Assembly: GCA_027493955.1 (NCBI GenBank)
Contig: JAOSJT010000001.1
Coordinates: 2,405,131-2,469,130, forward strand
DNA from: Bacteroidia bacterium
GTDB lineage: Bacteria; Bacteroidota; Ignavibacteria; SZUA-365
Direction: 5' to 3'
Length of the DNA stretch: 64,000 nucleotides
Shown here piece by piece: positions 1-64,000 of the stretch (position 1 is its first letter; every line of letters begins with the position of its first letter). Below the pieces are notes generated by a model. It worked only from the letters and a program-made list of their open reading frames with translations, was not told the origin of the DNA and ran no database searches. The position numbers and the translations under genes are program-made.

Positions 1-2765
1 GTAAACGTCACCGTCACCGTCCGGTTGCAGTTGTCGACGGGAGCCGTCCAGCTCGGCAGCACTGCGACAGCGCCGTCGCAAGCATCGAGCGCACTGGCAG
101 TCGCAGCCCAGGATGCGACACCGCCCGCGTCGTAACACTGTTGTATCAGGGTCGTTGGCGGGAGAGTGATCACTGGCGGAGTGATATCCCTCACAGTAAT
201 CGTCTGCATCGCGGTACTGGAGTTGAAGCAGGCATCCCTTGCCGTCCAGGTCCGTGTTACCATATAATTACCCGGACAATTGCCAGGAGACACATTGTCG
301 GTATGGGTGAGTACGGGCTGGGGATCGCAAAGATCAGAGACCTGCGGCGTCGAAAACACCGGTGTTGCAGGACAATCTATCGTGAGCGGACCGCCCACAC
401 CGGTGATGGACGGCGGGATGTTGTCCACCACAAAAATCGTCTGCGAGCACACTGCGGAATTCCCCCATAGGTCTGTGGCACGCCATGTGCGCGTCACGCT
501 GTAGTTCTGCGGGCAATTTCCCGGCGTGGTGACATCGCCGACGATGATCACAACCGGATTCGGATCGCAGTTGTCCGTAACCGTGGGAGGGGTAAACGGA
601 AGGACCGTCGGAGCCGGGCAGTTGATATTCTGGTCGGAGGCGCAACCCATTGTGGGTGGCGTGTCATCCTTGACCTGCACGGTGGCCTGACACATGGCCG
701 AGCAGTTGTTGGCATCGGTCACGGTCAACATCAGGGTGTAGCTGCTGTTGTTGGTGTTGCTGGCGGTTACCGATACAGTGGGACCGGTGTTGGAGCCGTT
801 GATAGTCCCTGTTCCGGCGCTGATCGTCCAGACATAGCTCGTCATGTTCGCGGGTCCCGCATGCACGGTTGTCGCACCCGGACAGACCGGATCGGTGTTT
901 GTGATGATGCATGACGGGAGCGGGTTGACTGTTACCGTTGTCGAACAGGTGCTGAAGCAACCATCTGTACTTTCCGTCGTGAGTATCACAGTATAGCTGC
1001 CATCACCGCTGGCATTTACCGTAAGCTGCTGGCCATTCGTCGGGCCCACAATGGTCCCGTTACCGGTTACCTGCCAACTGTAGCCAACAATATTCACCGG
1101 CGGCGTATTATTTGCCGGGGCATAATAGGTATGGCCGGAAGAGAAGGCACAAACAGACAGAGGACCACCAGTAATGTCACATGCGGGCTGCGGGTACAGC
1201 GACAAGGTCGCACTGCAGCCTGTGGCAATGGACAGTCCATTGGCGTCCGTCAGTACCGCGGTATAAGTGCCGGTGGTAGTCGGTCCGGCGGTAATGGTGA
1301 TCGCGAAGGTACTGGCGGAAAAATTATTCGGTCCCGACCAGCTCACCGTGTAGGGTGGTGTTCCATCGGCGATACGGGCTGCGGTAAAAGTTACCTGATC
1401 GCCCAGGCACGCCGTAACTGCTGATGGAGTGACCTCGCACTGCGGCGGTGGTACGAAATTACCGAAGTTGATATTCCCCTGTACATTTGTCGTGACAAGG
1501 TCCACCGCCCATGATTCGGGGGCGTATCCCAGCGCGATACCGGCTGCGGATGTTGCCACAGCGATTGCCGCTCCGCCGTTGATGCTTGTCGGTATAGGCG
1601 GATACGACTCATCCCATGTGGACGGCGGACTTTGAGCAAAGGCCGCGTAGGGGTAATTCGGTGGAGGAGATGCCGTGGGTTTCGGTCCCTGATGCAGTTC
1701 GCTTACAGTGTAAACAGCACCAGGCAGGCCGGTAAGACTGTACGCGCCCTGGCTGTCAGTTATCCGGGTGTACGATACCGGATTTCCTCCGACGATAGTC
1801 GAGATATAGATCGGCCAGCCCTCCAGCACCGGCTCACTCCCGTCACGCACGCCGTTCGCATTGGCGTCGTAATACTTCAATCCTGAAAGCTCCCCTGCGG
1901 GTGCGGGAGGGATAGGGATGGATACGGTACGGCTGCCGACACCGAGAACCGTCGTATGCCCCGATGCGCCCGGGACGTAGCCGGATCCCTGCCTGCTGTC
2001 GGTAGAAAATCCTGTCAGACTGTAAAGATAGCCACCCCAGGCGTCCGTCGGGGGGGTGTCAAGCTGACTTTGCAGCGAGAGTGTCCAGATAAACGTCTGG
2101 GAAAGATGAAGAACCAGGTAAATCTGGAGTGGCCCCGAATAGTTGGACGGAACACCCGCCGCAGTCAGGTCTGCCTGCGTTATCGTGAAGCAGCGCTCCG
2201 CCTCCGTGACCGTCCCGACACTCCCGTACGCGAGGGGAGTCGTCGTCAGATCGCGGTTCATCTGAGTTTCAGGCAAACTGAGAAGTTTCCATGCTGTCGA
2301 ACCACTACCCCAAACATTCGCGTCCGGGCACTTCTGGGCGTTATTGAGTTCAAGCACGGTAGCGACAGGACATGGTGTGCCACTCGGGCTCGGCCATCCC
2401 CAGCCGCTATTCGTCGTCAGAGGGAAATAACTGCAACCGGTAAAGCCGACCTGTACACCACGAACCAGATCAACGAAACGCGCTGCGGGATTGCCCTTGG
2501 TAAAATCATAGGCAATCCGAATCGGCGTAAATCCAGTCGCTCCGAGATTGCTCACATTGATGGTCAGGCAATAGGGGACCCATTCACCTTCGTCCCAGGC
2601 GTTGCCGAGATTGCCGGTAGTCCAGGTTGTGGTGACATTGGTCCCACCCGTGATATTCGCTCTGAAGCCCTCGTATTTAGCGACGGACCAGCCCGTCTGC
2701 GCCGTAAGGCCAGGTGCGATGAAGAGCGTGAGGAGTGCGACGAGCACTCCGGTAACGGATTTCAT
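1..2765 (-). CDS. Giant HYR/SdrD-type surface protein, N-terminal 921 residues (runs off the window)
   Basis: The reading frame is open from an ATG at 2765 to the window edge, so the C-terminus is missing. A GAGGAGG ribosome site lies just before the ATG. The order is: signal peptide (MKSVTGVLVALLTLFIAPGLTAQ), an N-terminal domain of about 260 residues starting TGWSVAKYEGFRANI, an SdrD/Cna-B-like module (about 290-360, GLKYYDANANGVRDG), cysteine-containing Ig/PKD-like modules (about 420-690), then HYR-like modules from about 700 (TDNCDPNPV, CPQNYSVTRTWRATD). The whole visible part is collinear with and strongly similar to the N-terminus of the complete protein at 3577-12372, so the two are tandem duplicates on the same strand. 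By analogy it should end in a T9SS sorting domain, but that is not visible. It is probably an exported cell-surface or adhesion protein. The domain reading is firm and the function is inferred. Confidence 0.88.
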   Translation of the reverse strand, partial: MKSVTGVLVALLTLFIAPGLTAQTGWSVAKYEGFRANITGGTNVTTTWTTGNLGNAWDEGEWVPYCLTINVSNLGATGFTPIRIAYDFTKGNPAARFVDLVRGVQVGFTGCSYFPLTTNSGWGWPSPSGTPCPVATVLELNNAQKCPDANVWGSGSTAWKLLSLPETQMNRDLTTTPLAYGSVGTVTEAERCFTITQADLTAAGVPSNYSGPLQIYLVLHLSQTFIWTLSLQSQLDTPPTDAWGGYLYSLTGFSTDSRQGSGYVPGASGHTTVLGVGSRTVSIPIPPAPAGELSGLKYYDANANGVRDGSEPVLEGWPIYISTIVGGNPVSYTRITDSQGAYSLTGLPGAVYTVSELHQGPKPTASPPPNYPYAAFAQSPPSTWDESYPPIPTSINGGAAIAVATSAAGIALGYAPESWAVDLVTTNVQGNINFGNFVPPPQCEVTPSAVTACLGDQVTFTAARIADGTPPYTVSWSGPNNFSASTFAITITAGPTTTGTYTAVLTDANGLSIATGCSATLSLYPQPACDITGGPLSVCAFSSGHTYYAPANNTPPVNIVGYSWQVTGNGTIVGPTNGQQLTVNASGDGSYTVILTTESTDGCFSTCSTTVTVNPLPSCIITNTDPVCPGATTVHAGPANMTSYVWTISAGTGTINGSNTGPTVSVTASNTNNSSYTLMLTVTDANNCSAMCQATVQVKDDTPPTMGCASDQNINCPAPTVLPFTPPTVTDNCDPNPVVIIVGDVTTPGNCPQNYSVTRTWRATDLWGNSAVCSQTIFVVDNIPPSITGVGGPLTIDCPATPVFSTPQVSDLCDPQPVLTHTDNVSPGNCPGNYMVTRTWTARDACFNSSTAMQTITVRDITPPVITLPPTTLIQQCYDAGGVASWAATASALDACDGAVAVLPSWTAPVDNCNRTVTVTF

Positions 2766-3526
2766 GATGCCTCCTCATGAATCGTGAGTCATAGACATTA
2801 GTAGCTGTATATATGATATCGAACGCGGCGCACTCCCCGGATACCGGGCATGTGAAGCACGGCGTTGTCGTTTCACGCGGGACTCGCAATCATGATGAAC
2901 TCAATCAGCGCCAGCGGCGGTCCTTCTTCCGGCGGACGTGTCATTCCACCGACGAAGCAGTGAAGAAAGACGCGGAGCGGTGTATTGTTGTTTGACGCCC
3001 GAACATAACACAACTTCTCATTCAAAGTCAAGTGCCGGCAGGGACAGCCGTAGCCGATCTATGCGCGGGCATCCCTCTAATTCCAGCCACTTTCCTTTAT
3101 TGCTGTGTTTACGGACAAGCAGCAGGAATCATTTGCCTGCTACTTGGGGGAACATTCCCTTGTACACTTCCCCGTCTCTGAACACCCAGACAGCCGCAAT
3201 TGCATCAACAGGGCGCACTCCGGTGCGAGCGACCGTTTCATCCATCTCTCTCCCCAGTTCGGCATGAATCATTTCCTGAATTTGATGGGTTACAGTCAGG
3301 AGTTTAAAAATCGTTCTCTCTGACTGGGTATTATTGTCTCAACTTCGACAGAAGTTCGTTTTTTTTTTAAGACGCATCGGAATTCTTCGATGCACAGCAG
3401 CTGTGGGACAAATTCCGGCTCATCCACCATGCTCTTCGGTCGCTATGATGCGGGTAGCACCCTGTATGACGTTGCGTCATGGTGGCACGCGCAGAGGATT
3501 TCAGACGTTAATCCATCACCAAACGC
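2766..3526. other. Intergenic region between the two HYR genes
   Basis: No credible gene is seen. The 3' part of this spacer lies behind the stop of the downstream-numbered HYR gene, and the part near 2766 is the upstream region of the truncated one. A T10 run followed by AAGACG at 3359-3374 recurs, with identical sequence, about 617 bp upstream of the other HYR gene (12989-13004). No promoter matching the -33/-7 boxes seen elsewhere was recognised. Confidence 0.5.
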
Positions 3527-3556
3527 GAGACGGCCGCTCCATGGAGCGGCCGTCTC
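3527..3556 (-). terminator. Perfect 30-bp palindrome after the giant HYR gene
   Basis: Positions 3527-3556 are an uninterrupted perfect palindrome (arms GAGACGGCCGCTCCA / TGGAGCGGCCGTCTC) 20 bp beyond the stop codon of the 2931-residue protein. On the minus strand it is followed by GCGTTTGGTG rather than a clear U-tract, so termination is likely but may not be purely intrinsic. Confidence 0.55.
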
Positions 3557-3576
3557 GGAGTCAGGATGGTCGATGC

Positions 3577-6500
3577 TTACTTGACGAGCATCATGGTCTT
3601 TACGGCGGAGAACTTGCGTCCGTCCGAACCGGTCGCGATCAACCTGTAGGTGTAGATACCCGATGGGAGATCGGCACCGGCGGCGCGGGAGTTCCACACC
3701 ACCGAATGACGTCCTTCGCGTACCTCGCCATCCACGAGCACCGCCACCAGGTTACCGAGCGCATTGTACACCGTCAGATGCACTTCGCTGTTGACCGGCA
3801 CGGAATACTCGATGGTTGTCGAGGGATTGAAGGGATTCGGATGATTCTGGAAGAGCTGGAAGTCCGAAGGCATGACTTCGGCGCTCGCGCTCTTGGGAGG
3901 CGGCACAGCATGATAGCCGGCGAAGAAGCGACCTTCGTCGAAGCCCTGGTTATAGGCGTCGAGCGCGGCCGAAATATCCGCAAGCGAAACAGTACCGGTG
4001 CTTCCACCACCCAGCGCCGTGTTGGCGAGAGCCAGCAGATCAGCCAGCGTCTTGTTCGTGCCGTTGGAGCCCAGATGGGTGAGCACCGAAGGCGGAATAT
4101 AATTCACCACGTACGTACCAAGACCGAGATCGTCGCCGTCACCGCAGATGCCGTTGACGTAGTTCGGATCCTCCGTCCTCATGTACGGCGTCGAAGGAGC
4201 CGGCAGGTTGAATGCCGCCAAACCCGGATCGAGTCGCAGATTGAGTGCGAAGGTAATGGCCTGGGCAAGCAGTCCATTGCGGAAACGCTGGCCCTGAAGC
4301 GGATACGGTATTGTCGTGGAGCAGTTGTTGGTGAACGTCGCATCGCCAACCGGCAGGGTTGCGGCAGGACCGCCGCCCGGCAGTTTGTTGATGACACACT
4401 GTGCGTCGTTGACGGTGATAGTCAGTGACCGCCCCGGCTGACCCAACACGATGGGACCACTGGAGAGAAGTTGCTGAATCAGCGCCAGACGCCGCGGATG
4501 GCCGATACCACACCAGCTACCGTTGGCGTTGCCGTATGCACCCTGGGTAAGAGTGAAGTACTGGCAGCGGCCTTCGGTAACAACTTGGCTCACCTCGAGC
4601 GAAGTGTTGCCGCAGGCATCTGTCGCAACCCATGTACGGGTGTGCTCCTTTTCGCCACTCGGCAGCACCACGGTTGTGGTGGACACGATGGTCACAGTCG
4701 GGTTGGTGTCGCAATTATCCGTCACGGTCGGATCATCGAAATCCCAAATCGATGCACACAACACGTCCTTGTCAGGAGCGGCGGTGAGCACGGGCGGGAC
4801 GTCATCAGCGACAGTGATGGTCTGGGTGACAGTGCCCGTCGTATTACCACACTCGTCCTCCGCGGCCCATGTGCGGGACACGGAATACTCCTGCGGACAA
4901 TTTCCGGGTACGATGACATCCTGTCCGACCTGATTTACCGTCACCGTGCCGCAATTGTCCGTGGCGGTCGGGGTGGTAAATACCACCTGCTGATCACAGG
5001 GGATCGTTGCGTCAGCGGGAATGATATCCCAGGTCGGCGGGGTCGTGTCCTCGATGGTGAAGGTCGCGGAAGTCGAAGCGGTGTTACCGCACTCGTCGGT
5101 TGCCGTGAACGTCACCGTTGCGGCGCCCGTGGCACCACAAAGGTCGGACAACGCCGTGAAGTCATGCGACCAGCTTACGCTGCCGCAGTTGTCTGTCGCA
5201 GTTGCACCGCCATTGTTGGCGAGCCACGCGGTGAGTGCCGCCTGATTACCCTGGCCGTCGCACTCGACGGTCTCATCCGAAGCGGAAGTGAGGGCCGGTG
5301 GTGTGGTATCCTGCACATTGATGGTCTGGACAAACTGCTGCGTGTTGCCGCAATTGTCCGTAGCCGTCCATGTACGAGTCAGGGTGTAGTTCGAGGCGCA
5401 GTTGCCATTCGTACGGGATTCGTTGTACACAATGTCCACGTTCGTATCGCAATTGTCCGTCGCGGTCGGATTGGCAGGTGTTGGCACCACATCACACTCA
5501 ACCGTGATCGGCGTCTGCGGAAGACCGCTCATCACCGGCGGAGTCGTATCCTGCACGTTGATGGTCTGGACGAACTGCTGCGTGTTACCGCAATTGTCCG
5601 TCGCCGTCCACGTACGGGTCAGCGTGTAGGTGTCGAGGCAGGGACCATTGGTACGAACCTCGCCATAGACGATGTCCACGCTGGCGTCGCAATTGTCCGT
5701 TGCGGTGACGACGGGAGGAGTCGGAACCGCGTCGCATTGCACCGTAAGCGGTGTCTGCGGCAGACCACTCATCACCGGCGGTGTCGTATCCTGCACGTTG
5801 ATCGTCTGCACAAACTGCTGCGTGTTGCCGCAGTTGTCCGTCGCCGTCCAGGTGCGGGTCAGCGTGTACGTGTCGAGGCACGGACCATTGGTACGCACTT
5901 CGCCGTAAACAATGTTCACACTGGCGTCGCAGTTATCCGTGGCGGTCACGGTCGGCGGATTGGGTACCGCATCGCACTGCACCGTGATCGGGGTTTGTGG
6001 TAAGCCGCTCATGACCGGCGGCGTGGTATCCTGCACGTTGATCGTTTGGACGAAACGCTGCGTGTTGCCGCAGTTATCCGTAGCCGTCCACGTGCGGGTC
6101 AACGTGTACGTGTCGAGGCACGGACCATTGGTGCGCACTTCGCCATATACAATGTCAACGTTGGCGTCACAGTTATCCGTCGCAGTGATGACCGGGGGAT
6201 TCGGAACCGCGCTGCACTCGACAGTGATCGGGGTCTGAGGGAGACCACTCATCACCGGCGGCGTGGTATCCTGCACGTTGATCGTTTGCACGAAACGCTG
6301 CGTGTTACCGCAGTTGTCCGTGGCGGTCCACGTGCGGGTTAGCGTGTAGGTGTCGAGGCACGGACCGTTGGTACGAACTTCGCCATACACGATATCCACC
6401 TGCGTGTCGCAGTTGTCGGTCGCCGTCGGAGTTGCCGGAGCGGGTACTGCGTCGCACTGCACCGTGATCGGTGTTTGCGGCAGACCGCTCATAACCGGCG

Positions 6501-9500
6501 GAGTCGTGTCTTGTACGTTGATGGTCTGCACGAAACGCTGCGTGTTGCCGCAGTTGTCCGTTGCAGTCCAAGTGCGGGTAAGGGTGTACGTGTCGAGGCA
6601 CGGACCGTTGGTGCGCACTTCGCCATACACGATATCCACCTGCGTGTCGCAGTTATCCGTGGCAGTCACAACCGGCGGATTCGGAACATTGTCGCACTGC
6701 ACCGTGATCGGTGTCGGCGGCAGACCGCTCATCACCGGCGGCGTCGTATCCTGCACGTTGATCGTCTGCACGAAACGCTGTGTGTTACCGCAGTTGTCCG
6801 TCGCAGTCCATGTGCGGGTCAAAGTGTATGTGTCGAGGCACGGCCCGTTGGTGCGCACTTCGCCATACACGATGTCCACCTGCGTGTCACAGTTGTCGGT
6901 CGCAGTAACGACCGGCGGATTCGGGACAGCATCACACTGCACCGTGATCGGCGTCGGCGGCAGACCACTCATCACCGGCGGGGTCGTATCCTGCACGTTG
7001 ATCGTCTGCACGAAACGCTGCGTGTTACCGCAGTTGTCCGTTGCCGTCCATGTGCGGGTCAAGGTGTAGGTGTCGAGGCACGGACCGTTGGTACGCACTT
7101 CACCATACACAATGTCCACCTGCGTGTCACAGTTGTCCGTGGCAGTTACTGTCGGCGGATTGGGTACCGCATCGCACTGCACGGTGATCGGGGTCTGGGG
7201 CAGACCGCTCATCACCGGCGGTGTGGTATCCTGCACGTTGATGGTCTGCACGAACTGCTGCGTGTTACCGCAGTTGTCCGTCGCTGTCCATGTGCGGGTC
7301 AGTGTGTAGGTATCGAGGCACGGACCGTTGGTGCGCACTTCGCCATACACAATGTCCACGTTGGTATCACAGTTATCCGTCGCGGTGACGACGGGGGGAT
7401 TCGGTACCGCACTGCACTCGACCGTAATCGGGGTCTGGGGCAGACCGCTCATCACCGGAGGAGTGGTATCCTGCACATTGATGGTCTGGACAAAGCGCGC
7501 AGTGTTGCCGCAGTTGTCCGTAGCAATCCAGGTGCGGGTCAGCGTGTAGGTGTCGAGGCACGGACCGTTGGTGCGTACTTCCGTGTAGGTAATATCAACA
7601 GACTGATCGCAGTTGTCTGTTGCGGTGACGTTTGCGGGACTCGGGACCGCGCTGCATTCCACCGTGATCGGAGTCTGCGGTGTGCCGGCGAAAATCGGCG
7701 GGGTTGTATCCTGCACGTTGATGGTCTGCACGAATTGCTGCGTATTGCCGCAATTATCCGTGGCGGTCCACGTGCGGGTCAGTGTGTAGGTGTCGAGGCA
7801 CGGACCGTTGGTGCGCACTTCGCCATACACGATATCCACCTGCGTGTCGCAGTTGTCTGTCGCTGTGGGCGTGGCCGGAGCCGGAACCGCGCTACACTCG
7901 ACGGTAATCGGGGTCTGCGGGAGACCACTCATCACCGGCGGCGTGGTATCCTGCACGTTGATGGTTTGCACGAACTGTTGCGTGTTACCGCAGTTGTCCG
8001 TGGCCGTCCACGTGCGGGTCAGCGTGTAGGTGTCGAGGCACGGACCGTTGGTACGCACTTCGCCATACACAATATCCACTTGCGTGTCGCAGTTGTCGGT
8101 CGCCGTCGGGGTTGCCGGAGCGGGTACTGCGTCGCACTGCACCGTGATCGGTGTTTGCGGCAGACCGCTCATAACCGGCGGCGTCGTATCCTGCACGTTG
8201 ATGGTCTGCACGAAGCGCTGCGTGTTACCGCAGTTGTCCGTGGCTGTCCACGTCCGGGTGAGTGTGTAGGTATCGAGGCACGGACCGTTGGTGCGCACTT
8301 CGCCATACACGATATCCACCTGCGTGTCGCAGTTATCCGTGGCAGTCACAACCGGCGGATTCGGAACATTGTCGCACTGCACCGTGATCGGTGTCGGCGG
8401 CAGACCGCTCATCACCGGCGGCGTGGTATCAACGACATTGATGGTCTGCACAAACCGCTGCGTATTGCCGCAGTTGTCCGTCGCAGTCCATGTGCGGGTC
8501 AGCGTGTAGGAGTCTACACACGGGCCATTGGTGCGCACTTCACCATACACTATATCAACTTGTGTGTCGCAGTTGTCGGTGGCGGTAACGACCGGTGGAT
8601 TCGGGACAGCACTACACTGCACCGTGACCGGTGTCGGCGGCAGACCACTCATCACCGGCGGAGTAGTATCAACGACGTTGATGGTCTGTATGAATCGCTG
8701 CGTGTTACCGCAGTTGTCCGTTGCCGTCCACGTGCGGGTCAAGGTGTATGTGTCGAGGCACGGACCGTTGGTGCGCACTTCGCCATACACAATGTCCACC
8801 TGCGTGTCACAATTGTCTGTGGCAGTCACTGTCGGCGGATTGGGTACCGCATCGCACTGCACGGTGATCGGGGTCTGGGGCAGACCGCTCATCACCGGCG
8901 GTGTGGTATCCTGCACGTTGATGGTCTGCACGAAACGCTGCGTGTTGCCGCAGTTGTCCGTCGCCGTCCATGTGCGGGTCAGTGTGTAGGTATCGAGACA
9001 CGGGCCATTGGTGCGCACTTCGCCATACACGATATCCACGTTGGCGTCACAGTTATCCGTCGCGGTGACGACGGGGGGATTCGGAACCGCGCTGCACTCG
9101 ACCGTGATCGGGGTCTGTGGCAGACCGCTCATCACCGGCGGAGTGGTATCCTGCACATTGATGGTCTGGACAAAGCGGGCAGTGTTGCCGCAGTTGTCCG
9201 TGGCCGTCCACGTGCGGGTCAGCGTGTATGTGTCGAGGCACGGACCGTTGGTACGCACTTCGCCATACACGATATCCACAGACTGATCGCAATTGTCTGT
9301 CGCCGTGACGTTTGCGGGATTCGGAACCGCGCTGCATTCCACCGTGATCGGGGATGGCGGCGTCCCGGCAAGAATCGGCGGCGTGGTATCCTGCACGTTG
9401 ATCGTTTGCACGAACTGTTGCGTGTTACCGCAGTTGTCCGTGGCCGTCCACGTGCGGGTCAACGTGTACGTGTCGAGGCACGGACCGTTGGTGCGTACTT

Positions 9501-12372
9501 CACCGTATACAATGTCGACATTGTTGTCACAGTTGTCCGATGCCGTGGGAGTAGCCGGAGCCGGAACCGCGCTGCACTCGACGGTAAGCGGGGTCTGGGG
9601 CAGACCACTCATGACCGGCGGGGTGGTATCCTGCACATTGATCGTCTGCACGAACTGCTGCGTGTTACCGCAGTTGTCCGTGGCGGTCCACGTGCGGGTC
9701 AGCGTGTAGGTGTCGAGGCACGGACCGTTGGTACGCACTTCGCCATACACGATATCCACCTGCGTATCGCAGTTGTCGGTCGCCGTCGGGGTTGCCGGAG
9801 CGGGTACTGCGTCGCACTGCACTGTGATCGGCGTCTGGGGAAGACCGCTCATCACCGGCGGGGTCGTGTCCTGCACATTGATGGTCTGCACAAAGACGCT
9901 CGTATTGCCGCAGGCATCCGTCGCGGTCCATGTGCGGGTGAGTGTATATGTATCGAGACACGGACCGTTGGTGCGCGTTTCACCGTATGTCACGACCGGA
10001 TTCGGATCGCAATTGTCCGTTGCGGTCAGTGTCGGCGCCGTCGGAACGGCATTGCATTCCACGGTCAGTGGCGTAGGTGGTGTGTTATTGATGACCGGCG
10101 CCTGAGTGTCGACGACGAAGATCGTCTGCGAACACACGGCGGTATTCCCCCACAGGTCGGTCGCCCGCCAGGTGCGGGTAACGCTGTAGTTCTGCGGACA
10201 TGATCCCGGCGTGGTCACATCACCGACGATAATCACCACGGGGTTCGGATCACAATTGTCCGTCACCGTGGGAGGTGTGAACGGGAGGGTCGTCGGAGCA
10301 GGACAGCTGATTGTCTGATCGTCGGCACAGCCCATGGTAGGCGGCGTCACATCCTGGACCTGCACGGTAGCCTGACACATGGCCGAACAATTGTTGGCAT
10401 CGGTCACGGTCAGCATCAGCGTGTAGCTGACGTTATTCGCATTGCCCGCTGTCACAGATACCGTCGGCGAAGTCGTCGATCCGTTGATCGTTCCGTTACC
10501 GCTGATGGTCCATTGGTAGCCGCTCATGTTTGCAGGACCCGCATGCACGGTCGTCGCACCCGGACAAACCGGATCGGTGTTGGTGATGATGCAGGACGGA
10601 AGCGGATTGACGGTCACCGTGGTTGAACAGGTACTGAAGCATCCATCAACACTTTCGGTGGTAAGGATCACAGTATAGCTGCCGTCAGCGGTTGCGTCCA
10701 CTGTCAGTTGTTGGCCGTTCGTCGGTCCGACGATGGTACCGTTCCCCGTGACCTGCCAGCTGTAGCCGACGATGTTTACTGGTGGCGTATTATTCGCCGG
10801 TGCGAAATAGGTGTGTCCGGGCGAAAACGCACAGACTGCCGTGGGCCCGCCCGTTATGGCGCACGCCGGTTGCGGATACAGCGACAAGGTCGCGCTGCAA
10901 CCCTGAGATTGAAGACCGTTCGCATCTGTGAGCACCGCAGTATAAGTACCAACGGTGTTAGGTCCGGCGGTGATGGTAATTGCGAAGGTACTCGCGCTGA
11001 AGTTATTCGGTCCGGTCCAACTCACCGTGTACGGTGGTGTACCTTGCGCGATTCTCGCAGCGGTGAAGGTGACTTGTTCGCCAAGGCAGGCTGTCTCCGA
11101 GGCCGGCGTCACGGCGCATTCCGGCGGTGGGACGAAGTTACCGAAGTTCACATTCCCTTGCACGGAGACTGTTCCGCTGAGGTCCACAGACCAGGATTCC
11201 GGACCATACCCGAGAGCGAGCCCCGGTGCGGAGGTTGCAATACCCGTTGCAACACCTACGGTCGTATTGATCTGAGGGTAGGACTGATCCCACGTAGACG
11301 GAGGAGTCTGGGTAAAGGCGGCAGTCGGGTAATTCGGGCCTGAGGTCGGTCCCTGATATTTCTCGCTCACTGTATAGATTGCCTGCGGAAGCCCGGTCAG
11401 GCTATACGCACCGGCATTATCCGTGAGTTCGGTGTAGGATACCGGGAAACCACCGACAATGGTGGAGATGTAAATGGGCCAACCTTCGAGCACGGGTTCG
11501 TTGTTGTCACGCACACCGTTGTTGTTGGCATCGTACCATTTGATTCCCGAAATCTCTCCGAGCGGTGCCGGAGGAATGGGGATGGAAACCGTTCTGTTCC
11601 CCTGCGTCAGATAGGTGTGCCCCGATGATCCCGGTACATAGCCGGATCCCTGCCTGCTGTCCGTACTGAACGGCGGCGCAGCGTACAAATATCCACCCCA
11701 ATTATTTGTAGGCGGATTATTGAGCTGTGACTGCAGGGAGAGAGTCCAGATGAAGGTCTGGGAAAGATGAAGATTGAAATAAATGTAGAGGTTCGTGTAG
11801 GTGCCGGAAAAACCACGGTTCAGGAGATCCTGTCTCGTGATGATGAAACATCGCTCGGCATCGGTGACTCCACCGACCGGGTAACCGGCGCCGGTGGAAC
11901 GATGGACCTGCGAATTCGGCAGATTCATGAGCGTGTAGCCCGTCCAGGTGTATTCGGTCTGATTATTCTGGGCAGTCTGAAGTTGCGCGACCGTGGTCAA
12001 TGGGTATGCGCTGCCGTTCGACTGCGGCCATCCGTCTCCGGTGGGCGAGGAACCCACCTGAATACCGCGCACAAGATCCACGAAGCGTGCGGAGGGATTG
12101 CCTTTCGAAAAATCATAGCAGATCACGATATCTGAAAAGCTGGTGTTGTTCAGATTCACGTTCTGCAAGGTCAGGCGGTAGGGAACCCACTCGCCTTCAT
12201 CCCAGGCATTGCCCAAGTTGCCTGTCGTCCAGCCGGTCGTGACATTCGTCCCGCTGGTAATATTCGCCCTGAAACCCTCGTAGCGGTCAACAGACCAACC
12301 GGTCTGCGCATGGAGGGACGGAGCAAGCAGAAGTAACAGGAGTGCCAGGAGCACTCCTCTGGTACAGTTCAT
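3577..12372 (-). CDS. Giant T9SS-secreted surface protein with 20 tandem HYR-like domains (2931 aa)
   Basis: A complete 2931-residue exported protein. The ATG at 12372 follows a GAGGAGG site, and the first 22 residues are a signal peptide (LLALLLLLLAPSLHAQ). The order is: an N-terminal domain, an SdrD/Cna-B-like module at about 270-340 (GIKWYDANNNGVRDN), Ig/PKD-like modules at about 420-650, one divergent HYR-like unit, twenty 80-residue four-cysteine HYR-like units at 756-2355 (each has a DNCD, an NGPC or close variant, and usually a TATDNCGN and a VQTINVQD), further HYR-like units, a region of about 300 residues beginning CQYFTLTQGAYG, and a T9SS type-A sorting domain from about 2836 (HPNPFNPSTTIEYS, GIYTYRLIATG). 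T9SS sorting domains direct export across the outer membrane and surface attachment, so this is probably a long adhesive stalk. The cysteines suggest disulfides. Upstream on the same strand direction it is the sister of the partial gene at 1-2765. The exact ligand is unknown. Confidence 0.93.
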   Translation of the reverse strand: MNCTRGVLLALLLLLLAPSLHAQTGWSVDRYEGFRANITSGTNVTTGWTTGNLGNAWDEGEWVPYRLTLQNVNLNNTSFSDIVICYDFSKGNPSARFVDLVRGIQVGSSPTGDGWPQSNGSAYPLTTVAQLQTAQNNQTEYTWTGYTLMNLPNSQVHRSTGAGYPVGGVTDAERCFIITRQDLLNRGFSGTYTNLYIYFNLHLSQTFIWTLSLQSQLNNPPTNNWGGYLYAAPPFSTDSRQGSGYVPGSSGHTYLTQGNRTVSIPIPPAPLGEISGIKWYDANNNGVRDNNEPVLEGWPIYISTIVGGFPVSYTELTDNAGAYSLTGLPQAIYTVSEKYQGPTSGPNYPTAAFTQTPPSTWDQSYPQINTTVGVATGIATSAPGLALGYGPESWSVDLSGTVSVQGNVNFGNFVPPPECAVTPASETACLGEQVTFTAARIAQGTPPYTVSWTGPNNFSASTFAITITAGPNTVGTYTAVLTDANGLQSQGCSATLSLYPQPACAITGGPTAVCAFSPGHTYFAPANNTPPVNIVGYSWQVTGNGTIVGPTNGQQLTVDATADGSYTVILTTESVDGCFSTCSTTVTVNPLPSCIITNTDPVCPGATTVHAGPANMSGYQWTISGNGTINGSTTSPTVSVTAGNANNVSYTLMLTVTDANNCSAMCQATVQVQDVTPPTMGCADDQTISCPAPTTLPFTPPTVTDNCDPNPVVIIVGDVTTPGSCPQNYSVTRTWRATDLWGNTAVCSQTIFVVDTQAPVINNTPPTPLTVECNAVPTAPTLTATDNCDPNPVVTYGETRTNGPCLDTYTLTRTWTATDACGNTSVFVQTINVQDTTPPVMSGLPQTPITVQCDAVPAPATPTATDNCDTQVDIVYGEVRTNGPCLDTYTLTRTWTATDNCGNTQQFVQTINVQDTTPPVMSGLPQTPLTVECSAVPAPATPTASDNCDNNVDIVYGEVRTNGPCLDTYTLTRTWTATDNCGNTQQFVQTINVQDTTPPILAGTPPSPITVECSAVPNPANVTATDNCDQSVDIVYGEVRTNGPCLDTYTLTRTWTATDNCGNTARFVQTINVQDTTPPVMSGLPQTPITVECSAVPNPPVVTATDNCDANVDIVYGEVRTNGPCLDTYTLTRTWTATDNCGNTQRFVQTINVQDTTPPVMSGLPQTPITVQCDAVPNPPTVTATDNCDTQVDIVYGEVRTNGPCLDTYTLTRTWTATDNCGNTQRFIQTINVVDTTPPVMSGLPPTPVTVQCSAVPNPPVVTATDNCDTQVDIVYGEVRTNGPCVDSYTLTRTWTATDNCGNTQRFVQTINVVDTTPPVMSGLPPTPITVQCDNVPNPPVVTATDNCDTQVDIVYGEVRTNGPCLDTYTLTRTWTATDNCGNTQRFVQTINVQDTTPPVMSGLPQTPITVQCDAVPAPATPTATDNCDTQVDIVYGEVRTNGPCLDTYTLTRTWTATDNCGNTQQFVQTINVQDTTPPVMSGLPQTPITVECSAVPAPATPTATDNCDTQVDIVYGEVRTNGPCLDTYTLTRTWTATDNCGNTQQFVQTINVQDTTPPIFAGTPQTPITVECSAVPSPANVTATDNCDQSVDITYTEVRTNGPCLDTYTLTRTWIATDNCGNTARFVQTINVQDTTPPVMSGLPQTPITVECSAVPNPPVVTATDNCDTNVDIVYGEVRTNGPCLDTYTLTRTWTATDNCGNTQQFVQTINVQDTTPPVMSGLPQTPITVQCDAVPNPPTVTATDNCDTQVDIVYGEVRTNGPCLDTYTLTRTWTATDNCGNTQRFVQTINVQDTTPPVMSGLPPTPITVQCDAVPNPPVVTATDNCDTQVDIVYGEVRTNGPCLDTYTLTRTWTATDNCGNTQRFVQTINVQDTTPPVMSGLPPTPITVQCDNVPNPPVVTATDNCDTQVDIVYGEVRTNGPCLDTYTLTRTWTATDNCGNTQRFVQTINVQDTTPPVMSGLPQTPITVQCDAVPAPATPTATDNCDTQVDIVYGEVRTNGPCLDTYTLTRTWTATDNCGNTQRFVQTINVQDTTPPVMSGLPQTPITVECSAVPNPPVITATDNCDANVDIVYGEVRTNGPCLDTYTLTRTWTATDNCGNTQRFVQTINVQDTTPPVMSGLPQTPITVQCDAVPNPPTVTATDNCDASVNIVYGEVRTNGPCLDTYTLTRTWTATDNCGNTQQFVQTINVQDTTPPVMSGLPQTPLTVQCDAVPTPPVVTATDNCDASVDIVYGEVRTNGPCLDTYTLTRTWTATDNCGNTQQFVQTINVQDTTPPVMSGLPQTPITVECDVVPTPANPTATDNCDTNVDIVYNESRTNGNCASNYTLTRTWTATDNCGNTQQFVQTINVQDTTPPALTSASDETVECDGQGNQAALTAWLANNGGATATDNCGSVSWSHDFTALSDLCGATGAATVTFTATDECGNTASTSATFTIEDTTPPTWDIIPADATIPCDQQVVFTTPTATDNCGTVTVNQVGQDVIVPGNCPQEYSVSRTWAAEDECGNTTGTVTQTITVADDVPPVLTAAPDKDVLCASIWDFDDPTVTDNCDTNPTVTIVSTTTVVLPSGEKEHTRTWVATDACGNTSLEVSQVVTEGRCQYFTLTQGAYGNANGSWCGIGHPRRLALIQQLLSSGPIVLGQPGRSLTITVNDAQCVINKLPGGGPAATLPVGDATFTNNCSTTIPYPLQGQRFRNGLLAQAITFALNLRLDPGLAAFNLPAPSTPYMRTEDPNYVNGICGDGDDLGLGTYVVNYIPPSVLTHLGSNGTNKTLADLLALANTALGGGSTGTVSLADISAALDAYNQGFDEGRFFAGYHAVPPPKSASAEVMPSDFQLFQNHPNPFNPSTTIEYSVPVNSEVHLTVYNALGNLVAVLVDGEVREGRHSVVWNSRAAGADLPSGIYTYRLIATGSDGRKFSAVKTMMLVK
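5308..10107 (-). repeat. Array of twenty 240-bp HYR-like repeat units, with a 7-unit higher-order block
   Basis: Twenty consecutive units of exactly 240 bp (80 codons) with no indel. Reading with the gene, unit 0 is 10107-9868, unit 1 starts at 9867 and unit 19 ends at 5308. Variant residues show that units 1-7 (9867-8188) match units 8-14 (8187-6508) one for one, and unit 15 matches units 1 and 8. The array is therefore partly a tandem duplication of a 1680-bp block. Because 240 is divisible by three, the antisense frames also stay open for long stretches. Confidence 0.95.
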
Positions 12373-13537
12373 GATGCCTCCTCATGAATTGTGATAAAAT
12401 GAATGAGATTCGTCATTATGGATTTTTATTGTTACCCCCAACGTTTCGACAGGGGTTGATGCGCTTGAAAATTGATGTTCGCATTCTTGTGCGTATCGAT
12501 GAATAGGGCCTTGCAGATCGAGCCTCGTCCGAAACAGGAATCTTCACACAGCACGAAAGCTCGTGCGATTTTCGGGGTGAAATCCCCTCAGTTGGCAGGA
12601 AAACTGAGCCAGAGATAATTTTTGACGGTGTAACATACGAAGCATTCATAGCCCATGTCAAGTATACGCGTCCGAATATCGGACGATTTCATCATCACCG
12701 CGAGATTTTTGAATACGAGATCACAGTCCAGGAAACACATCATCTTATCGCATACAGCAACAATTCCCTATAAGAGACGCTTTGGTTCCCAATATCCATG
12801 TATTTTGGTGTTCGACGACAGGTGGAAATTCATTTTTCTGGTAAACCAGAGTTGGAGACAATCACAAGCCCGGATCACATTACTCCGTTACACATGGATA
12901 ATCCTCCTTATTTTCGATGAAAGTTCCCCCTTCACCGGGTTGCATATTTTTTTCTTGTTGAATACCGGGCCAGCTTGGGATCAATCAATTTTTTTTTTAA
13001 GACGATTTGTGCGTTGTCACGTTTTTCTCCCTCACTATAACACTTAGTCCGCGTCCGACAGCAAACAACGGATACATTTCCGACTATTTGGAAGCTCACC
13101 TGTGTCGAAGACCATACATCTGAATGCGGCGTTGTATCCTCCCCAGTCTGTCACGGTATCTCCGCCGGACCCGGATTCGGCACATATGAATTGGACACAG
13201 GGACTTAGACACAAGGCATCGGCGCGATTGACAATACGGAAGCACACACGTACATTACATCCAACGATTCACAGACAGAGACGGACCGTACCCGAATGGA
13301 GATACTCCACCACATCGTATTATTCTGATATTACACACCTGCATTATACTTTTCAATGCATCGCCCTGGCGACGTACCGCAGGAGAGCAGGAACAGGATG
13401 GGCATCCTGGAGAGTACAGCGCAGTATGGTACGCGGAGTGGTTCCGCCGGTTTCCGTAAACTCCTTTTCCTCTTGAACGGCATGGATTATACCTTGGGGT
13501 TTTCCAATAGATTTTCGCACCAGACGATTCAAACGCA
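12373..13537. other. Long AT-richer intergenic region
   Basis: About 1.2 kb between the divergent HYR gene and the lipoprotein gene, with no credible gene; open frames here are short and lack family resemblance or ribosome sites. It includes a T10-AAGACG element at 12989-13004, shared with the upstream region of the other HYR gene. The region is visibly AT-richer than the flanking genes. Confidence 0.5.
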
Positions 13538-13548
13538 AGGAGGCAGCA

Positions 13549-14091
13549 ATGCGACGGACACGTGCACAGGTGACACTGGTCATACTTCTGGCCGCGATAC
13601 AGTGGGCCGGCTGCGGCGGCATGGAGGAAACACATTCCTATTCATGGTGGAAGATCGCCTTCGATCTCCCCCTCCAATGCCGTGGTCCCATCGAGCTCGG
13701 GATTGGAGCGGTTGCCTTTGTCTATCCCGCCGACAGCGAACCCGGGCAGGCGAAGGTCGAAATTACGTTGATCGCCGTTCCTGCCGATCTTCAGAACAGT
13801 CTGGATAATGACCAGGATGCAATTCTGGACTTCGTGAAAGGGACATTTCTCGGCACAACCAGCAGGGCGGACGAGAACATCGAGCGTACATTTCTGGGCA
13901 ACAACATCGTCGGAGACGTGCAGAACATCACCATACCACGACGCGGCCAGATGGAGACCTACCTTATTCCGCTCAGTGACGGAGATATGGTCGCCGTATC
14001 GGTGATGCATGCTGCTGAAACGGCGGCGGATCACTCTACCCGCGTCGTTGAAGCTCTCGCTGCCACTTTGAAAGAAGTACCCTTGAAGTGA
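13549..14091 (+). CDS. Small predicted lipoprotein of unknown function
   Basis: A 180-residue protein. The ATG follows a strong AAGGAGG site (13537-13543). The N-terminus is a lipoprotein signal: charged MRRTRAQ, a hydrophobic stretch, then a lipobox ending WAGC, so Cys22 would be lipidated. The mature part has no transmembrane segment. It begins with an aromatic stretch (YSWWKIAFDLPLQC) and has a domain of about 150 residues with alternating hydrophobic positions (VEITLIAVPADL, MVAVSVMHAAET). The fold could resemble small periplasmic DcrB/PsbP-like proteins, but the similarity is too weak to name. It stands alone: the preceding gene is divergent and the next is convergent. Lipoprotein status is well supported and the role is unknown. 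Confidence 0.8.
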   Translation: MRRTRAQVTLVILLAAIQWAGCGGMEETHSYSWWKIAFDLPLQCRGPIELGIGAVAFVYPADSEPGQAKVEITLIAVPADLQNSLDNDQDAILDFVKGTFLGTTSRADENIERTFLGNNIVGDVQNITIPRRGQMETYLIPLSDGDMVAVSVMHAAETAADHSTRVVEALAATLKEVPLK

Positions 14092-14162
14092 GCAGCATCG
14101 CGTTTTCCGGATCTACACAGTACTCCGGTACCGCCGGCTGTGCACCGCGCCGGATTGAATAT

Positions 14163-15332
14163 TTATTTCAAGACGACAATATCCAGTGCGGCCGGACCAC
14201 GGAAATTCTCTCCCGGTGTGTACTCCACCTGATCGTTTACTGTGAGATCAGGGAAGGCCGCATTACGCACATCCGCATGGAAGAAGTAAATATTTTCCTC
14301 ACCGGAATCGGGTGTGATAAATCCGAATCCGTCACGCAGGTAATGTATTCTCCCTGTGACACGCGGTGCATACTCCTCTTCACCAAAGTCCGTCAATGGG
14401 GAATGCGTCGAAGACGGGTCCGCGAGGGGATACACCTCGAAGATGGAGTCCGTCGCATGCTCCGGATTCTCCGTCCTGTCGTTCCCGGGTTCGCTGCGCG
14501 GATCCGCCGCTCCGGACGCAGTATCTGACTCGGTCAACCCATCGGTGTCTCCACCGGGGCGATCCGCAGCAAGACCAGAGACCTCTGTCACCGCCGCAGC
14601 AGCAGCCCCGTCCTGGCCGGGCACGTGCGACGCATCCACATCGAAGCGGAGTTTATGCTGCAGACGGGCCGCCGCATTCTGGCGTCGGGCTTCGTTGACG
14701 GGAATGAAGAGCGCCTGGATTGCGGGATCACCAATCATGCTTCCCTGTTCGATACGCTCGGACATCATCACCGGATAGGTGGCTTCGCGGAGAAGGATTT
14801 GGGCTGTTTTCGTTTCACGCTCCTGCCCTTCGCGTGAGGTGTAACGGAAATCCCAGCCAAGCACCATGACACGGGTTCCGACGGAATTCAATTTCCTCAC
14901 CAGCGGCAGAAAATCCCCATCGCTCGCTACCAGCACGCATACCTCATAGCGTTTCAACAGCGCGAGTTCGTATGCTTCGAGCGCCATCCAGACATCGATG
15001 CCTTTCTCACCAGTCGGGGAGAGCGGAAGGTAGTGCGTCGTCACACCTTCGCGAAGCAGCACATCATCAAAGGTCCGCTCCTTCACCAGCACATCGCGCT
15101 GATCGGCGTCGACGGTTCTGAGTCTGCCTCGAAAATAATGCGCATCCACGATCTGACAATAGCGAGCGTCGGTCCCGTCGGTTCTGGCTATCTCCTGACG
15201 GATGAAATCGTGCAACCCGCTGATACTGATGCGCGAATGCCTGCGGTGATGAAACTGATAGTAATTGCTTACGTGCGAAAAGAAATTCCCGTCATAAAAC
15301 ACGGCAATCTTGGTGAACTCGATAATGGACAT
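14163..15332 (-). CDS. NYN-domain (LabA/DUF88) nuclease-like protein with C-terminal cold-shock domain
   Basis: A 389-residue protein if it starts at the ATG at 15332 (MSIIEFTKIAVFYDGNFF). The frame extends 21 codons further to an ATG at 15395, but the NYN domain begins right at the later start. Residues about 7-190 form a NYN/PIN-like domain. The acidic positions expected to bind metal are present (IAVFYDGNFF, the Asp of IVDAHYFRG, VLVASDGDFLPLVRKL). A Ser/Thr/Ala/Pro-rich linker of about 100 residues (low complexity) follows. The last 65 residues are an S1/cold-shock-like domain (GRIHYLRDGFGFITPDSG, IYFFHADV). NYN proteins are RNA nucleases or RNA-binding relatives, and a cold-shock domain would supply nucleic-acid binding, so an RNA-processing role is inferred. 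No partner gene is adjacent. Confidence 0.88.
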   Translation of the reverse strand: MSIIEFTKIAVFYDGNFFSHVSNYYQFHHRRHSRISISGLHDFIRQEIARTDGTDARYCQIVDAHYFRGRLRTVDADQRDVLVKERTFDDVLLREGVTTHYLPLSPTGEKGIDVWMALEAYELALLKRYEVCVLVASDGDFLPLVRKLNSVGTRVMVLGWDFRYTSREGQERETKTAQILLREATYPVMMSERIEQGSMIGDPAIQALFIPVNEARRQNAAARLQHKLRFDVDASHVPGQDGAAAAAVTEVSGLAADRPGGDTDGLTESDTASGAADPRSEPGNDRTENPEHATDSIFEVYPLADPSSTHSPLTDFGEEEYAPRVTGRIHYLRDGFGFITPDSGEENIYFFHADVRNAAFPDLTVNDQVEYTPGENFRGPAALDIVVLK

Positions 15333-15696
15333 CACGAACCCCGAAATAAATGAAAGAAAACCATCAATCAATGCATCGTGTGCCGGAATAATCATGCCCG
15401 GCAGGTTCCTGAAACATACAGTATTGCCTCACCGCTGTCAAGCCGTTTTGCGGTGGACTGTTTTTGCCCGAGCATACGGCGGTTCGTCGTAACCGGCGTG
15501 CCGATATTCCGGTGCACGCCGCTCCCCTTCCCCGCGGCGGTACGCTCTCGCTCCGGGGCCAACGCGCTTCCGGAAGGAGTCACAACGCGCGGGAGGTCCC
15601 GTAAACACAGACGACACGGGGAAGGACCTCCATGCTTCCGCATCGTCGCTCATGCCGCGTTCGGCGCCGGGGCTTCGGGGAGCCTGTGACGCGATT
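15333..15696. other. Intergenic region before the five-paralog cluster
   Basis: Divergent spacer of about 360 bp between the NYN gene and the first promoter box of the T9SS paralog cluster. No gene is seen. Overlapping open frames (for example on the minus strand across 15580-16173) run into the start of the next gene and have no domain signal. Confidence 0.45.
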
Positions 15697-15748
15697 CGGA
15701 TATTTTTTATCAACATACTTGACTTTTACTTTTTCTGTCCGTATGTTG
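15697..15748 (+). promoter_or_regulatory. Candidate promoter of the first T9SS paralog
   Basis: A CGGATATTTTTTATC block is followed by CATACTTGAC (TTGAC at 15719-15723), 18 nt, and TATGTTG (15742-15748). The same arrangement, including the CGGATATTtyTTATC block, occurs 20514-20567 before the third paralog. The -7 box is a partial match to the Bacteroidota TAnnTTTG form. It lies about 295 nt upstream of the ATG at 16043. Confidence 0.5.
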
Positions 15749-16042
15749 CCGGCGTCGAACTTCCATAGTATTCCCGCACCTATGCGAACACGCGCGACTG
15801 CTGTCCGGGCATTTTTTGCTCGGGAAAGACGTCCACACGCGAACGATTCTGCTGTACACACAATCACTGTCGTACACAGTCTTCGTTGAGAAATTCTTGT
15901 GGATACGCGCGCATGATGGTTTGTCAGATGGAATCTACCAGGCAGCGACGAGGAGGTTCCGTTTGGAAAATCTTCGTCAGTGTCCGCATTGCGTACGACA
16001 ATGACCCGAGCCGTATCCCCTTCATCAATCTGAGGAGTTCTC

Positions 16043-17713
16043 ATGAAACGTTTTCTTTCTTCGATACAGCTGTTCGCTGTTTGTGCTCTGCTCGGTAGTG
16101 CCACTACGGTACTCGCGCAGAATGGCGGTACGAGTGCCAACGGTCCGTCCACGAACGCGTTGCTCCCTCCCACGACCGCCTTCTCTACCTTTGTCGGACC
16201 GGCGGAGATCCGGGGGGACTATGTGGCCGGCGGCGTCGGCATGCGCAACGTCGGTTCCGGAACAATCAACCTCTCCATCCCCGCAGGCGCCACGTTACGT
16301 AAGGCGTACTTATTCTGGGCTGTTATCTGGCAAGGGACCCCTCCCTCCGCAAACGGTGATCTGAACAGCACCACGGTCACCGGCGCTCTGCTCGGTTCGA
16401 GCGGTTCCCCCTGTTGGGGCGGTGATGCAATCAACTTCTATGGCGCCGACGTCACGGGTGTTGCCGTGAGCGGTATGAACAGTCTCAGCAATTTCCCCAG
16501 CGGATTAACCAATAATGCTCCCCCACAGGGGAATGTCGTGTATCCGCTCATGGAAGGCGCGACGCTGGTGCTCGTGTTCAACCACCCGATGTGGGACTAC
16601 AATACCATTTCCATTCATACCGGCTCGGTCACCTTCGCCCTTCAGAGCTATGGCCTTTTCGCGGGTGCGTTCACGGGCTGGACTGCGGGTAATCCCGCCG
16701 ATCAGCTCGCACAGAACACCTTCGTTGTCGCTGACGGACAGGCAATATTCGCGGGTGACGGTACGGGCTTCAACGCGACGGCCACAAGCGGACCGACCAC
16801 GGGCATCAAGACCGCGGACGCATTCGACGGCGCTGACGGTATTGTACCGGTATCCGCATCCGACGGATTGTGGGACACGCACACGCTGGACGTCAGTTCC
16901 TTCTTCCCGAATGGCGTCGCGACCAATGCGAATCCGGAAGTTCTCGCCGGGAGCGGTGCCGACTGCCTCACCTGGGGTGTGCACATCATTTCCGTCAAGA
17001 CGCGTGTCAACGCCCATGTGGACGTCAAACCCGGTTCCTGCCCGAATTCGTTCAATCCTGGAAACAAGGGTAATCTTCCGGTCGCGATCCTCGGCTCCGC
17101 GGGTTTTGACGTCACAAACATTGATCCGGCAACTGTGAAATTGAACGGCGTCTCCCGCACCGGTGGCACGAGCGTCTCGGATGTGTCCATGCCCTACGGT
17201 ATGTTCCAAATGGGATGCATGGATTGCAACTACGGTGGCCCGGATCTCATGAACGACCTCGTCGTGCATTTCAAATCGCAGGATGTAGCCGCAACATTGG
17301 GTCAGGTCGCGTTCAATGACTGCGTCCCTGTCGAGATTACCGGTAACTTCTACGACGGCACGCCGTTCGTGGGTTACGATATTCTCCGCATCGTCGGTGG
17401 TTCGCCGAAGGATGCGCCCGAAGCCATTGCGGGCTTCGCGCTGCAGCTCGACCAGAACTCCCCGAATCCCATTGTCGAAGCCACAAGCTTCAGCTATACG
17501 CTTCCCGCCGAGGGATTCATGCAGCTGGCCGTGTACAACGCGCTCGGACAGAAGATCGCCACCGTTGCACAGGGTGTGCAGCCCGCCGGTTCACATATGG
17601 TGAGCTGGAATGGTTTGAGCGACAACGGCGCCCGCGTCGCACCCGGGGTATACCTCTATCGCCTCGAGACCGGCAGCCAGAGCATTTCGAAGAAGCTGCT
17701 CATTTCGAAATAA
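16043..17713 (+). CDS. T9SS-secreted paralog A (556 aa)
   Basis: First of five tandem paralogs. The ATG follows TGAGGAGTTCTC. A signal peptide (MKRFLSSIQLFAVCALLG...LAQ, about 26 residues) is followed by a domain of about 290 residues whose hallmark is GDYVAGGVGMRNVGSG, then KAYLFWAVIW and SSGSPCWGGDAINFY. A second module at about 325-450 starts HVDVKPGSCPNSFN and continues LPVAILGSAGFDV. This module recurs in many secreted bacterial proteins. The last ~90 residues are a T9SS type-A sorting domain (LDQNSPNPIVEATSFSY, GVYLYRLETGSQSISKK). It is an exported, probably surface-attached protein with no catalytic motif recognised. The final ~330 nt, including the 3' hairpin, differ from paralog B at only about three positions, although the bodies diverge much more, which points to gene conversion. 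Cysteine pairs (CWGG, MGCMDCN) are conserved across the family. Confidence 0.87.
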   Translation: MKRFLSSIQLFAVCALLGSATTVLAQNGGTSANGPSTNALLPPTTAFSTFVGPAEIRGDYVAGGVGMRNVGSGTINLSIPAGATLRKAYLFWAVIWQGTPPSANGDLNSTTVTGALLGSSGSPCWGGDAINFYGADVTGVAVSGMNSLSNFPSGLTNNAPPQGNVVYPLMEGATLVLVFNHPMWDYNTISIHTGSVTFALQSYGLFAGAFTGWTAGNPADQLAQNTFVVADGQAIFAGDGTGFNATATSGPTTGIKTADAFDGADGIVPVSASDGLWDTHTLDVSSFFPNGVATNANPEVLAGSGADCLTWGVHIISVKTRVNAHVDVKPGSCPNSFNPGNKGNLPVAILGSAGFDVTNIDPATVKLNGVSRTGGTSVSDVSMPYGMFQMGCMDCNYGGPDLMNDLVVHFKSQDVAATLGQVAFNDCVPVEITGNFYDGTPFVGYDILRIVGGSPKDAPEAIAGFALQLDQNSPNPIVEATSFSYTLPAEGFMQLAVYNALGQKIATVAQGVQPAGSHMVSWNGLSDNGARVAPGVYLYRLETGSQSISKKLLISK

Positions 17714-17735
17714 TCTGTGATTTCCTTTTTCCACG

Positions 17736-17767
17736 ACGGCGGCCTCGTTTGGGGCCGCCGTTTTTTT
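17736..17767 (+). terminator. Intrinsic terminator after paralog A
   Basis: A 9-bp stem ACGGCGGCC / GGCCGCCGT (17736-17744 and 17753-17761) with an 8-nt loop, running straight into seven T residues. The same hairpin is repeated after paralogs B, C and D. Confidence 0.88.
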
Positions 17768-18585
17768 ATTTCGCTGCATGGATTTGCCGGGATAGGGTAC
17801 TGCGTACGGACAATACTTCAATCCCCCCGCAAAAAAAAAGTGCGTCACCTGGGAACATAGCCAATATTGCGCAGTATAACGTTGATTCTCGCGTTTTCAT
17901 CATTGTTCCCGTTTTTGTTGTACCTCACTGTCAACGAAACAAACCACAGGATTTTTACAGGATCTATCGTTTCTCCATAGCCTGACATCTTCTATACATT
18001 CCCGCACATTGCGGAAATCCCGCTGACCGCAGGAATAATACAGCTATTGCCGCAGCTCCACTGCTGTCATGGAATACGGTGCGTTTCCCCGGCATAGCAG
18101 TAAGTCCAAAACATCTGAACTGCACCTTGTCACCTGTTTCGAAGCAGATATGACGCACATTGACGCACGAAGCAAGGTATCCGTCAGACGCCCGAACCTA
18201 CCAACACGCAGTAAACATTGATTCTCGTGAAGAACGCGGTAGACTGCTCCTTTACGCGTACGCACGACAACGTCCCGTACGACACCACAGTAGTCGCGTG
18301 TTCCACTGTCCCTGGCTTCGCGGATTCGAGAACCTGACGACTGCTTGAGCAGTCCCGTATGACATTGCACAACAACACTACTTCGCCTGATAGTGTGATC
18401 CAATAACACGCACCTTCGCCGGAACATTTGTACCGCACAGCATGATGATCGCATGCAGGTAGCCCTACGATGCGGGTACGGAGACGGCTCATTCCTTTTT
18501 GCGAACGAAGGACAAGACAGAGATTCGCAAAAAAGCAAACGCTCATCCACAAAACTCATTTTCCATTCTATACAGGAGTTCTCCT
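17768..18585. other. Spacer between paralogs A and B
   Basis: About 820 bp without a recognised gene. It should contain the promoter and leader of paralog B, but the TTGAC / TAnnTTTG arrangement found before A, C, D and E was not located here. Minus-strand open frames across 18044-18559 lack a ribosome site and any family resemblance. Confidence 0.4.
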
Positions 18586-20259
18586 ATGAAGCGTTTTCTT
18601 TCCCCCATACAGACACTCGCCGTTTGCGCTCTGTTCGCTACGGCAGTGCAGCTTCACGCACAGAACGGCGGCACCGCCGTCAACAATGGTCCTTCGACGA
18701 ACGTGCTCTTCCCGCCGACTGTCGGGTTAACACAAATGGAGTCATACGAGATCCAGGGCGATTATATCGCAGCCGGGGTTGGGATGCGCAACGTCGGTTC
18801 CGGCACAATCAACCTTTCGATTCCCGCAGGAGCAACTCTGCGAAAGGCGTACTTGTTCTGGGCTATCATTTGGGACACGACACCTCCCAGTGCAACCGGA
18901 GAGCTGAACAGTACGCCAATTTCGGGAGCGCTGCTCGGTTCGAGTGGATCTCCGTGTTGGGGCGGCACCGCCATTAATTTCTATGCCGCGGACGTCACAA
19001 ACGAGGCCGTCAGCGGTGTGAACAACCTGAGCGGCTTTCCCAGTGGCCTGACGGACAATTCTGCGCCGATTGGTAATGCGACGTTCCCGCTTCTTGAAGG
19101 TGCGACACTGGTGCTCGTATTCAGTCATCCGCTGTGGGATTACAATACGATTTCGATATACACCGGTGCGAACACTTTTTCGCTGGAACCATCCATTCTC
19201 TACAACGTCGGCACCTACACCGGTCGTGATGCAGGCAATCCCGCAGATCAGCTTGCACAGCATACTTACATTGTGGCCGACGGCCAGGCGCGATTCCTTG
19301 GCGATGGTACGGCATTCAACGGCACGCCAACGAGCGGCCCGACCACAGCGGTAAAGACAGGGGATGCGTTTGACGGCGAAGACGGCATTGTTCCCGTTTC
19401 GGCCACCGACGGGCTGTGGGATACGCACACTCTCGATGTGAGTTCCTTCTTCCCGCATGGTGTATCCACGAACGCCGTTCCGGAGGCCAGTGCTGGTTCC
19501 GGGGGCGACTGCATCACCTGGGGTGCGCACATCATATCGGTCAAAACAGCACTCAACGCCCATGTGGACGTCAAACCCGGTTCCTGCCCGAACTCTTTCA
19601 ATGTGCAGCAAAAAGGCAATCTCCCGGTTGCAATTCTTGGATCAGCGGGATTTGACGTCACCGATATCGATCCGGCGACCATTATGCTCAACGGCGTCGC
19701 ACGTTCCGGCGGCGTTTCCATTTCCGATTCGGCTATGCCGTACGGGATGTTCCAGATGGGATGCATGGACTGCAACACTGGCGGAGCGGATGGATTTGAC
19801 GACCTCGTTGTGCATTTCAATGCGCAGGCGGTTTCCGCGACATTGGGTCTGGTTGCGACCAACGACTGCGTACCCGTGGAGATTACCGGCATGTTCTATG
19901 ACGGCACGCCGTTCTCAGGAACAGATATCCTCCGCATCATCAACAACTCTCCGAAGGACTCCCCGAACGGTATCGCGGGCTTCGCGCTGCAGCTCGACCA
20001 GAATTCCCCGAATCCCATTGTCGAAGCCACAAGCTTCAGCTATACGCTTCCCGCCGAGGGATTCATGCAGCTTGCGGTGTACAACGCGCTCGGACAGAAG
20101 ATCGCCACCGTTGCACAGGGTGTGCAGCCCGCCGGTTCACATATGGTGAGCTGGAATGGTTTGAGCGACAACGGCGCCCGCGTCGCACCCGGGGTATACC
20201 TCTATCGCCTCGAGACCGGCAGCCAGAGCATTTCGAAGAAGCTGCTCATTTCGAAATAA
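18586..20259 (+). CDS. T9SS-secreted paralog B (557 aa)
   Basis: The second paralog, closest to A. The start at 18586 is chosen because AGGAG sits 8 nt upstream and the next residues are a signal peptide (MKRFLSPIQTLAVCALFATAVQLHAQ). The frame is open 29 codons further upstream but reads charged, unrelated sequence. The architecture is as in A: N-terminal domain with GDYIAAGVGMRN, KAYLFWAIIW and SSGSPCWGGTAINFY; VDVKPGSCPNSFN / LPVAILGSAGFDV module; T9SS type-A sorting domain nearly identical to A down to synonymous codons. It is an exported surface protein of unknown ligand. Tandem same-strand placement, separate 3' hairpins and long spacers suggest each paralog is transcribed on its own and can vary independently. 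Confidence 0.87.
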   Translation: MKRFLSPIQTLAVCALFATAVQLHAQNGGTAVNNGPSTNVLFPPTVGLTQMESYEIQGDYIAAGVGMRNVGSGTINLSIPAGATLRKAYLFWAIIWDTTPPSATGELNSTPISGALLGSSGSPCWGGTAINFYAADVTNEAVSGVNNLSGFPSGLTDNSAPIGNATFPLLEGATLVLVFSHPLWDYNTISIYTGANTFSLEPSILYNVGTYTGRDAGNPADQLAQHTYIVADGQARFLGDGTAFNGTPTSGPTTAVKTGDAFDGEDGIVPVSATDGLWDTHTLDVSSFFPHGVSTNAVPEASAGSGGDCITWGAHIISVKTALNAHVDVKPGSCPNSFNVQQKGNLPVAILGSAGFDVTDIDPATIMLNGVARSGGVSISDSAMPYGMFQMGCMDCNTGGADGFDDLVVHFNAQAVSATLGLVATNDCVPVEITGMFYDGTPFSGTDILRIINNSPKDSPNGIAGFALQLDQNSPNPIVEATSFSYTLPAEGFMQLAVYNALGQKIATVAQGVQPAGSHMVSWNGLSDNGARVAPGVYLYRLETGSQSISKKLLISK

Positions 20260-20281
20260 TCTGTGATTTCCTTTTTCCACG

Positions 20282-20308
20282 ACGGCGGCCTCGTTTCGGG
20301 GCCGCCGT
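20282..20308 (+). terminator. Terminator hairpin after paralog B with a degraded T-tract
   Basis: The family hairpin ACGGCGGCC / GGCCGCCGT (20282-20290, 20300-20308) is intact, but the following sequence is TTGTCATTTG instead of a T run. Termination may be weaker than after A or C, allowing some read-through. Confidence 0.6.
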
Positions 20309-20513
20309 TGTCATTTGTGGGCCTCGAATCCGGATTGCAACTTCGGCAGGTCCAGCTCAACAGTTTTCCGACGCAGATTCTCCGACTTCATGCGGCCAAC
20401 AGGAAGCTCTCCACGCACCGTTATGCACGTTCTCGCCTTTCCGCCTGTATCGCTTCTCCGATCCCACCAGGCTGGATATTCTCTCTCACGGAGGAGATGC
20501 TGGCCAGTGATTC

Positions 20514-20567
20514 CGGATATTTCTTATCTCCATACTTGACATCGGGTATTTGTGTAGAGTATATTTG
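20514..20567 (+). promoter_or_regulatory. Candidate promoter of paralog C
   Basis: CGGATATTTCTTATC, then CATACTTGAC (TTGAC 20536-20540), 19 nt, and TATATTTG (20560-20567), an exact match to the Bacteroidota -7 consensus TAnnTTTG. It resembles the box before paralog A. It lies about 340 nt upstream of the ATG at 20906, which implies a long leader. The leader (20568-20905) has no recognised gene. Confidence 0.65.
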
Positions 20568-20905
20568 TCGTACTGGTTTTCATCATACGTCCCTCGCTGA
20601 CCATTCGGAACCATCACCCCGGATAATGGTTCCGAAGCTGAATCGGACCGGTAGTATGTGATCGTGTGTTTCATGGACACACCGTACACACACCGATTAT
20701 ACCGATGTCTCTCATGATGTGAGAATTGCGCTTACGGGGCACGGTCCTCCCGTCGTCCGGTAATGCAGGATGTTCATGTATACGCATCCACAACTCTCGT
20801 GACCACGACTTGAGCGTTGCACCACTCTGTTCTGCACGGAGTCTTTAACGAGATTTCGATACATCCAATCCACTATCACCTACTCACTCTACAGGAACCT
20901 CATAT

Positions 20906-22531
20906 ATGAAACATCTCCTTTCTTCTATACAGATTCTCGTTGTGGCGGGACTTGTCGCAGCAGCCGTACCGATACAGGCTCAAGACGGCACGGCCGCAAG
21001 CAGCAACGGACCAACCGCAAATACATTTTACGGGACGCAACATCCGTTCGTCCAGCTCTACTCAGAGGAGATCCAGGGCGATTATGTCGCCGCGGGAACC
21101 GGAATGTGGACAAGCAGCACCGGAAACATCAATCTCACGATCCCGCCTGGTGCTTCGATCGAGAAAGCCTTTCTTTTTTGGGGTGTGCTCTGGTCCGGAA
21201 CGATCCCATCGAGCAGTTGCACCTTCAACAACACGAATATCAGCGGCGTTTCGCTGGGGTCGAGCGGTTCTCCATGCCGTGGCGGAAGCGGGTTGATCTT
21301 CTTCTACGCTGATGTTACAAGTGTGGCCGTCAGTGGCAACAACACGATTGACAATGTACCGAACGGAGTGACGACATATCCTTTAACCGAGGGTGCAACT
21401 CTCGTTCTCGTATACAAGCATCCGGCATGGGATTACAACACGGTGACAGTGGTTGGCGGACCGTCAACATTTGTATTCGAGGTTGTAACCAGAGGGCTGG
21501 GTACGTATACCGCATACTCTGCTGGCAATCCCGGAGACCAGGTTGTACAGCATACTTATATCGTCGCTGACGGACAGAACGCGGGCGCGGATGGAACAGC
21601 CTTCAACAGCACGGCAACGAGCGGACCGGGTACCGGCATTCTTGACCCGGATACCTTTACCGCATCCGACGGTCCTATCTGGGATACACGCACATTTGAT
21701 GTAAGTTCGATTTTCTCTGTTGGGACACCGACCTCGGCAAACGCAACGATCTCAAGCGCCGCGTTGGCAGGCTTCGGCGATTGTCTCACCTGGGGTGCGC
21801 ATGTCATCTCCGTGAAAACCGCACTCAACGCGTTTGTTGACGTGAAGCCCGGCACCTGTCCGAATCCGTTCAACGTGAGCAGCAAGGGTGTTCTCCCTGT
21901 AGCCATTCTCGGTTCCGCCGGCTTCGACGTTGCCAATATCGATCCGTCTACGGTCACACTCAATGGTGTACCCCGCACTGCCGGCATGGGAATCTCCGAT
22001 GTCGGAACACCGTATGGCAGTTTCGCTTCGGGCTGCAATGACTGCTCTGCCGCCGGACCCGATATGACGAACGATCTCACACTCCACTTCAGTTCGGCAG
22101 CCCTCGCCGCCACGCTCGGAAGCGTCGCGACCAACGACTGCGTTCCTGTTGTCATCGCCGGTCAGTTCTATGACGGCACTCCGTTCAGCGGAACCGACAT
22201 CCTTCGTATCATCAACAACGCACCGAAAGATTCTCCGAACGGCGTCGCGGGCTTCGAGCTGCAGCTCGACCAGAATTCCCCGAATCCCGTCGTGGGCGGC
22301 ACCAGCTTCAGCTACACGCTTCCCGCCGAGGGATTCATGCAGCTTGCGGTGTACAACGCGCTCGGACAGAAAATCGCCACCGTTGCGCAGGGTGTGCAGC
22401 CCGGAGGTTCACATATGGTGAGCTGGAACGGTTTGAGCGATAACGGCGCCCGTGTCGCACCCGGGGTATACCTCTATCGCCTCGAGACAGGCAGCCAGAG
22501 CATTTCGAAGAAGCTGTTGATTTCGAAATAA
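20906..22531 (+). CDS. T9SS-secreted paralog C (541 aa)
   Basis: Third and most divergent in its N-terminal domain. The ATG follows ACAGGAACCTCATAT. The signal peptide is MKHLLSSIQILVVAGLVAAAVPIQAQ. The GDYVAAGTGMWTSSTGNINL segment replaces the GVGMRNVGSG of the others, and SSGSPCRGGSGLIFFY replaces CWGG...INFY, so the domain is kept with altered loops. The VDVKPGTCPNPFN / LPVAILGSAGFDV module and the T9SS sorting domain (LDQNSPNPVVGGTSFSY ... SISKKLLISK) follow. The sorting domain is again nearly identical to A and B at the nucleotide level, while the N-terminal half is the most changed, a contrast expected if the tails are kept alike by recombination. An exported surface protein; function unknown. 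Confidence 0.86.
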   Translation: MKHLLSSIQILVVAGLVAAAVPIQAQDGTAASSNGPTANTFYGTQHPFVQLYSEEIQGDYVAAGTGMWTSSTGNINLTIPPGASIEKAFLFWGVLWSGTIPSSSCTFNNTNISGVSLGSSGSPCRGGSGLIFFYADVTSVAVSGNNTIDNVPNGVTTYPLTEGATLVLVYKHPAWDYNTVTVVGGPSTFVFEVVTRGLGTYTAYSAGNPGDQVVQHTYIVADGQNAGADGTAFNSTATSGPGTGILDPDTFTASDGPIWDTRTFDVSSIFSVGTPTSANATISSAALAGFGDCLTWGAHVISVKTALNAFVDVKPGTCPNPFNVSSKGVLPVAILGSAGFDVANIDPSTVTLNGVPRTAGMGISDVGTPYGSFASGCNDCSAAGPDMTNDLTLHFSSAALAATLGSVATNDCVPVVIAGQFYDGTPFSGTDILRIINNAPKDSPNGVAGFELQLDQNSPNPVVGGTSFSYTLPAEGFMQLAVYNALGQKIATVAQGVQPGGSHMVSWNGLSDNGARVAPGVYLYRLETGSQSISKKLLISK

Positions 22532-22554
22532 TCTGCGATGTCTTTTTTCCACAT

Positions 22555-22588
22555 CGGCGGCCTCGTTTCGGGGCCGCCGTTTTTTTTT
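22555..22588 (+). terminator. Intrinsic terminator after paralog C
   Basis: An 8-bp stem CGGCGGCC / GGCCGCCG (22555-22562, 22572-22579) followed by nine T residues. Confidence 0.88.
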
Positions 22589-22802
22589 CGCTGCGGGAGA
22601 CGCAAACATAGCAGTGTCCCGCGATCGTATGGCAGGGTGATGCACGGCGAGCAAGCCGGAGCACCTTGCGTGGAGAAGACGCTCGAAGGAGGAGCAGCCG
22701 AAGCGACCATGCCTCCGGCGGGACATCTACATATCATTCGCTGAGGGCGAATCTGTATATATTTCCGACATAAAATTATTTTTTCCCAATCCCTGACAAC
22801 TC

Positions 22803-22833
22803 TTGACTTTCCCTTTGCGCTTTTCAATATTTG
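22803..22833 (+). promoter_or_regulatory. Candidate promoter of paralog D
   Basis: TTGAC (22803-22807), 18 nt, AATATTTG (22826-22833). Just upstream, from about 22745, is an AT-rich block (GGCGAATCTGTAT...CCGACATAAAA...TTTTTTCCC) that is conserved before paralog E and could act as an UP-like element. Confidence 0.62.
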
Positions 22834-22839
22834 CACTGT

Positions 22840-23209
22840 CATGTTTTCACTGCGCGTCATCGTAACGGCAACTGCCACAGGCGGAGATCTGTCATAGGGA
22901 GTCTCGTTCCTGTCGCCGCCGGTCATCGTTCACATTCTCCGGCGGCAGCGTGCGGAATGTCGGCTTTACACTCGCCGTTACCGATGCAACCTGAGACGCA
23001 CTACGCCTTCTTTCCCCGTCTCCTCACGGGGTGACGCAATGACGCTTCGATTGCAGCGTGGACGAGCGCACAGCAATGTGGCGTGGAGTACGCATCAATC
23101 CGCCGATCAGCGGTATCGGGGGGACAACACCGTCCATCGTCTGATCTGCAGAAGGTCAACCCGTACCGGTTCATCTTCCCATAGATCTACTAATCTGAGG
23201 AGTTCTCCC
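22840..23209 (+). promoter_or_regulatory. Long structured 5' leader of paralog D
   Basis: About 370 nt between the promoter box and the ATG, closely matching the leader of paralog E along its whole length. Visible stems: ACAGG/CCTGT (22877-22881 with 22909-22913), GCCGCCGG/CCGGCGGC (22915-22922 with 22939-22946), CCCCGT/ACGGGG (23014-23019 with 23026-23031). The second stem has a compensatory change relative to E. About 75 nt from 23039 are nearly invariant. It matches no riboswitch class I recognise. Confidence 0.5.
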
Positions 23210-24874
23210 ATGAAACGTTTCATCACGACGATGATGATGCTCATCGCAGGCGTCCTGCTACTCGCAGGACAGACGCTGTCACAAACCGGAGGAATCGCAT
23301 CCACGAACGGTCCCTCCACCAACATGCTTTACCTTCCAACCACCGATCTCACGTTCTACAGGGGGTGGGTAACTCAAGGCGATTATATCGCTGGTGGCGT
23401 TGGTATGCGCAATATCGGTTCCGGGACTATCAATCTTTCCGTTCCAACCGGCGGGATCCTGCACAAGGCCTATCTCTTTTGGGCGATAATCTACGATGGC
23501 ACTCCGCCGCCGCTTACCGGCACACTGAACGGTACTCCGATCACGGGTACGCTCCAAGGGACCAGTGGCTCTCCCTGCTGGGGCGGGGACGGCATTAATT
23601 TCTACAGCGCCGATGTGACCGGGATTGCTGTTGACGGTCTCAACTACCTGACCGGATTTCCCAGTGGTCTGACCAATAATGCTCCGCCGCAAGGGAATAT
23701 CGTATTCCCTCTTCTTGAAGGAGCGACCCTCGTCTTCGTGTTCAGACACCCGCAATGGGATTACAACATCGTCGCTTTGTACACCGGCGCGAACACCTTT
23801 GCGAATCTTGCACAAAGCTACAACGTCGGAACGTATACCGGCCGCGCTGCCGGATATCCCGGCGATCAGGTAGCACAGCATACCTACATCATGGCTGATG
23901 GACAAGCCCGATTTGTGGGTGGCGGCACAGCATTCAACGGCAATCCGACTAGCGGTCCCGGCACGGGCATCAAGCCGACCGACGCGTTCGACGGAGCCGA
24001 TGGCATCATACCCGTCTTCGCGCTGGATGGTCTGTGGGATACCCATACTCTCGATATAAGCACCTATTTCCCACATGGCATATACACGACGGCCATAGCG
24101 GAAGCCAGCGCCGTGACGGATTGCATCACCTGGGGTGCGCATGTCATTTCCGTCAAGACCAGGCTGCACTCGTTTGTGGATATCAAACCCGGCTCTTGCC
24201 CGAATTCCTTCAATGTCAACAGTAAGGGGAACCTTCCCGTCGCCATACTCGGGTCGCCCGGTTTTGATGTCGCGAATATCGACCCCGCCACAGTCACACT
24301 GAACGGCGTACCGGCGACAGGCGGGATGTCCCTGTCCGACGTTTCCACCCCGTACATCGGATACAAAACCGACTGCATGGATTGCAATACGATCGGTCCT
24401 GACGGTACGATGGACCGTGTGTTTCATTTCAACAGTCAGGCCGTCGCGGCAACGCTCGGACCCGTTTCGAACAACGACTGCAAGCTCCTGGTAATCGCAG
24501 GGGAATTCATGGACGGAACGCCGTTCTCAGGCCGGGACATCATCCGTGTTATCGGCAACATCGCCCCGAAGGAGGCCCCGACAACGGCATCCGGTTACGA
24601 TTTGCAGCTCGATCAGAATTCTCCGAATCCCGTGACTGACGGCAGCACGTTCAGCTTTACACTTCCCGCGGAGAACCATGTACTTCTCGCGGTGTACAAT
24701 CTGCTCGGACAGAGAGTAGCGACCATCGTCGACGGTAGCCGTGCGGCAGGTCCGCACAGCGTTGGCTGGAACGGGGTGAGCGATTCGGGCATACGTCTCG
24801 CTCCCGGAGTCTACATGTACCGCCTCGAGACCGGCAGCCAGATCATTTCGAAGAAGCTGCTGATTTCGAAATAA
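23210..24874 (+). CDS. T9SS-secreted paralog D (554 aa)
   Basis: The start at 23210 is preceded by TGAGGAGTTCTCCC and begins a signal peptide (MKRFITTMMMLIAGVLLLAGQTLSQ). The frame is open for 57 codons further, but that stretch is the conserved leader; in paralog E the equivalent frame ends in a stop before the gene. Domains: GDYIAGGVGMRNIGSG ... KAYLFWAIIY ... SSGSPCWGG-type N-terminal region, VDIKPGSCPNSFN / LPVAILGSPGFDV module, and T9SS sorting domain (LDQNSPNPVTDGSTFSF). It pairs with E: protein and leader are strongly alike. However, the last ~10 residues (IISKKLLISK) and the hairpin that follows match A-C rather than E, so D is a mosaic. An exported surface protein with no enzymatic motif seen. 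Confidence 0.87.
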   Translation: MKRFITTMMMLIAGVLLLAGQTLSQTGGIASTNGPSTNMLYLPTTDLTFYRGWVTQGDYIAGGVGMRNIGSGTINLSVPTGGILHKAYLFWAIIYDGTPPPLTGTLNGTPITGTLQGTSGSPCWGGDGINFYSADVTGIAVDGLNYLTGFPSGLTNNAPPQGNIVFPLLEGATLVFVFRHPQWDYNIVALYTGANTFANLAQSYNVGTYTGRAAGYPGDQVAQHTYIMADGQARFVGGGTAFNGNPTSGPGTGIKPTDAFDGADGIIPVFALDGLWDTHTLDISTYFPHGIYTTAIAEASAVTDCITWGAHVISVKTRLHSFVDIKPGSCPNSFNVNSKGNLPVAILGSPGFDVANIDPATVTLNGVPATGGMSLSDVSTPYIGYKTDCMDCNTIGPDGTMDRVFHFNSQAVAATLGPVSNNDCKLLVIAGEFMDGTPFSGRDIIRVIGNIAPKEAPTTASGYDLQLDQNSPNPVTDGSTFSFTLPAENHVLLAVYNLLGQRVATIVDGSRAAGPHSVGWNGVSDSGIRLAPGVYMYRLETGSQIISKKLLISK

Positions 24875-24897
24875 TCTGCGATTTCCTTTTTTCACAA

Positions 24898-24930
24898 CGG
24901 CGGCCTCGCTTCGGGGCCGCCGATTTTCTT
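24898..24930 (+). terminator. Terminator after paralog D
   Basis: CGGCGGCC / GGCCGCCG stem (24898-24905, 24915-24922) followed by ATTTTCTT. Same family hairpin as after A-C. Confidence 0.75.
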
Positions 24931-25283
24931 CCACACATTCTCCCACACGCATGCGGTGACAGACTACTGCGGAACGAAGCTCCATGCTGTTCGGCCTTTA
25001 TCTGCACCGCGTGATGCATGCGAAAAGTCCTGAGGCGCAGACTCTGCGGTACGCCTCGTGCGGAGCGTCCTACGGGAGAGGCAAGCGCAGCGGTCGTCCG
25101 CGATCGTCCGGCAGGACGACGCACAACGAACGCGCAGGAGCCCCGTACAACGGGGAAGTCGCTCGTAGGAGAATCGGTCGAAGCGACCAGGCACCCAAAA
25201 GGATATCTCACTATCGTTTGGGGAGGGCGAATCTGTATTCATTTCCGACATAAAAATATTTTTTTCCCGAACCCCGATACCAC
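24931..25283. other. Spacer between paralogs D and E
   Basis: About 350 bp with no recognised gene. The last ~60 bp (from about 25224) repeat the AT-rich block found just upstream of the paralog D promoter, marking the left edge of the D/E duplication. Short overlapping frames on both strands show no family signal. Confidence 0.45.
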
Positions 25284-25314
25284 TTGATTTTCCTGATGCG
25301 CTTGGTAATATTTG
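25284..25314 (+). promoter_or_regulatory. Candidate promoter of paralog E
   Basis: TTGAT (25284-25288), 18 nt, AATATTTG (25307-25314), identical in layout to the paralog D promoter and about 376 nt upstream of the ATG. Confidence 0.6.
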
Positions 25315-25320
25315 CAGTGT

Positions 25321-25689
25321 CAAGTTTATACTGCGCGTCATCGTAACGGCTACTGCCACAGGCGGAGCTTTGCTCCGGGGTGTCTTGTTCCTGTCGCGGT
25401 CGGTCATCGTTCATTTTCTCCGGCCGCGTGTGCAGCATGTCGGCTCTACACTCGCCGTTACCGATGCAACCTGAGACGCACTACGCCGTTTTTCCCCGTC
25501 TCCTCACGGGGTGACGCAATGACGCTTCGATTGCAGCGTGGACGAGCGCACAGCAATGTGGCGTGGAGTACGCATCAATCCGCCGATCAGCGGTTCCGGG
25601 GGGCACTACCGTCCGCCGCACGGTCTGCGGGAAGTCAACCTTTAACGGTTCATCTTCCTAATTGATCTACTAATCTGAGGAGTTTTCCC
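25321..25689 (+). promoter_or_regulatory. Long structured 5' leader of paralog E
   Basis: Counterpart of the D leader. Stems: ACAGG/CCTGT (25358-25362 with 25390-25394) enclosing a small GGAGC/GCTCC hairpin, CGCGGTCGG/CCGGCCGCG (25395-25403 with 25420-25428), CCCCGT/ACGGGG (25494-25499 with 25506-25511). The frame equivalent to the D extension starts with the ATG at 25519 and stops at 25668, so the conservation is better explained by RNA than by protein. Confidence 0.5.
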
Positions 25690-27354
25690 ATGAAACGTTT
25701 TACCACAGCGATGATGACGCTCATCGCAGGATTGCTGTTGATCTCCGGACAGTCTCTGTCTCAAACCGGCGGAGTCGCACCCACGAACGGTCCTTCCACC
25801 AACGGGCTCATTACCCTAACCACCAATCTGGCTCCTCTAATCTCGACAACTCTCCAAGGTGACTATGTCGCCGCCGGTGTCGGCATGCGCAATATCGGGT
25901 CCGGAACCATCAACCTGTCCATTCCCACCGGCGGGGTCCTGCACAAGGCCTATCTTTTCTGGGCAATCATTTACGACGACACTCAGCCACCGAACACAGG
26001 GACACTGAACGGCAACCCGATATCGGGCATACTCAAAGGGACGAGCGGTTCTCCCTGCTGGGGAGGAGAGGGCATCAATTTCTACCTCGCCGATGTGACC
26101 GGGATTGCCGTGAACGGGCTCAACACTCTGACGGGTTTCCCGAGTGGTCTGACCAATGGCGCGCCGCCGCAAGGGAATATCGTATTCCCGCTTCTTGAAG
26201 GAGCGACCCTCGTCTTCGTGTTCAGACACCCGCAATGGGATAGAAATACCGTCATGATTCACACCGGTGCGAACACCTTCACACAGACTGCGGTGAGCTT
26301 CTGGTGTGGAACATTTATCGGGCGCCCTTTCGGAAATCCCGCCGATCAACTGGCACAGCAAACCTACATCATGGCCGACGGACAAGCCAGAGCCCCGGGC
26401 GGCGCAACGAAGCTCAATGGCATTCCCACAAGTGGTCCCGGAACAGCCATCAAGACGAACGACGCGTTTGACGGCGCCGATGGCATCATACCCGTCTTCG
26501 CGCTGGATGGTCTGTGGGATACACATACATTCGATGTGAGCACGCTCTTCCAACCGAACATCAGTACGCCGGTCACAACGGAAGCCAGCGCCATGTCGGA
26601 TTGCATCACCTGGGGCGCGCATATCATTTCCGTCAAAAACAGGTTGCATTCCTTCGTTGATATCAAGCCCGGCTCCTGCCCGAATCCCTTCAATGTCAAC
26701 AGCAAGGGGAATCTGCCCGTCGCCATACTCGGTTCGCCCGGATTTGACGTCAGTGCGATCAATCCCGCAACCGTCACATTGAACGATGTACCCGCGACAG
26801 GCGGCGTATCCCTGTCCGATGTTTCCACACCGTACATCGGATTTAAAGCTGACTGCATGGATTGTAATGTGCTCGGGCCGGACGGTACAATGGACCGAGT
26901 GTTTCATTTCAACAGTCAGGCCGTCGCGGCGACGCTCGGACCCGTTTCGAACAACGACTGCGTCTTCCTGTCAATCGAAGGAGAGTTCATGGACGGAACG
27001 GAGTTCAGCGGCCTGGATATCATCCGCGTTATCGGCAACATCGCCCCGAAAGAGGCTCCGACAACGATATCCGGTTACGATTTGCAACTCGATCAGAATT
27101 CTCCTAATCCCGTGACTGACGGCAGCACGTTCAGCTTTACACTTCCCGCGGAGAACCAGGTACTTCTCGCGGTGTACAATCTGCTCGGACAGAGAGTAGC
27201 GACCATCGTCGACGGTACACGGGCGGCAGGTCCGCACAGCGTTGGTTGGAACGGGGTGAGCGATTCGGGTATACGTCTCGCTCCCGGCGTCTACATGTAT
27301 CGCCTCGAGACCGGTAGCGGAAGCATCACGAAGAAACTGTTGCTTTCGAAGTAG
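25690..27354 (+). CDS. T9SS-secreted paralog E (554 aa)
   Basis: The ATG follows TGAGGAGTTTTCCC. The signal peptide is MKRFTTAMMTLIAGLLLISGQSLSQ. It has the same three-part layout as D: N-terminal domain (GDYVAAGVGMRNIGSG, KAYLFWAIIYDD, SSGSPCWGGEGINFY), VDIKPGSCPNPFN / LPVAILGSPGFDV module, T9SS type-A sorting domain (LDQNSPNPVTDGSTFSF, GVYMYRLETGSGSITKK). It is nearly identical to D in the leader and most of the sorting domain but has its own last 15 residues (GSITKKLLLSK) and a different terminator, which places the recombination edge close to the stop codon. It is the last member of the cluster and is followed by an unrelated operon. Exported surface protein, ligand unknown. Confidence 0.87.
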   Translation: MKRFTTAMMTLIAGLLLISGQSLSQTGGVAPTNGPSTNGLITLTTNLAPLISTTLQGDYVAAGVGMRNIGSGTINLSIPTGGVLHKAYLFWAIIYDDTQPPNTGTLNGNPISGILKGTSGSPCWGGEGINFYLADVTGIAVNGLNTLTGFPSGLTNGAPPQGNIVFPLLEGATLVFVFRHPQWDRNTVMIHTGANTFTQTAVSFWCGTFIGRPFGNPADQLAQQTYIMADGQARAPGGATKLNGIPTSGPGTAIKTNDAFDGADGIIPVFALDGLWDTHTFDVSTLFQPNISTPVTTEASAMSDCITWGAHIISVKNRLHSFVDIKPGSCPNPFNVNSKGNLPVAILGSPGFDVSAINPATVTLNDVPATGGVSLSDVSTPYIGFKADCMDCNVLGPDGTMDRVFHFNSQAVAATLGPVSNNDCVFLSIEGEFMDGTEFSGLDIIRVIGNIAPKEAPTTISGYDLQLDQNSPNPVTDGSTFSFTLPAENQVLLAVYNLLGQRVATIVDGTRAAGPHSVGWNGVSDSGIRLAPGVYMYRLETGSGSITKKLLLSK

Positions 27355-27376
27355 TCGTTTTTTGCAAACTTTGTTG

Positions 27377-27409
27377 CCGGCGGTTCCCATGCGGAATCGC
27401 CGGATTTTT
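27377..27409 (+). terminator. Intrinsic terminator after paralog E
   Basis: An 11-bp stem with one G-U pair (CCGGCGGTTCC 27377-27387, GGAATCGCCGG 27393-27403), a 5-nt loop, then ATTTTTA. Unrelated to the GGCGGCC hairpin of paralogs A-D. Confidence 0.8.
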
Positions 27410-27598
27410 ATTCAGGCCGGATGTTCCCCCGCCATACCGCAGGTTCGCACTGTATCGCTGCAGTTCAACGCATCGTGATCCGGGGCAGGAGTATCGCGGT
27501 GTGCGCACATACATCCGATGCTTCCTGGTACAGACACGCACAGCCTGCTCGCCCGGGGTTACAGGCTCGTGCCCGCGCGTTCGGCGCATGGATTTCCG

Positions 27599-27629
27599 TT
27601 TGTATTAAGGAAAAATCGTATTATATTTT
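27599..27629 (+). promoter_or_regulatory. Candidate promoter of the oxygenase / membrane protein / sensor kinase operon
   Basis: TTTG (27599-27602), exactly 19 nt, then TATATTTT (27622-27629), seven of eight bases of the Bacteroidota -7 consensus. Transcription would begin near 27636, upstream of both possible starts of the first gene. Confidence 0.6.
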
Positions 27630-27719
27630 TATAGATTCACTCCTCAACACCGCAGTCCGGATACGGTGCCGTCGAGGCATAGCACGTTTGCCGCATCCGT
27701 CTGCTCAACAGTGCACGAT

Positions 27720-28913
27720 ATGGCTGCTGATACAGCAACACCAAGCCGCTGGACCGAAGCGCTTTCGCACGAAATGCGCCGGCACGGCGATGCGCTCGCC
27801 GACGCCGCGCTTGCGCGCATGCTGCAGGACGGCGAAATCAATCGGATCGAGGAGATATTCCGAGGCCTCAACACCAACGACAGCACTGCTCCACATACCG
27901 GTTACCCCTCGCTGAAGGGATTCGTGGAGAGCACGCACCATCTCCCTGATTTTGTGGACCTGCAGCGCATCAGCCGCGCTGAGGAGATTTTTATCAGGAA
28001 TGCCTTTCCCATCACGCTCATTCTTCTCGCGAAAAGTCTTCCCGAGGGATACTCGGCACCGAATCTGTCGTTGATACTCAACGTTTCGGGAAACCTCCGC
28101 GCACATCCCTACCACCGTCTGCTGTCGGTGCTGCAAATGGTGCTCAACGTCGCATCGCTCGGAGGGTTCCGTCATGGTGGCAGCGCCCTGATCACCGCGC
28201 AAAAAGTGCGGCTGCTCCACGCGGGCATCCGGCATATCATTGACGGACGCATGCCGCAGTACCGCGCCGAGCACGGTATTCCGGTCAACCTCGAGGATAT
28301 GCTCGCAACCATCATGGGGTTTTCCTATCTCGTCATCACCGGCATGCGTATTCTGCACTGTTCGCTCACCCGCGACGAGGAAGAGGACCTGTTCTATCTG
28401 TGGCGGGTCTTCGCCTTGCTGTGCGGCATCCATCCACCGGACGAACCCGAGAATATGGCGTGGATTCCGGACAGCGTGGATGACGCGGCAGTGTTCTACG
28501 CCTCCTATGCAAAACGGCATTTCACTGATGCGGACAGGAATCCTGACGGCGTCGCTCTCGCACAGGCGAATCTCTCGATGCTTCGCGACATGATTCCTCC
28601 TATCCCGCGCCGGTTCGGCCTCGGACTCGCTCCCCGTGTGTACATGCTGCATCTGGCGGGGGTAGACGCATGCCGGCGCGTCGGGATCGCGTCCATACCC
28701 GGACACACCCTCCTGAAGCGCATCCTGGATTTCCTGCCACGTGTATGGTATGCGATCAGTCGGTCGGTAACGTCGGCTGAATCCGCGCTCGGCATGCACC
28801 CCCGGCATTCCTTCAGCCGACTGCTTTTTCAACATCTGATTGACGATGCCTTCGGACATTCCGTCACCTTTACCGTCCCGGTCACCATCACGGATTTTCA
28901 CAAGATGGTGTGA
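27720..28913 (+). CDS. MpaB/Lcp-like oxygenase (DUF2236 family)
   Basis: A 397-residue, largely helical protein matching the DUF2236 family, which includes fungal MpaB and the heme-dependent rubber oxygenase Lcp. Seen here: a GGFRHGGSALITAQKVRLLH segment with Arg164, His167 and Arg171 forming an R-x2-H-x3-R pattern where the family carries its heme-binding region; NLEDMLATIMGFSYLVITGM; FYLWRVFALLCGIHP. Characterised members cleave isoprenoid double bonds with O2, so an isoprenoid or lipid substrate is possible but not shown. The ATG at 27720 is used because the domain begins just after it; an in-frame GTG at 27666 is an alternative and neither has a strong ribosome site. No signal peptide is seen. 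It is first in an apparent operon, 37 bp before the membrane protein. Confidence 0.8.
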   Translation: MAADTATPSRWTEALSHEMRRHGDALADAALARMLQDGEINRIEEIFRGLNTNDSTAPHTGYPSLKGFVESTHHLPDFVDLQRISRAEEIFIRNAFPITLILLAKSLPEGYSAPNLSLILNVSGNLRAHPYHRLLSVLQMVLNVASLGGFRHGGSALITAQKVRLLHAGIRHIIDGRMPQYRAEHGIPVNLEDMLATIMGFSYLVITGMRILHCSLTRDEEEDLFYLWRVFALLCGIHPPDEPENMAWIPDSVDDAAVFYASYAKRHFTDADRNPDGVALAQANLSMLRDMIPPIPRRFGLGLAPRVYMLHLAGVDACRRVGIASIPGHTLLKRILDFLPRVWYAISRSVTSAESALGMHPRHSFSRLLFQHLIDDAFGHSVTFTVPVTITDFHKMV

Positions 28914-28950
28914 AACGCCATCGGAACCCATCATCACTACGGAACACACC

Positions 28951-29655
28951 ATGCAGACGGATTACACAGCGGGACGCGACGCGTTTTTGAATCTCACAGA
29001 CTACACGGGCGTGGAGATGTTCCTCTTCGCAGGGGGCTGTATTCTCTGGGTGGTCGCGTACGGTATTCTGATACGCAATGGTCTGCGATTCAAAATCATC
29101 GAGATGCCTCCGATCGCGGCCGCATCGAATTTCGCGTGGGAGGCGCTCTGGTCCACCGCATTTGAAACCGACATGGGGCACTTGCTTATCTGGACATACC
29201 GCGCGTGGATCATCTTCGATCTGGCGATTTTTTCGATGGTCATATTGTACGGAGCGAAGTTGGTGACGACGCCAACGCTCCGGCGACATTTCGCGCCGGC
29301 TATCATCGGCGCTATGCTGTGCTTCGGGGTGTTGTATTACTTTTTCACCGCACAGGGACATGACACACCGATCGGTGCGAACTCCGCATACATCGCGCAG
29401 CTTTTCATCTCCGTGTATTATGTTCTGCTCGTCCTGCAGCGGGAGGACTTCACCGGTTTTTCTCTGACGTTCGCCTATTTGCGCACCGTCGGCACAGGCA
29501 TGAATACCGTGTTCATGCTCGTACATTATCCCTCCAACCATTTTCTTCACGCGATGGGCATCATCGCGCTGCTGTTTGATATTTTCTATATCGCGACCTT
29601 CACACGAAAACGCAGGTTACAGAGTCCCTCCGTTGTGTCTCCACGAGGAAGCTGA
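28951..29655 (+). CDS. Seven-helix membrane protein resembling Pyr4-type terpene cyclases
   Basis: A 234-residue integral membrane protein with about seven hydrophobic segments. The ATG at 28951 is preferred over the frame's first start at 28840, which lies inside the preceding gene and adds a charged, proline-rich N-terminus. Features recalling the Pyr4/PaxB transmembrane terpene cyclases are the length, helix count, an ASNFAWEALWS motif in the second helix with Glu64, and Asp210 in the last helix (LLFDIFYI). In Pyr4 the important acids are Glu63 and Asp218. Those fungal enzymes protonate and cyclise prenyl epoxides in meroterpenoid pathways. The similarity is recognised by eye only, so a different small membrane family is possible. 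Its stop codon overlaps the start of the sensor kinase (TGATG), implying translational coupling. It lies directly after a DUF2236 oxygenase, another family used on prenyl chains. Confidence 0.62.
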   Translation: MQTDYTAGRDAFLNLTDYTGVEMFLFAGGCILWVVAYGILIRNGLRFKIIEMPPIAAASNFAWEALWSTAFETDMGHLLIWTYRAWIIFDLAIFSMVILYGAKLVTTPTLRRHFAPAIIGAMLCFGVLYYFFTAQGHDTPIGANSAYIAQLFISVYYVLLVLQREDFTGFSLTFAYLRTVGTGMNTVFMLVHYPSNHFLHAMGIIALLFDIFYIATFTRKRRLQSPSVVSPRGS

Positions 29656-32600
29656 TGCAAGTCCCCGGATACTCGCTGAAGGAAGAGTATTCCGCCGGCC
29701 CCGGCTGGCGGATGTTTCGCGGTATTCGCGTCACGGACAACGCTGCTGTCCTCGTCAAGATCGCTTCGGATGACACTGACGATCAGGGGGCATCTCCGCT
29801 GTTGCTTGGGGAACATGCCGTACTTTCGCAGAGCCACAGCGCGGCATTCCTTTCAATACAGGAAATCATTCACCTGAATGATTTCGTGGCGCTTGTTCAT
29901 GAGGATTTTCGCGGATCGCCTCTTTCCCTGACCCTTGATGGCGGACCTCTCCCTGTCGAGGAAGTGATAGAACTGGGAATCGCTTTGGCGCAGGCGGCGA
30001 TGGATCTCCATTCGTTGGGACTTCTTCATGGTTTGCTCCAACCGTCCGGCATTCTCATCGAACGACGGCCGATGCGGATCAAAGTCACGAACTTGTTTCT
30101 CTCACAACCGCACGGCCTTCCCACCGTCCTGCCTCCGCGCTTTCGATCGAGTACCGCCATTGTCCCGTACATTTCCCCGGAGCAGACAGGCCGTATCGAA
30201 CGCGTGGTGGATGGGAGGAGTGATCTCTACAGCATAGGTGTCATCCTCTATCAATCGTTGACCGGATGGACTCCATTCCGAAGCAACGATCCCATGGAGG
30301 TGATCTATGCGCACCTGGCAAAAAATGCGGTCCCTCCACACGAGGTCGATTCTTCCATTCCGGAGGCCCTTTCACGAATCATCATGGCGCTGCTCATGAA
30401 AGATCCCATGGATCGGTATCAGAGTGCCATGATTCTGCAAGATGATTTGCTGCGCTGGCGGACCGTTCATTCGGATACACAGCGTTCCCATTCCTTTGAA
30501 CCAAGAACAGGCGTAACCTCCGGATACTTCGAACTCCCGCAACGGTTGGTAGGCCGGGATACCGAGCTTGCACAGCTGACGGATGCATGGGAGAGATGTA
30601 CACGCGGCATTCGTACGTCCCTGATTCTCGACGGATACGCCGGAGTCGGGAAATCGGCGCTTGTTCAAGGGATTCTGCCGTTGATTGTGCGCCACAACGC
30701 TTCGTTCCTTCGCGGTAAAGCCGATCAGCTGCAACGGGATACACCCTACGCGGCTCTCTCCAATGCGATACGCGATTTCATTACGCAGTTGCTGATGGAG
30801 AACCGCGAGCAGCTCGACTATTGGCAGCAGCGTTTCAGGCAGTATCTGGATTCCGTTGCCGCCGTGATTGCGCGTTTCATTCCTGAAATGGAATTTTTCC
30901 TGGGTTCGCAGCTCACTCTGGAAGCCGTACCCCAGGCAGAGGCCGTGAACCGTTTTCGTGAAGGCATGGGTCGGTTTTTTGAAGCGCTGTCTTCCGAAAG
31001 CCACCCGCTCGTATTCTTTCTCGATGATCTTCAATGGGTTGATGGCGATACGCTGCAGGTGCTGCGGGCCATACTCGATGAACAGCGTGCGCGGCATGTC
31101 CTGTTCATCGGCGCCGTACGCGGGCACGAACTCACCGACGCGATGCCTGCGACGGATTTTCTGCGTACTCTCTCCGATACGGAAGGATTTGCCGGGACCA
31201 TTACGCTCGATGCGCTCAGCCTTGACCGCGTGAACGAATACGTATCAATGGCTCTCCACATCCCGCCGGCACAGTCGCTGGAGTTTTCAGAGGTCCTGTA
31301 TCTGAAGACGCGCGGGAATCCCTTTTTTCTGCGCCAGTTCCTCTCGCTGGTGCATGAGAAAGCGCTGCTTCGATTCGATGAGGCAACGGAGTCGTGGCGA
31401 TGGTCGCTCGAGGAGACGGCACAGCTGCCACACACCGAGAACGTCGTGCTGCTCCTGACACAACGGATGCAGACCTGGTCACAAGCTGCCCGGGACTCGC
31501 TCGCGATGGCATCCGTACTGGGCAGCAGTTTCGCGCTCTCCTCCGTGGCTGTCGCCAGCGGACGGGAGGTGGCGCAGCTCGAGGACGAGATCCGTCCTGC
31601 GATCGAGGCGCGGCTGCTGCTTCCGATGGAGAAGGGGCAGAAGCCCATGTTTCAATTGCCGGGAAGAAACGGTGATGATCCGAAATATCGGTTTTTACAT
31701 GACCGTGTTCAGCAAGCGGCCTTTGCTCTCATCCCGGAGGACCGCAGAGCCTCCACACAGTTGACAATCGGCAGAAGGCTGCTGGATCAATTGCCCACGG
31801 ATCGGCACGAAGAGTACGCGTTTGTTCTTGCGGATCAGTTCAATGCCGGACGCGCACTCATCGAAACGCACGCAGAACGAATAGCACTGGCACGACTGAA
31901 TATTCTCGCAGGGATAAAGGCCGGCAGTTCCGTCGCGTTCGGGTCCGCGGTAACGTATTTCCGCATCGCATTGGAATTGCTCGGGAACACGTGGGAATCG
32001 GATCGTGCGTTGCTGTGGACGGCGACGCGTGAGATTGGGAGGATGGAATACGCGCTTGGAAATCTGGATGCCGCATCCCGGTACTTTGAGACAATGAGTG
32101 CTCACGCGCGTACACCCATCGAGGAGGCCGAGGCCCTCGCCGAGCGGGTCCATTTGATGATTCACTTCGGCAAATTCCGCGAAGCTCTTGAACTCGGTCG
32201 ACGTGGATTGGTCGTTCTCGGTCACCACATCCCCGAACGCGTCACGCGACTGCATGTGCTTGCGGAGTTGATTCGGCTGCGCATCGCCACGCGCGGACGG
32301 ACGCCCGAGGACATAGCCGCGCTTCCGGAGATGACAGATGACAATGCCAAGCGCGCAACCGAGCTGATGACACGTCTTCTCACTGCGGCATATTTCGCTT
32401 CGGCCGAAACGATCGGATTTTTCAATCTGCGGATGATGCGACTTGTCGCCCGTTTCGGCACAGTGGAAAGTGCGGCGTATATTTTCTCGCAATACGGACT
32501 CGTACTTGGTGCCGGGTTGGGACGTCACAGCGAAGCGTACCACTTCGCCCACACGGGCATTCGCATGATGGAGGGCACCCCCACGTCGTACTGGAAAACC

Positions 32601-35000
32601 CGCGTCTATCTGGCCACCGCCGCCGTCGTAAACCACTGGACGCACGATGTTCGCGAAAGTATCCCGCTCCTCGATCTCGCCATGGAGGCTGCAAAGAGTT
32701 GCGGAGATACACTGTACGAGCTCTATCCGGGACAGTTCAAAGTGCATACCCTGCACTTCCTCGGTACTCCGATAGCCGAAGTTCTGAAGGTGATTGACAC
32801 CTTGTTCATCCATGCACGGAAGCATCAGCTGTCCACAATTTCGCTTGAGGTGTATCGGCAGTTCTATCGGGATCTGCAAGGGGAATCGTCTGAACCCGGA
32901 GACTGGCATGGTGCGGGTTTTGATGAAGACAAGATTCGCTCTGAGATCGAAGGGTCAGGGGACAGTGCTACCGCGGCGCATTATTACATTCTTCGGATGG
33001 AAGCGTTTCTCGCGGCTGATCGTCTGGCAGATGCCGACGCGATGCTCTGGCTCGCGAAACGCCACGTGGCAGGTACAATGGGCCAGTTGTCCCATATCGA
33101 ATACCATACCAGCCGCGCGTTGGTCGCCGCAGAAAAACTGAAAGAAGGCCTGGGTGGGCGGTCCGATATGCAGACACTGCGCCGCAGTCTTCGGGCGCTC
33201 AGCCGGTTTGAGAAACACTGTCCCGAGAATTTTGCATCGCGGCGTCTGCTCCTCGCGGCGGAACTTGCGGCGATTTCCGGGGATGCGCTGAAAGCCCTTC
33301 GACTCTACGATCAGTCACTCGAAAAAGCAAAGACGCGGAACGATTTCAGGATTGAGGCACTCACTGCGCGATCCGCAACACGAACATGTGTGAACGCGGG
33401 ATTGCACGAGGTTGGAAAGTCCTACGCGCGAACGGCGGTCGAAGCGTTCAGTGCCTGGGGCGCGTATCGATATGCCGACGCGTGCTTTCAACAATATCTC
33501 CGGACCGAACGTCGGTCGGTTCCACCCGCTTTTTCAGGCGGCATATCATCGCAGCACTCTGTTACTCCTGAAGCCGCATCCTCCTTCGATCTCGGCAGTC
33601 TCCTCAAGGCCACGTCCGTGATCACCGAAGAAATTCATCTGGCAAGGCTCGTTGAGAAATTGCTCCACATCACGGTAGAGAATGCGGGCGCGGAACGCGG
33701 AACGCTGTTGCTGGAGCAGGATGGCGATATGCGGACGCATGCCCACTGGGATGCCACATCGCAGCGCGCGATGTTACTCGAACACCTCCGGCCTGAGGAG
33801 ACCCCGGAAATCGTGTCGAGGATTGTGCGCTACGTCGAACGGACGAAGAAACAGATCCTGCTCGATACCGCGTTGACGTCCGAGCAATTCGGAGGCGACG
33901 CGGACATTCAACGCCGGGGTGTGCAATCCGTTCTCTGCATCCCCGTCCTGTACAAATCCGCTCTGATCGGAATACTGTATCTGGAGAACAACCTCAATCC
34001 GGGAGTATTCAGTCCCGCGCGTGTCGAATTTCTGCAGCTGCTGTTCTCACAAATCGCTTCCGCGCTCGAGAATGCGCGTCTCTACGCCGGTCTCGACGAG
34101 GCCCGTCGCTCGCTCGAGGAGTACAGTATCGGACTGGAAAAAATGGTCGCGGAACGCACGCAGGATCTGGAGCGGCGCAGCGAAGAATTGCAGCAGGCGC
34201 TCGATCACCTGCAGCGAACGCAGGCACAGCTGATCCAGGCGGAAAAACTTGCCTCCCTCGGCGAGCTCACTGCGGGAGTCGCGCATGAGATTCAGAATCC
34301 GCTCAACTTTATTCGCAATTTCTCGGAGCTGTGTGTCGAACTGACGACCGAAATGCGCTCCGCGGCGACAGAAGGAATCGGCACCTCGCTGTCGCTGCAG
34401 GACGATCTGGCGACACTACACGATGTTTCGAAGAAGATTCACGATCACGGGTTGCGCATCGAGCGCATCGTACGCGGTATGCTCGAACATTCACGCAGCG
34501 GGTCACTCACACGGACAACGGAGGACGTGCATACCCTGATCGGGGAGGCGCTTTCGTTGTGCTACCATGGCCTGCGTGCAAAAGACGACACATTTACCGT
34601 TGCGATCGAAACGCGCTACGATGATTCTCTTCCCGCGATGGAGGTGATTGCAGCGGATCTGTCCCGGGTATTCATCAATATCATCGATAACAGTTTTTAT
34701 TATCTGAAAGAGAAAGCACGATCCGCAGGGTCGTCGTATTTTCCTTCCCTCTCGATCAGCAGCGCCCGGACACCCCATGACGCGGAATTCCGTTTTCGCG
34801 ACAACGGACCCGGGATACCACCAGAGGCCCTCCAGAAAGTGTTCCAGCCGTTTTATACAACAAAACCGTCAGGGGTCGGGACCGGCCTCGGCCTCAGTCT
34901 CAGCTACACCAGCATTGTCGAGGGACACAGGGGTACGCTGTCCGTGAAATCAGCGTACGGAGAATGGACGGAAGTTATTGTCCGTTTGCCTCTGGCGTGA
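29655..35000 (+). CDS. Pseudokinase-ATPase-GAF-histidine kinase fusion (1781 aa)
   Basis: A large cytoplasmic signalling protein. Residues 1-270 have a Ser/Thr kinase fold: Lys35, YISPEQ, DGRSDLYSIGVILYQSLTG. The catalytic HRDLKPxN loop reads HGLLQPSG and the DFG segment reads TNL, so it is probably a pseudokinase. An AAA-type ATPase follows (Walker A GYAGVGKS near 329-336, Walker B VFFLDDLQWVD near 453-463), then a long helical, TPR-like region (about 650-1300), a GAF domain (about 1315-1475), a coiled coil, a HisKA domain with the phospho-acceptor in GVAHEIQNPLNF (near 1543), and an intact HATPase (NIIDNS, DNGPGIP, GTGLGLSL). This order is known for large sensor kinases of myxobacteria and cyanobacteria. 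No receiver domain or response regulator is adjacent, so the output partner is unknown. The ATG overlaps the stop of the membrane protein, suggesting it senses or controls the same process. Confidence 0.9.
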   Translation: MQVPGYSLKEEYSAGPGWRMFRGIRVTDNAAVLVKIASDDTDDQGASPLLLGEHAVLSQSHSAAFLSIQEIIHLNDFVALVHEDFRGSPLSLTLDGGPLPVEEVIELGIALAQAAMDLHSLGLLHGLLQPSGILIERRPMRIKVTNLFLSQPHGLPTVLPPRFRSSTAIVPYISPEQTGRIERVVDGRSDLYSIGVILYQSLTGWTPFRSNDPMEVIYAHLAKNAVPPHEVDSSIPEALSRIIMALLMKDPMDRYQSAMILQDDLLRWRTVHSDTQRSHSFEPRTGVTSGYFELPQRLVGRDTELAQLTDAWERCTRGIRTSLILDGYAGVGKSALVQGILPLIVRHNASFLRGKADQLQRDTPYAALSNAIRDFITQLLMENREQLDYWQQRFRQYLDSVAAVIARFIPEMEFFLGSQLTLEAVPQAEAVNRFREGMGRFFEALSSESHPLVFFLDDLQWVDGDTLQVLRAILDEQRARHVLFIGAVRGHELTDAMPATDFLRTLSDTEGFAGTITLDALSLDRVNEYVSMALHIPPAQSLEFSEVLYLKTRGNPFFLRQFLSLVHEKALLRFDEATESWRWSLEETAQLPHTENVVLLLTQRMQTWSQAARDSLAMASVLGSSFALSSVAVASGREVAQLEDEIRPAIEARLLLPMEKGQKPMFQLPGRNGDDPKYRFLHDRVQQAAFALIPEDRRASTQLTIGRRLLDQLPTDRHEEYAFVLADQFNAGRALIETHAERIALARLNILAGIKAGSSVAFGSAVTYFRIALELLGNTWESDRALLWTATREIGRMEYALGNLDAASRYFETMSAHARTPIEEAEALAERVHLMIHFGKFREALELGRRGLVVLGHHIPERVTRLHVLAELIRLRIATRGRTPEDIAALPEMTDDNAKRATELMTRLLTAAYFASAETIGFFNLRMMRLVARFGTVESAAYIFSQYGLVLGAGLGRHSEAYHFAHTGIRMMEGTPTSYWKTRVYLATAAVVNHWTHDVRESIPLLDLAMEAAKSCGDTLYELYPGQFKVHTLHFLGTPIAEVLKVIDTLFIHARKHQLSTISLEVYRQFYRDLQGESSEPGDWHGAGFDEDKIRSEIEGSGDSATAAHYYILRMEAFLAADRLADADAMLWLAKRHVAGTMGQLSHIEYHTSRALVAAEKLKEGLGGRSDMQTLRRSLRALSRFEKHCPENFASRRLLLAAELAAISGDALKALRLYDQSLEKAKTRNDFRIEALTARSATRTCVNAGLHEVGKSYARTAVEAFSAWGAYRYADACFQQYLRTERRSVPPAFSGGISSQHSVTPEAASSFDLGSLLKATSVITEEIHLARLVEKLLHITVENAGAERGTLLLEQDGDMRTHAHWDATSQRAMLLEHLRPEETPEIVSRIVRYVERTKKQILLDTALTSEQFGGDADIQRRGVQSVLCIPVLYKSALIGILYLENNLNPGVFSPARVEFLQLLFSQIASALENARLYAGLDEARRSLEEYSIGLEKMVAERTQDLERRSEELQQALDHLQRTQAQLIQAEKLASLGELTAGVAHEIQNPLNFIRNFSELCVELTTEMRSAATEGIGTSLSLQDDLATLHDVSKKIHDHGLRIERIVRGMLEHSRSGSLTRTTEDVHTLIGEALSLCYHGLRAKDDTFTVAIETRYDDSLPAMEVIAADLSRVFINIIDNSFYYLKEKARSAGSSYFPSLSISSARTPHDAEFRFRDNGPGIPPEALQKVFQPFYTTKPSGVGTGLGLSLSYTSIVEGHRGTLSVKSAYGEWTEVIVRLPLA

Positions 35001-35103
35001 CACCGCAGACATCAGCGCTGCACCTCCCTCCCGCTCTTCCGCGTCTCTCCACTGTGCGAACACAGACGCGCAGCATACTGCTGTAGATACTGAAACTTTC
35101 GTT

Positions 35104-35144
35104 ATCTAAAGTATTTTTACTTTAGATGGATAAAGTTTATTTTG
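35104..35144 (+). promoter_or_regulatory. Inverted-repeat operator candidate and promoter before the AAA ATPase
   Basis: A perfect 10-bp inverted repeat ATCTAAAGTA / TACTTTAGAT (35104-35113, 35118-35127) around TTTT, ten bases ahead of TATTTTG (35138-35144), a near match to the -7 box. The -33 position would fall within the repeat, so a bound regulator could block the promoter. The ATG is 38 bp further on. Alternatively the repeat is a terminator for the preceding sensor kinase gene, whose stop is at 35000. Confidence 0.45.
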
Positions 35145-35181
35145 TTACAGCATGTGGAGCGAACGGAAAGGAGCAATACAT

Positions 35182-36447
35182 ATGGCAGCCGGAAGTACGC
35201 GCACACCAAATCCCTTCCGCATTCATGGCGTCGTTGAAGGCGAGGCATTTGCGGACCGTCTGAACGAGGTAGCGCGGCTCGAGACGGCCCTCCGCGACGG
35301 AGGGAGCAAGCTCATCCTGTATGGCCCGAGACGCATGGGCAAGACCTCCGTACTGCTTCGGGCGATCAACAACATCAACAGCAGTGGCGGCTATGCGCTA
35401 TTTGCCGATCTGTCGACCGCTTCATCCGCCGCCGATATGAGCAACCGATTGTTGAGCGCGGCGGGGGCGCTGCTGGGCAGAAGTATGCACGATTTCCTCA
35501 CCGATTTAGTCTCCCGTCTCAAACTCTCGATCACACTGTCTGTCGATCCGTTGAGCGGTCTGCCGCTTCCGGGGTTGGATCTCCAGGCACGGGATTGGGC
35601 CGCGGAGAAACAGCGCGAGACTCTCACGGATGTGCTTGACGTGCTCAACGCCATGGCGCAGAAGAGAAATATCATTATCGGGGTCGCCCTCGATGAATTT
35701 CAGGAGATCACGACACTGGGCGGTGAGCGCGCGGAGTGGCATTTGCGCGGAGCGATGCAGCATCATCATCATCTCGCCTACGTTCTCGCCGGGTCCCAGG
35801 GACATCTGATCGAAGCCATGACCGGAGCGAAGGGAGCATTTTATAAATTCGCGGATAAAATGCCTTTCGGTCCTATCGATGCCGGCGAGCTAGCCCTCTG
35901 GTTAGAGCAACGCTTTCGCGCAACCGGTGTGAATGCGGATGGCATGGGTGCCGCTATCATAGCCGCCGGGGGCAGCAGGACGCGCGACTGCATACAGATC
36001 GCGCGTGTCTGTCATGATCGGGGCCGCGTCACCGGAAGGGTGCGGCCGGAGGATGTGGAGACGGCCTTGCGCGAAATCGTCGCGGAGGAGCATGACATCC
36101 ATCTGCGGCAATGGCGCAATTTGACGGTGCTGCAGCAAAACGTCCTGCGTGCTGTCGCTGCAGCGGACAGCGGCCTGAGCACACGTTCCGTCATCCGTCA
36201 GTTCTCCCTAGGCAGCAGCGGTTCCGCGATCAATGCCGCCAATGCGATGGTGACCTCGGGACTCTTGCTGCGGGAAGATACATTCACCCGCGAACGGGTG
36301 AGCACGCCGACAGGCTATGCGTTCGATTCACCTTTTTTCCGTGCCTGGGTATGGTGGAACGCTCTGCAGGATATGGGAGCGGTGATGAGTTCCGTGGTGC
36401 GTGAAGGGCCGTTCCTATTTCGGGTCGAGCGTCCCCCTTCGACGTAG
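35182..36447 (+). CDS. Archaeal-type AAA ATPase (ATPase_2 family) with C-terminal winged helix
   Basis: A 421-residue P-loop ATPase. The ATG at 35182 follows AAAGGAG with 8-nt spacing, better than the start ten codons upstream. Walker A is LYGPRRMGKTSVLL (about residues 47-60), Walker B IIIGVALDEFQEI (about 163-175), and a sensor-like segment VLAGSQGHLIEAM follows at about 202-214. The last ~120 residues look like a winged-helix domain (TVLQQNVLRAVAAADSGLSTRSVIRQFSLGSSGSAINAANAMVTSGLLLRE) and end in FDSPFFRAWVWW. Such MoxR/ORC-like 'ATPase_2' proteins are widespread but poorly characterised; roles in DNA or protein remodelling and in toxin-like systems have been proposed. No partner gene is adjacent: the next gene is convergent. 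The inverted repeat upstream suggests it is regulated, possibly by itself. Confidence 0.85.
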   Translation: MAAGSTRTPNPFRIHGVVEGEAFADRLNEVARLETALRDGGSKLILYGPRRMGKTSVLLRAINNINSSGGYALFADLSTASSAADMSNRLLSAAGALLGRSMHDFLTDLVSRLKLSITLSVDPLSGLPLPGLDLQARDWAAEKQRETLTDVLDVLNAMAQKRNIIIGVALDEFQEITTLGGERAEWHLRGAMQHHHHLAYVLAGSQGHLIEAMTGAKGAFYKFADKMPFGPIDAGELALWLEQRFRATGVNADGMGAAIIAAGGSRTRDCIQIARVCHDRGRVTGRVRPEDVETALREIVAEEHDIHLRQWRNLTVLQQNVLRAVAAADSGLSTRSVIRQFSLGSSGSAINAANAMVTSGLLLREDTFTRERVSTPTGYAFDSPFFRAWVWWNALQDMGAVMSSVVREGPFLFRVERPPST

Positions 36448-36590
36448 CATCGAAGTCCGGTCGTGACGTTGCATTTCATCATTCGTCCACATCGCGCCCT
36501 TCGTCGTCAGCAAGGTCGCGGCAACGACAGGGAACGTCCGGAAAGCGGAGCGTCAGGTTTTCGGAGTTGTACCTCAGTGCGGCTCCCCGC

Positions 36591-37277
36591 TCACTCCCCC
36601 ACCCATTGCTTCAGCAAATCCTCCCGGAGAATGATAAAGCCCCAGCTCTGCTCCTCGATTGCTCCTTTGCCTTTGAACTCACGGAGAGTGCGGGAGAGCG
36701 TTTCGGGGATGGTGCCGAGCAATGCGGCAAGCTCCTTTTTACTGCACGGGAGCGTGCAGCTATTGACGCCATCACGCGTTTCGCTATTGGAAAGCATGTA
36801 GCGCGCGAGCCGTGACTTGACGTCGCGGAGCGAGAGATCTTCGAGCGCGGTGACAAAGCCGCGCAGACGCCGCGAATACGCGTGCATGAGATCGAGACCG
36901 AGTTCCGGATGATCGAGTAGAATGGCGACGAAACCCTTCGCGGAAATACGCACCACGGTGCTGTGTTCCGTCGCGACGCAATTCGCGGGATACCTGCTTA
37001 TGTCGAACATCGCCGCTTCGGCCACCAGATCACCCGTCCTTTGTATATGCACCACGAATTCATCTCCCGCAGACGTGACACGGTAGAGCTTGAGCACACC
37101 TCCGGCGACGCCATAGAGATAGCGCGCGACGTCGCCTTCGCGAAACAGGTGCTCCCCTTTCGGTACTTGCAGCAGCTCGGCGCAGCAGGCCACATAGTCC
37201 AGCCGTTCGCCGTCGAGCGATTCGAAAAGGAAAATGTTCCTCAGAGCAACAATGAGCTTGGCATCCTGTGTCTCCAT
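36591..37277 (-). CDS. Crp/Fnr-family transcription regulator
   Basis: A 228-residue regulator from the ATG at 37277 (METQDAKLIVALRN); a TTG five codons upstream is less likely. Residues 1-125 form a cyclic-nucleotide-binding-like beta roll (LQVPKGEHLFREGDVARYLYGVAGGVLKLYR, GDLVAEAAMFDISRYPANCVATEHSTVVRI), then a long dimerisation helix, then a HTH_Crp winged helix (CSKKELAALLGTIPETLSRTLREFKGKGAIEEQ). The N-terminal cysteine cluster expected of an oxygen-sensing FNR is not evident; the nearby Cys-Cys pair in DYVACCAEL is not the FNR pattern. The nucleotide-binding Arg-Ser/Thr motif of true CRP is also absent, so the effector cannot be named. It is convergent with the AAA ATPase and lies downstream of, but separated from, the sigma factor operon. 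Confidence 0.88.
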   Translation of the reverse strand: METQDAKLIVALRNIFLFESLDGERLDYVACCAELLQVPKGEHLFREGDVARYLYGVAGGVLKLYRVTSAGDEFVVHIQRTGDLVAEAAMFDISRYPANCVATEHSTVVRISAKGFVAILLDHPELGLDLMHAYSRRLRGFVTALEDLSLRDVKSRLARYMLSNSETRDGVNSCTLPCSKKELAALLGTIPETLSRTLREFKGKGAIEEQSWGFIILREDLLKQWVGE

Positions 37278-37660
37278 CCCGCATGATAGCAACGCCGCTG
37301 TGAATCGGCAAATGTGGCGCGAACAAGATTATCGATTGGCCGAGCTGCGAGGGGAATTCCAGATACATCCGGAAATTGCACACGGCGTAAAAGTAACAGG
37401 GTGCGCCCTACCGAGCGCACCCCGCTGAACGTGCGTCTGCCTGTACACCGTGAGCACCGTCCTCGCACAGACGGAGGCTGCGACTGGATGACGGCATTGT
37501 ACGGTTGTTGTGTCCTCTGCCCGGTGTTCAGGAAAGGATCAACGTGATCTCTTGTCCGGCATTTCGGACGCGACATCGGACTTCAGATGCTATTTTTCTT
37601 ACAATCAGACTGTACCGCTGTCATACGAATGGATCCGTGTTCGTCCGCACGGATGCGCGT
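37278..37660. other. Intergenic region with an inverted repeat
   Basis: About 380 bp upstream of the Crp/Fnr gene and downstream of the DUF302 gene. It contains GGGTGCGC / GCGCACCC (37399-37406, 37415-37422). On the minus strand this is followed by TGTTACTTTTA, so it is a plausible terminator of the DUF302 operon. No gene was recognised. Confidence 0.45.
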
Positions 37661-38059
37661 TCAGAGAGATGTCACTTCGTCCACCACGGCTTTGAGCGTA
37701 GCTTCGACGTCGTCGGGGAGCGTGCCGAGACCGGCATCGGGGAGGATGCTGTTCATTGATGAAGGACGCATGAGCATGACCTTGTTCTCGCCGCCGTCGG
37801 CATAGACAACGATGCGGCAGGGCAACATCATGCCAATGGGTTTGAAAGCGCTGATGGCCTGGAAAGCGTACTTCGCATTGCAGACCTCGATAATGCTGTA
37901 GTCCCCGATCTCGAAGCCCTTGTCCTTCAGCGTGGCTTTGACGTCGTGAATGTGCAGCGTGCGGAAGCCGCGGGCGAGTGCATCGTCCTGTATGGCCTGC
38001 ACGAGTTGGTCGAAGGGTTTGTTGCTGCTTTTCGTGTATTCGAGTTGGGAAAGATCCAT
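37661..38059 (-). CDS. DUF302-family protein
   Basis: A 132-residue protein. The ATG at 38059 follows GAGGAGAATAGCGCC, better than the start 12 codons upstream. It has the hallmarks of DUF302: N-terminal helix (FDQLVQAIQDDALARGFRTLHIHDV), IIEVCNAKYAFQAISAF, then MMLPCRIVVYADGGENKVMLMRPS and an acidic C-terminal helix. No signal peptide is seen, so it is likely cytoplasmic. DUF302 proteins are small alpha-beta proteins often found with metal- or redox-stress functions; Cys residues in EVCNAK and LPCRIVV are typical of the family. It follows the sigma factor / anti-sigma pair by about 100 bp on the same strand and may be part of their regulon. The biochemical role is unknown. Confidence 0.82.
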   Translation of the reverse strand: MDLSQLEYTKSSNKPFDQLVQAIQDDALARGFRTLHIHDVKATLKDKGFEIGDYSIIEVCNAKYAFQAISAFKPIGMMLPCRIVVYADGGENKVMLMRPSSMNSILPDAGLGTLPDDVEATLKAVVDEVTSL

Positions 38060-38159
38060 GGCGCTATTCTCCTCGTATCGTGAATCGGCGGGCACTCCGT
38101 ACGCATGAAGTGTCCGCCGCGGACTGTTCGAGTATGATGCGCAACCGTGCGCATCGGGT

Positions 38160-38405
38160 TCACTGTTGATCTTCGATGCCGAGTGTTGCGAGGAGGCTGT
38201 TGCGGGCGTGCTCGGGGAAGCAGGGTGAGGCCGCGCGGTAGAGACCGATCATTTTATCCATGGAGTCGCAGTAGGTGCTGCAATCGGGGCAGGATTCAAG
38301 ATGCTTCTTCATCTCACGGCAGCGCTCGGAGTTTTCATCCTCTCCGAAGTGGCCGCAGATATAGCTTACCACCTCCTGGCAATTCTCGAAATGCGTAGTC
38401 ATCAT
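38160..38405 (-). CDS. Zinc-finger anti-sigma factor
   Basis: A small protein of about 81 residues (88 if it starts at the ATG at 38426 inside the sigma gene). It has a zf-HC2/ZAS-like motif: Cys-x5-His-x3-Cys-x2-Cys (CREMKKHLESCPDC), the usual ligand set of zinc anti-sigma factors. The rest is helical, with no transmembrane segment, so it is a soluble rather than membrane-bound type, as in ChrR/RsrA-like redox-sensitive anti-sigmas. The start is placed 1 bp past the sigma stop codon (TGATATGATG), meaning tight translational coupling, the normal arrangement for a sigma/anti-sigma pair. It would hold the adjacent ECF sigma factor inactive until a stress signal, perhaps oxidation of the cysteines, releases it. 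Confidence 0.82.
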   Translation of the reverse strand: MMTTHFENCQEVVSYICGHFGEDENSERCREMKKHLESCPDCSTYCDSMDKMIGLYRAASPCFPEHARNSLLATLGIEDQQ

Positions 38406-38406
38406 A

Positions 38407-38988
38407 TCATCCGTTCTGCTGTTCATCGAAAATGGGTGCGAGTTCGTTGCGCAGGAAAGACCGCGCGCGGTGCAGACGCGATTTCACGGCGGGGACGCTG
38501 AGGTTCGTGATGTTCGCGACCTCTTCGGTGGACAGGCCCTCGACATCGCGCAACATGAACACCACCTTGTACTCAGGTGACAACTTTTCTATCGCCGCGT
38601 CGAGATGCTCTTTGAGATCCGCGCGCTCCACCGCCAGGTCGGGATTGAAATCCCAGTGATCGACGGCGATTTCAGGGAACTGTGTGTCTTCGTCGTCGAG
38701 GGACACATGCCGGCGGGATTTTTCGCTGCGCGCCAGCATGAGGCAGTGGTTGGAGATAATCGTGTACAGCCAGGTGGAGAATTTCGAACGATTGTCGAAC
38801 TGATGCAGCTTCTTGAGCATGCTCATGAAGGTTTCCTGCGTCGCATGTTCCGCGCGATCCTGATTCCTGCAAATATTGTAGGAAAAGCGGTAGATCACCG
38901 GAGCATATTCGTCCACCAGCCGGCGTATCGCGCGGGCATCGCCCTGCTTCGCCTGTTCAATCACCTGTACTTCGTCGTCTGCACTCAT
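38407..38988 (-). CDS. ECF-family sigma-70 factor
   Basis: A 193-residue extracytoplasmic-function sigma factor. Region 2 is recognisable in YRFSYNICRNQDRAEHATQETFMSMLKKLHQFDNRSKFSTWLYTIISNHCL and region 4 in LSPEYKVVFMLRDVEGLSTEEVANITNLSVPAVKSRLHRARSFL; only the short linker between them replaces region 3. It directs RNA polymerase to a small stress regulon. It is the first gene of an apparent operon followed by its zinc anti-sigma factor and the DUF302 gene, so autoregulation is likely. The region upstream (38989-39052) is only 64 bp and no clear ECF-type promoter was identified there. The divergent arrangement with nothing else leaves the inducing signal unknown; redox or metal stress is an inference from the anti-sigma type. 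Confidence 0.9.
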   Translation of the reverse strand: MSADDEVQVIEQAKQGDARAIRRLVDEYAPVIYRFSYNICRNQDRAEHATQETFMSMLKKLHQFDNRSKFSTWLYTIISNHCLMLARSEKSRRHVSLDDEDTQFPEIAVDHWDFNPDLAVERADLKEHLDAAIEKLSPEYKVVFMLRDVEGLSTEEVANITNLSVPAVKSRLHRARSFLRNELAPIFDEQQNG

Positions 38989-39052
38989 AGGGTATGATGC
39001 GTCAGTTTCGTGAATGATTCACCATCATGGAAATGTACACAAGGCGCGGTAA

Positions 39053-39790
39053 TTACGCATCATCGCCATCCCAGGCTTCGAGGAGCCACGTATGGTCGCG
39101 GAGTGTCTGCCGCAACTGCCGGTAATCGGGACAGTGCAGCTCGACGAGCTGCCAGAATTTTCGTGAATGATTGAGTTCCTGAAGATGAGCCAGCTCATGG
39201 ATCAGCACATAGTCACACACCGCACGCGGGAGACAGACGAGCAGGATGTTGAGACTGATGCTGCCCTTCGCGGTGCAACTCCCCCATTTGCTGGTCTGTC
39301 TGCGCACCGCGATGCGCGTCGGCGAAAGTCCCATCCCGGCGGCGAGCTCCGTGCAGCGCCGGGTAAGATACCAGCGGGCGTAATTGCGCAGCCATGCTTC
39401 GCAGAGCGGCCGCACGAGACGGTCGCTGTCGTTGATTCCCGACGGCAGGTCGAGATGCAGCTCTCCCGCTTCGAGTCGCACGCGGCCTTTGCGGCTGTTC
39501 CACCGCCCCACTTTGAGGGTCAGCGTCTCGCCATGTAACGGAACGGTTTCGCCATGCTGAAACGTGATGCCGGGTCTGTTCCGGCGCTGCTCCTCGTATT
39601 CACCGAGCTTGTGCAGTATCCAGTCCGCCTTCTCACGCACCAGCGCATGCATGGCGGTTTCCGGACAGCCTCGCGGTGCCGACACCCGGACACCGGTACT
39701 GCTGGACACGGTGAGCCGCATGTGGCGGTTCTGCCGCGTCTTCAGGAGGCGGTATTCGATTGCCACACCCTTATGTACCAATCGGTGCAT
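39053..39790 (-). CDS. YgjP-like metallopeptidase (DUF45 family)
   Basis: A 245-residue zinc-dependent hydrolase of the YgjP / M48-related family. The catalytic motif is YVLIHELAHLQELNHSRKFW: HExxH with the third metal ligand in the downstream histidine of NHSRKFW. The conserved RQTSKWGSCTAKGSISLN segment is also present. The N-terminal half is beta-rich (YRLLKTRQNRHMRLTVSSSTGVRVSAP). Family members are often encoded beside type I restriction systems or as lone genes; the physiological substrate is not settled. Here it stands 10 bp upstream of nothing on its own strand but immediately downstream of the O-methyltransferase (39800-40429), so the two may be cotranscribed. The length is normal for the family. 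Confidence 0.88.
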   Translation of the reverse strand: MHRLVHKGVAIEYRLLKTRQNRHMRLTVSSSTGVRVSAPRGCPETAMHALVREKADWILHKLGEYEEQRRNRPGITFQHGETVPLHGETLTLKVGRWNSRKGRVRLEAGELHLDLPSGINDSDRLVRPLCEAWLRNYARWYLTRRCTELAAGMGLSPTRIAVRRQTSKWGSCTAKGSISLNILLVCLPRAVCDYVLIHELAHLQELNHSRKFWQLVELHCPDYRQLRQTLRDHTWLLEAWDGDDA

Positions 39791-39799
39791 GCGGCGGTG

Positions 39800-40429
39800 T
39801 CACCTGAGCTTGCGACAGAGCAAAACGCCATCGCGGATCGGAAGGATTGCCGCATGGCAGCCGGGCTCCGAAAACGCGAGGCGATTCAACGCGACAACTC
39901 CCGCGGTCGCTTCCCTCGTGTCTCCTTCCAGCATGCGTCCGCTCCACAGCGCGTTGTCGAACGCAAGGTAACCGCCCTGGCGCACTCGTGGAAACGCCGC
40001 ACGGAAGGCAGCAGGGTATTCGTGCTTGTCGATGTCGCAAAAAATAAAATCGAAATCACCTTCCATTTCGGAAAAAATGCCAAGCGCGTCGCCGCAGTGG
40101 AATTCGATCCTCTCACTCACGCCGACACGCTCGAACGCCTGTAGTGCCCGATCGCGATGTGCTTCGTTGCCATCGGTGCAGAAAATACGCGCGTCTTCCG
40201 GCAGTGCGGAGGCGAACCACAACGCCGAATACCCGAATCCCGAACCCAACTCCATGACGCGTCGCGAGCCGACGCTTGCGGCAAGCATGGACAAGACATT
40301 CCCCACCATCGGTCCGATTATCGGGAAGGACTGCTCCTGTGCATAGGCTTCCAATTCCAGAAACACCTCATGCCGCGGTGGGAGGAGGTTGGTAATATAT
40401 TGTTCTATTTCCGGGGTCGTGATGATCAT
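39800..40429 (-). CDS. SAM-dependent O-methyltransferase (family 3)
   Basis: A 209-residue class I methyltransferase. The start is set at the ATG at 40429 (MIITTPEIEQYI). The open frame continues 72 codons upstream, but only through a heptamer repeat that reads as LHPSPFTLHPSPFTLYP, so the longer frame is an artefact. Motif I, which binds SAM, is VMELGSGFGYSALWFA (about residues 58-73). Further catechol-O-methyltransferase-like features are IFCTDGNE, DFIFCDIDKHEYPAAF and GGYLAFDNALWSGRM. Family members methylate catechols, caffeoyl-CoA or hydroxylated natural products; the substrate here is unknown. The ribosome site lies within or against the repeat array, so array length could affect translation. 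It is followed closely by the YgjP-like gene on the same strand. Confidence 0.86.
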   Translation of the reverse strand: MIITTPEIEQYITNLLPPRHEVFLELEAYAQEQSFPIIGPMVGNVLSMLAASVGSRRVMELGSGFGYSALWFASALPEDARIFCTDGNEAHRDRALQAFERVGVSERIEFHCGDALGIFSEMEGDFDFIFCDIDKHEYPAAFRAAFPRVRQGGYLAFDNALWSGRMLEGDTREATAGVVALNRLAFSEPGCHAAILPIRDGVLLCRKLR

Positions 40430-40530
40430 AGGGTAAAGGGTAAAGGGTGAAGGGTGAAGGGTGAAGGGTGAAGGGTGAAGGTGAAGAGTAAAGAGCGGAA
40501 AGTCGGAAAAAGGTAAAAAGGTGAAAAGGT
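40430..40530. repeat. Heptamer array GGGTRAA directly upstream of the methyltransferase start
   Basis: Two GGGTAAA units and five GGGTGAA units, then degenerate copies (GGTGAAG, AGTAAAG, AGGTAAA, AGGTGAA), begin 1 bp before the ATG. On the coding strand the repeat reads TTCACCC. The rest of the spacer to 40813 shows no gene. The two unit forms differ only by A/G at one position. Confidence 0.85.
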
Positions 40531-40813
40531 GCAGACAGTTATGTGCAGCCCATTCTTCAAGGAAGGATTTGGCACATCGCAAGTGGAGGATCGAAAGTCG
40601 TTCCGCTGGACAACACGTACATCGTTCCGCCTGAGGCGGTTCCATCGTAAATACATTTGCCCCTCCACCGCTGACCGCGCCGCGCCGTCCCCCATGTGCA
40701 AGTAGTGAGTAAGGGATTGATTACGCGCAGGTCCGGAACGAGGCGATGGCAGGGGCTGTGGGACGGCGCTGTTTTCGAATGCGTCCGATGCCTGAAGTAT
40801 GTATACCATCCGT

Positions 40814-43800
40814 CTATTTCGCGAGGAGCATTTTTCTCGTGAGTACAAGCGCCCCTGCCCGAAGGCGAGCGAGATAGACTCCGCTCGGCAATTCACCCGC
40901 GTCGAAGGTCACACTGTGTGTGCCCGCTTCAAGTGCTCCTTCATGCAGAAGACGCACCCTGCGGCCGTGCGCGTCGAGCACCTCGAGTACGCCATAGGCA
41001 CCATCCGCCGCGGCATCGACAGAGTACTCGATACGTGTAGACGGATTGAAGGGATTGGGGGCATTCTGTTCCAGCACCAGCATGCTCTTCAAGGGCTCGA
41101 CGCAGTCGCCGGCAATGGTCACCGCGCCGTCCGTCCATATCACCGCGATGCGGGGACCGAAATTCAACGGTGTGCGGTATTCGACGGGAAGCACGGAGAC
41201 GTCGAAATGACGGTCGAAGCCCGGACGCTCCAGCGCCGTCGCGCGCAGTTCGAGCAAGGTACCGCCTCCGGTGATCGAGCGTCCGCCCTGACCGACGATG
41301 CGCATACCATCCGGCAGATCCGTTACATCGAGGATCCAGTCGGAGGTGAGCGTCCCGGCGGACTGCACGGCATCGATACCAATGGCACTGCGATCGAATC
41401 GCAGGGTGAAGTCGAACTCCGTCACTACTGCCTGCGCGCTATTCCCGATGTGCAATGGGATAATAAAACTCCGGCCGATCACCCCGATGAGATTATCGGG
41501 GATGCTGAGCGTTATGGCGGTGACACGACCCGCGATCAGCGTTTGCGTCGCGCATTCCACTGAAGCTGTCTGCGCCGACGTCACGGTGAACAGCATGTTC
41601 GCCGTCAGATCCTCCTCCGCGACGGAAGCCACACAACTGAAGGTTACCGTGGCGGAAGATCCGGATGGCAAATCGAAGCCGAGTGGCTTGAACGTCCCTT
41701 CGCCGGGCGCGGGCACGACATTCGGCGGCAGATGAAGATTGATCGTGACGTCCGTCAGTGTGGTGTTGCCATTGTTGGTGATTTCCACTGTGACGGGGAA
41801 CGGCGACGGCTGCAGAGTGCCCGTTCGCGCGTCGTAATGAATGGTGTCCGGCGAAGCACAGGTAAGAACCATAGAAGCACTGTCCACCGGCGGCGGATGG
41901 AAGAGCACAATATCCTGTGCGCAGGAGCGCCCTGTCACACCATCGGCTGAAGCGGTAAAATTGACGCGTACCGTTTTCGTGGAAGTTTGCGCGAGACCGC
42001 GGCAAAGCCACACGACCGTCGTTTTGTCCCCGGGGCGAAGTTCACCCGGGACGTCCTTCGTTAGCGTCTCGCCAAGTTCGGGCGCGATTTCCGGCGGAAG
42101 CGCCACCGATGCGCGAATACCGCTCACGGAGGAGGCGCCGGTGTTCACGATGTCAAGGCTGACCGGGAAAGGCGCGGGTCTGTAGCCGAGCGAGGCACTG
42201 AGGAAATACAGCGTATCGGGAGCGGCGCAGCCGACGCCGATGGAGACGCTCGCCTGTGGTGGCGGAGTGATCACGAGGACCTTTTCGCAAACGCGGAAAC
42301 TGCCGAGTCCATAAATACGCACACCGATGACAGCGGCGCGAAGGACCGAAGCGGTGTCTTTCAACACTCGCAACCGCCATCTGATGGTGGTCGCGGCTGA
42401 CGGGCCAAGCTGCAGATAGTATTTATCCAAACCCTCGCCCGGGCCAAGGACGACCCCTGTCGGCAGGGTAATCGACAGGAACACTGAATCCAGATACACC
42501 GTCGATGTATTTACCAATTCGACCGAGAACACGACCTCGGGATAGTCGCCGGTCATGTCGTCGTAGCGCAGGGTGTCGACGGACAGTGCGCAGGAGGCAG
42601 TGAAGGACTGCTGGTCCTTCGGTGGTATGTCGATGGTCAGGCAACAGCGGACCGGCGAGACGAAGCGTGCGCTTGATTCGAAGCAGACCTCGGCGGAGTC
42701 CACAGTCGTGCCTCGCGTCACGACCATACGCCATGTGAAACTGTGTTCCTTCCCTGGTTGTAATGAAGGAATAGTTTGCACAAAAGGTTGATTCGCCGGC
42801 AGCAATCGGAGCCGTGCCGGTACCTCGACACGCGTCGCGATATCAAAGGCCACTGCCGTTCCGTTATTCCGTACCGTCGCGGATACGATCACCGTATCAT
42901 CAGACCCGGCCGATCGAAGCACTGCGCAATTCAACTCGAGATTCGGCGTGCGCGCGGCGGGGACATAGACGGGGACGAGACAGGGGGCTGTCTGCTGCAG
43001 AGTTTTCCCCTTCGCGCGGACCTGAACGGCAAGTGTATCCATGCGAGCGCTGCTGCGCGGCGTGGCGCGGACCAACCAGCGTGCGTTTCCGTACTCGCCG
43101 GTATTGAGGGTGGAGGGTGTGAGCAGTTTCGCGGGCTGCTCGCCGGCGGCGAGCGTCATATCCGGCGGAGGCAGCAACTCGGCGACAATGGAATCGGCAG
43201 AGGCGCTTCCGACATTGCGTACGTCAACAGAGACGATGAAGGGCTCGGGTTCGTATTTCCCGAGATAATCACTGAATACCAGGCTGTCCGGTCCGTTACA
43301 GGCCAGTTCGAGCACCGGACCACTGACAGCTTCGATGTAGACAAGTTTGCTGCAAATCGCACCACCGCCGTTCGCGGCATACACCGTAACACGCACAGTA
43401 TCCATGCGCCCGACGGGGCGGTCGAGAATGCGCACGCGGAAGCTGCCCTCCACGCTCGCGCCGGCCGCGAGCGAGTCTTTCAGAAGTTTGAGCGCGACAT
43501 CGCCGGGATCAATCGAGAGCTCGGCGCCTTGCAGTAAGGCGGCGGAAACACGCATTGCGGGCGTGGCACCAGTATTACTCACACGAACGGCAAATTCCAC
43601 CGGCTGCGGTTCATATCCGCCGTTGACGTAGCGAACCGTGTCCGGGCCATCGAGTGTGCAGGTGATACTCGGAATGGCGTTTTCCACGAATAGATCCACG
43701 GGTGTGCAGCACTGCGCGCCGGGGAAATTCTCTGCGGAGATGCGGACACAGATCGATGCCGTTGCGCTCGGTGCGCCGGACAGCTCCACAACCCACGTCA

Positions 43801-46081
43801 CCGTGGCACTGTCGCCGGGAAGAATCACCGCGCCATTCGGAAAGTCCTTGGACAAGAAATCGGACGAGCCGATGCGGAGGAAGGGCGGCAGTTGCAGATG
43901 TCCGCGCGTTGCGGTCATGTTCAGCGTGCTGATATTCTTCACCGTCGTGGTAATAAACCACACACGGGGATCGTATTCTCCCGTACCTTCGTCATGGGTG
44001 ATGACGATGGGATCGGTGCACTGCATGCGCACACGCACCGGTGACGCGGTGATATACAGAAGATTGCAGCATTCGGCCGTATCGAGGCCCGCCGCAACTT
44101 TGACACAGAAGGTCAGTAAATCCGATGTGGGGCGTTCGAGCGGCCGCACCATCCACGTCACCCAGCCCGTATCCGACTGCGTCAGGGTTTTCGGATTTAC
44201 GAAGGTGTTCACCGGGGTGGTGCTGTCCACCTCGAAACCTTCGGGGACGTGAATCCACGCGCTGATATTCCGCGCGTCGAGTTCGCTTCTGTTGCGCACG
44301 CGGGCGCGCACGGGAAACACTTCCGGCATGTAGCGATTCAGACTGTCGCTCCATTCCACTCTGCTGATCATATCACATTCCAACTCCAGCAATGGCCGCG
44401 CACGCTCCACGGTGATATAGGTGCAGCAGATCGAAGGGAGCCCGCTGTCGGGCACCACCTCGATACACACAGCAATAGTCCGGGCGGTGTCTACCGGCAG
44501 GACGCGCAGATTGAAGGAGGCATATTCGGACGAACCAACCGGGAGTTCTCCTCCGCCGACAACGTACGTATCCGATGGCGAGAGCAATTCCGTCCCCCAG
44601 GGGACGATGATGCGCACACGTGTATTCTTCGCGGGCAGAGAACCGCGATTGGCCACGTTGACGCCGACGGTGACATCGCCATTGTCATACTTGCCGTCCG
44701 GATAGTTCCAGGTCACGTGCACGGTGTCGTCGCATGCAACTTCCAGGGAGGGACGTTTATGAATGGACACATTGCTTGTCCGCGCTTTCAGCGGCATGCA
44801 GTCCGTGGTTTTTTTGTCGACAAAGAACGCCGGATAGACGAAGCTCGTGTCTTTATTGATCTTCGGTGTCCGGTAGCGGACAAGAAGCAGCGTATCCGGC
44901 CCACCCGGAATAAACAGCGGCGCCATCAGCTGAATGCCCACGGTATCCATCACGCGTCCATAAAGCAATTGGGTCGTTTCCGCGAGAAAGCCCTGCGTGA
45001 TCATACCGATGTATTGTATCGGCGGACGCTCGAGAATCTTGATGCGGAGATCATTGAGAATGGTACCCGCCGGAGCGTCTATCATGACGGGGACGTGCAT
45101 CTCACCGTTCTCAAAGGCGGCCGTGGAATCGAACCAGACATGGACGGTGGGAAGATTCGGATCCAGCGGTGCGGTGAAGGTCACCACCGCTGTATCCGCC
45201 AGGCCGCAGGCCTCGGCGATGATCTGCAGTTCACGACGCGAACCGTCGGCGCAGTCGCTGACGTAATTCATGATGCAGTCGTTCGCGCCATTGGTCACCA
45301 GCGACATCATCGAATTGTATGCCGGAATGATGTCATCGGGATGCTTGATCTCGAGGAACATGCCCCCGGTTTGATCGGCAATCTGACGCAGCTGATCGAG
45401 GCCCTGCGTGTTCAAGTCGTAGGACAGCCCGATACAGAACACCGGGATCATGAGCTGCTGCGCACGGGTAATCACATCCGACAGCGAGGCGATGCTGTTA
45501 TTGTCGTCACCATCCGAAAGCACGATCACCGCTTTGATCTGATTGTTGCCGTTGTTCGCCACTTCGTTGAGCGCTTCGATAATGGCGTCGAACATCGTCG
45601 TCAGGCCGTAGGGATAGATGCGGCTGATGGCGTCGAAGAGCAGTGCGAGATTGTTCGTCATCCCCGTGTGCATCGTCACATCGTCGCCAAAGCTGAAAAT
45701 CGCCCCTTCGTCCTGTCCGCTCCAATGCGTCTGGAAAAGCTCCACAAAGCGCCAGGCACCTTCCTTGATGCGGTAGATACTGGTCCCGGCTACGGAACCG
45801 CTGCGGTCTAGCACCAGGGCCACGGACACCGGCTCCGTTTGCGAAGGACAGGTCATGGACACGAGATTGCGGAATTGCCCGTTCTCGGTAATACGCACCT
45901 TGACCTGATTGATATTGCTGGACTGCTGTCCGCCGCAATACGCACGTACATGCACTTTGACGTTCGGAAAAGCCCTTGTGTCCACATGCAGTATGCGCAC
46001 TTCGTTGACCGGCTGCGCATCGGAGGCGACCGGGAGGGAAAAAACGGCGATGAGGATGAACAACAGCATCAACGATCTCAT
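40814..46081 (-). CDS. T9SS-secreted VWA / nine-repeat / cohesin protein (1755 aa)
   Basis: A signal peptide (MRSLMLLFILIAVFSLPVASDAQ) is followed by a von Willebrand factor A domain at about 85-290, with a MIDAS motif in LVLDRSGSV and IVLSDGDDNNS. Nine tandem modules of about 110-130 residues span about 435-1505. Each starts with a Cys near an LxLxC pattern, then a D...Y.P..F.V...V.N.G core, resembling CARDB/DUF11-like adhesion folds. A cohesin-like domain follows at about 1505-1650 (ITLSIPDNLIGVIGRSFIIPLHI), then a T9SS type-A sorting domain (APNPFNPSTRIEYSV ... RKMLLAK). VWA domains bind metal-dependently to protein partners, and cohesins bind dockerins, so this is a likely surface scaffold or adhesin. 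No dockerin gene is adjacent. It lies 59 bp downstream of the phosphorylase gene on the same strand, which may be coincidental. Confidence 0.9.
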   Translation of the reverse strand: MRSLMLLFILIAVFSLPVASDAQPVNEVRILHVDTRAFPNVKVHVRAYCGGQQSSNINQVKVRITENGQFRNLVSMTCPSQTEPVSVALVLDRSGSVAGTSIYRIKEGAWRFVELFQTHWSGQDEGAIFSFGDDVTMHTGMTNNLALLFDAISRIYPYGLTTMFDAIIEALNEVANNGNNQIKAVIVLSDGDDNNSIASLSDVITRAQQLMIPVFCIGLSYDLNTQGLDQLRQIADQTGGMFLEIKHPDDIIPAYNSMMSLVTNGANDCIMNYVSDCADGSRRELQIIAEACGLADTAVVTFTAPLDPNLPTVHVWFDSTAAFENGEMHVPVMIDAPAGTILNDLRIKILERPPIQYIGMITQGFLAETTQLLYGRVMDTVGIQLMAPLFIPGGPDTLLLVRYRTPKINKDTSFVYPAFFVDKKTTDCMPLKARTSNVSIHKRPSLEVACDDTVHVTWNYPDGKYDNGDVTVGVNVANRGSLPAKNTRVRIIVPWGTELLSPSDTYVVGGGELPVGSSEYASFNLRVLPVDTARTIAVCIEVVPDSGLPSICCTYITVERARPLLELECDMISRVEWSDSLNRYMPEVFPVRARVRNRSELDARNISAWIHVPEGFEVDSTTPVNTFVNPKTLTQSDTGWVTWMVRPLERPTSDLLTFCVKVAAGLDTAECCNLLYITASPVRVRMQCTDPIVITHDEGTGEYDPRVWFITTTVKNISTLNMTATRGHLQLPPFLRIGSSDFLSKDFPNGAVILPGDSATVTWVVELSGAPSATASICVRISAENFPGAQCCTPVDLFVENAIPSITCTLDGPDTVRYVNGGYEPQPVEFAVRVSNTGATPAMRVSAALLQGAELSIDPGDVALKLLKDSLAAGASVEGSFRVRILDRPVGRMDTVRVTVYAANGGGAICSKLVYIEAVSGPVLELACNGPDSLVFSDYLGKYEPEPFIVSVDVRNVGSASADSIVAELLPPPDMTLAAGEQPAKLLTPSTLNTGEYGNARWLVRATPRSSARMDTLAVQVRAKGKTLQQTAPCLVPVYVPAARTPNLELNCAVLRSAGSDDTVIVSATVRNNGTAVAFDIATRVEVPARLRLLPANQPFVQTIPSLQPGKEHSFTWRMVVTRGTTVDSAEVCFESSARFVSPVRCCLTIDIPPKDQQSFTASCALSVDTLRYDDMTGDYPEVVFSVELVNTSTVYLDSVFLSITLPTGVVLGPGEGLDKYYLQLGPSAATTIRWRLRVLKDTASVLRAAVIGVRIYGLGSFRVCEKVLVITPPPQASVSIGVGCAAPDTLYFLSASLGYRPAPFPVSLDIVNTGASSVSGIRASVALPPEIAPELGETLTKDVPGELRPGDKTTVVWLCRGLAQTSTKTVRVNFTASADGVTGRSCAQDIVLFHPPPVDSASMVLTCASPDTIHYDARTGTLQPSPFPVTVEITNNGNTTLTDVTINLHLPPNVVPAPGEGTFKPLGFDLPSGSSATVTFSCVASVAEEDLTANMLFTVTSAQTASVECATQTLIAGRVTAITLSIPDNLIGVIGRSFIIPLHIGNSAQAVVTEFDFTLRFDRSAIGIDAVQSAGTLTSDWILDVTDLPDGMRIVGQGGRSITGGGTLLELRATALERPGFDRHFDVSVLPVEYRTPLNFGPRIAVIWTDGAVTIAGDCVEPLKSMLVLEQNAPNPFNPSTRIEYSVDAAADGAYGVLEVLDAHGRRVRLLHEGALEAGTHSVTFDAGELPSGVYLARLRAGALVLTRKMLLAK

Positions 46082-46140
46082 GCTATCCTCGTTCAGTGGG
46101 GAAAGACACGTACATCAGACAGAAGCAATATCGTCTTTTT

Positions 46141-47481
46141 TTACACATGATGCGATACCCACGGTTGAATGCCTTCCGGAGTGACCAGCGCGAGAATCAG
46201 GGGCGCTTCTGCCGGCTGTCCGTATCCGACATCGAATGCGGCCAGCGCCCGGTCGCGGTACTGCACGAGTGCTTCGGTGCTCGACGAGTACAAACGGCAC
46301 AACGGTTCATCCGCTTCAACCTGCTCGCCGGCTTTTTTCCACAGCACGATGCCCGCGGTGGGATCGATACCGTCGCCGTTTCTCTTGCGTCCGGCCCCGA
46401 TTTCGGTGGCGAGCAATCCGAGCATACGGGCGTCGATACGGCGCAGCGTTCCGCTATGCGGCGCGCAGACCTCCACCATGGAATCGGCGTTGCGATAACG
46501 CAGCGTCTCGCGTACGAAGGAGGTATCACCGCCCTGCGCCTCGATGATATCGAGGAAACGTTCCCAGGCGAGCCCGCTGCGCACCATTTCCCGCGCCACT
46601 TCCATGCCCTCGGGTATCGAGCGTGCTTTGCCTCCGAGGTGAATCATCATGCCGGATAAAGCATAGGTCAGTTCCATCAGATCGGGCACAGCGGCGCCTT
46701 GCAGGCAATCGGAGGCTTCCACCACCTCAAGCCAGTTGCCTATGGCACGGCCGAGCGGCTGATCCATGTCGCTCACCAGAGCGCAGGTCCGAAGACCGAA
46801 GTGCTCTCCGACGCGGACGAGCAAGCCGGCAAGATCAAACGCTCGCGCTTCGTCGCGGATGAAGGCGCCCGAACCGGTTTTCACATCCAGCACCAGCGCT
46901 GAAGCACCGCCGGCGAGTTTCTTACTGATGATGCTGGCTGCGATGAGCGAGGGGATCTCCACGGTGGCCGTCACGTCGCGGAGCGCGTACACGACGCGGT
47001 CAAGCGGCACGAGGTCGTCGCTTTGTCCCGCCAGCGCGGCTCCGGTCCGCTCGAGGACTTGCATAAAGCGCACGGGAGCGAGCTGCGTGGAGAAACCGGG
47101 AATGCTTTCGAGCTTATCCAGCGTCCCTCCTGTGTGACCCAGGGCCCGGCCGGAGATCATCGGAACTTTCACGCCTGCGGCCGCCACGATAGGCGCCACC
47201 AGCAGCGAGGTCTTGTCCCCTACCCCGCCGGTGGAGTGTTTGTCCACCAATGCGCCCTGCACGGCGGCGAGATCGAGGCGCGTACCCGAACGGAGAAAGT
47301 GCTCTGTGATGGCGAGCGTCTGCTCCATATTCAGCGGCGAGAAGTAGCAGGCCATGAGAAAAGCGGACATTTGAGCGTCCGCCACATCGCCATGTAAAAA
47401 GGCCGAAAAGAAGCCCTCGAGTTCGTCGCACGAAAGCAATTCCCCGTCACGCTGTTTCCGTATGATTTCCTGAGGAAGCAT
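46141..47481 (-). CDS. Pyrimidine-nucleoside / thymidine phosphorylase
   Basis: A 446-residue enzyme that phosphorolytically cleaves thymidine, deoxyuridine or uridine to base and (deoxy)ribose-1-phosphate in nucleoside salvage. The start at 47481 (MLPQEIIRKQRDGELLSCDE) is the conserved N-terminus; the frame is open 20 codons upstream with unrelated residues. Diagnostic motifs are KHSTGGVGDKTSL (residues 81-93, phosphate binding), SGRALGHTGGTLDKLESIPGF, and the lysine-serine region VPLDRVVYALRDVTATVEIP. The C-terminal domain has the usual barrel-sandwich appearance (HSGTLRRIDARMLGLL). Distinguishing DeoA from Pdp by eye is not safe: residues around SDDLVPLDRVVYALRDV fit the broader pyrimidine-nucleoside type. 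A heptamer array and a 76-bp repeat lie upstream. Confidence 0.9.
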   Translation of the reverse strand: MLPQEIIRKQRDGELLSCDELEGFFSAFLHGDVADAQMSAFLMACYFSPLNMEQTLAITEHFLRSGTRLDLAAVQGALVDKHSTGGVGDKTSLLVAPIVAAAGVKVPMISGRALGHTGGTLDKLESIPGFSTQLAPVRFMQVLERTGAALAGQSDDLVPLDRVVYALRDVTATVEIPSLIAASIISKKLAGGASALVLDVKTGSGAFIRDEARAFDLAGLLVRVGEHFGLRTCALVSDMDQPLGRAIGNWLEVVEASDCLQGAAVPDLMELTYALSGMMIHLGGKARSIPEGMEVAREMVRSGLAWERFLDIIEAQGGDTSFVRETLRYRNADSMVEVCAPHSGTLRRIDARMLGLLATEIGAGRKRNGDGIDPTAGIVLWKKAGEQVEADEPLCRLYSSSTEALVQYRDRALAAFDVGYGQPAEAPLILALVTPEGIQPWVSHHV

Positions 47482-47556
47482 GATTACGCCGAAGTGATCA
47501 ATAAAATATTGTACGAAAAGGAGGAGGGAAATGCAATGCAAAAAGCTGATGACTTA

Positions 47557-47579
47557 CGTTAAACGTTAAACGTTAAACG
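47557..47579. repeat. Heptamer array GTTAAAC
   Basis: Three tandem TTAAACG units (47557-47579) upstream of the phosphorylase gene. The same unit, mixed with GTGAAAC, recurs at 53659-53857. Confidence 0.8.
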
Positions 47580-47583
47580 GGAA

Positions 47584-47814
47584 TCGGCCCGCCTGCGCTC
47601 GCTTGTACCGACGGCTGTGCCGTGGGCCTATGATGCTTCGGCGGGCAGGCAATCGAAAATCGTCCCGCTTTCGCTCCCCTGCACTGAAGATCGTGCTTTG
47701 TGCCTGCGATGCTTCGGCGGGCAGGCAATCGAAAATCGTCCCGCTTTCACTCTCATGCACCGACGATCATGCCTTGTATCTGCGATGCTTCGGTGGGCAG
47801 GCTGTCGAAAATCG
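47584..47814. repeat. 76-bp tandem repeat, about three copies
   Basis: The marker GATGCTTCGG begins at 47632, 47708 and 47784, exactly 76 bp apart, and the sequence from 47584 to 47631 is a diverged part of a further unit. Each unit contains GGGCAGGCaaTCGAAAATCG followed by TCCCGCTTTCnCTC. The last copy abuts the stop codon of the PepSY-like gene. Some frames are open through it, but no protein signal is seen. Confidence 0.88.
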
Positions 47815-48264
47815 TTACTCAAGGTCCATTTCTATCAGTTCCTTCAGGAGGACTTTGCCTGCGGCGGAAAAGCGCACGATGAGGGCCTCGGATTCGCTTT
47901 CGAGAATGGCCTCGTAGTAGCCTTCGGCTGAGGGGAGTTCGACCTTGGTGACATCGTACATTTCGTAGTCCGGGAACTGTCTGGCAACGGCGCGGTGGAC
48001 GGCTTCCGGGACGCTTTCATGCTCGAGGTAGAGAATGGATCCCAGCCATACGCCCTTGGCGTTATACCGCGCGCTGATTTCGGTTTGCGTCAGCATGAAC
48101 GTCGCGACGTACTCTCCTTCCTCGGTTACATCCCAGATAACCGCCTCGGCCTTGGGGTAGCGCTGCGAAAGAGCTTTCTCCGCTGCCTGCGGAATGTCGG
48201 TCTGCTGCGCCGACAGAGTGGCGATGAGAGTGAAATAGAAGAAAAATGCCGCTGCTGTTTTCAT
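47815..48264 (-). CDS. PepSY-like secreted protein
   Basis: A 149-residue protein with a signal peptide (MKTAAAFFFYFTLIATLSAQ). The mature part has two similar halves of the kind found in PepSY-like/DUF2874 putative inhibitor-like domains: IPQAAEKALSQRYPKAEAVIWDVTEEGEYVATFML, ISARYNAKGVWLGS, then VPEAVHRAVARQFPDYEMYDVTKVE and YYEAILESESEALIVRFSAAGKVLLKE. Such small periplasmic proteins are common in Bacteroidota and their role is unclear; peptidase inhibition or ligand binding has been suggested. It ends directly at a 76-bp repeat array and has no clear operon partner. No unusual residues are seen. Confidence 0.85.
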   Translation of the reverse strand: MKTAAAFFFYFTLIATLSAQQTDIPQAAEKALSQRYPKAEAVIWDVTEEGEYVATFMLTQTEISARYNAKGVWLGSILYLEHESVPEAVHRAVARQFPDYEMYDVTKVELPSAEGYYEAILESESEALIVRFSAAGKVLLKELIEMDLE

Positions 48265-48738
48265 GAGGCCGCCGGTGATACGCCTTGCGTTGGGAGTATG
48301 GGTTTGAGAGCTTCAGTCACCCGCAGAGAATCGCCCTGAAGCGGATGCCTGGCGCAAGAATACGACATACAAATATAGAAGGACGGAGAGACCACACACA
48401 AGGAGATTCCATCGCGAGCAACATCGACAGGCAGCAGAAATTGCTCCTTCCCGTGTCCGAAAATACGACGGGATTCTCCCCTGCAGAAGAATACGACGAT
48501 GTGTACGAGTCCCTCTCATGCAGGGCGCATCTCAGCAACAACGACTTGCCAGGCGCAACTGCCTGAAATCCTGCCATCGCAACAAAGCTACGGGACGCTC
48601 GCAGGCTCTCAACCGGACGAAAAATCTTCTCCAATCCCGCGAAAGCGTATCGCCAGGACCGCGGATCGTGCCACATCGTCAGGATGCTGGCGAACATGGA
48701 CCCGCACGGGACCACATGGCATACCGTACGCTGCGCGC
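48265..48738. other. Intergenic region upstream of dnaX
   Basis: About 470 bp of divergent spacer with no credible gene. A signal-recognition-particle RNA gene, which sits near dnaX in some bacteria, was looked for: the conserved CCGGAAGG loop was not found on either strand. Confidence 0.45.
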
Positions 48739-48769
48739 TTGCCTCCCACACCGTATTTCTCTACTTTAT
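48739..48769 (+). promoter_or_regulatory. Candidate promoter of dnaX
   Basis: TTGC (48739-48742), 19 nt, TACTTTAT (48762-48769), ending 26 bp before the ATG. It has the same spacing as the other promoter boxes in the window, with a -7 element two mismatches from TAnnTTTG. Confidence 0.4.
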
Positions 48770-48795
48770 AGAATTGATTCTGAGAGAAAGGATTC

Positions 48796-50271
48796 ATGTC
48801 GTTTCTTGTCACCGCCCGGAAGTACCGGCCATCCACTTTCGCCGAAGTCGTCGCCCAGGCACATGTGAGCAATACCTTGCTCAATTCCATTCGTCTGGGG
48901 CGGACGGCGCACGCATACCTGTTTTCGGGTCCGCGCGGCGTAGGAAAAACGACCACGGCCAGAATTTTCGCGAAGGCGCTGAACTGTCCCAATGCCGTCG
49001 AGGGCGAGCCCTGTAACACCTGCGATACCTGCGTGGAAATCGCGGAAGGCCGCTGCATGGACGTGATCGAGATCGACGGTGCCTCGAACAACGGCGTGGA
49101 GCAGGTGCGCACGATACGGGATTCCGTGCGCTACACGCCAAGCCGTGACAAGTACAAGATGTACATCATCGACGAAGTGCATATGCTCTCGAAAGGCGCT
49201 TTCAACGCGTTGCTCAAGACGCTGGAGGAGCCCCCCGCGCATGCGCTGTTCATTCTTGCGACCACGGAACCCCACAAACTGCCTCCCACCGTCATTTCCC
49301 GCTGCCAGCGCTATGATTTCCGCCGCATCGCGGTGGAGGACATCGTCGGCCAGCTGGCGCGCATCTGTGCGCAGGAAGGCATTACCGCCGAGGAGGCCGC
49401 GCTGTTCACCATCGCCCGCAGGGGCGACGGCTCCATGCGCGACGCGGAGAGCATCTTCGATCAGGTGGTGGCGTTTTGCGGCAACAACCTGAGCTACGAG
49501 GCCGTGCGCGAAGTGCTGCACATCGTGGATCAGGAAACATTTTTCAGAGTAACCGATCTGATCATCAACGGCGACACCGCCGGGGGCTTCGCCCTCGCCG
49601 AAGACGTCGTGATGAGCGGATACGATATACAGGATTTCCTGGCCGGCCTCGAGGAACACTACCGCAATCTGCTTGTCGTACGCGCGACCGGAGATACGCG
49701 GCTGATCGAGGCACCGGCGGATGTGCGTGACCGCTACGCGGCGGTCGCGAAGGAATTTTCGGAAGGCGACCTGCTGCGACTGCTCCGGCTTACCGGGCAG
49801 ACCATGCAAAGCGTCCGCTACAGCGCGCAACCCCGCCTCAGATTCGAGGTGGCGCTCATCGACATGATCAAGATGGACTCCACTGTCGAAATCAGTACCC
49901 TGCTCTCGGGCATGGGTCAGGGCGGGGCACAGCTACCGCAGCCGCGTCGCCCGCAGGCACAGCCGGCCGCCGCAAGTCCGGGCAAAGTTGCCGAGCCCGT
50001 ATCGCCCTCCGCGGCGGTGACGATGCTGGGCACCCCAGTCCCCGTACCGGACGCGGGCGAACAGCTCCGCGGCGCCGAAGCGGTGTATCAGAAAGCGATG
50101 GCGGCAGCTATGCCATCTATCGCGGCGTCCCTGAATCCGAACAGTACATCCCTCCCCAGCAGACCGCCGGAAGCAACGCTTCCCCACCAGGCCGTACAGG
50201 ACAATCCCGCGCCACCCATCGTGCAGATGCTGATCGATCGCTTCGATGCCGTCATATTACGCAGCACGTGA
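48796..50271 (+). CDS. dnaX: DNA polymerase III subunit gamma/tau
   Basis: A 491-residue clamp-loader ATPase subunit. The start follows GAGAAAGGATTC. Residues 1-170 contain the N-terminal YRPSTFAEVVAQ motif, Walker A FSGPRGVGKTTTAR (about 37-50), a zinc-binding set of four cysteines (CPNAVEGEPCNTCDTC, about 64-79) and Walker B MYIIDEVHMLS (about 120-130). An SRC motif (VISRCQRY) and the sensor-2 helix follow, then the oligomerisation domain to about 360. The last ~130 residues are Pro/Ala-rich and variable (PQPRRPQAQPAAASPG), with no recognisable tau-specific polymerase-binding domain, so the product is closer to gamma length. It starts a plus-strand run with the HerA-like protein, exonuclease III and polA, a replication/repair neighbourhood. 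Confidence 0.95.
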   Translation: MSFLVTARKYRPSTFAEVVAQAHVSNTLLNSIRLGRTAHAYLFSGPRGVGKTTTARIFAKALNCPNAVEGEPCNTCDTCVEIAEGRCMDVIEIDGASNNGVEQVRTIRDSVRYTPSRDKYKMYIIDEVHMLSKGAFNALLKTLEEPPAHALFILATTEPHKLPPTVISRCQRYDFRRIAVEDIVGQLARICAQEGITAEEAALFTIARRGDGSMRDAESIFDQVVAFCGNNLSYEAVREVLHIVDQETFFRVTDLIINGDTAGGFALAEDVVMSGYDIQDFLAGLEEHYRNLLVVRATGDTRLIEAPADVRDRYAAVAKEFSEGDLLRLLRLTGQTMQSVRYSAQPRLRFEVALIDMIKMDSTVEISTLLSGMGQGGAQLPQPRRPQAQPAAASPGKVAEPVSPSAAVTMLGTPVPVPDAGEQLRGAEAVYQKAMAAAMPSIAASLNPNSTSLPSRPPEATLPHQAVQDNPAPPIVQMLIDRFDAVILRST

Positions 50272-50345
50272 TTTTTTAACAACATGGCAGCGGCGCCGAT
50301 AGCCGCGACATCACAGCCTCTATGGTTTAAGAGGGATTTCAACCT

Positions 50346-52835
50346 ATGTTCATCAGTACCATTACCGGGACCGTCACCGAGCTGACGCCCAACAATCAGA
50401 CACGTTACCAGTGCACCGTTACGCTCACCGTTCCCCTGGAAGAGCTGACCAACATCGAGCCCGGGCGGCTCATTGCGACGGAAAACGTGCTGTTCACCTC
50501 CAAGGAGAAGCGCTATACCATTCTCCAGATCATCGACACCTTCCCTGCTCTCACGGACAGCAAGTCCAAGAAAGCGGGCCTGAATATGACTTGCACCGCG
50601 ATACCGCTGGGACAGGAATTGCTGCATCTCGGCGCCCGCAAAGGCACGGAGATCATGCCATCCGACACCTTTCCCGCGCACGGCGGTGGTGTGGAGGTGC
50701 TCGACGATGAGATGACGCGCACCATCATTCACCACATTGCGCCCGACAGCCGGGTGACCGAACACGGCCATCGCATCGACATCGGCAGCTATAGAAGCAA
50801 CCCGAATGTGAGCGTGGGAATGGATCCTTCCTCGCTACTGCGGGGCAACGGGGCGGTGATCAGCGCACGTCCGCGCGCGCGCACGACAATCACCTACAAT
50901 TTGATTTCGGCGCTCTTGCAGCAAATGGAGCAGCACGTGCACGTCGTGTATCTCGATGTAAACAACATGGGCACGCTCTCGCTCGCACCGCTGCTCACCC
51001 AGTTCGAGCATGCCAGTGTGCTGGCGCTGAACGACAAGTTCGTGCCGTCGAGTATTTTCAATGCCATGCGCAATCTGCAGGACCGGTCCATGCACAAGCG
51101 CGCAGTGCTGGATTTCCTCGATATGATGATTCTTCCCTCCGTGCTCGAAGAACGCCGGCATGATTTCAGCTATGCCATTTCGGGTTGGATGCGCGCAAAC
51201 AAAGTCGCCATCTACCGTCCGAACGAGCAGACCATCGATCAGTTCATCAACGACATTCGCGTGGACATTCTCGACGGCACCGAGGAGGACGCCGAGGAGT
51301 ACATCACCGAGCTGATGAACGGCATCGCCGAGACGTATCGCGGGGAGCGTTTCAACGAGAAGAACACCCGCGACTTGCTGGACATGATCGAGGAATTCAG
51401 CCGCGATGCGCGCATTCAGAGCGCGCGCCGCACACTGTACGATCTCAAGGCGGAGGTTACCTCGGTTTTCGAGACGTACTCGAAAGATATTCCCGCACCC
51501 GCGCGCCGTTCCATTCAGGACCTCGTCAATCAGCTCAACGACGACACCAAGTCCAGTCTGCTGGTAGTACAGGGACAAAAAACCACAGACATACTGCGCT
51601 TTGTCGGTACACTCGCGCAGACGCTGGTGGACGAGAGAATCAAGCGCCTGAAAATCCGCACACCGGTGCTGTTCATTTTCAATAACATTGACGACTATGT
51701 CAACCGCAATGGGAACGGCGTCAAGGAAGCGGGGAGCGACCGCTTTGCGGACAGCGTACAGCTCCTGCAGACCAACGGCCGCCGGCATGGGCTCGGCTTC
51801 TGCATCACCGCGGAAAGCGCTTTCGCCATTGATCACTGGCTCGCGCGGCGCGTGGGTTCCTACTTTATAGGACCGATCACCTTTGTGGAAGAGCCCGGCC
51901 GCATCGCCGATCTGCTCAACGTCTCCGAAGATCTTGTGCGTCCGGCAGTACGTTATGAAGACGGTGACTTCCTCTTTACTTCCGCGGATTCGGCGTATCA
52001 CCGCAGAGTGCCCCTCCCCGTGTGCACACCGAAGAACACCTCCGTGATACACGCGTTTCTCGACACGCTGCGCGACGAGCAGGAACGTCGCCGGCAGGAG
52101 TATCAGGCGCAGGAAGACGAGCGGCGGAAGCGCTACGAGGAAGAGCGCGCCAGGCGTCGTGAGGAGCAACCCGTCGAACAGGCGGAGACGACGGAGGCAT
52201 TGCCCGACGCAACGGAAGCACCGCAGCCGGAGCGCGATGAGCGTCGCGGCGGACGGGACCGTCGGGATCGTCGCGATCAGCGGCCACAGCGGGATCAGCG
52301 CGATCAGCGCGATCAGCGCGATACGCGTCGTGAACAAACTGCCCGCGTTTCCGCAGCCGTGCAGCCCGAAGAAGCGCCGACTGTCAGCGCTGAAGTGGAT
52401 TCCGACACCAACACCTCCGCAGACGTGACGCAGGAGACGGCGCAGCCCGCCAATGCGGAAAGAGGCGCTTCGCAACAGGAGCGTCGCACATCGCGGGGGA
52501 AACGTGGCGGCCGCGGGCGGGGGAAGCAGGGACGGAGCGATGCGAACGAGCCGCAAGCTGCGGCAACCACCGAGGCAACGCGTGAATTGATGTTCGAGGA
52601 ATTCGATCCCAATTCAGGCTCCGCGAGCAAAACGACTCCGCCTTCCAGACCGGAAAAAGCCGACAATGATTCGGGCAATGCTGCGACACCTGCCGAGGCT
52701 TCGGCCAACACGGCCGCCGGCGACGCGAAAGCGTCCGACGCGAAAGCGAAGCCCGCGAAACGCCCCGCGCGGCGCCGCGGTGGCAGCACCAAGCCTAAAG
52801 GTGGTTCATCCAAAACGGAAGGAAAGGACGAATAA
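50346..52835 (+). CDS. HerA-like protein with lost P-loop and a long charged tail (829 aa)
   Basis: Start ATG after AGAGGGATTTCAACCT. Residues 1-110 form a beta-rich, HAS-barrel-like domain. The next ~410 residues follow the layout of HerA/FtsK-like ATPases (GMDPSSLLRGNGAVISARPRARTTITYNLISALLQQ ... HVVYLDVNNMG ... VLFIFNNIDDYVNRNGNG). However, the Walker A GxxxxGKS is replaced by ARPRARTT and the Walker B acid pair by NNIDD, so ATP hydrolysis is doubtful. From about 575 the protein is a charged coiled coil (EQERRRQEYQAQEDERRKRYEEERARRREE), then a disordered tail with RDQ repeats and RGG-like stretches (RGKRGGRGRGK) and a KPA-rich end, typical of RNA- or DNA-binding tails. HerA proteins pair with NurA in DNA end processing. 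No NurA is adjacent; its neighbours are dnaX and exonuclease III, so a nucleic-acid role is inferred. Confidence 0.75.
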   Translation: MFISTITGTVTELTPNNQTRYQCTVTLTVPLEELTNIEPGRLIATENVLFTSKEKRYTILQIIDTFPALTDSKSKKAGLNMTCTAIPLGQELLHLGARKGTEIMPSDTFPAHGGGVEVLDDEMTRTIIHHIAPDSRVTEHGHRIDIGSYRSNPNVSVGMDPSSLLRGNGAVISARPRARTTITYNLISALLQQMEQHVHVVYLDVNNMGTLSLAPLLTQFEHASVLALNDKFVPSSIFNAMRNLQDRSMHKRAVLDFLDMMILPSVLEERRHDFSYAISGWMRANKVAIYRPNEQTIDQFINDIRVDILDGTEEDAEEYITELMNGIAETYRGERFNEKNTRDLLDMIEEFSRDARIQSARRTLYDLKAEVTSVFETYSKDIPAPARRSIQDLVNQLNDDTKSSLLVVQGQKTTDILRFVGTLAQTLVDERIKRLKIRTPVLFIFNNIDDYVNRNGNGVKEAGSDRFADSVQLLQTNGRRHGLGFCITAESAFAIDHWLARRVGSYFIGPITFVEEPGRIADLLNVSEDLVRPAVRYEDGDFLFTSADSAYHRRVPLPVCTPKNTSVIHAFLDTLRDEQERRRQEYQAQEDERRKRYEEERARRREEQPVEQAETTEALPDATEAPQPERDERRGGRDRRDRRDQRPQRDQRDQRDQRDTRREQTARVSAAVQPEEAPTVSAEVDSDTNTSADVTQETAQPANAERGASQQERRTSRGKRGGRGRGKQGRSDANEPQAAATTEATRELMFEEFDPNSGSASKTTPPSRPEKADNDSGNAATPAEASANTAAGDAKASDAKAKPAKRPARRRGGSTKPKGGSSKTEGKDE

Positions 52836-52839
52836 CGAC

Positions 52840-53604
52840 GTGAAGCTCGTTTCGTGGAACGTCAACGGCATACGTGCCGTTGCGAAGAAGAATTTCTTTG
52901 ATTATCTCGAAAGCGAATCGCCCGACATCCTGTGCGTGCAGGAAACCAAAGCGCACGAAGAACAGCTCGACGAATCGTTGCTGACCCCGCCGGGGTATTA
53001 CACATACTGGCATTCCGGAGAAAAGCGTGGCTACAGCGGCGTGGCAACCTTTACAAAAAAACGACCGGAATCCGTTTCCCGGGGAACCGAAATCATCCCC
53101 ATGGACACCGAGGGCCGCGTGTTGCGGACGACGTACAAGGATTTTTTCCTGTACAACATCTACTTTCCCAATGGCGGACGCGGCGAGGAACGGCTGCGCT
53201 TCAAACTCGATTTCTACGAGGAGATTCTCACGCATTTCGAGGCCGAACGCGCCGCCGGACACCCGCTGATCATTTGCGGCGATGTGAACACCGCGCACAA
53301 GGAAATCGATCTGAAGAATCCGAAGCAGAACGAAAAAACCTCCGGCTTCATGCCCATTGAACGCGCCTGGCTCGACAAGATCACCGCGCTGGGCTATGTC
53401 GATACTTTTCGGCATTTCTATCCCGACGCCGAGGATCAGTATTCCTGGTGGGACATGCGGACCGGGGCGCGCGCGCGAAACGCGGGCTGGCGGATTGACT
53501 ATTTTATCGTCACCCCCGACGTACTTCCGCGTTGCCGTGACGCCTCGATACAAATGGACGTCCAGGGCGCCGATCACGCGCCCGTGGTGCTGGAACTGAA
53601 ATAG
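52840..53604 (+). CDS. Exodeoxyribonuclease III
   Basis: A 254-residue endonuclease/exonuclease/phosphatase-family enzyme that cleaves DNA at abasic sites and degrades 3' ends. The GTG at 52840 is taken as the start because SWNVNGIRA, the usual N-terminus, begins four residues later, GGAAAGGA lies 12-19 bp upstream, and the longer open frame overlaps the previous gene in another frame. Active-site motifs, all intact: LVSWNVNGIRA, ILCVQETK, YSGVATF, ICGDVNTAHKEIDLKNP (catalytic Asp/Asn), GWRIDYF and VQGADHAPV (catalytic His). The stop of the HerA-like gene is only 4 bp upstream, so the two are translationally close. It is the ExoA/Xth type. A terminator follows. Confidence 0.92.
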   Translation: MKLVSWNVNGIRAVAKKNFFDYLESESPDILCVQETKAHEEQLDESLLTPPGYYTYWHSGEKRGYSGVATFTKKRPESVSRGTEIIPMDTEGRVLRTTYKDFFLYNIYFPNGGRGEERLRFKLDFYEEILTHFEAERAAGHPLIICGDVNTAHKEIDLKNPKQNEKTSGFMPIERAWLDKITALGYVDTFRHFYPDAEDQYSWWDMRTGARARNAGWRIDYFIVTPDVLPRCRDASIQMDVQGADHAPVVLELK

Positions 53605-53612
53605 AATCGGAA

Positions 53613-53645
53613 AAAGGCGGTCAGAATGGCCGCCTTTCTTTATTT
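53613..53645 (+). terminator. Intrinsic terminator after exodeoxyribonuclease III
   Basis: AAAGGCGG / CCGCCTTT (53613-53620, 53630-53637), loop of 9 nt, followed by CTTTATTT. Confidence 0.85.
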
Positions 53646-53658
53646 ACCACGTAGAAAT

Positions 53659-53857
53659 GTTAAACGTGAAACGTTAAACGAGTCGGTTTCAACACCGTAT
53701 TCGCAGAAAAGACGGAACACGCAGAATCGTGATTCGTACGTCGTGAGATTTGCGATCTCTTCACACTACAGATCATCGTTTAACGTTTAACGTTTCACGT
53801 TTAACGGATTACGATCTCTTCACTTTTCACAACATCGTTTAACGTTTCACGTTTAAC
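53659..53857. repeat. Three heptamer arrays in both orientations upstream of polA
   Basis: Forward array 53659-53680 (GTTAAAC and GTGAAAC units) and reverse arrays 53777-53806 and 53836-53857 (GTTTAAC and GTTTCAC units). The arrays can pair with each other over about 20 nt. The rest of the spacer (53646-53945) shows no gene. A TACCTTTA -7-like box at 53904-53911 lies about 35 bp before the polA ATG. Confidence 0.88.
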
Positions 53858-53945
53858 CTCCTTCGTCCCTCGTCCGCCGCTTCCTCCGTATCGTTCACTT
53901 CGCTACCTTTAGTCTTTGTCGGAATCATCACATCTCGCAAGCATT

Positions 53946-56654
53946 ATGGAACGCCTTTTTCTCATCGACGGAATGGCCATCGCATACAGAGCGTACTTCG
54001 CCTTCATCAACCGGCCACTGATAAATTCAAAAGGATTGAACACCAGTGCCCTGTTCGGCTTCGTCAGCACACTGGATAAAATTCTCTCGGACGAAAAACC
54101 GGATCACATCGCGGTGGTGTTCGACACCAAACATCCGACCTTCCGGCATGAACGCTATACCGAGTACAAGGCGACACGCGAAAAAATGCCCGAGGACATG
54201 GTGGAGCAGCTCCCCTGGCTCAAACGCATCGTCGAGGCCTATAACATCCCCTGTCTGGAACTCCCCGGCTGGGAAGCGGACGACGTGATCGGCACTCTGG
54301 CCCGGCGCGGTGAACAGGAAGGTCTCGAATGCTTTCTCGTGACGCCGGATAAGGACTATATGCAACTCGTCACGGAGCAGGTGAAGTTGTTCCGGCCCGG
54401 CAAGACCGCGGATTCCTACGAGATCATCGACATCGAAGGTGTGCGGGATAAATTCGGCGTCCGCCCGGATCAGGTGATCGACGTGCTGGGACTGATGGGC
54501 GACGCCTCCGACAACATCCCCGGTGTTAAGGGTGTCGGAGAAAAAACCGCCATCCCCCTCGTGCAGGAATACGGATCCATTCCTGCGATCTATGACAAGC
54601 TCGACAGCATCCCCAAGGCAGGCCTCCGCCAAAAACTCGAGGATAACAAGGACATGGCCATGCTCTCCCGCGAGCTTGTCACCATCGATGTGCATGCACC
54701 CGTCGAAATCGATCCGCACGAGCTGCGCGCATCGCCGAAGAATATAGCGCTCCTGCGCGAATTGTTCTCCGAACTCGAACTGAAACGTCACCTGCAAAAT
54801 CTGATGGAAGACGCAAGCGCCCCAGAAGGTGAATCGTCCGCCGCGGGAGCCGGCATCCGGACAATAGCATCCGTTGAGCATGATTACATCGTCATCAATG
54901 ACGATCTGGCGCTTGCGGCGATGGTCGCGGAAATTGCCGGGCACGCCGAGTTCTGCTTCGATACGGAGACCAGCGGACTCGATCCCCTGCAATCCGAGCT
55001 CGTCGGACTGTCTTTCGCCGTTCGACCGCAGCATGCATGGTATGTTCCTGCAAATGGCGCACTGCCGATCGATCGCATTCTCGACGCCGTGCGACCTTTG
55101 TTCGACGGCTCCCGCACGCTCATCGGACAGAACGTGAAGTTCGATCTGCTCGTCCTCGCGGCCGCCGGTATGGAAATCGCCGCCCCGCTGTTCGACACCA
55201 TGTTGGCATCCTATGTCATCCGCCCCGACGGCGAGCACGGCATGGACGCTCTCGCGTTCCGCTACCTCGAGTACCAACCGGTCTCAATCGAAACATTGAT
55301 CGGCAAGGGGAAAGGACAGCTCTCCATGGCCGACGTAGCACTCGACGACATCGCGGAATATGCGGCGGAAGACGCCGACGTCACACTGCAGCTCGCCCAC
55401 GCTCTGCGGCGCGACGTCGAAAGTACCGGACAGCAGGCATTGCTCAGCGACATCGAGTTCCCCCTCGTGCATGTGCTCGCCGATATGGAATTCCGCGGTG
55501 TGCGCATAGACATCGACGCGCTTGGCGAAATTTCCGCTGAAATGGAAAAACAGATCGATCAGACGTGCGGCGATATCTATTACCAGGCGGGAGAAATCTT
55601 CAACATCGGTTCGACGAAGCAGCTCGGCCAGATTCTGTTTGAAAAACTGAAGCTGCCTTCGGGAAAAAAAACCAAAACCGGGTATTCCACCGACGTATCG
55701 GTACTCGAATCCCTGCTCGGCCTCCACCCCATCGTGGAACAAATCCTCGGCTATCGGCAGCTCACCAAGCTGAAAAGCACGTATGTGGACGCCCTGCCCC
55801 GCATGGTCAATCCGCGCACGGGACGGGTGCATACGTCTTACAATCAGGCCGTTGCCGCAACGGGACGCCTCAGCTCCACCGATCCCAATCTGCAGAACAT
55901 CCCCATACGCACCGAACGCGGACGGGAGATTCGCCGGGCTTTCGTGCCGGCCGACGACGCGTTTGTCCTCTTGTCGGCGGACTATTCTCAGATAGAACTG
56001 CGTCTCGCCGCAGAGATGTCCGGCGACGCCGGCCTTATGGAGGCCTTCGCAAGCGGCGAGGACATTCACAGCAGTACGGCGATGAAGCTCTTCGATGTGC
56101 CTGCCGGAGAACTGACCGCCGAGATGCGGCGCCGCGCCAAGACGGTGAACTTCGGCATTCTCTACGGCATCAGCGCCTTCGGCCTCGCACAGCGCCTCGG
56201 CATCTCCAACGCGGATGCAAAGGATCTGATTGACCGCTACTTCGACCGCTATCCCGGCATCAACGACTACATGGCGCGCACCATCGCCTTCGCCAAAAAA
56301 CACGGCTATGTCGAGACGCTGCGCGGTCGCCGCCGCTACATCCCCGACATCTCCAGCAGCAACCGCAACGTGCGCATGTTCGCCGAGCGCACCGCCATCA
56401 ACGCCCCCATTCAGGGCAGCGCGGCGGACATGATCAAACTGGCCATGATTGATTTGCACCGCGAACTCCGCCGCCGCAAATCCGTCTCGGCCATGATCAT
56501 GCAGGTCCATGACGAACTGGTTCTGGAAGTGCCTCACGCCGAGTTGGACGAAGTGCGTGAACTCACACTGAACATCATGAAATCCGCCATGCAGCTTCAG
56601 GTCCCCATCGAGGTCGACGCCGGCTGGGGAGCGAACTGGCTGGAAGCTCATTGA
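53946..56654 (+). CDS. polA: DNA polymerase I
   Basis: A 902-residue, three-domain polymerase. The ATG at 53946 (MERLFLIDGMAIAYRAYFAF) is the conserved N-terminus; a TTG ten codons upstream would place the start next to the -7 box. Residues 1-290 are the 5'-3' exonuclease (FDTKHPTFRHERYTEYKATR, DVLGLMGDASDNIPGVKGVGEKTA). About 330-500 are the 3'-5' proofreading exonuclease, with the acidic residues present (FCFDTETSGLD; YAAEDADVTLQL), so proofreading is probably active. About 550-902 form the polymerase: motif A SADYSQIELRLAAEMSGD (about 677-694), motif B RRRAKTVNFGILYGISAFG, motif C IMQVHDELVLEVP. It fills gaps in excision repair and processes Okazaki fragments. It sits downstream of the exonuclease but behind a terminator and its own spacer. 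Confidence 0.96.
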   Translation: MERLFLIDGMAIAYRAYFAFINRPLINSKGLNTSALFGFVSTLDKILSDEKPDHIAVVFDTKHPTFRHERYTEYKATREKMPEDMVEQLPWLKRIVEAYNIPCLELPGWEADDVIGTLARRGEQEGLECFLVTPDKDYMQLVTEQVKLFRPGKTADSYEIIDIEGVRDKFGVRPDQVIDVLGLMGDASDNIPGVKGVGEKTAIPLVQEYGSIPAIYDKLDSIPKAGLRQKLEDNKDMAMLSRELVTIDVHAPVEIDPHELRASPKNIALLRELFSELELKRHLQNLMEDASAPEGESSAAGAGIRTIASVEHDYIVINDDLALAAMVAEIAGHAEFCFDTETSGLDPLQSELVGLSFAVRPQHAWYVPANGALPIDRILDAVRPLFDGSRTLIGQNVKFDLLVLAAAGMEIAAPLFDTMLASYVIRPDGEHGMDALAFRYLEYQPVSIETLIGKGKGQLSMADVALDDIAEYAAEDADVTLQLAHALRRDVESTGQQALLSDIEFPLVHVLADMEFRGVRIDIDALGEISAEMEKQIDQTCGDIYYQAGEIFNIGSTKQLGQILFEKLKLPSGKKTKTGYSTDVSVLESLLGLHPIVEQILGYRQLTKLKSTYVDALPRMVNPRTGRVHTSYNQAVAATGRLSSTDPNLQNIPIRTERGREIRRAFVPADDAFVLLSADYSQIELRLAAEMSGDAGLMEAFASGEDIHSSTAMKLFDVPAGELTAEMRRRAKTVNFGILYGISAFGLAQRLGISNADAKDLIDRYFDRYPGINDYMARTIAFAKKHGYVETLRGRRRYIPDISSSNRNVRMFAERTAINAPIQGSAADMIKLAMIDLHRELRRRKSVSAMIMQVHDELVLEVPHAELDEVRELTLNIMKSAMQLQVPIEVDAGWGANWLEAH

Positions 56655-56767
56655 CGCGGCCGTTCCGCAGCTGACGACGACGATCGCCCCGCAGAATGTA
56701 CTGTACGGAGAATGCGGCAGATCTTCATTCTGCGTCGGCCATCGGCCATCACACAATCCGTAACGCA

Positions 56768-56795
56768 CAGCGGGCCCCCATCAAGGGGCCCGCTG
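56768..56795. terminator. Shared hairpin between polA and the convergent T9SS gene
   Basis: CAGCGGGCCCC / GGGGCCCGCTG (56768-56778, 56785-56795), an 11-bp perfect stem with a 6-nt loop. It lies between two convergent stops. Neither side has a long T-tract. Confidence 0.6.
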
Positions 56796-56818
56796 CGGTT
56801 ATCTGATCTGTCGTGCGT

Positions 56819-59800
56819 TTACCGTGTGATGATCAACGGCCGTGTGACAAAGCCGCCGGCGGAAGAGAGCCGGACAATATACGTACCCGCCGCGAGTGCG
56901 GATACATCGAAGCGCGCGGCATGCAGCCCGGAAGACTGATGCCCCTGCCACACCGTGCTCACCCGCTCACCAAGCTGATTGTACAGCTCGAGGCGAATGT
57001 CCATCGGCGCCGCCATCGCGTAATTGACCGTGACGGAATGCATGGCAGGATTCGGGAAGCTGTGCAGCAACTCGAAATCCGATGGGAACGACGAGGCCCC
57101 GCCGCCGCGCACGGAAAGCACCGTCGTCGTGATGCTCACCGTGTCGGTCGCAAGCGCGTTGCCCTCTTCGTCATAGGTGGTCCACCGCACCACGGGAATA
57201 CCGGACGCTGCGGAGTCGCGTGCGACGACGAGGTTGAAGTACTCGCTCGTACGGCCGGTCGCTATCGGCGTGTCGAAGGTGAACAGTACTTCCGTGGCGC
57301 CCTGCTCGTACCCTTCAAGCATTTCATATCCGCCGCGAAGCGTCGCGCCGTCCCAGTGCTTGCCCGAACCCGCGATGATCACATCGGTAGGCGCTTCCAC
57401 ATTGATGGACAGCCATTTCACGGGCGAACCGCTTCCGGGATTCTGCATGCGCAGACGGTTGGCGTACACACGATCCTTGATCGGATCGCTGATCACCACA
57501 CCCGTCCCGATACCCAACTGCGCTTTCCATGGCCCGTAGGTGTAGATACAACTGTCGCCGTCCGCATGATGCACGACGATCTGCACATTGCCGGTCCAGT
57601 TGCAGGAGTAATTGATGGCGAGATTGAAGCTTACCGCCGCGTTCGCACTGATGAAACCGGTGGCCGGAATCCGCGTGTACGGGCCTGCCCAGGGAGTGGC
57701 GGTGTAATCCACCTGTAGTCCGCCGCCGATGAACGTACATGGCGTCGGCACGGGTGTGATGGTGACATGCGTGATGGGTGACGCGGGCACCTTGTTGTTC
57801 GTTATCGTGAACGACCTGCCCGACAGACTCAACGGGCTGGAGATGAAGGGCTTGACCTTCAGATCGTCACAGCGCTGCAAGGGGGTGCGGTCGCAGGTGT
57901 ACTGGAAGCGCACAACGCAGGAATCCTTGTCATGATGTATGACCAGCGTCACCGACACGGTGTTGGATGGCGTATTCGGCACGGCCTGGAACATGAAATT
58001 GATGTTCGAATTGCAGGCCGGACTGTACAGGAGAATGCCGGAGGTGCTGCCCACCGCTGGAGGCGACACCGGCATACACGGCATGGTCGTGAAGCTGTTG
58101 AGCGTACCGCCCGTGATGTAGTAGGAGATGGACGTGATGGGCGTGCTCGACGCGTTGACAATGGTCGCCTTATAATCGCAGCACAGCGTGTCCAGTTCCG
58201 CCTTGACAAGGGAATCGCAGGGCAGATCCGAACAGGGCGTGATGTCGAAGCAGATGCTGTCGCAAAGGATGCGCTTTACGGGTTGCGGACCCTGGAAATA
58301 GCCGTAGCGGATGCAGACAAGCGCGTCCGTCGGCGGCGTGTCGGTAAACGTCACTGTCTGCGTACTGCTGCCGACCGGAATGTTGAGCGTCGCCGGAGCC
58401 ACAGCGCCTTGGAAGGACTCGAACCAGACGGTTGCCGTGCTCGACGCGCTGTTCGTGAAGGTGATATCCACCGAGTAGGTACAATTACCGCTGGAGTTCG
58501 TGCCGGTGCTTGACACCTGCTTCACCTGCGCCCGCAGCGAGTCGCAGGGATCGCCTGTATCGTCGCAAGGCGGCAAATCAAAGCACACGCTGTCGCAGAC
58601 CACACGCACAGGAGGCTGCTGGCCCAGGGTGATACCGTATCGTATGCACGCCAGTACGTCCGTTGGGGGAATATCCGTGAAAGTGAAAGTCTGCGTACTG
58701 ACTCCGACAGGGAGGTTGGCGCCGGCAGGCACCACGGAGCCCTGGAAGGAATCGAACCAAACCGCTATCGGTCCGGAGGACGTATTGGTGAAATCGATGT
58801 CCACGCTGTAGGTGCAATTGCCAACGGCATCCACGCCTGTCGCGTTGATGGACTTGAACTGTGCCCGCAGCGAGTCGCAGGGATCACCCGACGCACAGGG
58901 AGGCAGGTCGAGACACAAACTGTCGCACAGTTGCGGCGCACCCGTGGGATCGAGCACACCGTAGCGAATGCACACGAAAATATCCGTCGGAGGCGTGTCG
59001 GTAAAGGAGAGCGTGTCCACCGTCGTGCCGGTCGGGATGAGCAACGGCGAGGGATTCACCACACCGGAGAACGACTCGAAATAGCCCATGGTCGGAGCGC
59101 CGGTGTTCGTGAACGTCACGATAACGTCGTACGTGCAGTTCCCGGCCGAATCAACACCGGTATTGAGCACGCCGTTCAGCACCGCTTTGAAGCAGCCCTC
59201 CTTCGACGTGGTGTCCTTGACCACGGTCACGCAGGCGGTTCCGGACTCGAGATTGCCGATCACCTGATCGCTGATCACCGTGCTGTTGATGAGATGCCGC
59301 ACCGCGCCGTTTGCGGCGAAGGTGTTGCACGATGTTGTCTGGTCCTGCGCGCTTGCGGGCACCGTGGCCGTGAACAGCGAGGTCGCGGAATTCCCCGCTG
59401 GTATCGGCGCGGAACCGAAATACCAGCCGAGATTTCTGTCCGCTGCGAGAATTCCCGGCGCCCAGCTGCCCGTAGTGCCGCAGCCGCTGGTAAACATCGC
59501 CGCGGGCGCTCCGGCCGGTGCGAATATGTTGACGTTCGCGAAGCCCGCTGTCGCATTCCGATAGCCCGTCGCAAGCGGCGAGGTGGATATCGGTGATGCA
59601 AAGCCGATATCGAACGCGCTTCCCCGCGGACTGCACGGACCGAGTATCAGATTGTCGTTGGGTGCATTGTCGCGCGGCAACAGATCGGCGAAGGTGACAT
59701 GCCGCAAACCGACGCTGCCCGGCGCTACAGTGAGACGCAGACGGTAGTTGACGTTCGATCCGGCAAGTGTATTCACCGTCGACGCCCAGCTTGTGGTATC

Positions 59801-61618
59801 CTTGGCGACGGCCTTCTCGAGCAGGAAGCCGGTCGTGCCGACCACAGTGACGAGATCGGTATTCGACGTTGTCGTGCCGGTGAGATTGCCGCCGGAAATC
59901 GTGAAGTTGTTCGGGATGTTGCCCAGAGCCGACGTGTCCGCCACCTTCACATCGAATTCGATGAAATAGTACGGGACGCCGAACGCTCCGTACATGCCGC
60001 AGGCGCCATAGAAAATGTTCTGGCAGGTCGCGGCGATACTCGGAAGCGTAAAGGTCAACGTGTTGCCTGCCTGCGCCACGGAGACTCCAGTCCAATTCGA
60101 AGTCGGTGTGCAGGGGGTGTTCCAGGCGGTTCCAGTATAGTAAGACGGATTGCCGACATACTGCAGATTAGGATTGAGCACATCCGTGATGGTGGCACCG
60201 GTGATGGGAAGCCCGCCGATGTTCTGCACGCGCAGGCGGTAGCGGAAAATGCTTCCCGGCGTGTACGACGGCTGCTTGCTGCACACTTCCTTCCACAGGC
60301 AGGGTGTCGGCGCGGGCGCGCTGACCGTGAAGGTCGCGCAGGCCGTCAATGGCGGTACACCGACGATGGTTGCATGCGCACAGTTCGTTATCGTGCTGCC
60401 CACGGTGGCTGTTGAGGGGATAGTGAAATTCACCTCGAAGTAGCGACATTGCGTCGGAGGCAGCGGGGATGAAAGAGTGACAGTGACAACGTTACCCGTG
60501 AGCACCGCTGTCAAGCCCGTGGACACGGTGCCGAGCGAGATGCCGGTCAGTGCTGCGGGAATGGTGTCGGTGATGGTCATGGAGCTGATTGTGGTGCTGC
60601 CGTTGTTGCACACCCAGATCATGTATTTACCCGTGCATCCGGGCTGACCGTTTGTGTACACGTACTTGGCGAGCGTCCCGCTGGTCACGGACTTGATTTC
60701 CACACAGGTCTGCTGACTTGTGTGATTGGCGGGACCGCAGGGATTGTTCGCGCTACCGAGCGTTCCCTGAAGCGTGGCTTTGTTGGTAACCTGCGTCCCG
60801 GTCGGGAAGGTAGCCGGCGGATACGCGATGGTATATGTGCAACAGACCATCGTGTACATGGGTAAGGCGGAGAGCGCTCCGATATTCCAGGTGATGACGT
60901 TGCCGACCTGTGTCGCGCCGCAGGACGAGCTGACGAGATACGCTCCGGCGGGCAGGGTGTCGTACACCACCGCATTGAACATATTGAGCTGCCCCGTCAG
61001 GCCGACATTCTTGTACACGCAAATCTGATAGGTGATGAGGGAATCCGCCGTAACGTACGGACATGGACCCGGCTGCGTGCCCGCGCCCACAACCCATTTC
61101 CCGATATTCCAGGGATTCGAGGCCAGTGCGGTGGTCGAAACGAAGCCGGTACAGAAATCCACCGGCACCCCGCTGAGCATCGCGGTCAGGCAGACGTTGT
61201 TCCGCGCGGTGGTGCCGGGGCAAGTGACGCCGTTGGGAAATTGCACGGTGACGACGAAGGATCCCGAACAGCCCGAGGGCACACTCGCCCATGAAAGAGA
61301 AACGGTACCCGACGAACCCACCGGCGGCGTGACCACCGTGGGCGTACCGCAGGCGCTGGTGACGCTGAAGCTCTGGAATGTCACGCTCGACGGCAGTACA
61401 TCCGTGATCGTCACATTCGTCGCGCCGGCTGGTATGGAAAAATAGACGGTGTATGAAAAATTCTGTCCGGTGGCTATCGCCGTGTCGCTCACGACCTTCT
61501 TGAGCGTGAAGCCGTTCGACTGCGCCTGCGCCATGAACGATTGTGCGCTTGCGCCGGCGGTTCCGGCAAGCACGAAAACCAGACACCAGAAAAGTACAGA
61601 CTGTATGGACCGTTTCAT
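56819..61618 (-). CDS. T9SS-secreted DUF11-repeat protein (1599 aa)
   Basis: The ATG at 61618 follows AGGATGCTATC and starts a signal peptide (MKRSIQSVLFWCLVFVLAGTAGASAQ). The frame is open 29 codons further upstream without one. Residues about 40-800 contain several DUF11-like beta-sandwich repeats (FTLKKVVSDTAIATGQNFSY, NVTITDVLPSSVTF; LCWKEVCSK-like starts). About 812-1145 are three tandem ~108-residue modules with conserved cysteines, DSL, GNCTYxVxxTFTN, ESFQG and FTDxPPTDxxxCIRYG. A further region follows, and then a T9SS type-A sorting domain (LELLHSFPNPAMHSVTVNY ... TYIVRLSSAGGF). It is an exported, extended surface protein, likely an adhesin or stalk; no enzyme motif is seen. Its stop faces polA across a shared hairpin. 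Confidence 0.9.
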   Translation of the reverse strand: MKRSIQSVLFWCLVFVLAGTAGASAQSFMAQAQSNGFTLKKVVSDTAIATGQNFSYTVYFSIPAGATNVTITDVLPSSVTFQSFSVTSACGTPTVVTPPVGSSGTVSLSWASVPSGCSGSFVVTVQFPNGVTCPGTTARNNVCLTAMLSGVPVDFCTGFVSTTALASNPWNIGKWVVGAGTQPGPCPYVTADSLITYQICVYKNVGLTGQLNMFNAVVYDTLPAGAYLVSSSCGATQVGNVITWNIGALSALPMYTMVCCTYTIAYPPATFPTGTQVTNKATLQGTLGSANNPCGPANHTSQQTCVEIKSVTSGTLAKYVYTNGQPGCTGKYMIWVCNNGSTTISSMTITDTIPAALTGISLGTVSTGLTAVLTGNVVTVTLSSPLPPTQCRYFEVNFTIPSTATVGSTITNCAHATIVGVPPLTACATFTVSAPAPTPCLWKEVCSKQPSYTPGSIFRYRLRVQNIGGLPITGATITDVLNPNLQYVGNPSYYTGTAWNTPCTPTSNWTGVSVAQAGNTLTFTLPSIAATCQNIFYGACGMYGAFGVPYYFIEFDVKVADTSALGNIPNNFTISGGNLTGTTTSNTDLVTVVGTTGFLLEKAVAKDTTSWASTVNTLAGSNVNYRLRLTVAPGSVGLRHVTFADLLPRDNAPNDNLILGPCSPRGSAFDIGFASPISTSPLATGYRNATAGFANVNIFAPAGAPAAMFTSGCGTTGSWAPGILAADRNLGWYFGSAPIPAGNSATSLFTATVPASAQDQTTSCNTFAANGAVRHLINSTVISDQVIGNLESGTACVTVVKDTTSKEGCFKAVLNGVLNTGVDSAGNCTYDVIVTFTNTGAPTMGYFESFSGVVNPSPLLIPTGTTVDTLSFTDTPPTDIFVCIRYGVLDPTGAPQLCDSLCLDLPPCASGDPCDSLRAQFKSINATGVDAVGNCTYSVDIDFTNTSSGPIAVWFDSFQGSVVPAGANLPVGVSTQTFTFTDIPPTDVLACIRYGITLGQQPPVRVVCDSVCFDLPPCDDTGDPCDSLRAQVKQVSSTGTNSSGNCTYSVDITFTNSASSTATVWFESFQGAVAPATLNIPVGSSTQTVTFTDTPPTDALVCIRYGYFQGPQPVKRILCDSICFDITPCSDLPCDSLVKAELDTLCCDYKATIVNASSTPITSISYYITGGTLNSFTTMPCMPVSPPAVGSTSGILLYSPACNSNINFMFQAVPNTPSNTVSVTLVIHHDKDSCVVRFQYTCDRTPLQRCDDLKVKPFISSPLSLSGRSFTITNNKVPASPITHVTITPVPTPCTFIGGGLQVDYTATPWAGPYTRIPATGFISANAAVSFNLAINYSCNWTGNVQIVVHHADGDSCIYTYGPWKAQLGIGTGVVISDPIKDRVYANRLRMQNPGSGSPVKWLSINVEAPTDVIIAGSGKHWDGATLRGGYEMLEGYEQGATEVLFTFDTPIATGRTSEYFNLVVARDSAASGIPVVRWTTYDEEGNALATDTVSITTTVLSVRGGGASSFPSDFELLHSFPNPAMHSVTVNYAMAAPMDIRLELYNQLGERVSTVWQGHQSSGLHAARFDVSALAAGTYIVRLSSAGGFVTRPLIITR

Positions 61619-62078
61619 GATAGCATCCTGAAATAATGTGAATGCGTTTGAGCGAAATTCTGCAAGAACCATCACTGCCTCATCGGGCATAATCCAGGCG
61701 ATCATCGCGAATCGGCCTTTCGTCGGGCAACATGCACCGGAAAGCGATCCTCCCGAAGCGCTGGACCGTTGCAGGGCTGTCTAGATTGCCGCAGCGTGAT
61801 GCGTCGCCGTTTGGACTGACGCTTCATGGACCGCCTTCCTGGCGTCCCCGAACATGTTTATATGGACGTCGGGAGCCTTCAAGGATGAGCAAACGGTCCG
61901 GGTGCTTCGATCTGGGATGTTTCGTGTCCTAATATAGCGGACATTTTGCGAAAAGCAAGTATTTCAGAATGTTTTTCCGATATTCGGATACCACCGGCGC
62001 AGGGCATCACCTCCCGGTCCGGTTAGTGTATGACGTTCGGTCCGGTGTCTCCATCATATCCCGGCACCCTGAATACGG
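61619..62078. other. Intergenic region upstream of the DUF11-repeat gene
   Basis: About 460 bp with no recognised gene. Short frames here have no family signal. It leads into a cluster of short repeats at 62079-62650. Confidence 0.4.
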
Positions 62079-62188
62079 AACCATCACTGCGTGACGGTTT
62101 TTATCGAGTGTGATAGAATCTATCAAATATCGTCATGCCGAGTCATGTAACCATCAGCCTGAGGCTGACGGTTTATTTCGAGTGTGAC
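62079..62188. repeat. Two imperfect copies of an ACCATCA...TGACGGTTT...CGAGTGTGA element
   Basis: The copies at 62079-62113 and 62149-62188 share AACCATCA, TGACGGTTT and TCGAGTGTGA. The second has a CAGCCTGAGGCTG hairpin between them. The motif resembles intergenic repeat families of this group, but no match was verified. Confidence 0.55.
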
Positions 62189-62419
62189 ATGCATTCGAAG
62201 CGGTCTACTCAAACCCCGTCACGCTGAGCGAAGTGCTGCGGCAGGTTTTCGGTCTAAGGTACAAATACAGGTCAGCACGCAGTCGAAGCGCCCGCGTCTG
62301 TCCTGTTCGGTGTTCCCAAGTCCCGATCCCAACATGCCATGAGCAATCCAGCAACCATTCCGCCCGGACGGACGTCGGTTCATTTCGTGGATGACGTTGT
62401 GTCCCGGTTGTTTCTGCCC

Positions 62420-62475
62420 CTTCGGCTCCGCTCAGGGCCCGAAACGCCGTCGCCGGTGGCTGAGCGGAGCCGAAG
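62420..62475. repeat. REP-like 16-bp inverted repeat
   Basis: CTTCGGCTCCGCTCAG (62420-62435) and its exact reverse complement (62460-62475) flank a 24-nt loop, a pattern typical of REP-like palindromic intergenic elements. Confidence 0.75.
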
Positions 62476-62588
62476 CCACCACGGAAGATCGTATACTAAA
62501 ATGCGCGGTAGCTTTCGCGTTAATGTCGTGCGAACGAAATCGAGCAACTCCACATCGTCCCGAATGTGTATTGTGCGCAGTAGAGACG

Positions 62589-62650
62589 TTGCACGCAACG
62601 CCTCTTGCACGCAACGTCTCTTGCACGCAACGTCTCTTGTACGCAACGAC
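62589..62650. repeat. Four tandem 16-bp TTGCACGCAACGTCTC units
   Basis: Units at 62589-62604, 62605-62620, 62621-62636 and a partial 62637-62650. Each holds TTGCACGCAA, a near-palindrome, and the first is preceded by GAGACG. They lie directly before the candidate promoter of the Asp-box gene. Single-copy relatives of the unit are frequent in intergenic DNA of this bacterial group (from general knowledge). Confidence 0.85.
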
Positions 62651-62652
62651 GA

Positions 62653-62683
62653 TTGCCCTTGTCAAAACAATTCCGTACCTTCC
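62653..62683 (+). promoter_or_regulatory. Candidate promoter of the Asp-box propeller gene
   Basis: TTGC (62653-62656), 19 nt, TACCTTCC (62676-62683), about 118 bp before the ATG. Two mismatches to TAnnTTTG. Confidence 0.35.
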
Positions 62684-62801
62684 CTTTAAGATATTTATAC
62701 CGCTTTGGAGGTATATACGCATGTGGCATCCGATACAGCGTTGCTCCGCGGTTCATTCGCCTGAACTTCCCCACGGAGCAAAGCCAGATTCTGAGTGCAC
62801 C

Positions 62802-64000
62802 ATGAGATATTTCATCCTGGTGTTGCTGTGCCTGTTGTGCCAACCGCTTGACACCCAGCAATGGGAGCGCTTGCCGCTGAATGGCGGGCAACTCGATAAA
62901 TTGGTCCAGAATCCCTACAACGAAAAGGACATCATCGGGTATAACCGGCAAGGGAATTTCTTCAGAACAAAGAACGGAGGGAATAGCTGGGCTCGTATGC
63001 GGAACGAGACCTTCCGCTTCGATCAAAGCTTTGTGAATTTTACGTTTGATCCGCAAGGGCGCATATACGCGACCTCGTTGAATGGATTATGGCGATCAGA
63101 TGCTGACGGTGTCGTATGGGACTCTCTGCCTGTGCCGGGGAGCGATCATTATTTTGCTTACAGTCAAACAAAGGTAACAGCGGATGGATCGATCTTCGTC
63201 TGGGATAGCGACACGGAATCCCTGTACAAATCAACAGATGATGGCGATTCATGGAGGGAAATAGGACCAAAGAATCTCGGCTCTGGAACAGTCACTGACT
63301 TTTGTACTGCTTCCACAGATGGGAGTATAATTATGGCCTTGAAACAGGGTTACAAGGTAAAGAATTCCATTGTCGTGACGACGAATGGTGGAAATGATTG
63401 GATCCCATATCCACTTCCGGACTCTATACGTTCATTTATCCATTCCTTCCTCAGGAGCGGTAGACGTGTATTTCGCTTGACATCCGGTATTGATAACTTG
63501 AAGGTATTTGAATCATGCGATACCGGTAAAACATGGCGGCAGTTGAACCCGCAAACGATTCAAGTTATCGGAGGAGATTGTAATCGTTATGACGGAAAGC
63601 ATTTCCACATAAATGATACAATGGACATTATTCAACCGTGCCAATCATTGCTGCGATCCATGGATTCCGGAAAAACCTTTACACAACTGACAAATTTCCT
63701 CATTCTGGATGTTGTTCTTGTGGATACAGTTCTTATCGCAACCGTCCCGATTCGTGGGATTCTTCGATCCATGGATTATGGGACCACCTGGTCCGAGGTG
63801 CCATCCGCGCCGGTACTCTTTAATTTTGCGAGCATTGAATTTGCGCATGCCCACGACGATACAATGTTCGTACTTATTTCGGACGGTGGAAAGCTTCAAA
63901 GCAACTACGCCTTACTGGAGAGCGACGATGGCGGGATGACCTGGGACACTCTGTTTACCTCCCGCGCCGTCTATGAACTCTTTGTGGACGCGGGAAGGCC
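62802..64000 (+). CDS. Asp-box (BNR) beta-propeller secreted protein, N-terminal 399 residues (runs off the window)
   Basis: The ATG at 62802 opens a frame that stays open to the window edge, so the C-terminus is missing. A signal-like N-terminus (MRYFILVLLCLLCQPLDTQ) is followed by at least seven Asp-box motifs of the S/T-x-D-x-G-x-T/S-W type: TKNGGNSW, STDDGDSW, TTNGGNDW, SCDTGKTW, SMDSGKTF, SMDYGTTW, SDDGGMTW. They are spaced 35-80 residues apart, as in sortilin-, BNR- and Ycf48-like propellers. Such propellers in this bacterial group are commonly surface or periplasmic proteins ending in a T9SS sorting domain, which may lie outside the window. No catalytic sialidase residues can be assigned. 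The sequence is slightly more AT-rich than its neighbours. Confidence 0.82.
   Translation, partial: MRYFILVLLCLLCQPLDTQQWERLPLNGGQLDKLVQNPYNEKDIIGYNRQGNFFRTKNGGNSWARMRNETFRFDQSFVNFTFDPQGRIYATSLNGLWRSDADGVVWDSLPVPGSDHYFAYSQTKVTADGSIFVWDSDTESLYKSTDDGDSWREIGPKNLGSGTVTDFCTASTDGSIIMALKQGYKVKNSIVVTTNGGNDWIPYPLPDSIRSFIHSFLRSGRRVFRLTSGIDNLKVFESCDTGKTWRQLNPQTIQVIGGDCNRYDGKHFHINDTMDIIQPCQSLLRSMDSGKTFTQLTNFLILDVVLVDTVLIATVPIRGILRSMDYGTTWSEVPSAPVLFNFASIEFAHAHDDTMFVLISDGGKLQSNYALLESDDGGMTWDTLFTSRAVYELFVDAGR

Follow-up and report, generated by a model that had tools for sequence, protein, structure and literature searches.

Two adjacent genes for T9SS type A cargo proteins, named here D and E, carry homologous putative 5´ leaders of about 370 nt. 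These leaders probably represent two copies of an ordinary promoter and ~370-nt 5´ UTR produced by tandem duplication, with a patch of gene conversion added (a rough probability of 65%). At the level of sequence, the homology of the leaders, a promoter-like site, terminator-like hairpins and a patchy pattern of identity are established. The feature is a real duplicated promoter-leader, the data can be explained without a dedicated regulatory RNA, and a dedicated regulatory function of the leader is probably absent. An earlier note on this DNA had read the same leaders as a possible cis-regulatory RNA. Its letters and coordinates proved correct on re-checking and its long transcribed leader is plausible, but going from conservation to an RNA function lacks support, because the double change is at chance level, the invariant block lacks excess structure, conversion-like patches are present elsewhere in the array and the genomes searched gave no third homologue.

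The window, meaning the whole stretch of 64,000 nt that was analysed, comes from the forward strand of Bacteroidia bacterium (Ignavibacteria; SZUA-365; assembly GCA_027493955.1, contig JAOSJT010000001.1, positions 2,405,131-2,469,130). It harbours five homologous neighbouring genes, starting at 16043 (A), 18586 (B), 20906 (C), 23210 (D) and 25690 (E), whose products of ~540-556 aa each end in a C-terminal T9SS sorting domain. Membership of TIGR04183 was defined by a C-terminal domain above the curated cut-off of 23 bits, which both D and E pass. They are the most alike pair within the array, with D nearest to E (whole-protein identity 81%, coding-region identity 81.6%). Relatives of the same family mostly have one full-length gene of this type or none, which suggests a lineage-specific expansion of the array. 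A scan of named genomes with the E protein gave no match; the same scan with an alignment of A-E and one relative recovered four distant family relatives and three close ones, the latter listed as Ignavibacteria or Bacteroidetes MAGs. The 5.24-Mb source genome holds a large cargo set, with at least 150 TIGR04183 matches listed (150 of the 347 candidates scored). The array is followed by a 1781-aa protein (29655-35000) whose translation reads like a kinase/AAA/GAF/histidine kinase fusion.

Table 1. Features of the D and E region (positions in the window).
Feature	Position	Strand	Basis
Promoter-like site of D, TTGACT-N17/18-AATATTTG	22803-22832	+	scan match 9/12; consensus only
Promoter-like site of E, TTGATT...TAATATTTG	25284-25313	+	aligns with D site; below scan threshold
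Putative 5´ leader of D	22840-23209	+	alignment
Putative 5´ leader of E	25321-25689	+	alignment
D 5´ domain: outer helix GCGUC/GAUGC + GUAACGGC/GCCGUUAC around central hairpin	22854-22987	+	MFE = centroid; z -2.7
E 5´ domain: same outer helix + central hairpin	25335-25467	+	MFE = centroid; z -3.0
D central hairpin, 8 bp, 16-nt loop	22915-22946	+	folding + alignment
E central hairpin, 8 bp, 16-nt loop	25396-25427	+	folding + alignment
Block identical in D and E, 104 nt	23011-23114 (E: about 25492-25595)	+	alignment
CCCCGU-CUCCUC-ACGGGG hairpin; loop + closing A complement SD UGAGGAG	23014-23031	+	folding; match chance 0.12-0.17
Terminator-like hairpin 3´ of gene C	22555-22579	+	sequence
Terminator-like hairpin 3´ of gene D	24898-24922	+	sequence
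Gene D, T9SS type A cargo protein	23210-24874	+	TIGR04183 38.6 bits, above cut-off
Gene E, T9SS type A cargo protein	25690-27354	+	TIGR04183 41.8 bits, above cut-off

The two leaders are 88.3% identical across 368 columns and are the sole pair in the array alignable throughout. The leaders of A, B, C and the relatives showed no alignment with those of D and E beyond the promoter and the ribosome site. Outside the invariant block, identity between D and E falls to 80-82%, similar to that of the coding region, and conservation of the 5´ domain exceeds that of the upstream spacer (82.5 vs 70.8%, p=0.02). Folded as a whole, the leaders are not clearly more stable than their shuffles (z -1.2 and -0.6).

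Promoter-like TTGA...TAnnT sites are located at -406 (E), -407 (D), -324 (A) and -370 (C), and a comparable site is found at -285 to -337 in three relatives (L024-L026); the chance of one such site is 0.18 per 450-nt stretch. This similar placement, together with the terminator-like hairpins, makes a long 5´ UTR likely across the gene family. Behind their promoter-like sites, A, C and L024-L026 have long leaders of unrelated sequence. Thus, the leader sequence appears to be kept in D and E only, although a long 5´ UTR is likely family-wide. At L023, a locus in another relative, the upstream gene lies close by, leaving no room for such a leader. Genes A (about 15693-15739) and C (20509-20556) have 47 nt in common around the promoter-like site (GGATATTT.TTATC..CATACTTGAC), possibly a shared upstream control site, and almost nothing alike downstream of it. 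Moreover, a GTCA-type motif, perhaps an initiation-region signal, occurs a few bases after the -10-like element in D (about 22837-22842), E (25318-25323), L024, L025 and L026.

The best-preserved part of the leaders is the invariant block, which had been put at ~75 nt and turned out to be longer, with 104 identical nucleotides. Its surroundings are also well conserved (146 of 148 positions identical across 22967-23114), and it ends 95 nt upstream of the D start codon. The longest identical run in 5000 permutations was 64 nt, so far below the observed length that some cause is needed. Gene conversion accounts for the block at least as well as selection on RNA would, because homogenised patches occur elsewhere in the array. 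Genes A and B share 220 identical nucleotides across the gene 3´ end and terminator, where pS is 0.00-0.07, compared with 0.41-0.83 (about 0.65 for most) over the remaining gene. Near-perfect identity between A (17459-17750) and the B 3´ end (to about 20310) covers the C-terminal sorting region and the terminator, and forms a clear homogenised patch. The B/C and A/C comparisons also lose divergence there (pS about 0.7 falling to 0.2), and between D and E pS is 0.08 at 24650-24769 vs up to 0.67 elsewhere. The abrupt local loss of neutral divergence that marks gene conversion is therefore plain by pS in the coding 3´ ends; the leader block, for which identity is the sole measure, would be one more re-homogenised patch. 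The block folds no better than its shuffles (z 0.16 and 0.65). Overall, these genes resemble tandem arrays of paralogous surface-protein genes that have undergone partial gene conversion: five homologous T9SS cargo genes lie side by side, and near-identity comes in abrupt patches. They differ from such arrays in that one long patch occupies the 5´ leader instead of a coding end.

Upstream of the block, each leader has a 134-nt 5´ domain, predicted to fold with a 13-bp outer helix that closes a multibranch containing the central hairpin. The outer helix does not differ between D and E. The domain is more stable than its shuffles in both copies (z -2.7 in D and -3.0 in E), which are non-independent and were compared over a segment picked post hoc. 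The arms of the central stem read GCCGCCGG/CCGGCGGC in D and GCGGUCGG/CCGGCCGC in E. As the earlier note had described, D has C-G at the third pair (22917) where E has G-C (25398), with both arms changed; at the fifth pair, D again has C-G and E has U-G, so that pairing is kept. The loop, reported there as almost unchanged, indeed differs at only 2 of 16 positions, which is unremarkable because ~82% identity predicts as much.

The significance of these changes was assessed by scattering the 19 observed substitutions at random over each 5´ domain, a null with an equal number of changes that follows the reasoning of R-scape (PMC11234323). At least one double-compensated pair arose by chance in 26% of trials starting from D and 28% starting from E. 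The double change, which had been taken as a sign of RNA conservation, thus stands at chance level (p 0.26-0.28), and it is the only one in a comparison of two sequences, too few for a useful covariation statistic. Under the same random substitutions, the retention of pairs gives p=0.04 for the D pairs in E and p=0.20 for the E pairs in D. For the 8-bp stem alone, which was picked post hoc, three random changes leave all pairs intact in 1.8% of cases.

Searches for further copies returned D and E only, whether with the leader DNA in the rest of the source genome and 60 relatives (the source genome being the sole member of its genus among them), with the block DNA in 395 genomes of the phylum, or, among 197 genomes of the class that include 11 family members, with a covariance model built on the 5´ domain. 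The last of these, a covariance-model search as proposed in the earlier note, yielded no third homologue. Other DNA matches to the leader or block were short (16-46 nt) and due to chance. The best extra match of an unfiltered covariance model run on the relatives' loci (20.9 bits) fell within a coding region at L023, a locus whose gene lacks a long leader, and was rejected. No match to Rfam was obtained at the gathering threshold over the whole window; permissive matches were all sub-threshold, mostly on terminator hairpins, and not credible. The homologues at other genes or genomes expected of a conserved cis-regulatory RNA are accordingly missing from these searches, and D and E stand alone. 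The D and E proteins do not differ from other T9SS type A sorting-domain cargo proteins (TIGR04183), whereas their leader is not common to that family: among the at least 150 matches listed in the genome it is found at these two genes only, so the proposal of a cis-regulatory RNA of secreted-protein genes in general does not hold.

A narrower version, a lineage-specific cis-regulatory RNA, is the strongest competitor, although an improbable one. Here the 134-nt 5´ domain would sense a ligand, a protein or temperature and switch translation, with the downstream CCCCGU-CUCCUC-ACGGGG hairpin exposing an anti-Shine-Dalgarno loop able to pair with the UGAGGAG before the start codon. The stability of the domain in both copies, the unaltered outer helix and the survival of the central stem through three changes are consistent with such a switch, as is the 7-nt complement between loop and SD in D and E (duplex -11.2 kcal/mol). 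However, an equally long match occurs in 12-17% of randomised leaders, and the match seen here is conserved as part of the identical block, so that the loop-SD pairing is a possible idea rather than evidence. The leader also leaves the computed accessibility of the ribosome-binding site about the same (0.45 with it vs 0.38 without, and 0.43 vs 0.41, by pseudoknot-free nested folding). The chance-level double change, the absence from the other genes and relatives searched and the lack of an Rfam match argue against this reading as well. The leaders do resemble riboswitches, ribosomal protein leaders and RNA thermometers in having a long 5´ UTR, a closed 5´ domain and a loop complementary to the SD, but unlike these they fall below every Rfam gathering score and, with two copies only, offer no phylogenetic covariation. 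The more specific proposal of a genus-specific RNA in the duplicated T9SS cargo leaders, whose closed 5´ domain would control the hairpin while the CUCCUC loop masks the Shine-Dalgarno, is more doubtful still.

Coding explanations have even less in their favour. That the block encodes a conserved leader peptide, or extends D at its N-terminus, from an ATG at 23039 (D) or 25520 (E) (MTLRLQRGRAHSNVAWSTHQSADQR) is very unlikely. The frame is open for 25 codons in both genes, and an upstream GGGGTGA could act as a ribosome site, but the frames then part: as the earlier note had observed, the E frame ends (a 1-nt deletion shifts it relative to D, and it stops at 25665), while the D frame continues through the signal peptide. 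There is no coding signature, since synonymous changes are absent, and the strong SD and signal peptide are located at 23210 and 25690. Contrary to what had been argued, the broken frame does not imply RNA function either, because conversion preserves whatever sequence is present. Finally, two reverse-strand ORFs (22474-22926 and 24964-25407) with a common MTxxDRNxTP...PPVAVAVTMTRS are both open across the leader; the changes per codon position are 13, 9 and 7, so that third positions have the fewest, and reverse-strand coding, scarcely credible on that count, was rejected.

Tandem duplication of an ordinary leader would proceed as follows. A T9SS cargo gene would have been duplicated in tandem, its promoter and ~370-nt leader being copied along, and transcription would start directly after 22832 in D and 25313 in E. 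Through ordinary structure, the leader would serve mainly the stability of the mRNA and the translation of a surface protein. The copies would then have diverged about as far as the genes, except for patches re-homogenised by recombination between repeats, the 104-nt block presumably being one of these and the 5´ domain remaining moderately stable. The points that weigh against this ordinary leader are the z-scores of the 5´ domain, its conservation relative to the spacer, the retention of the central stem at a chance of 1.8% and the p=0.04 for the D pairs.

The case indicates that one double change in a pair of paralogs, together with a possibly homogenised block, can mimic RNA conservation. 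If the leaders did form a true switch, they would be an uncommon instance of type IX secretion cargo under RNA control in the Ignavibacteria lineage.
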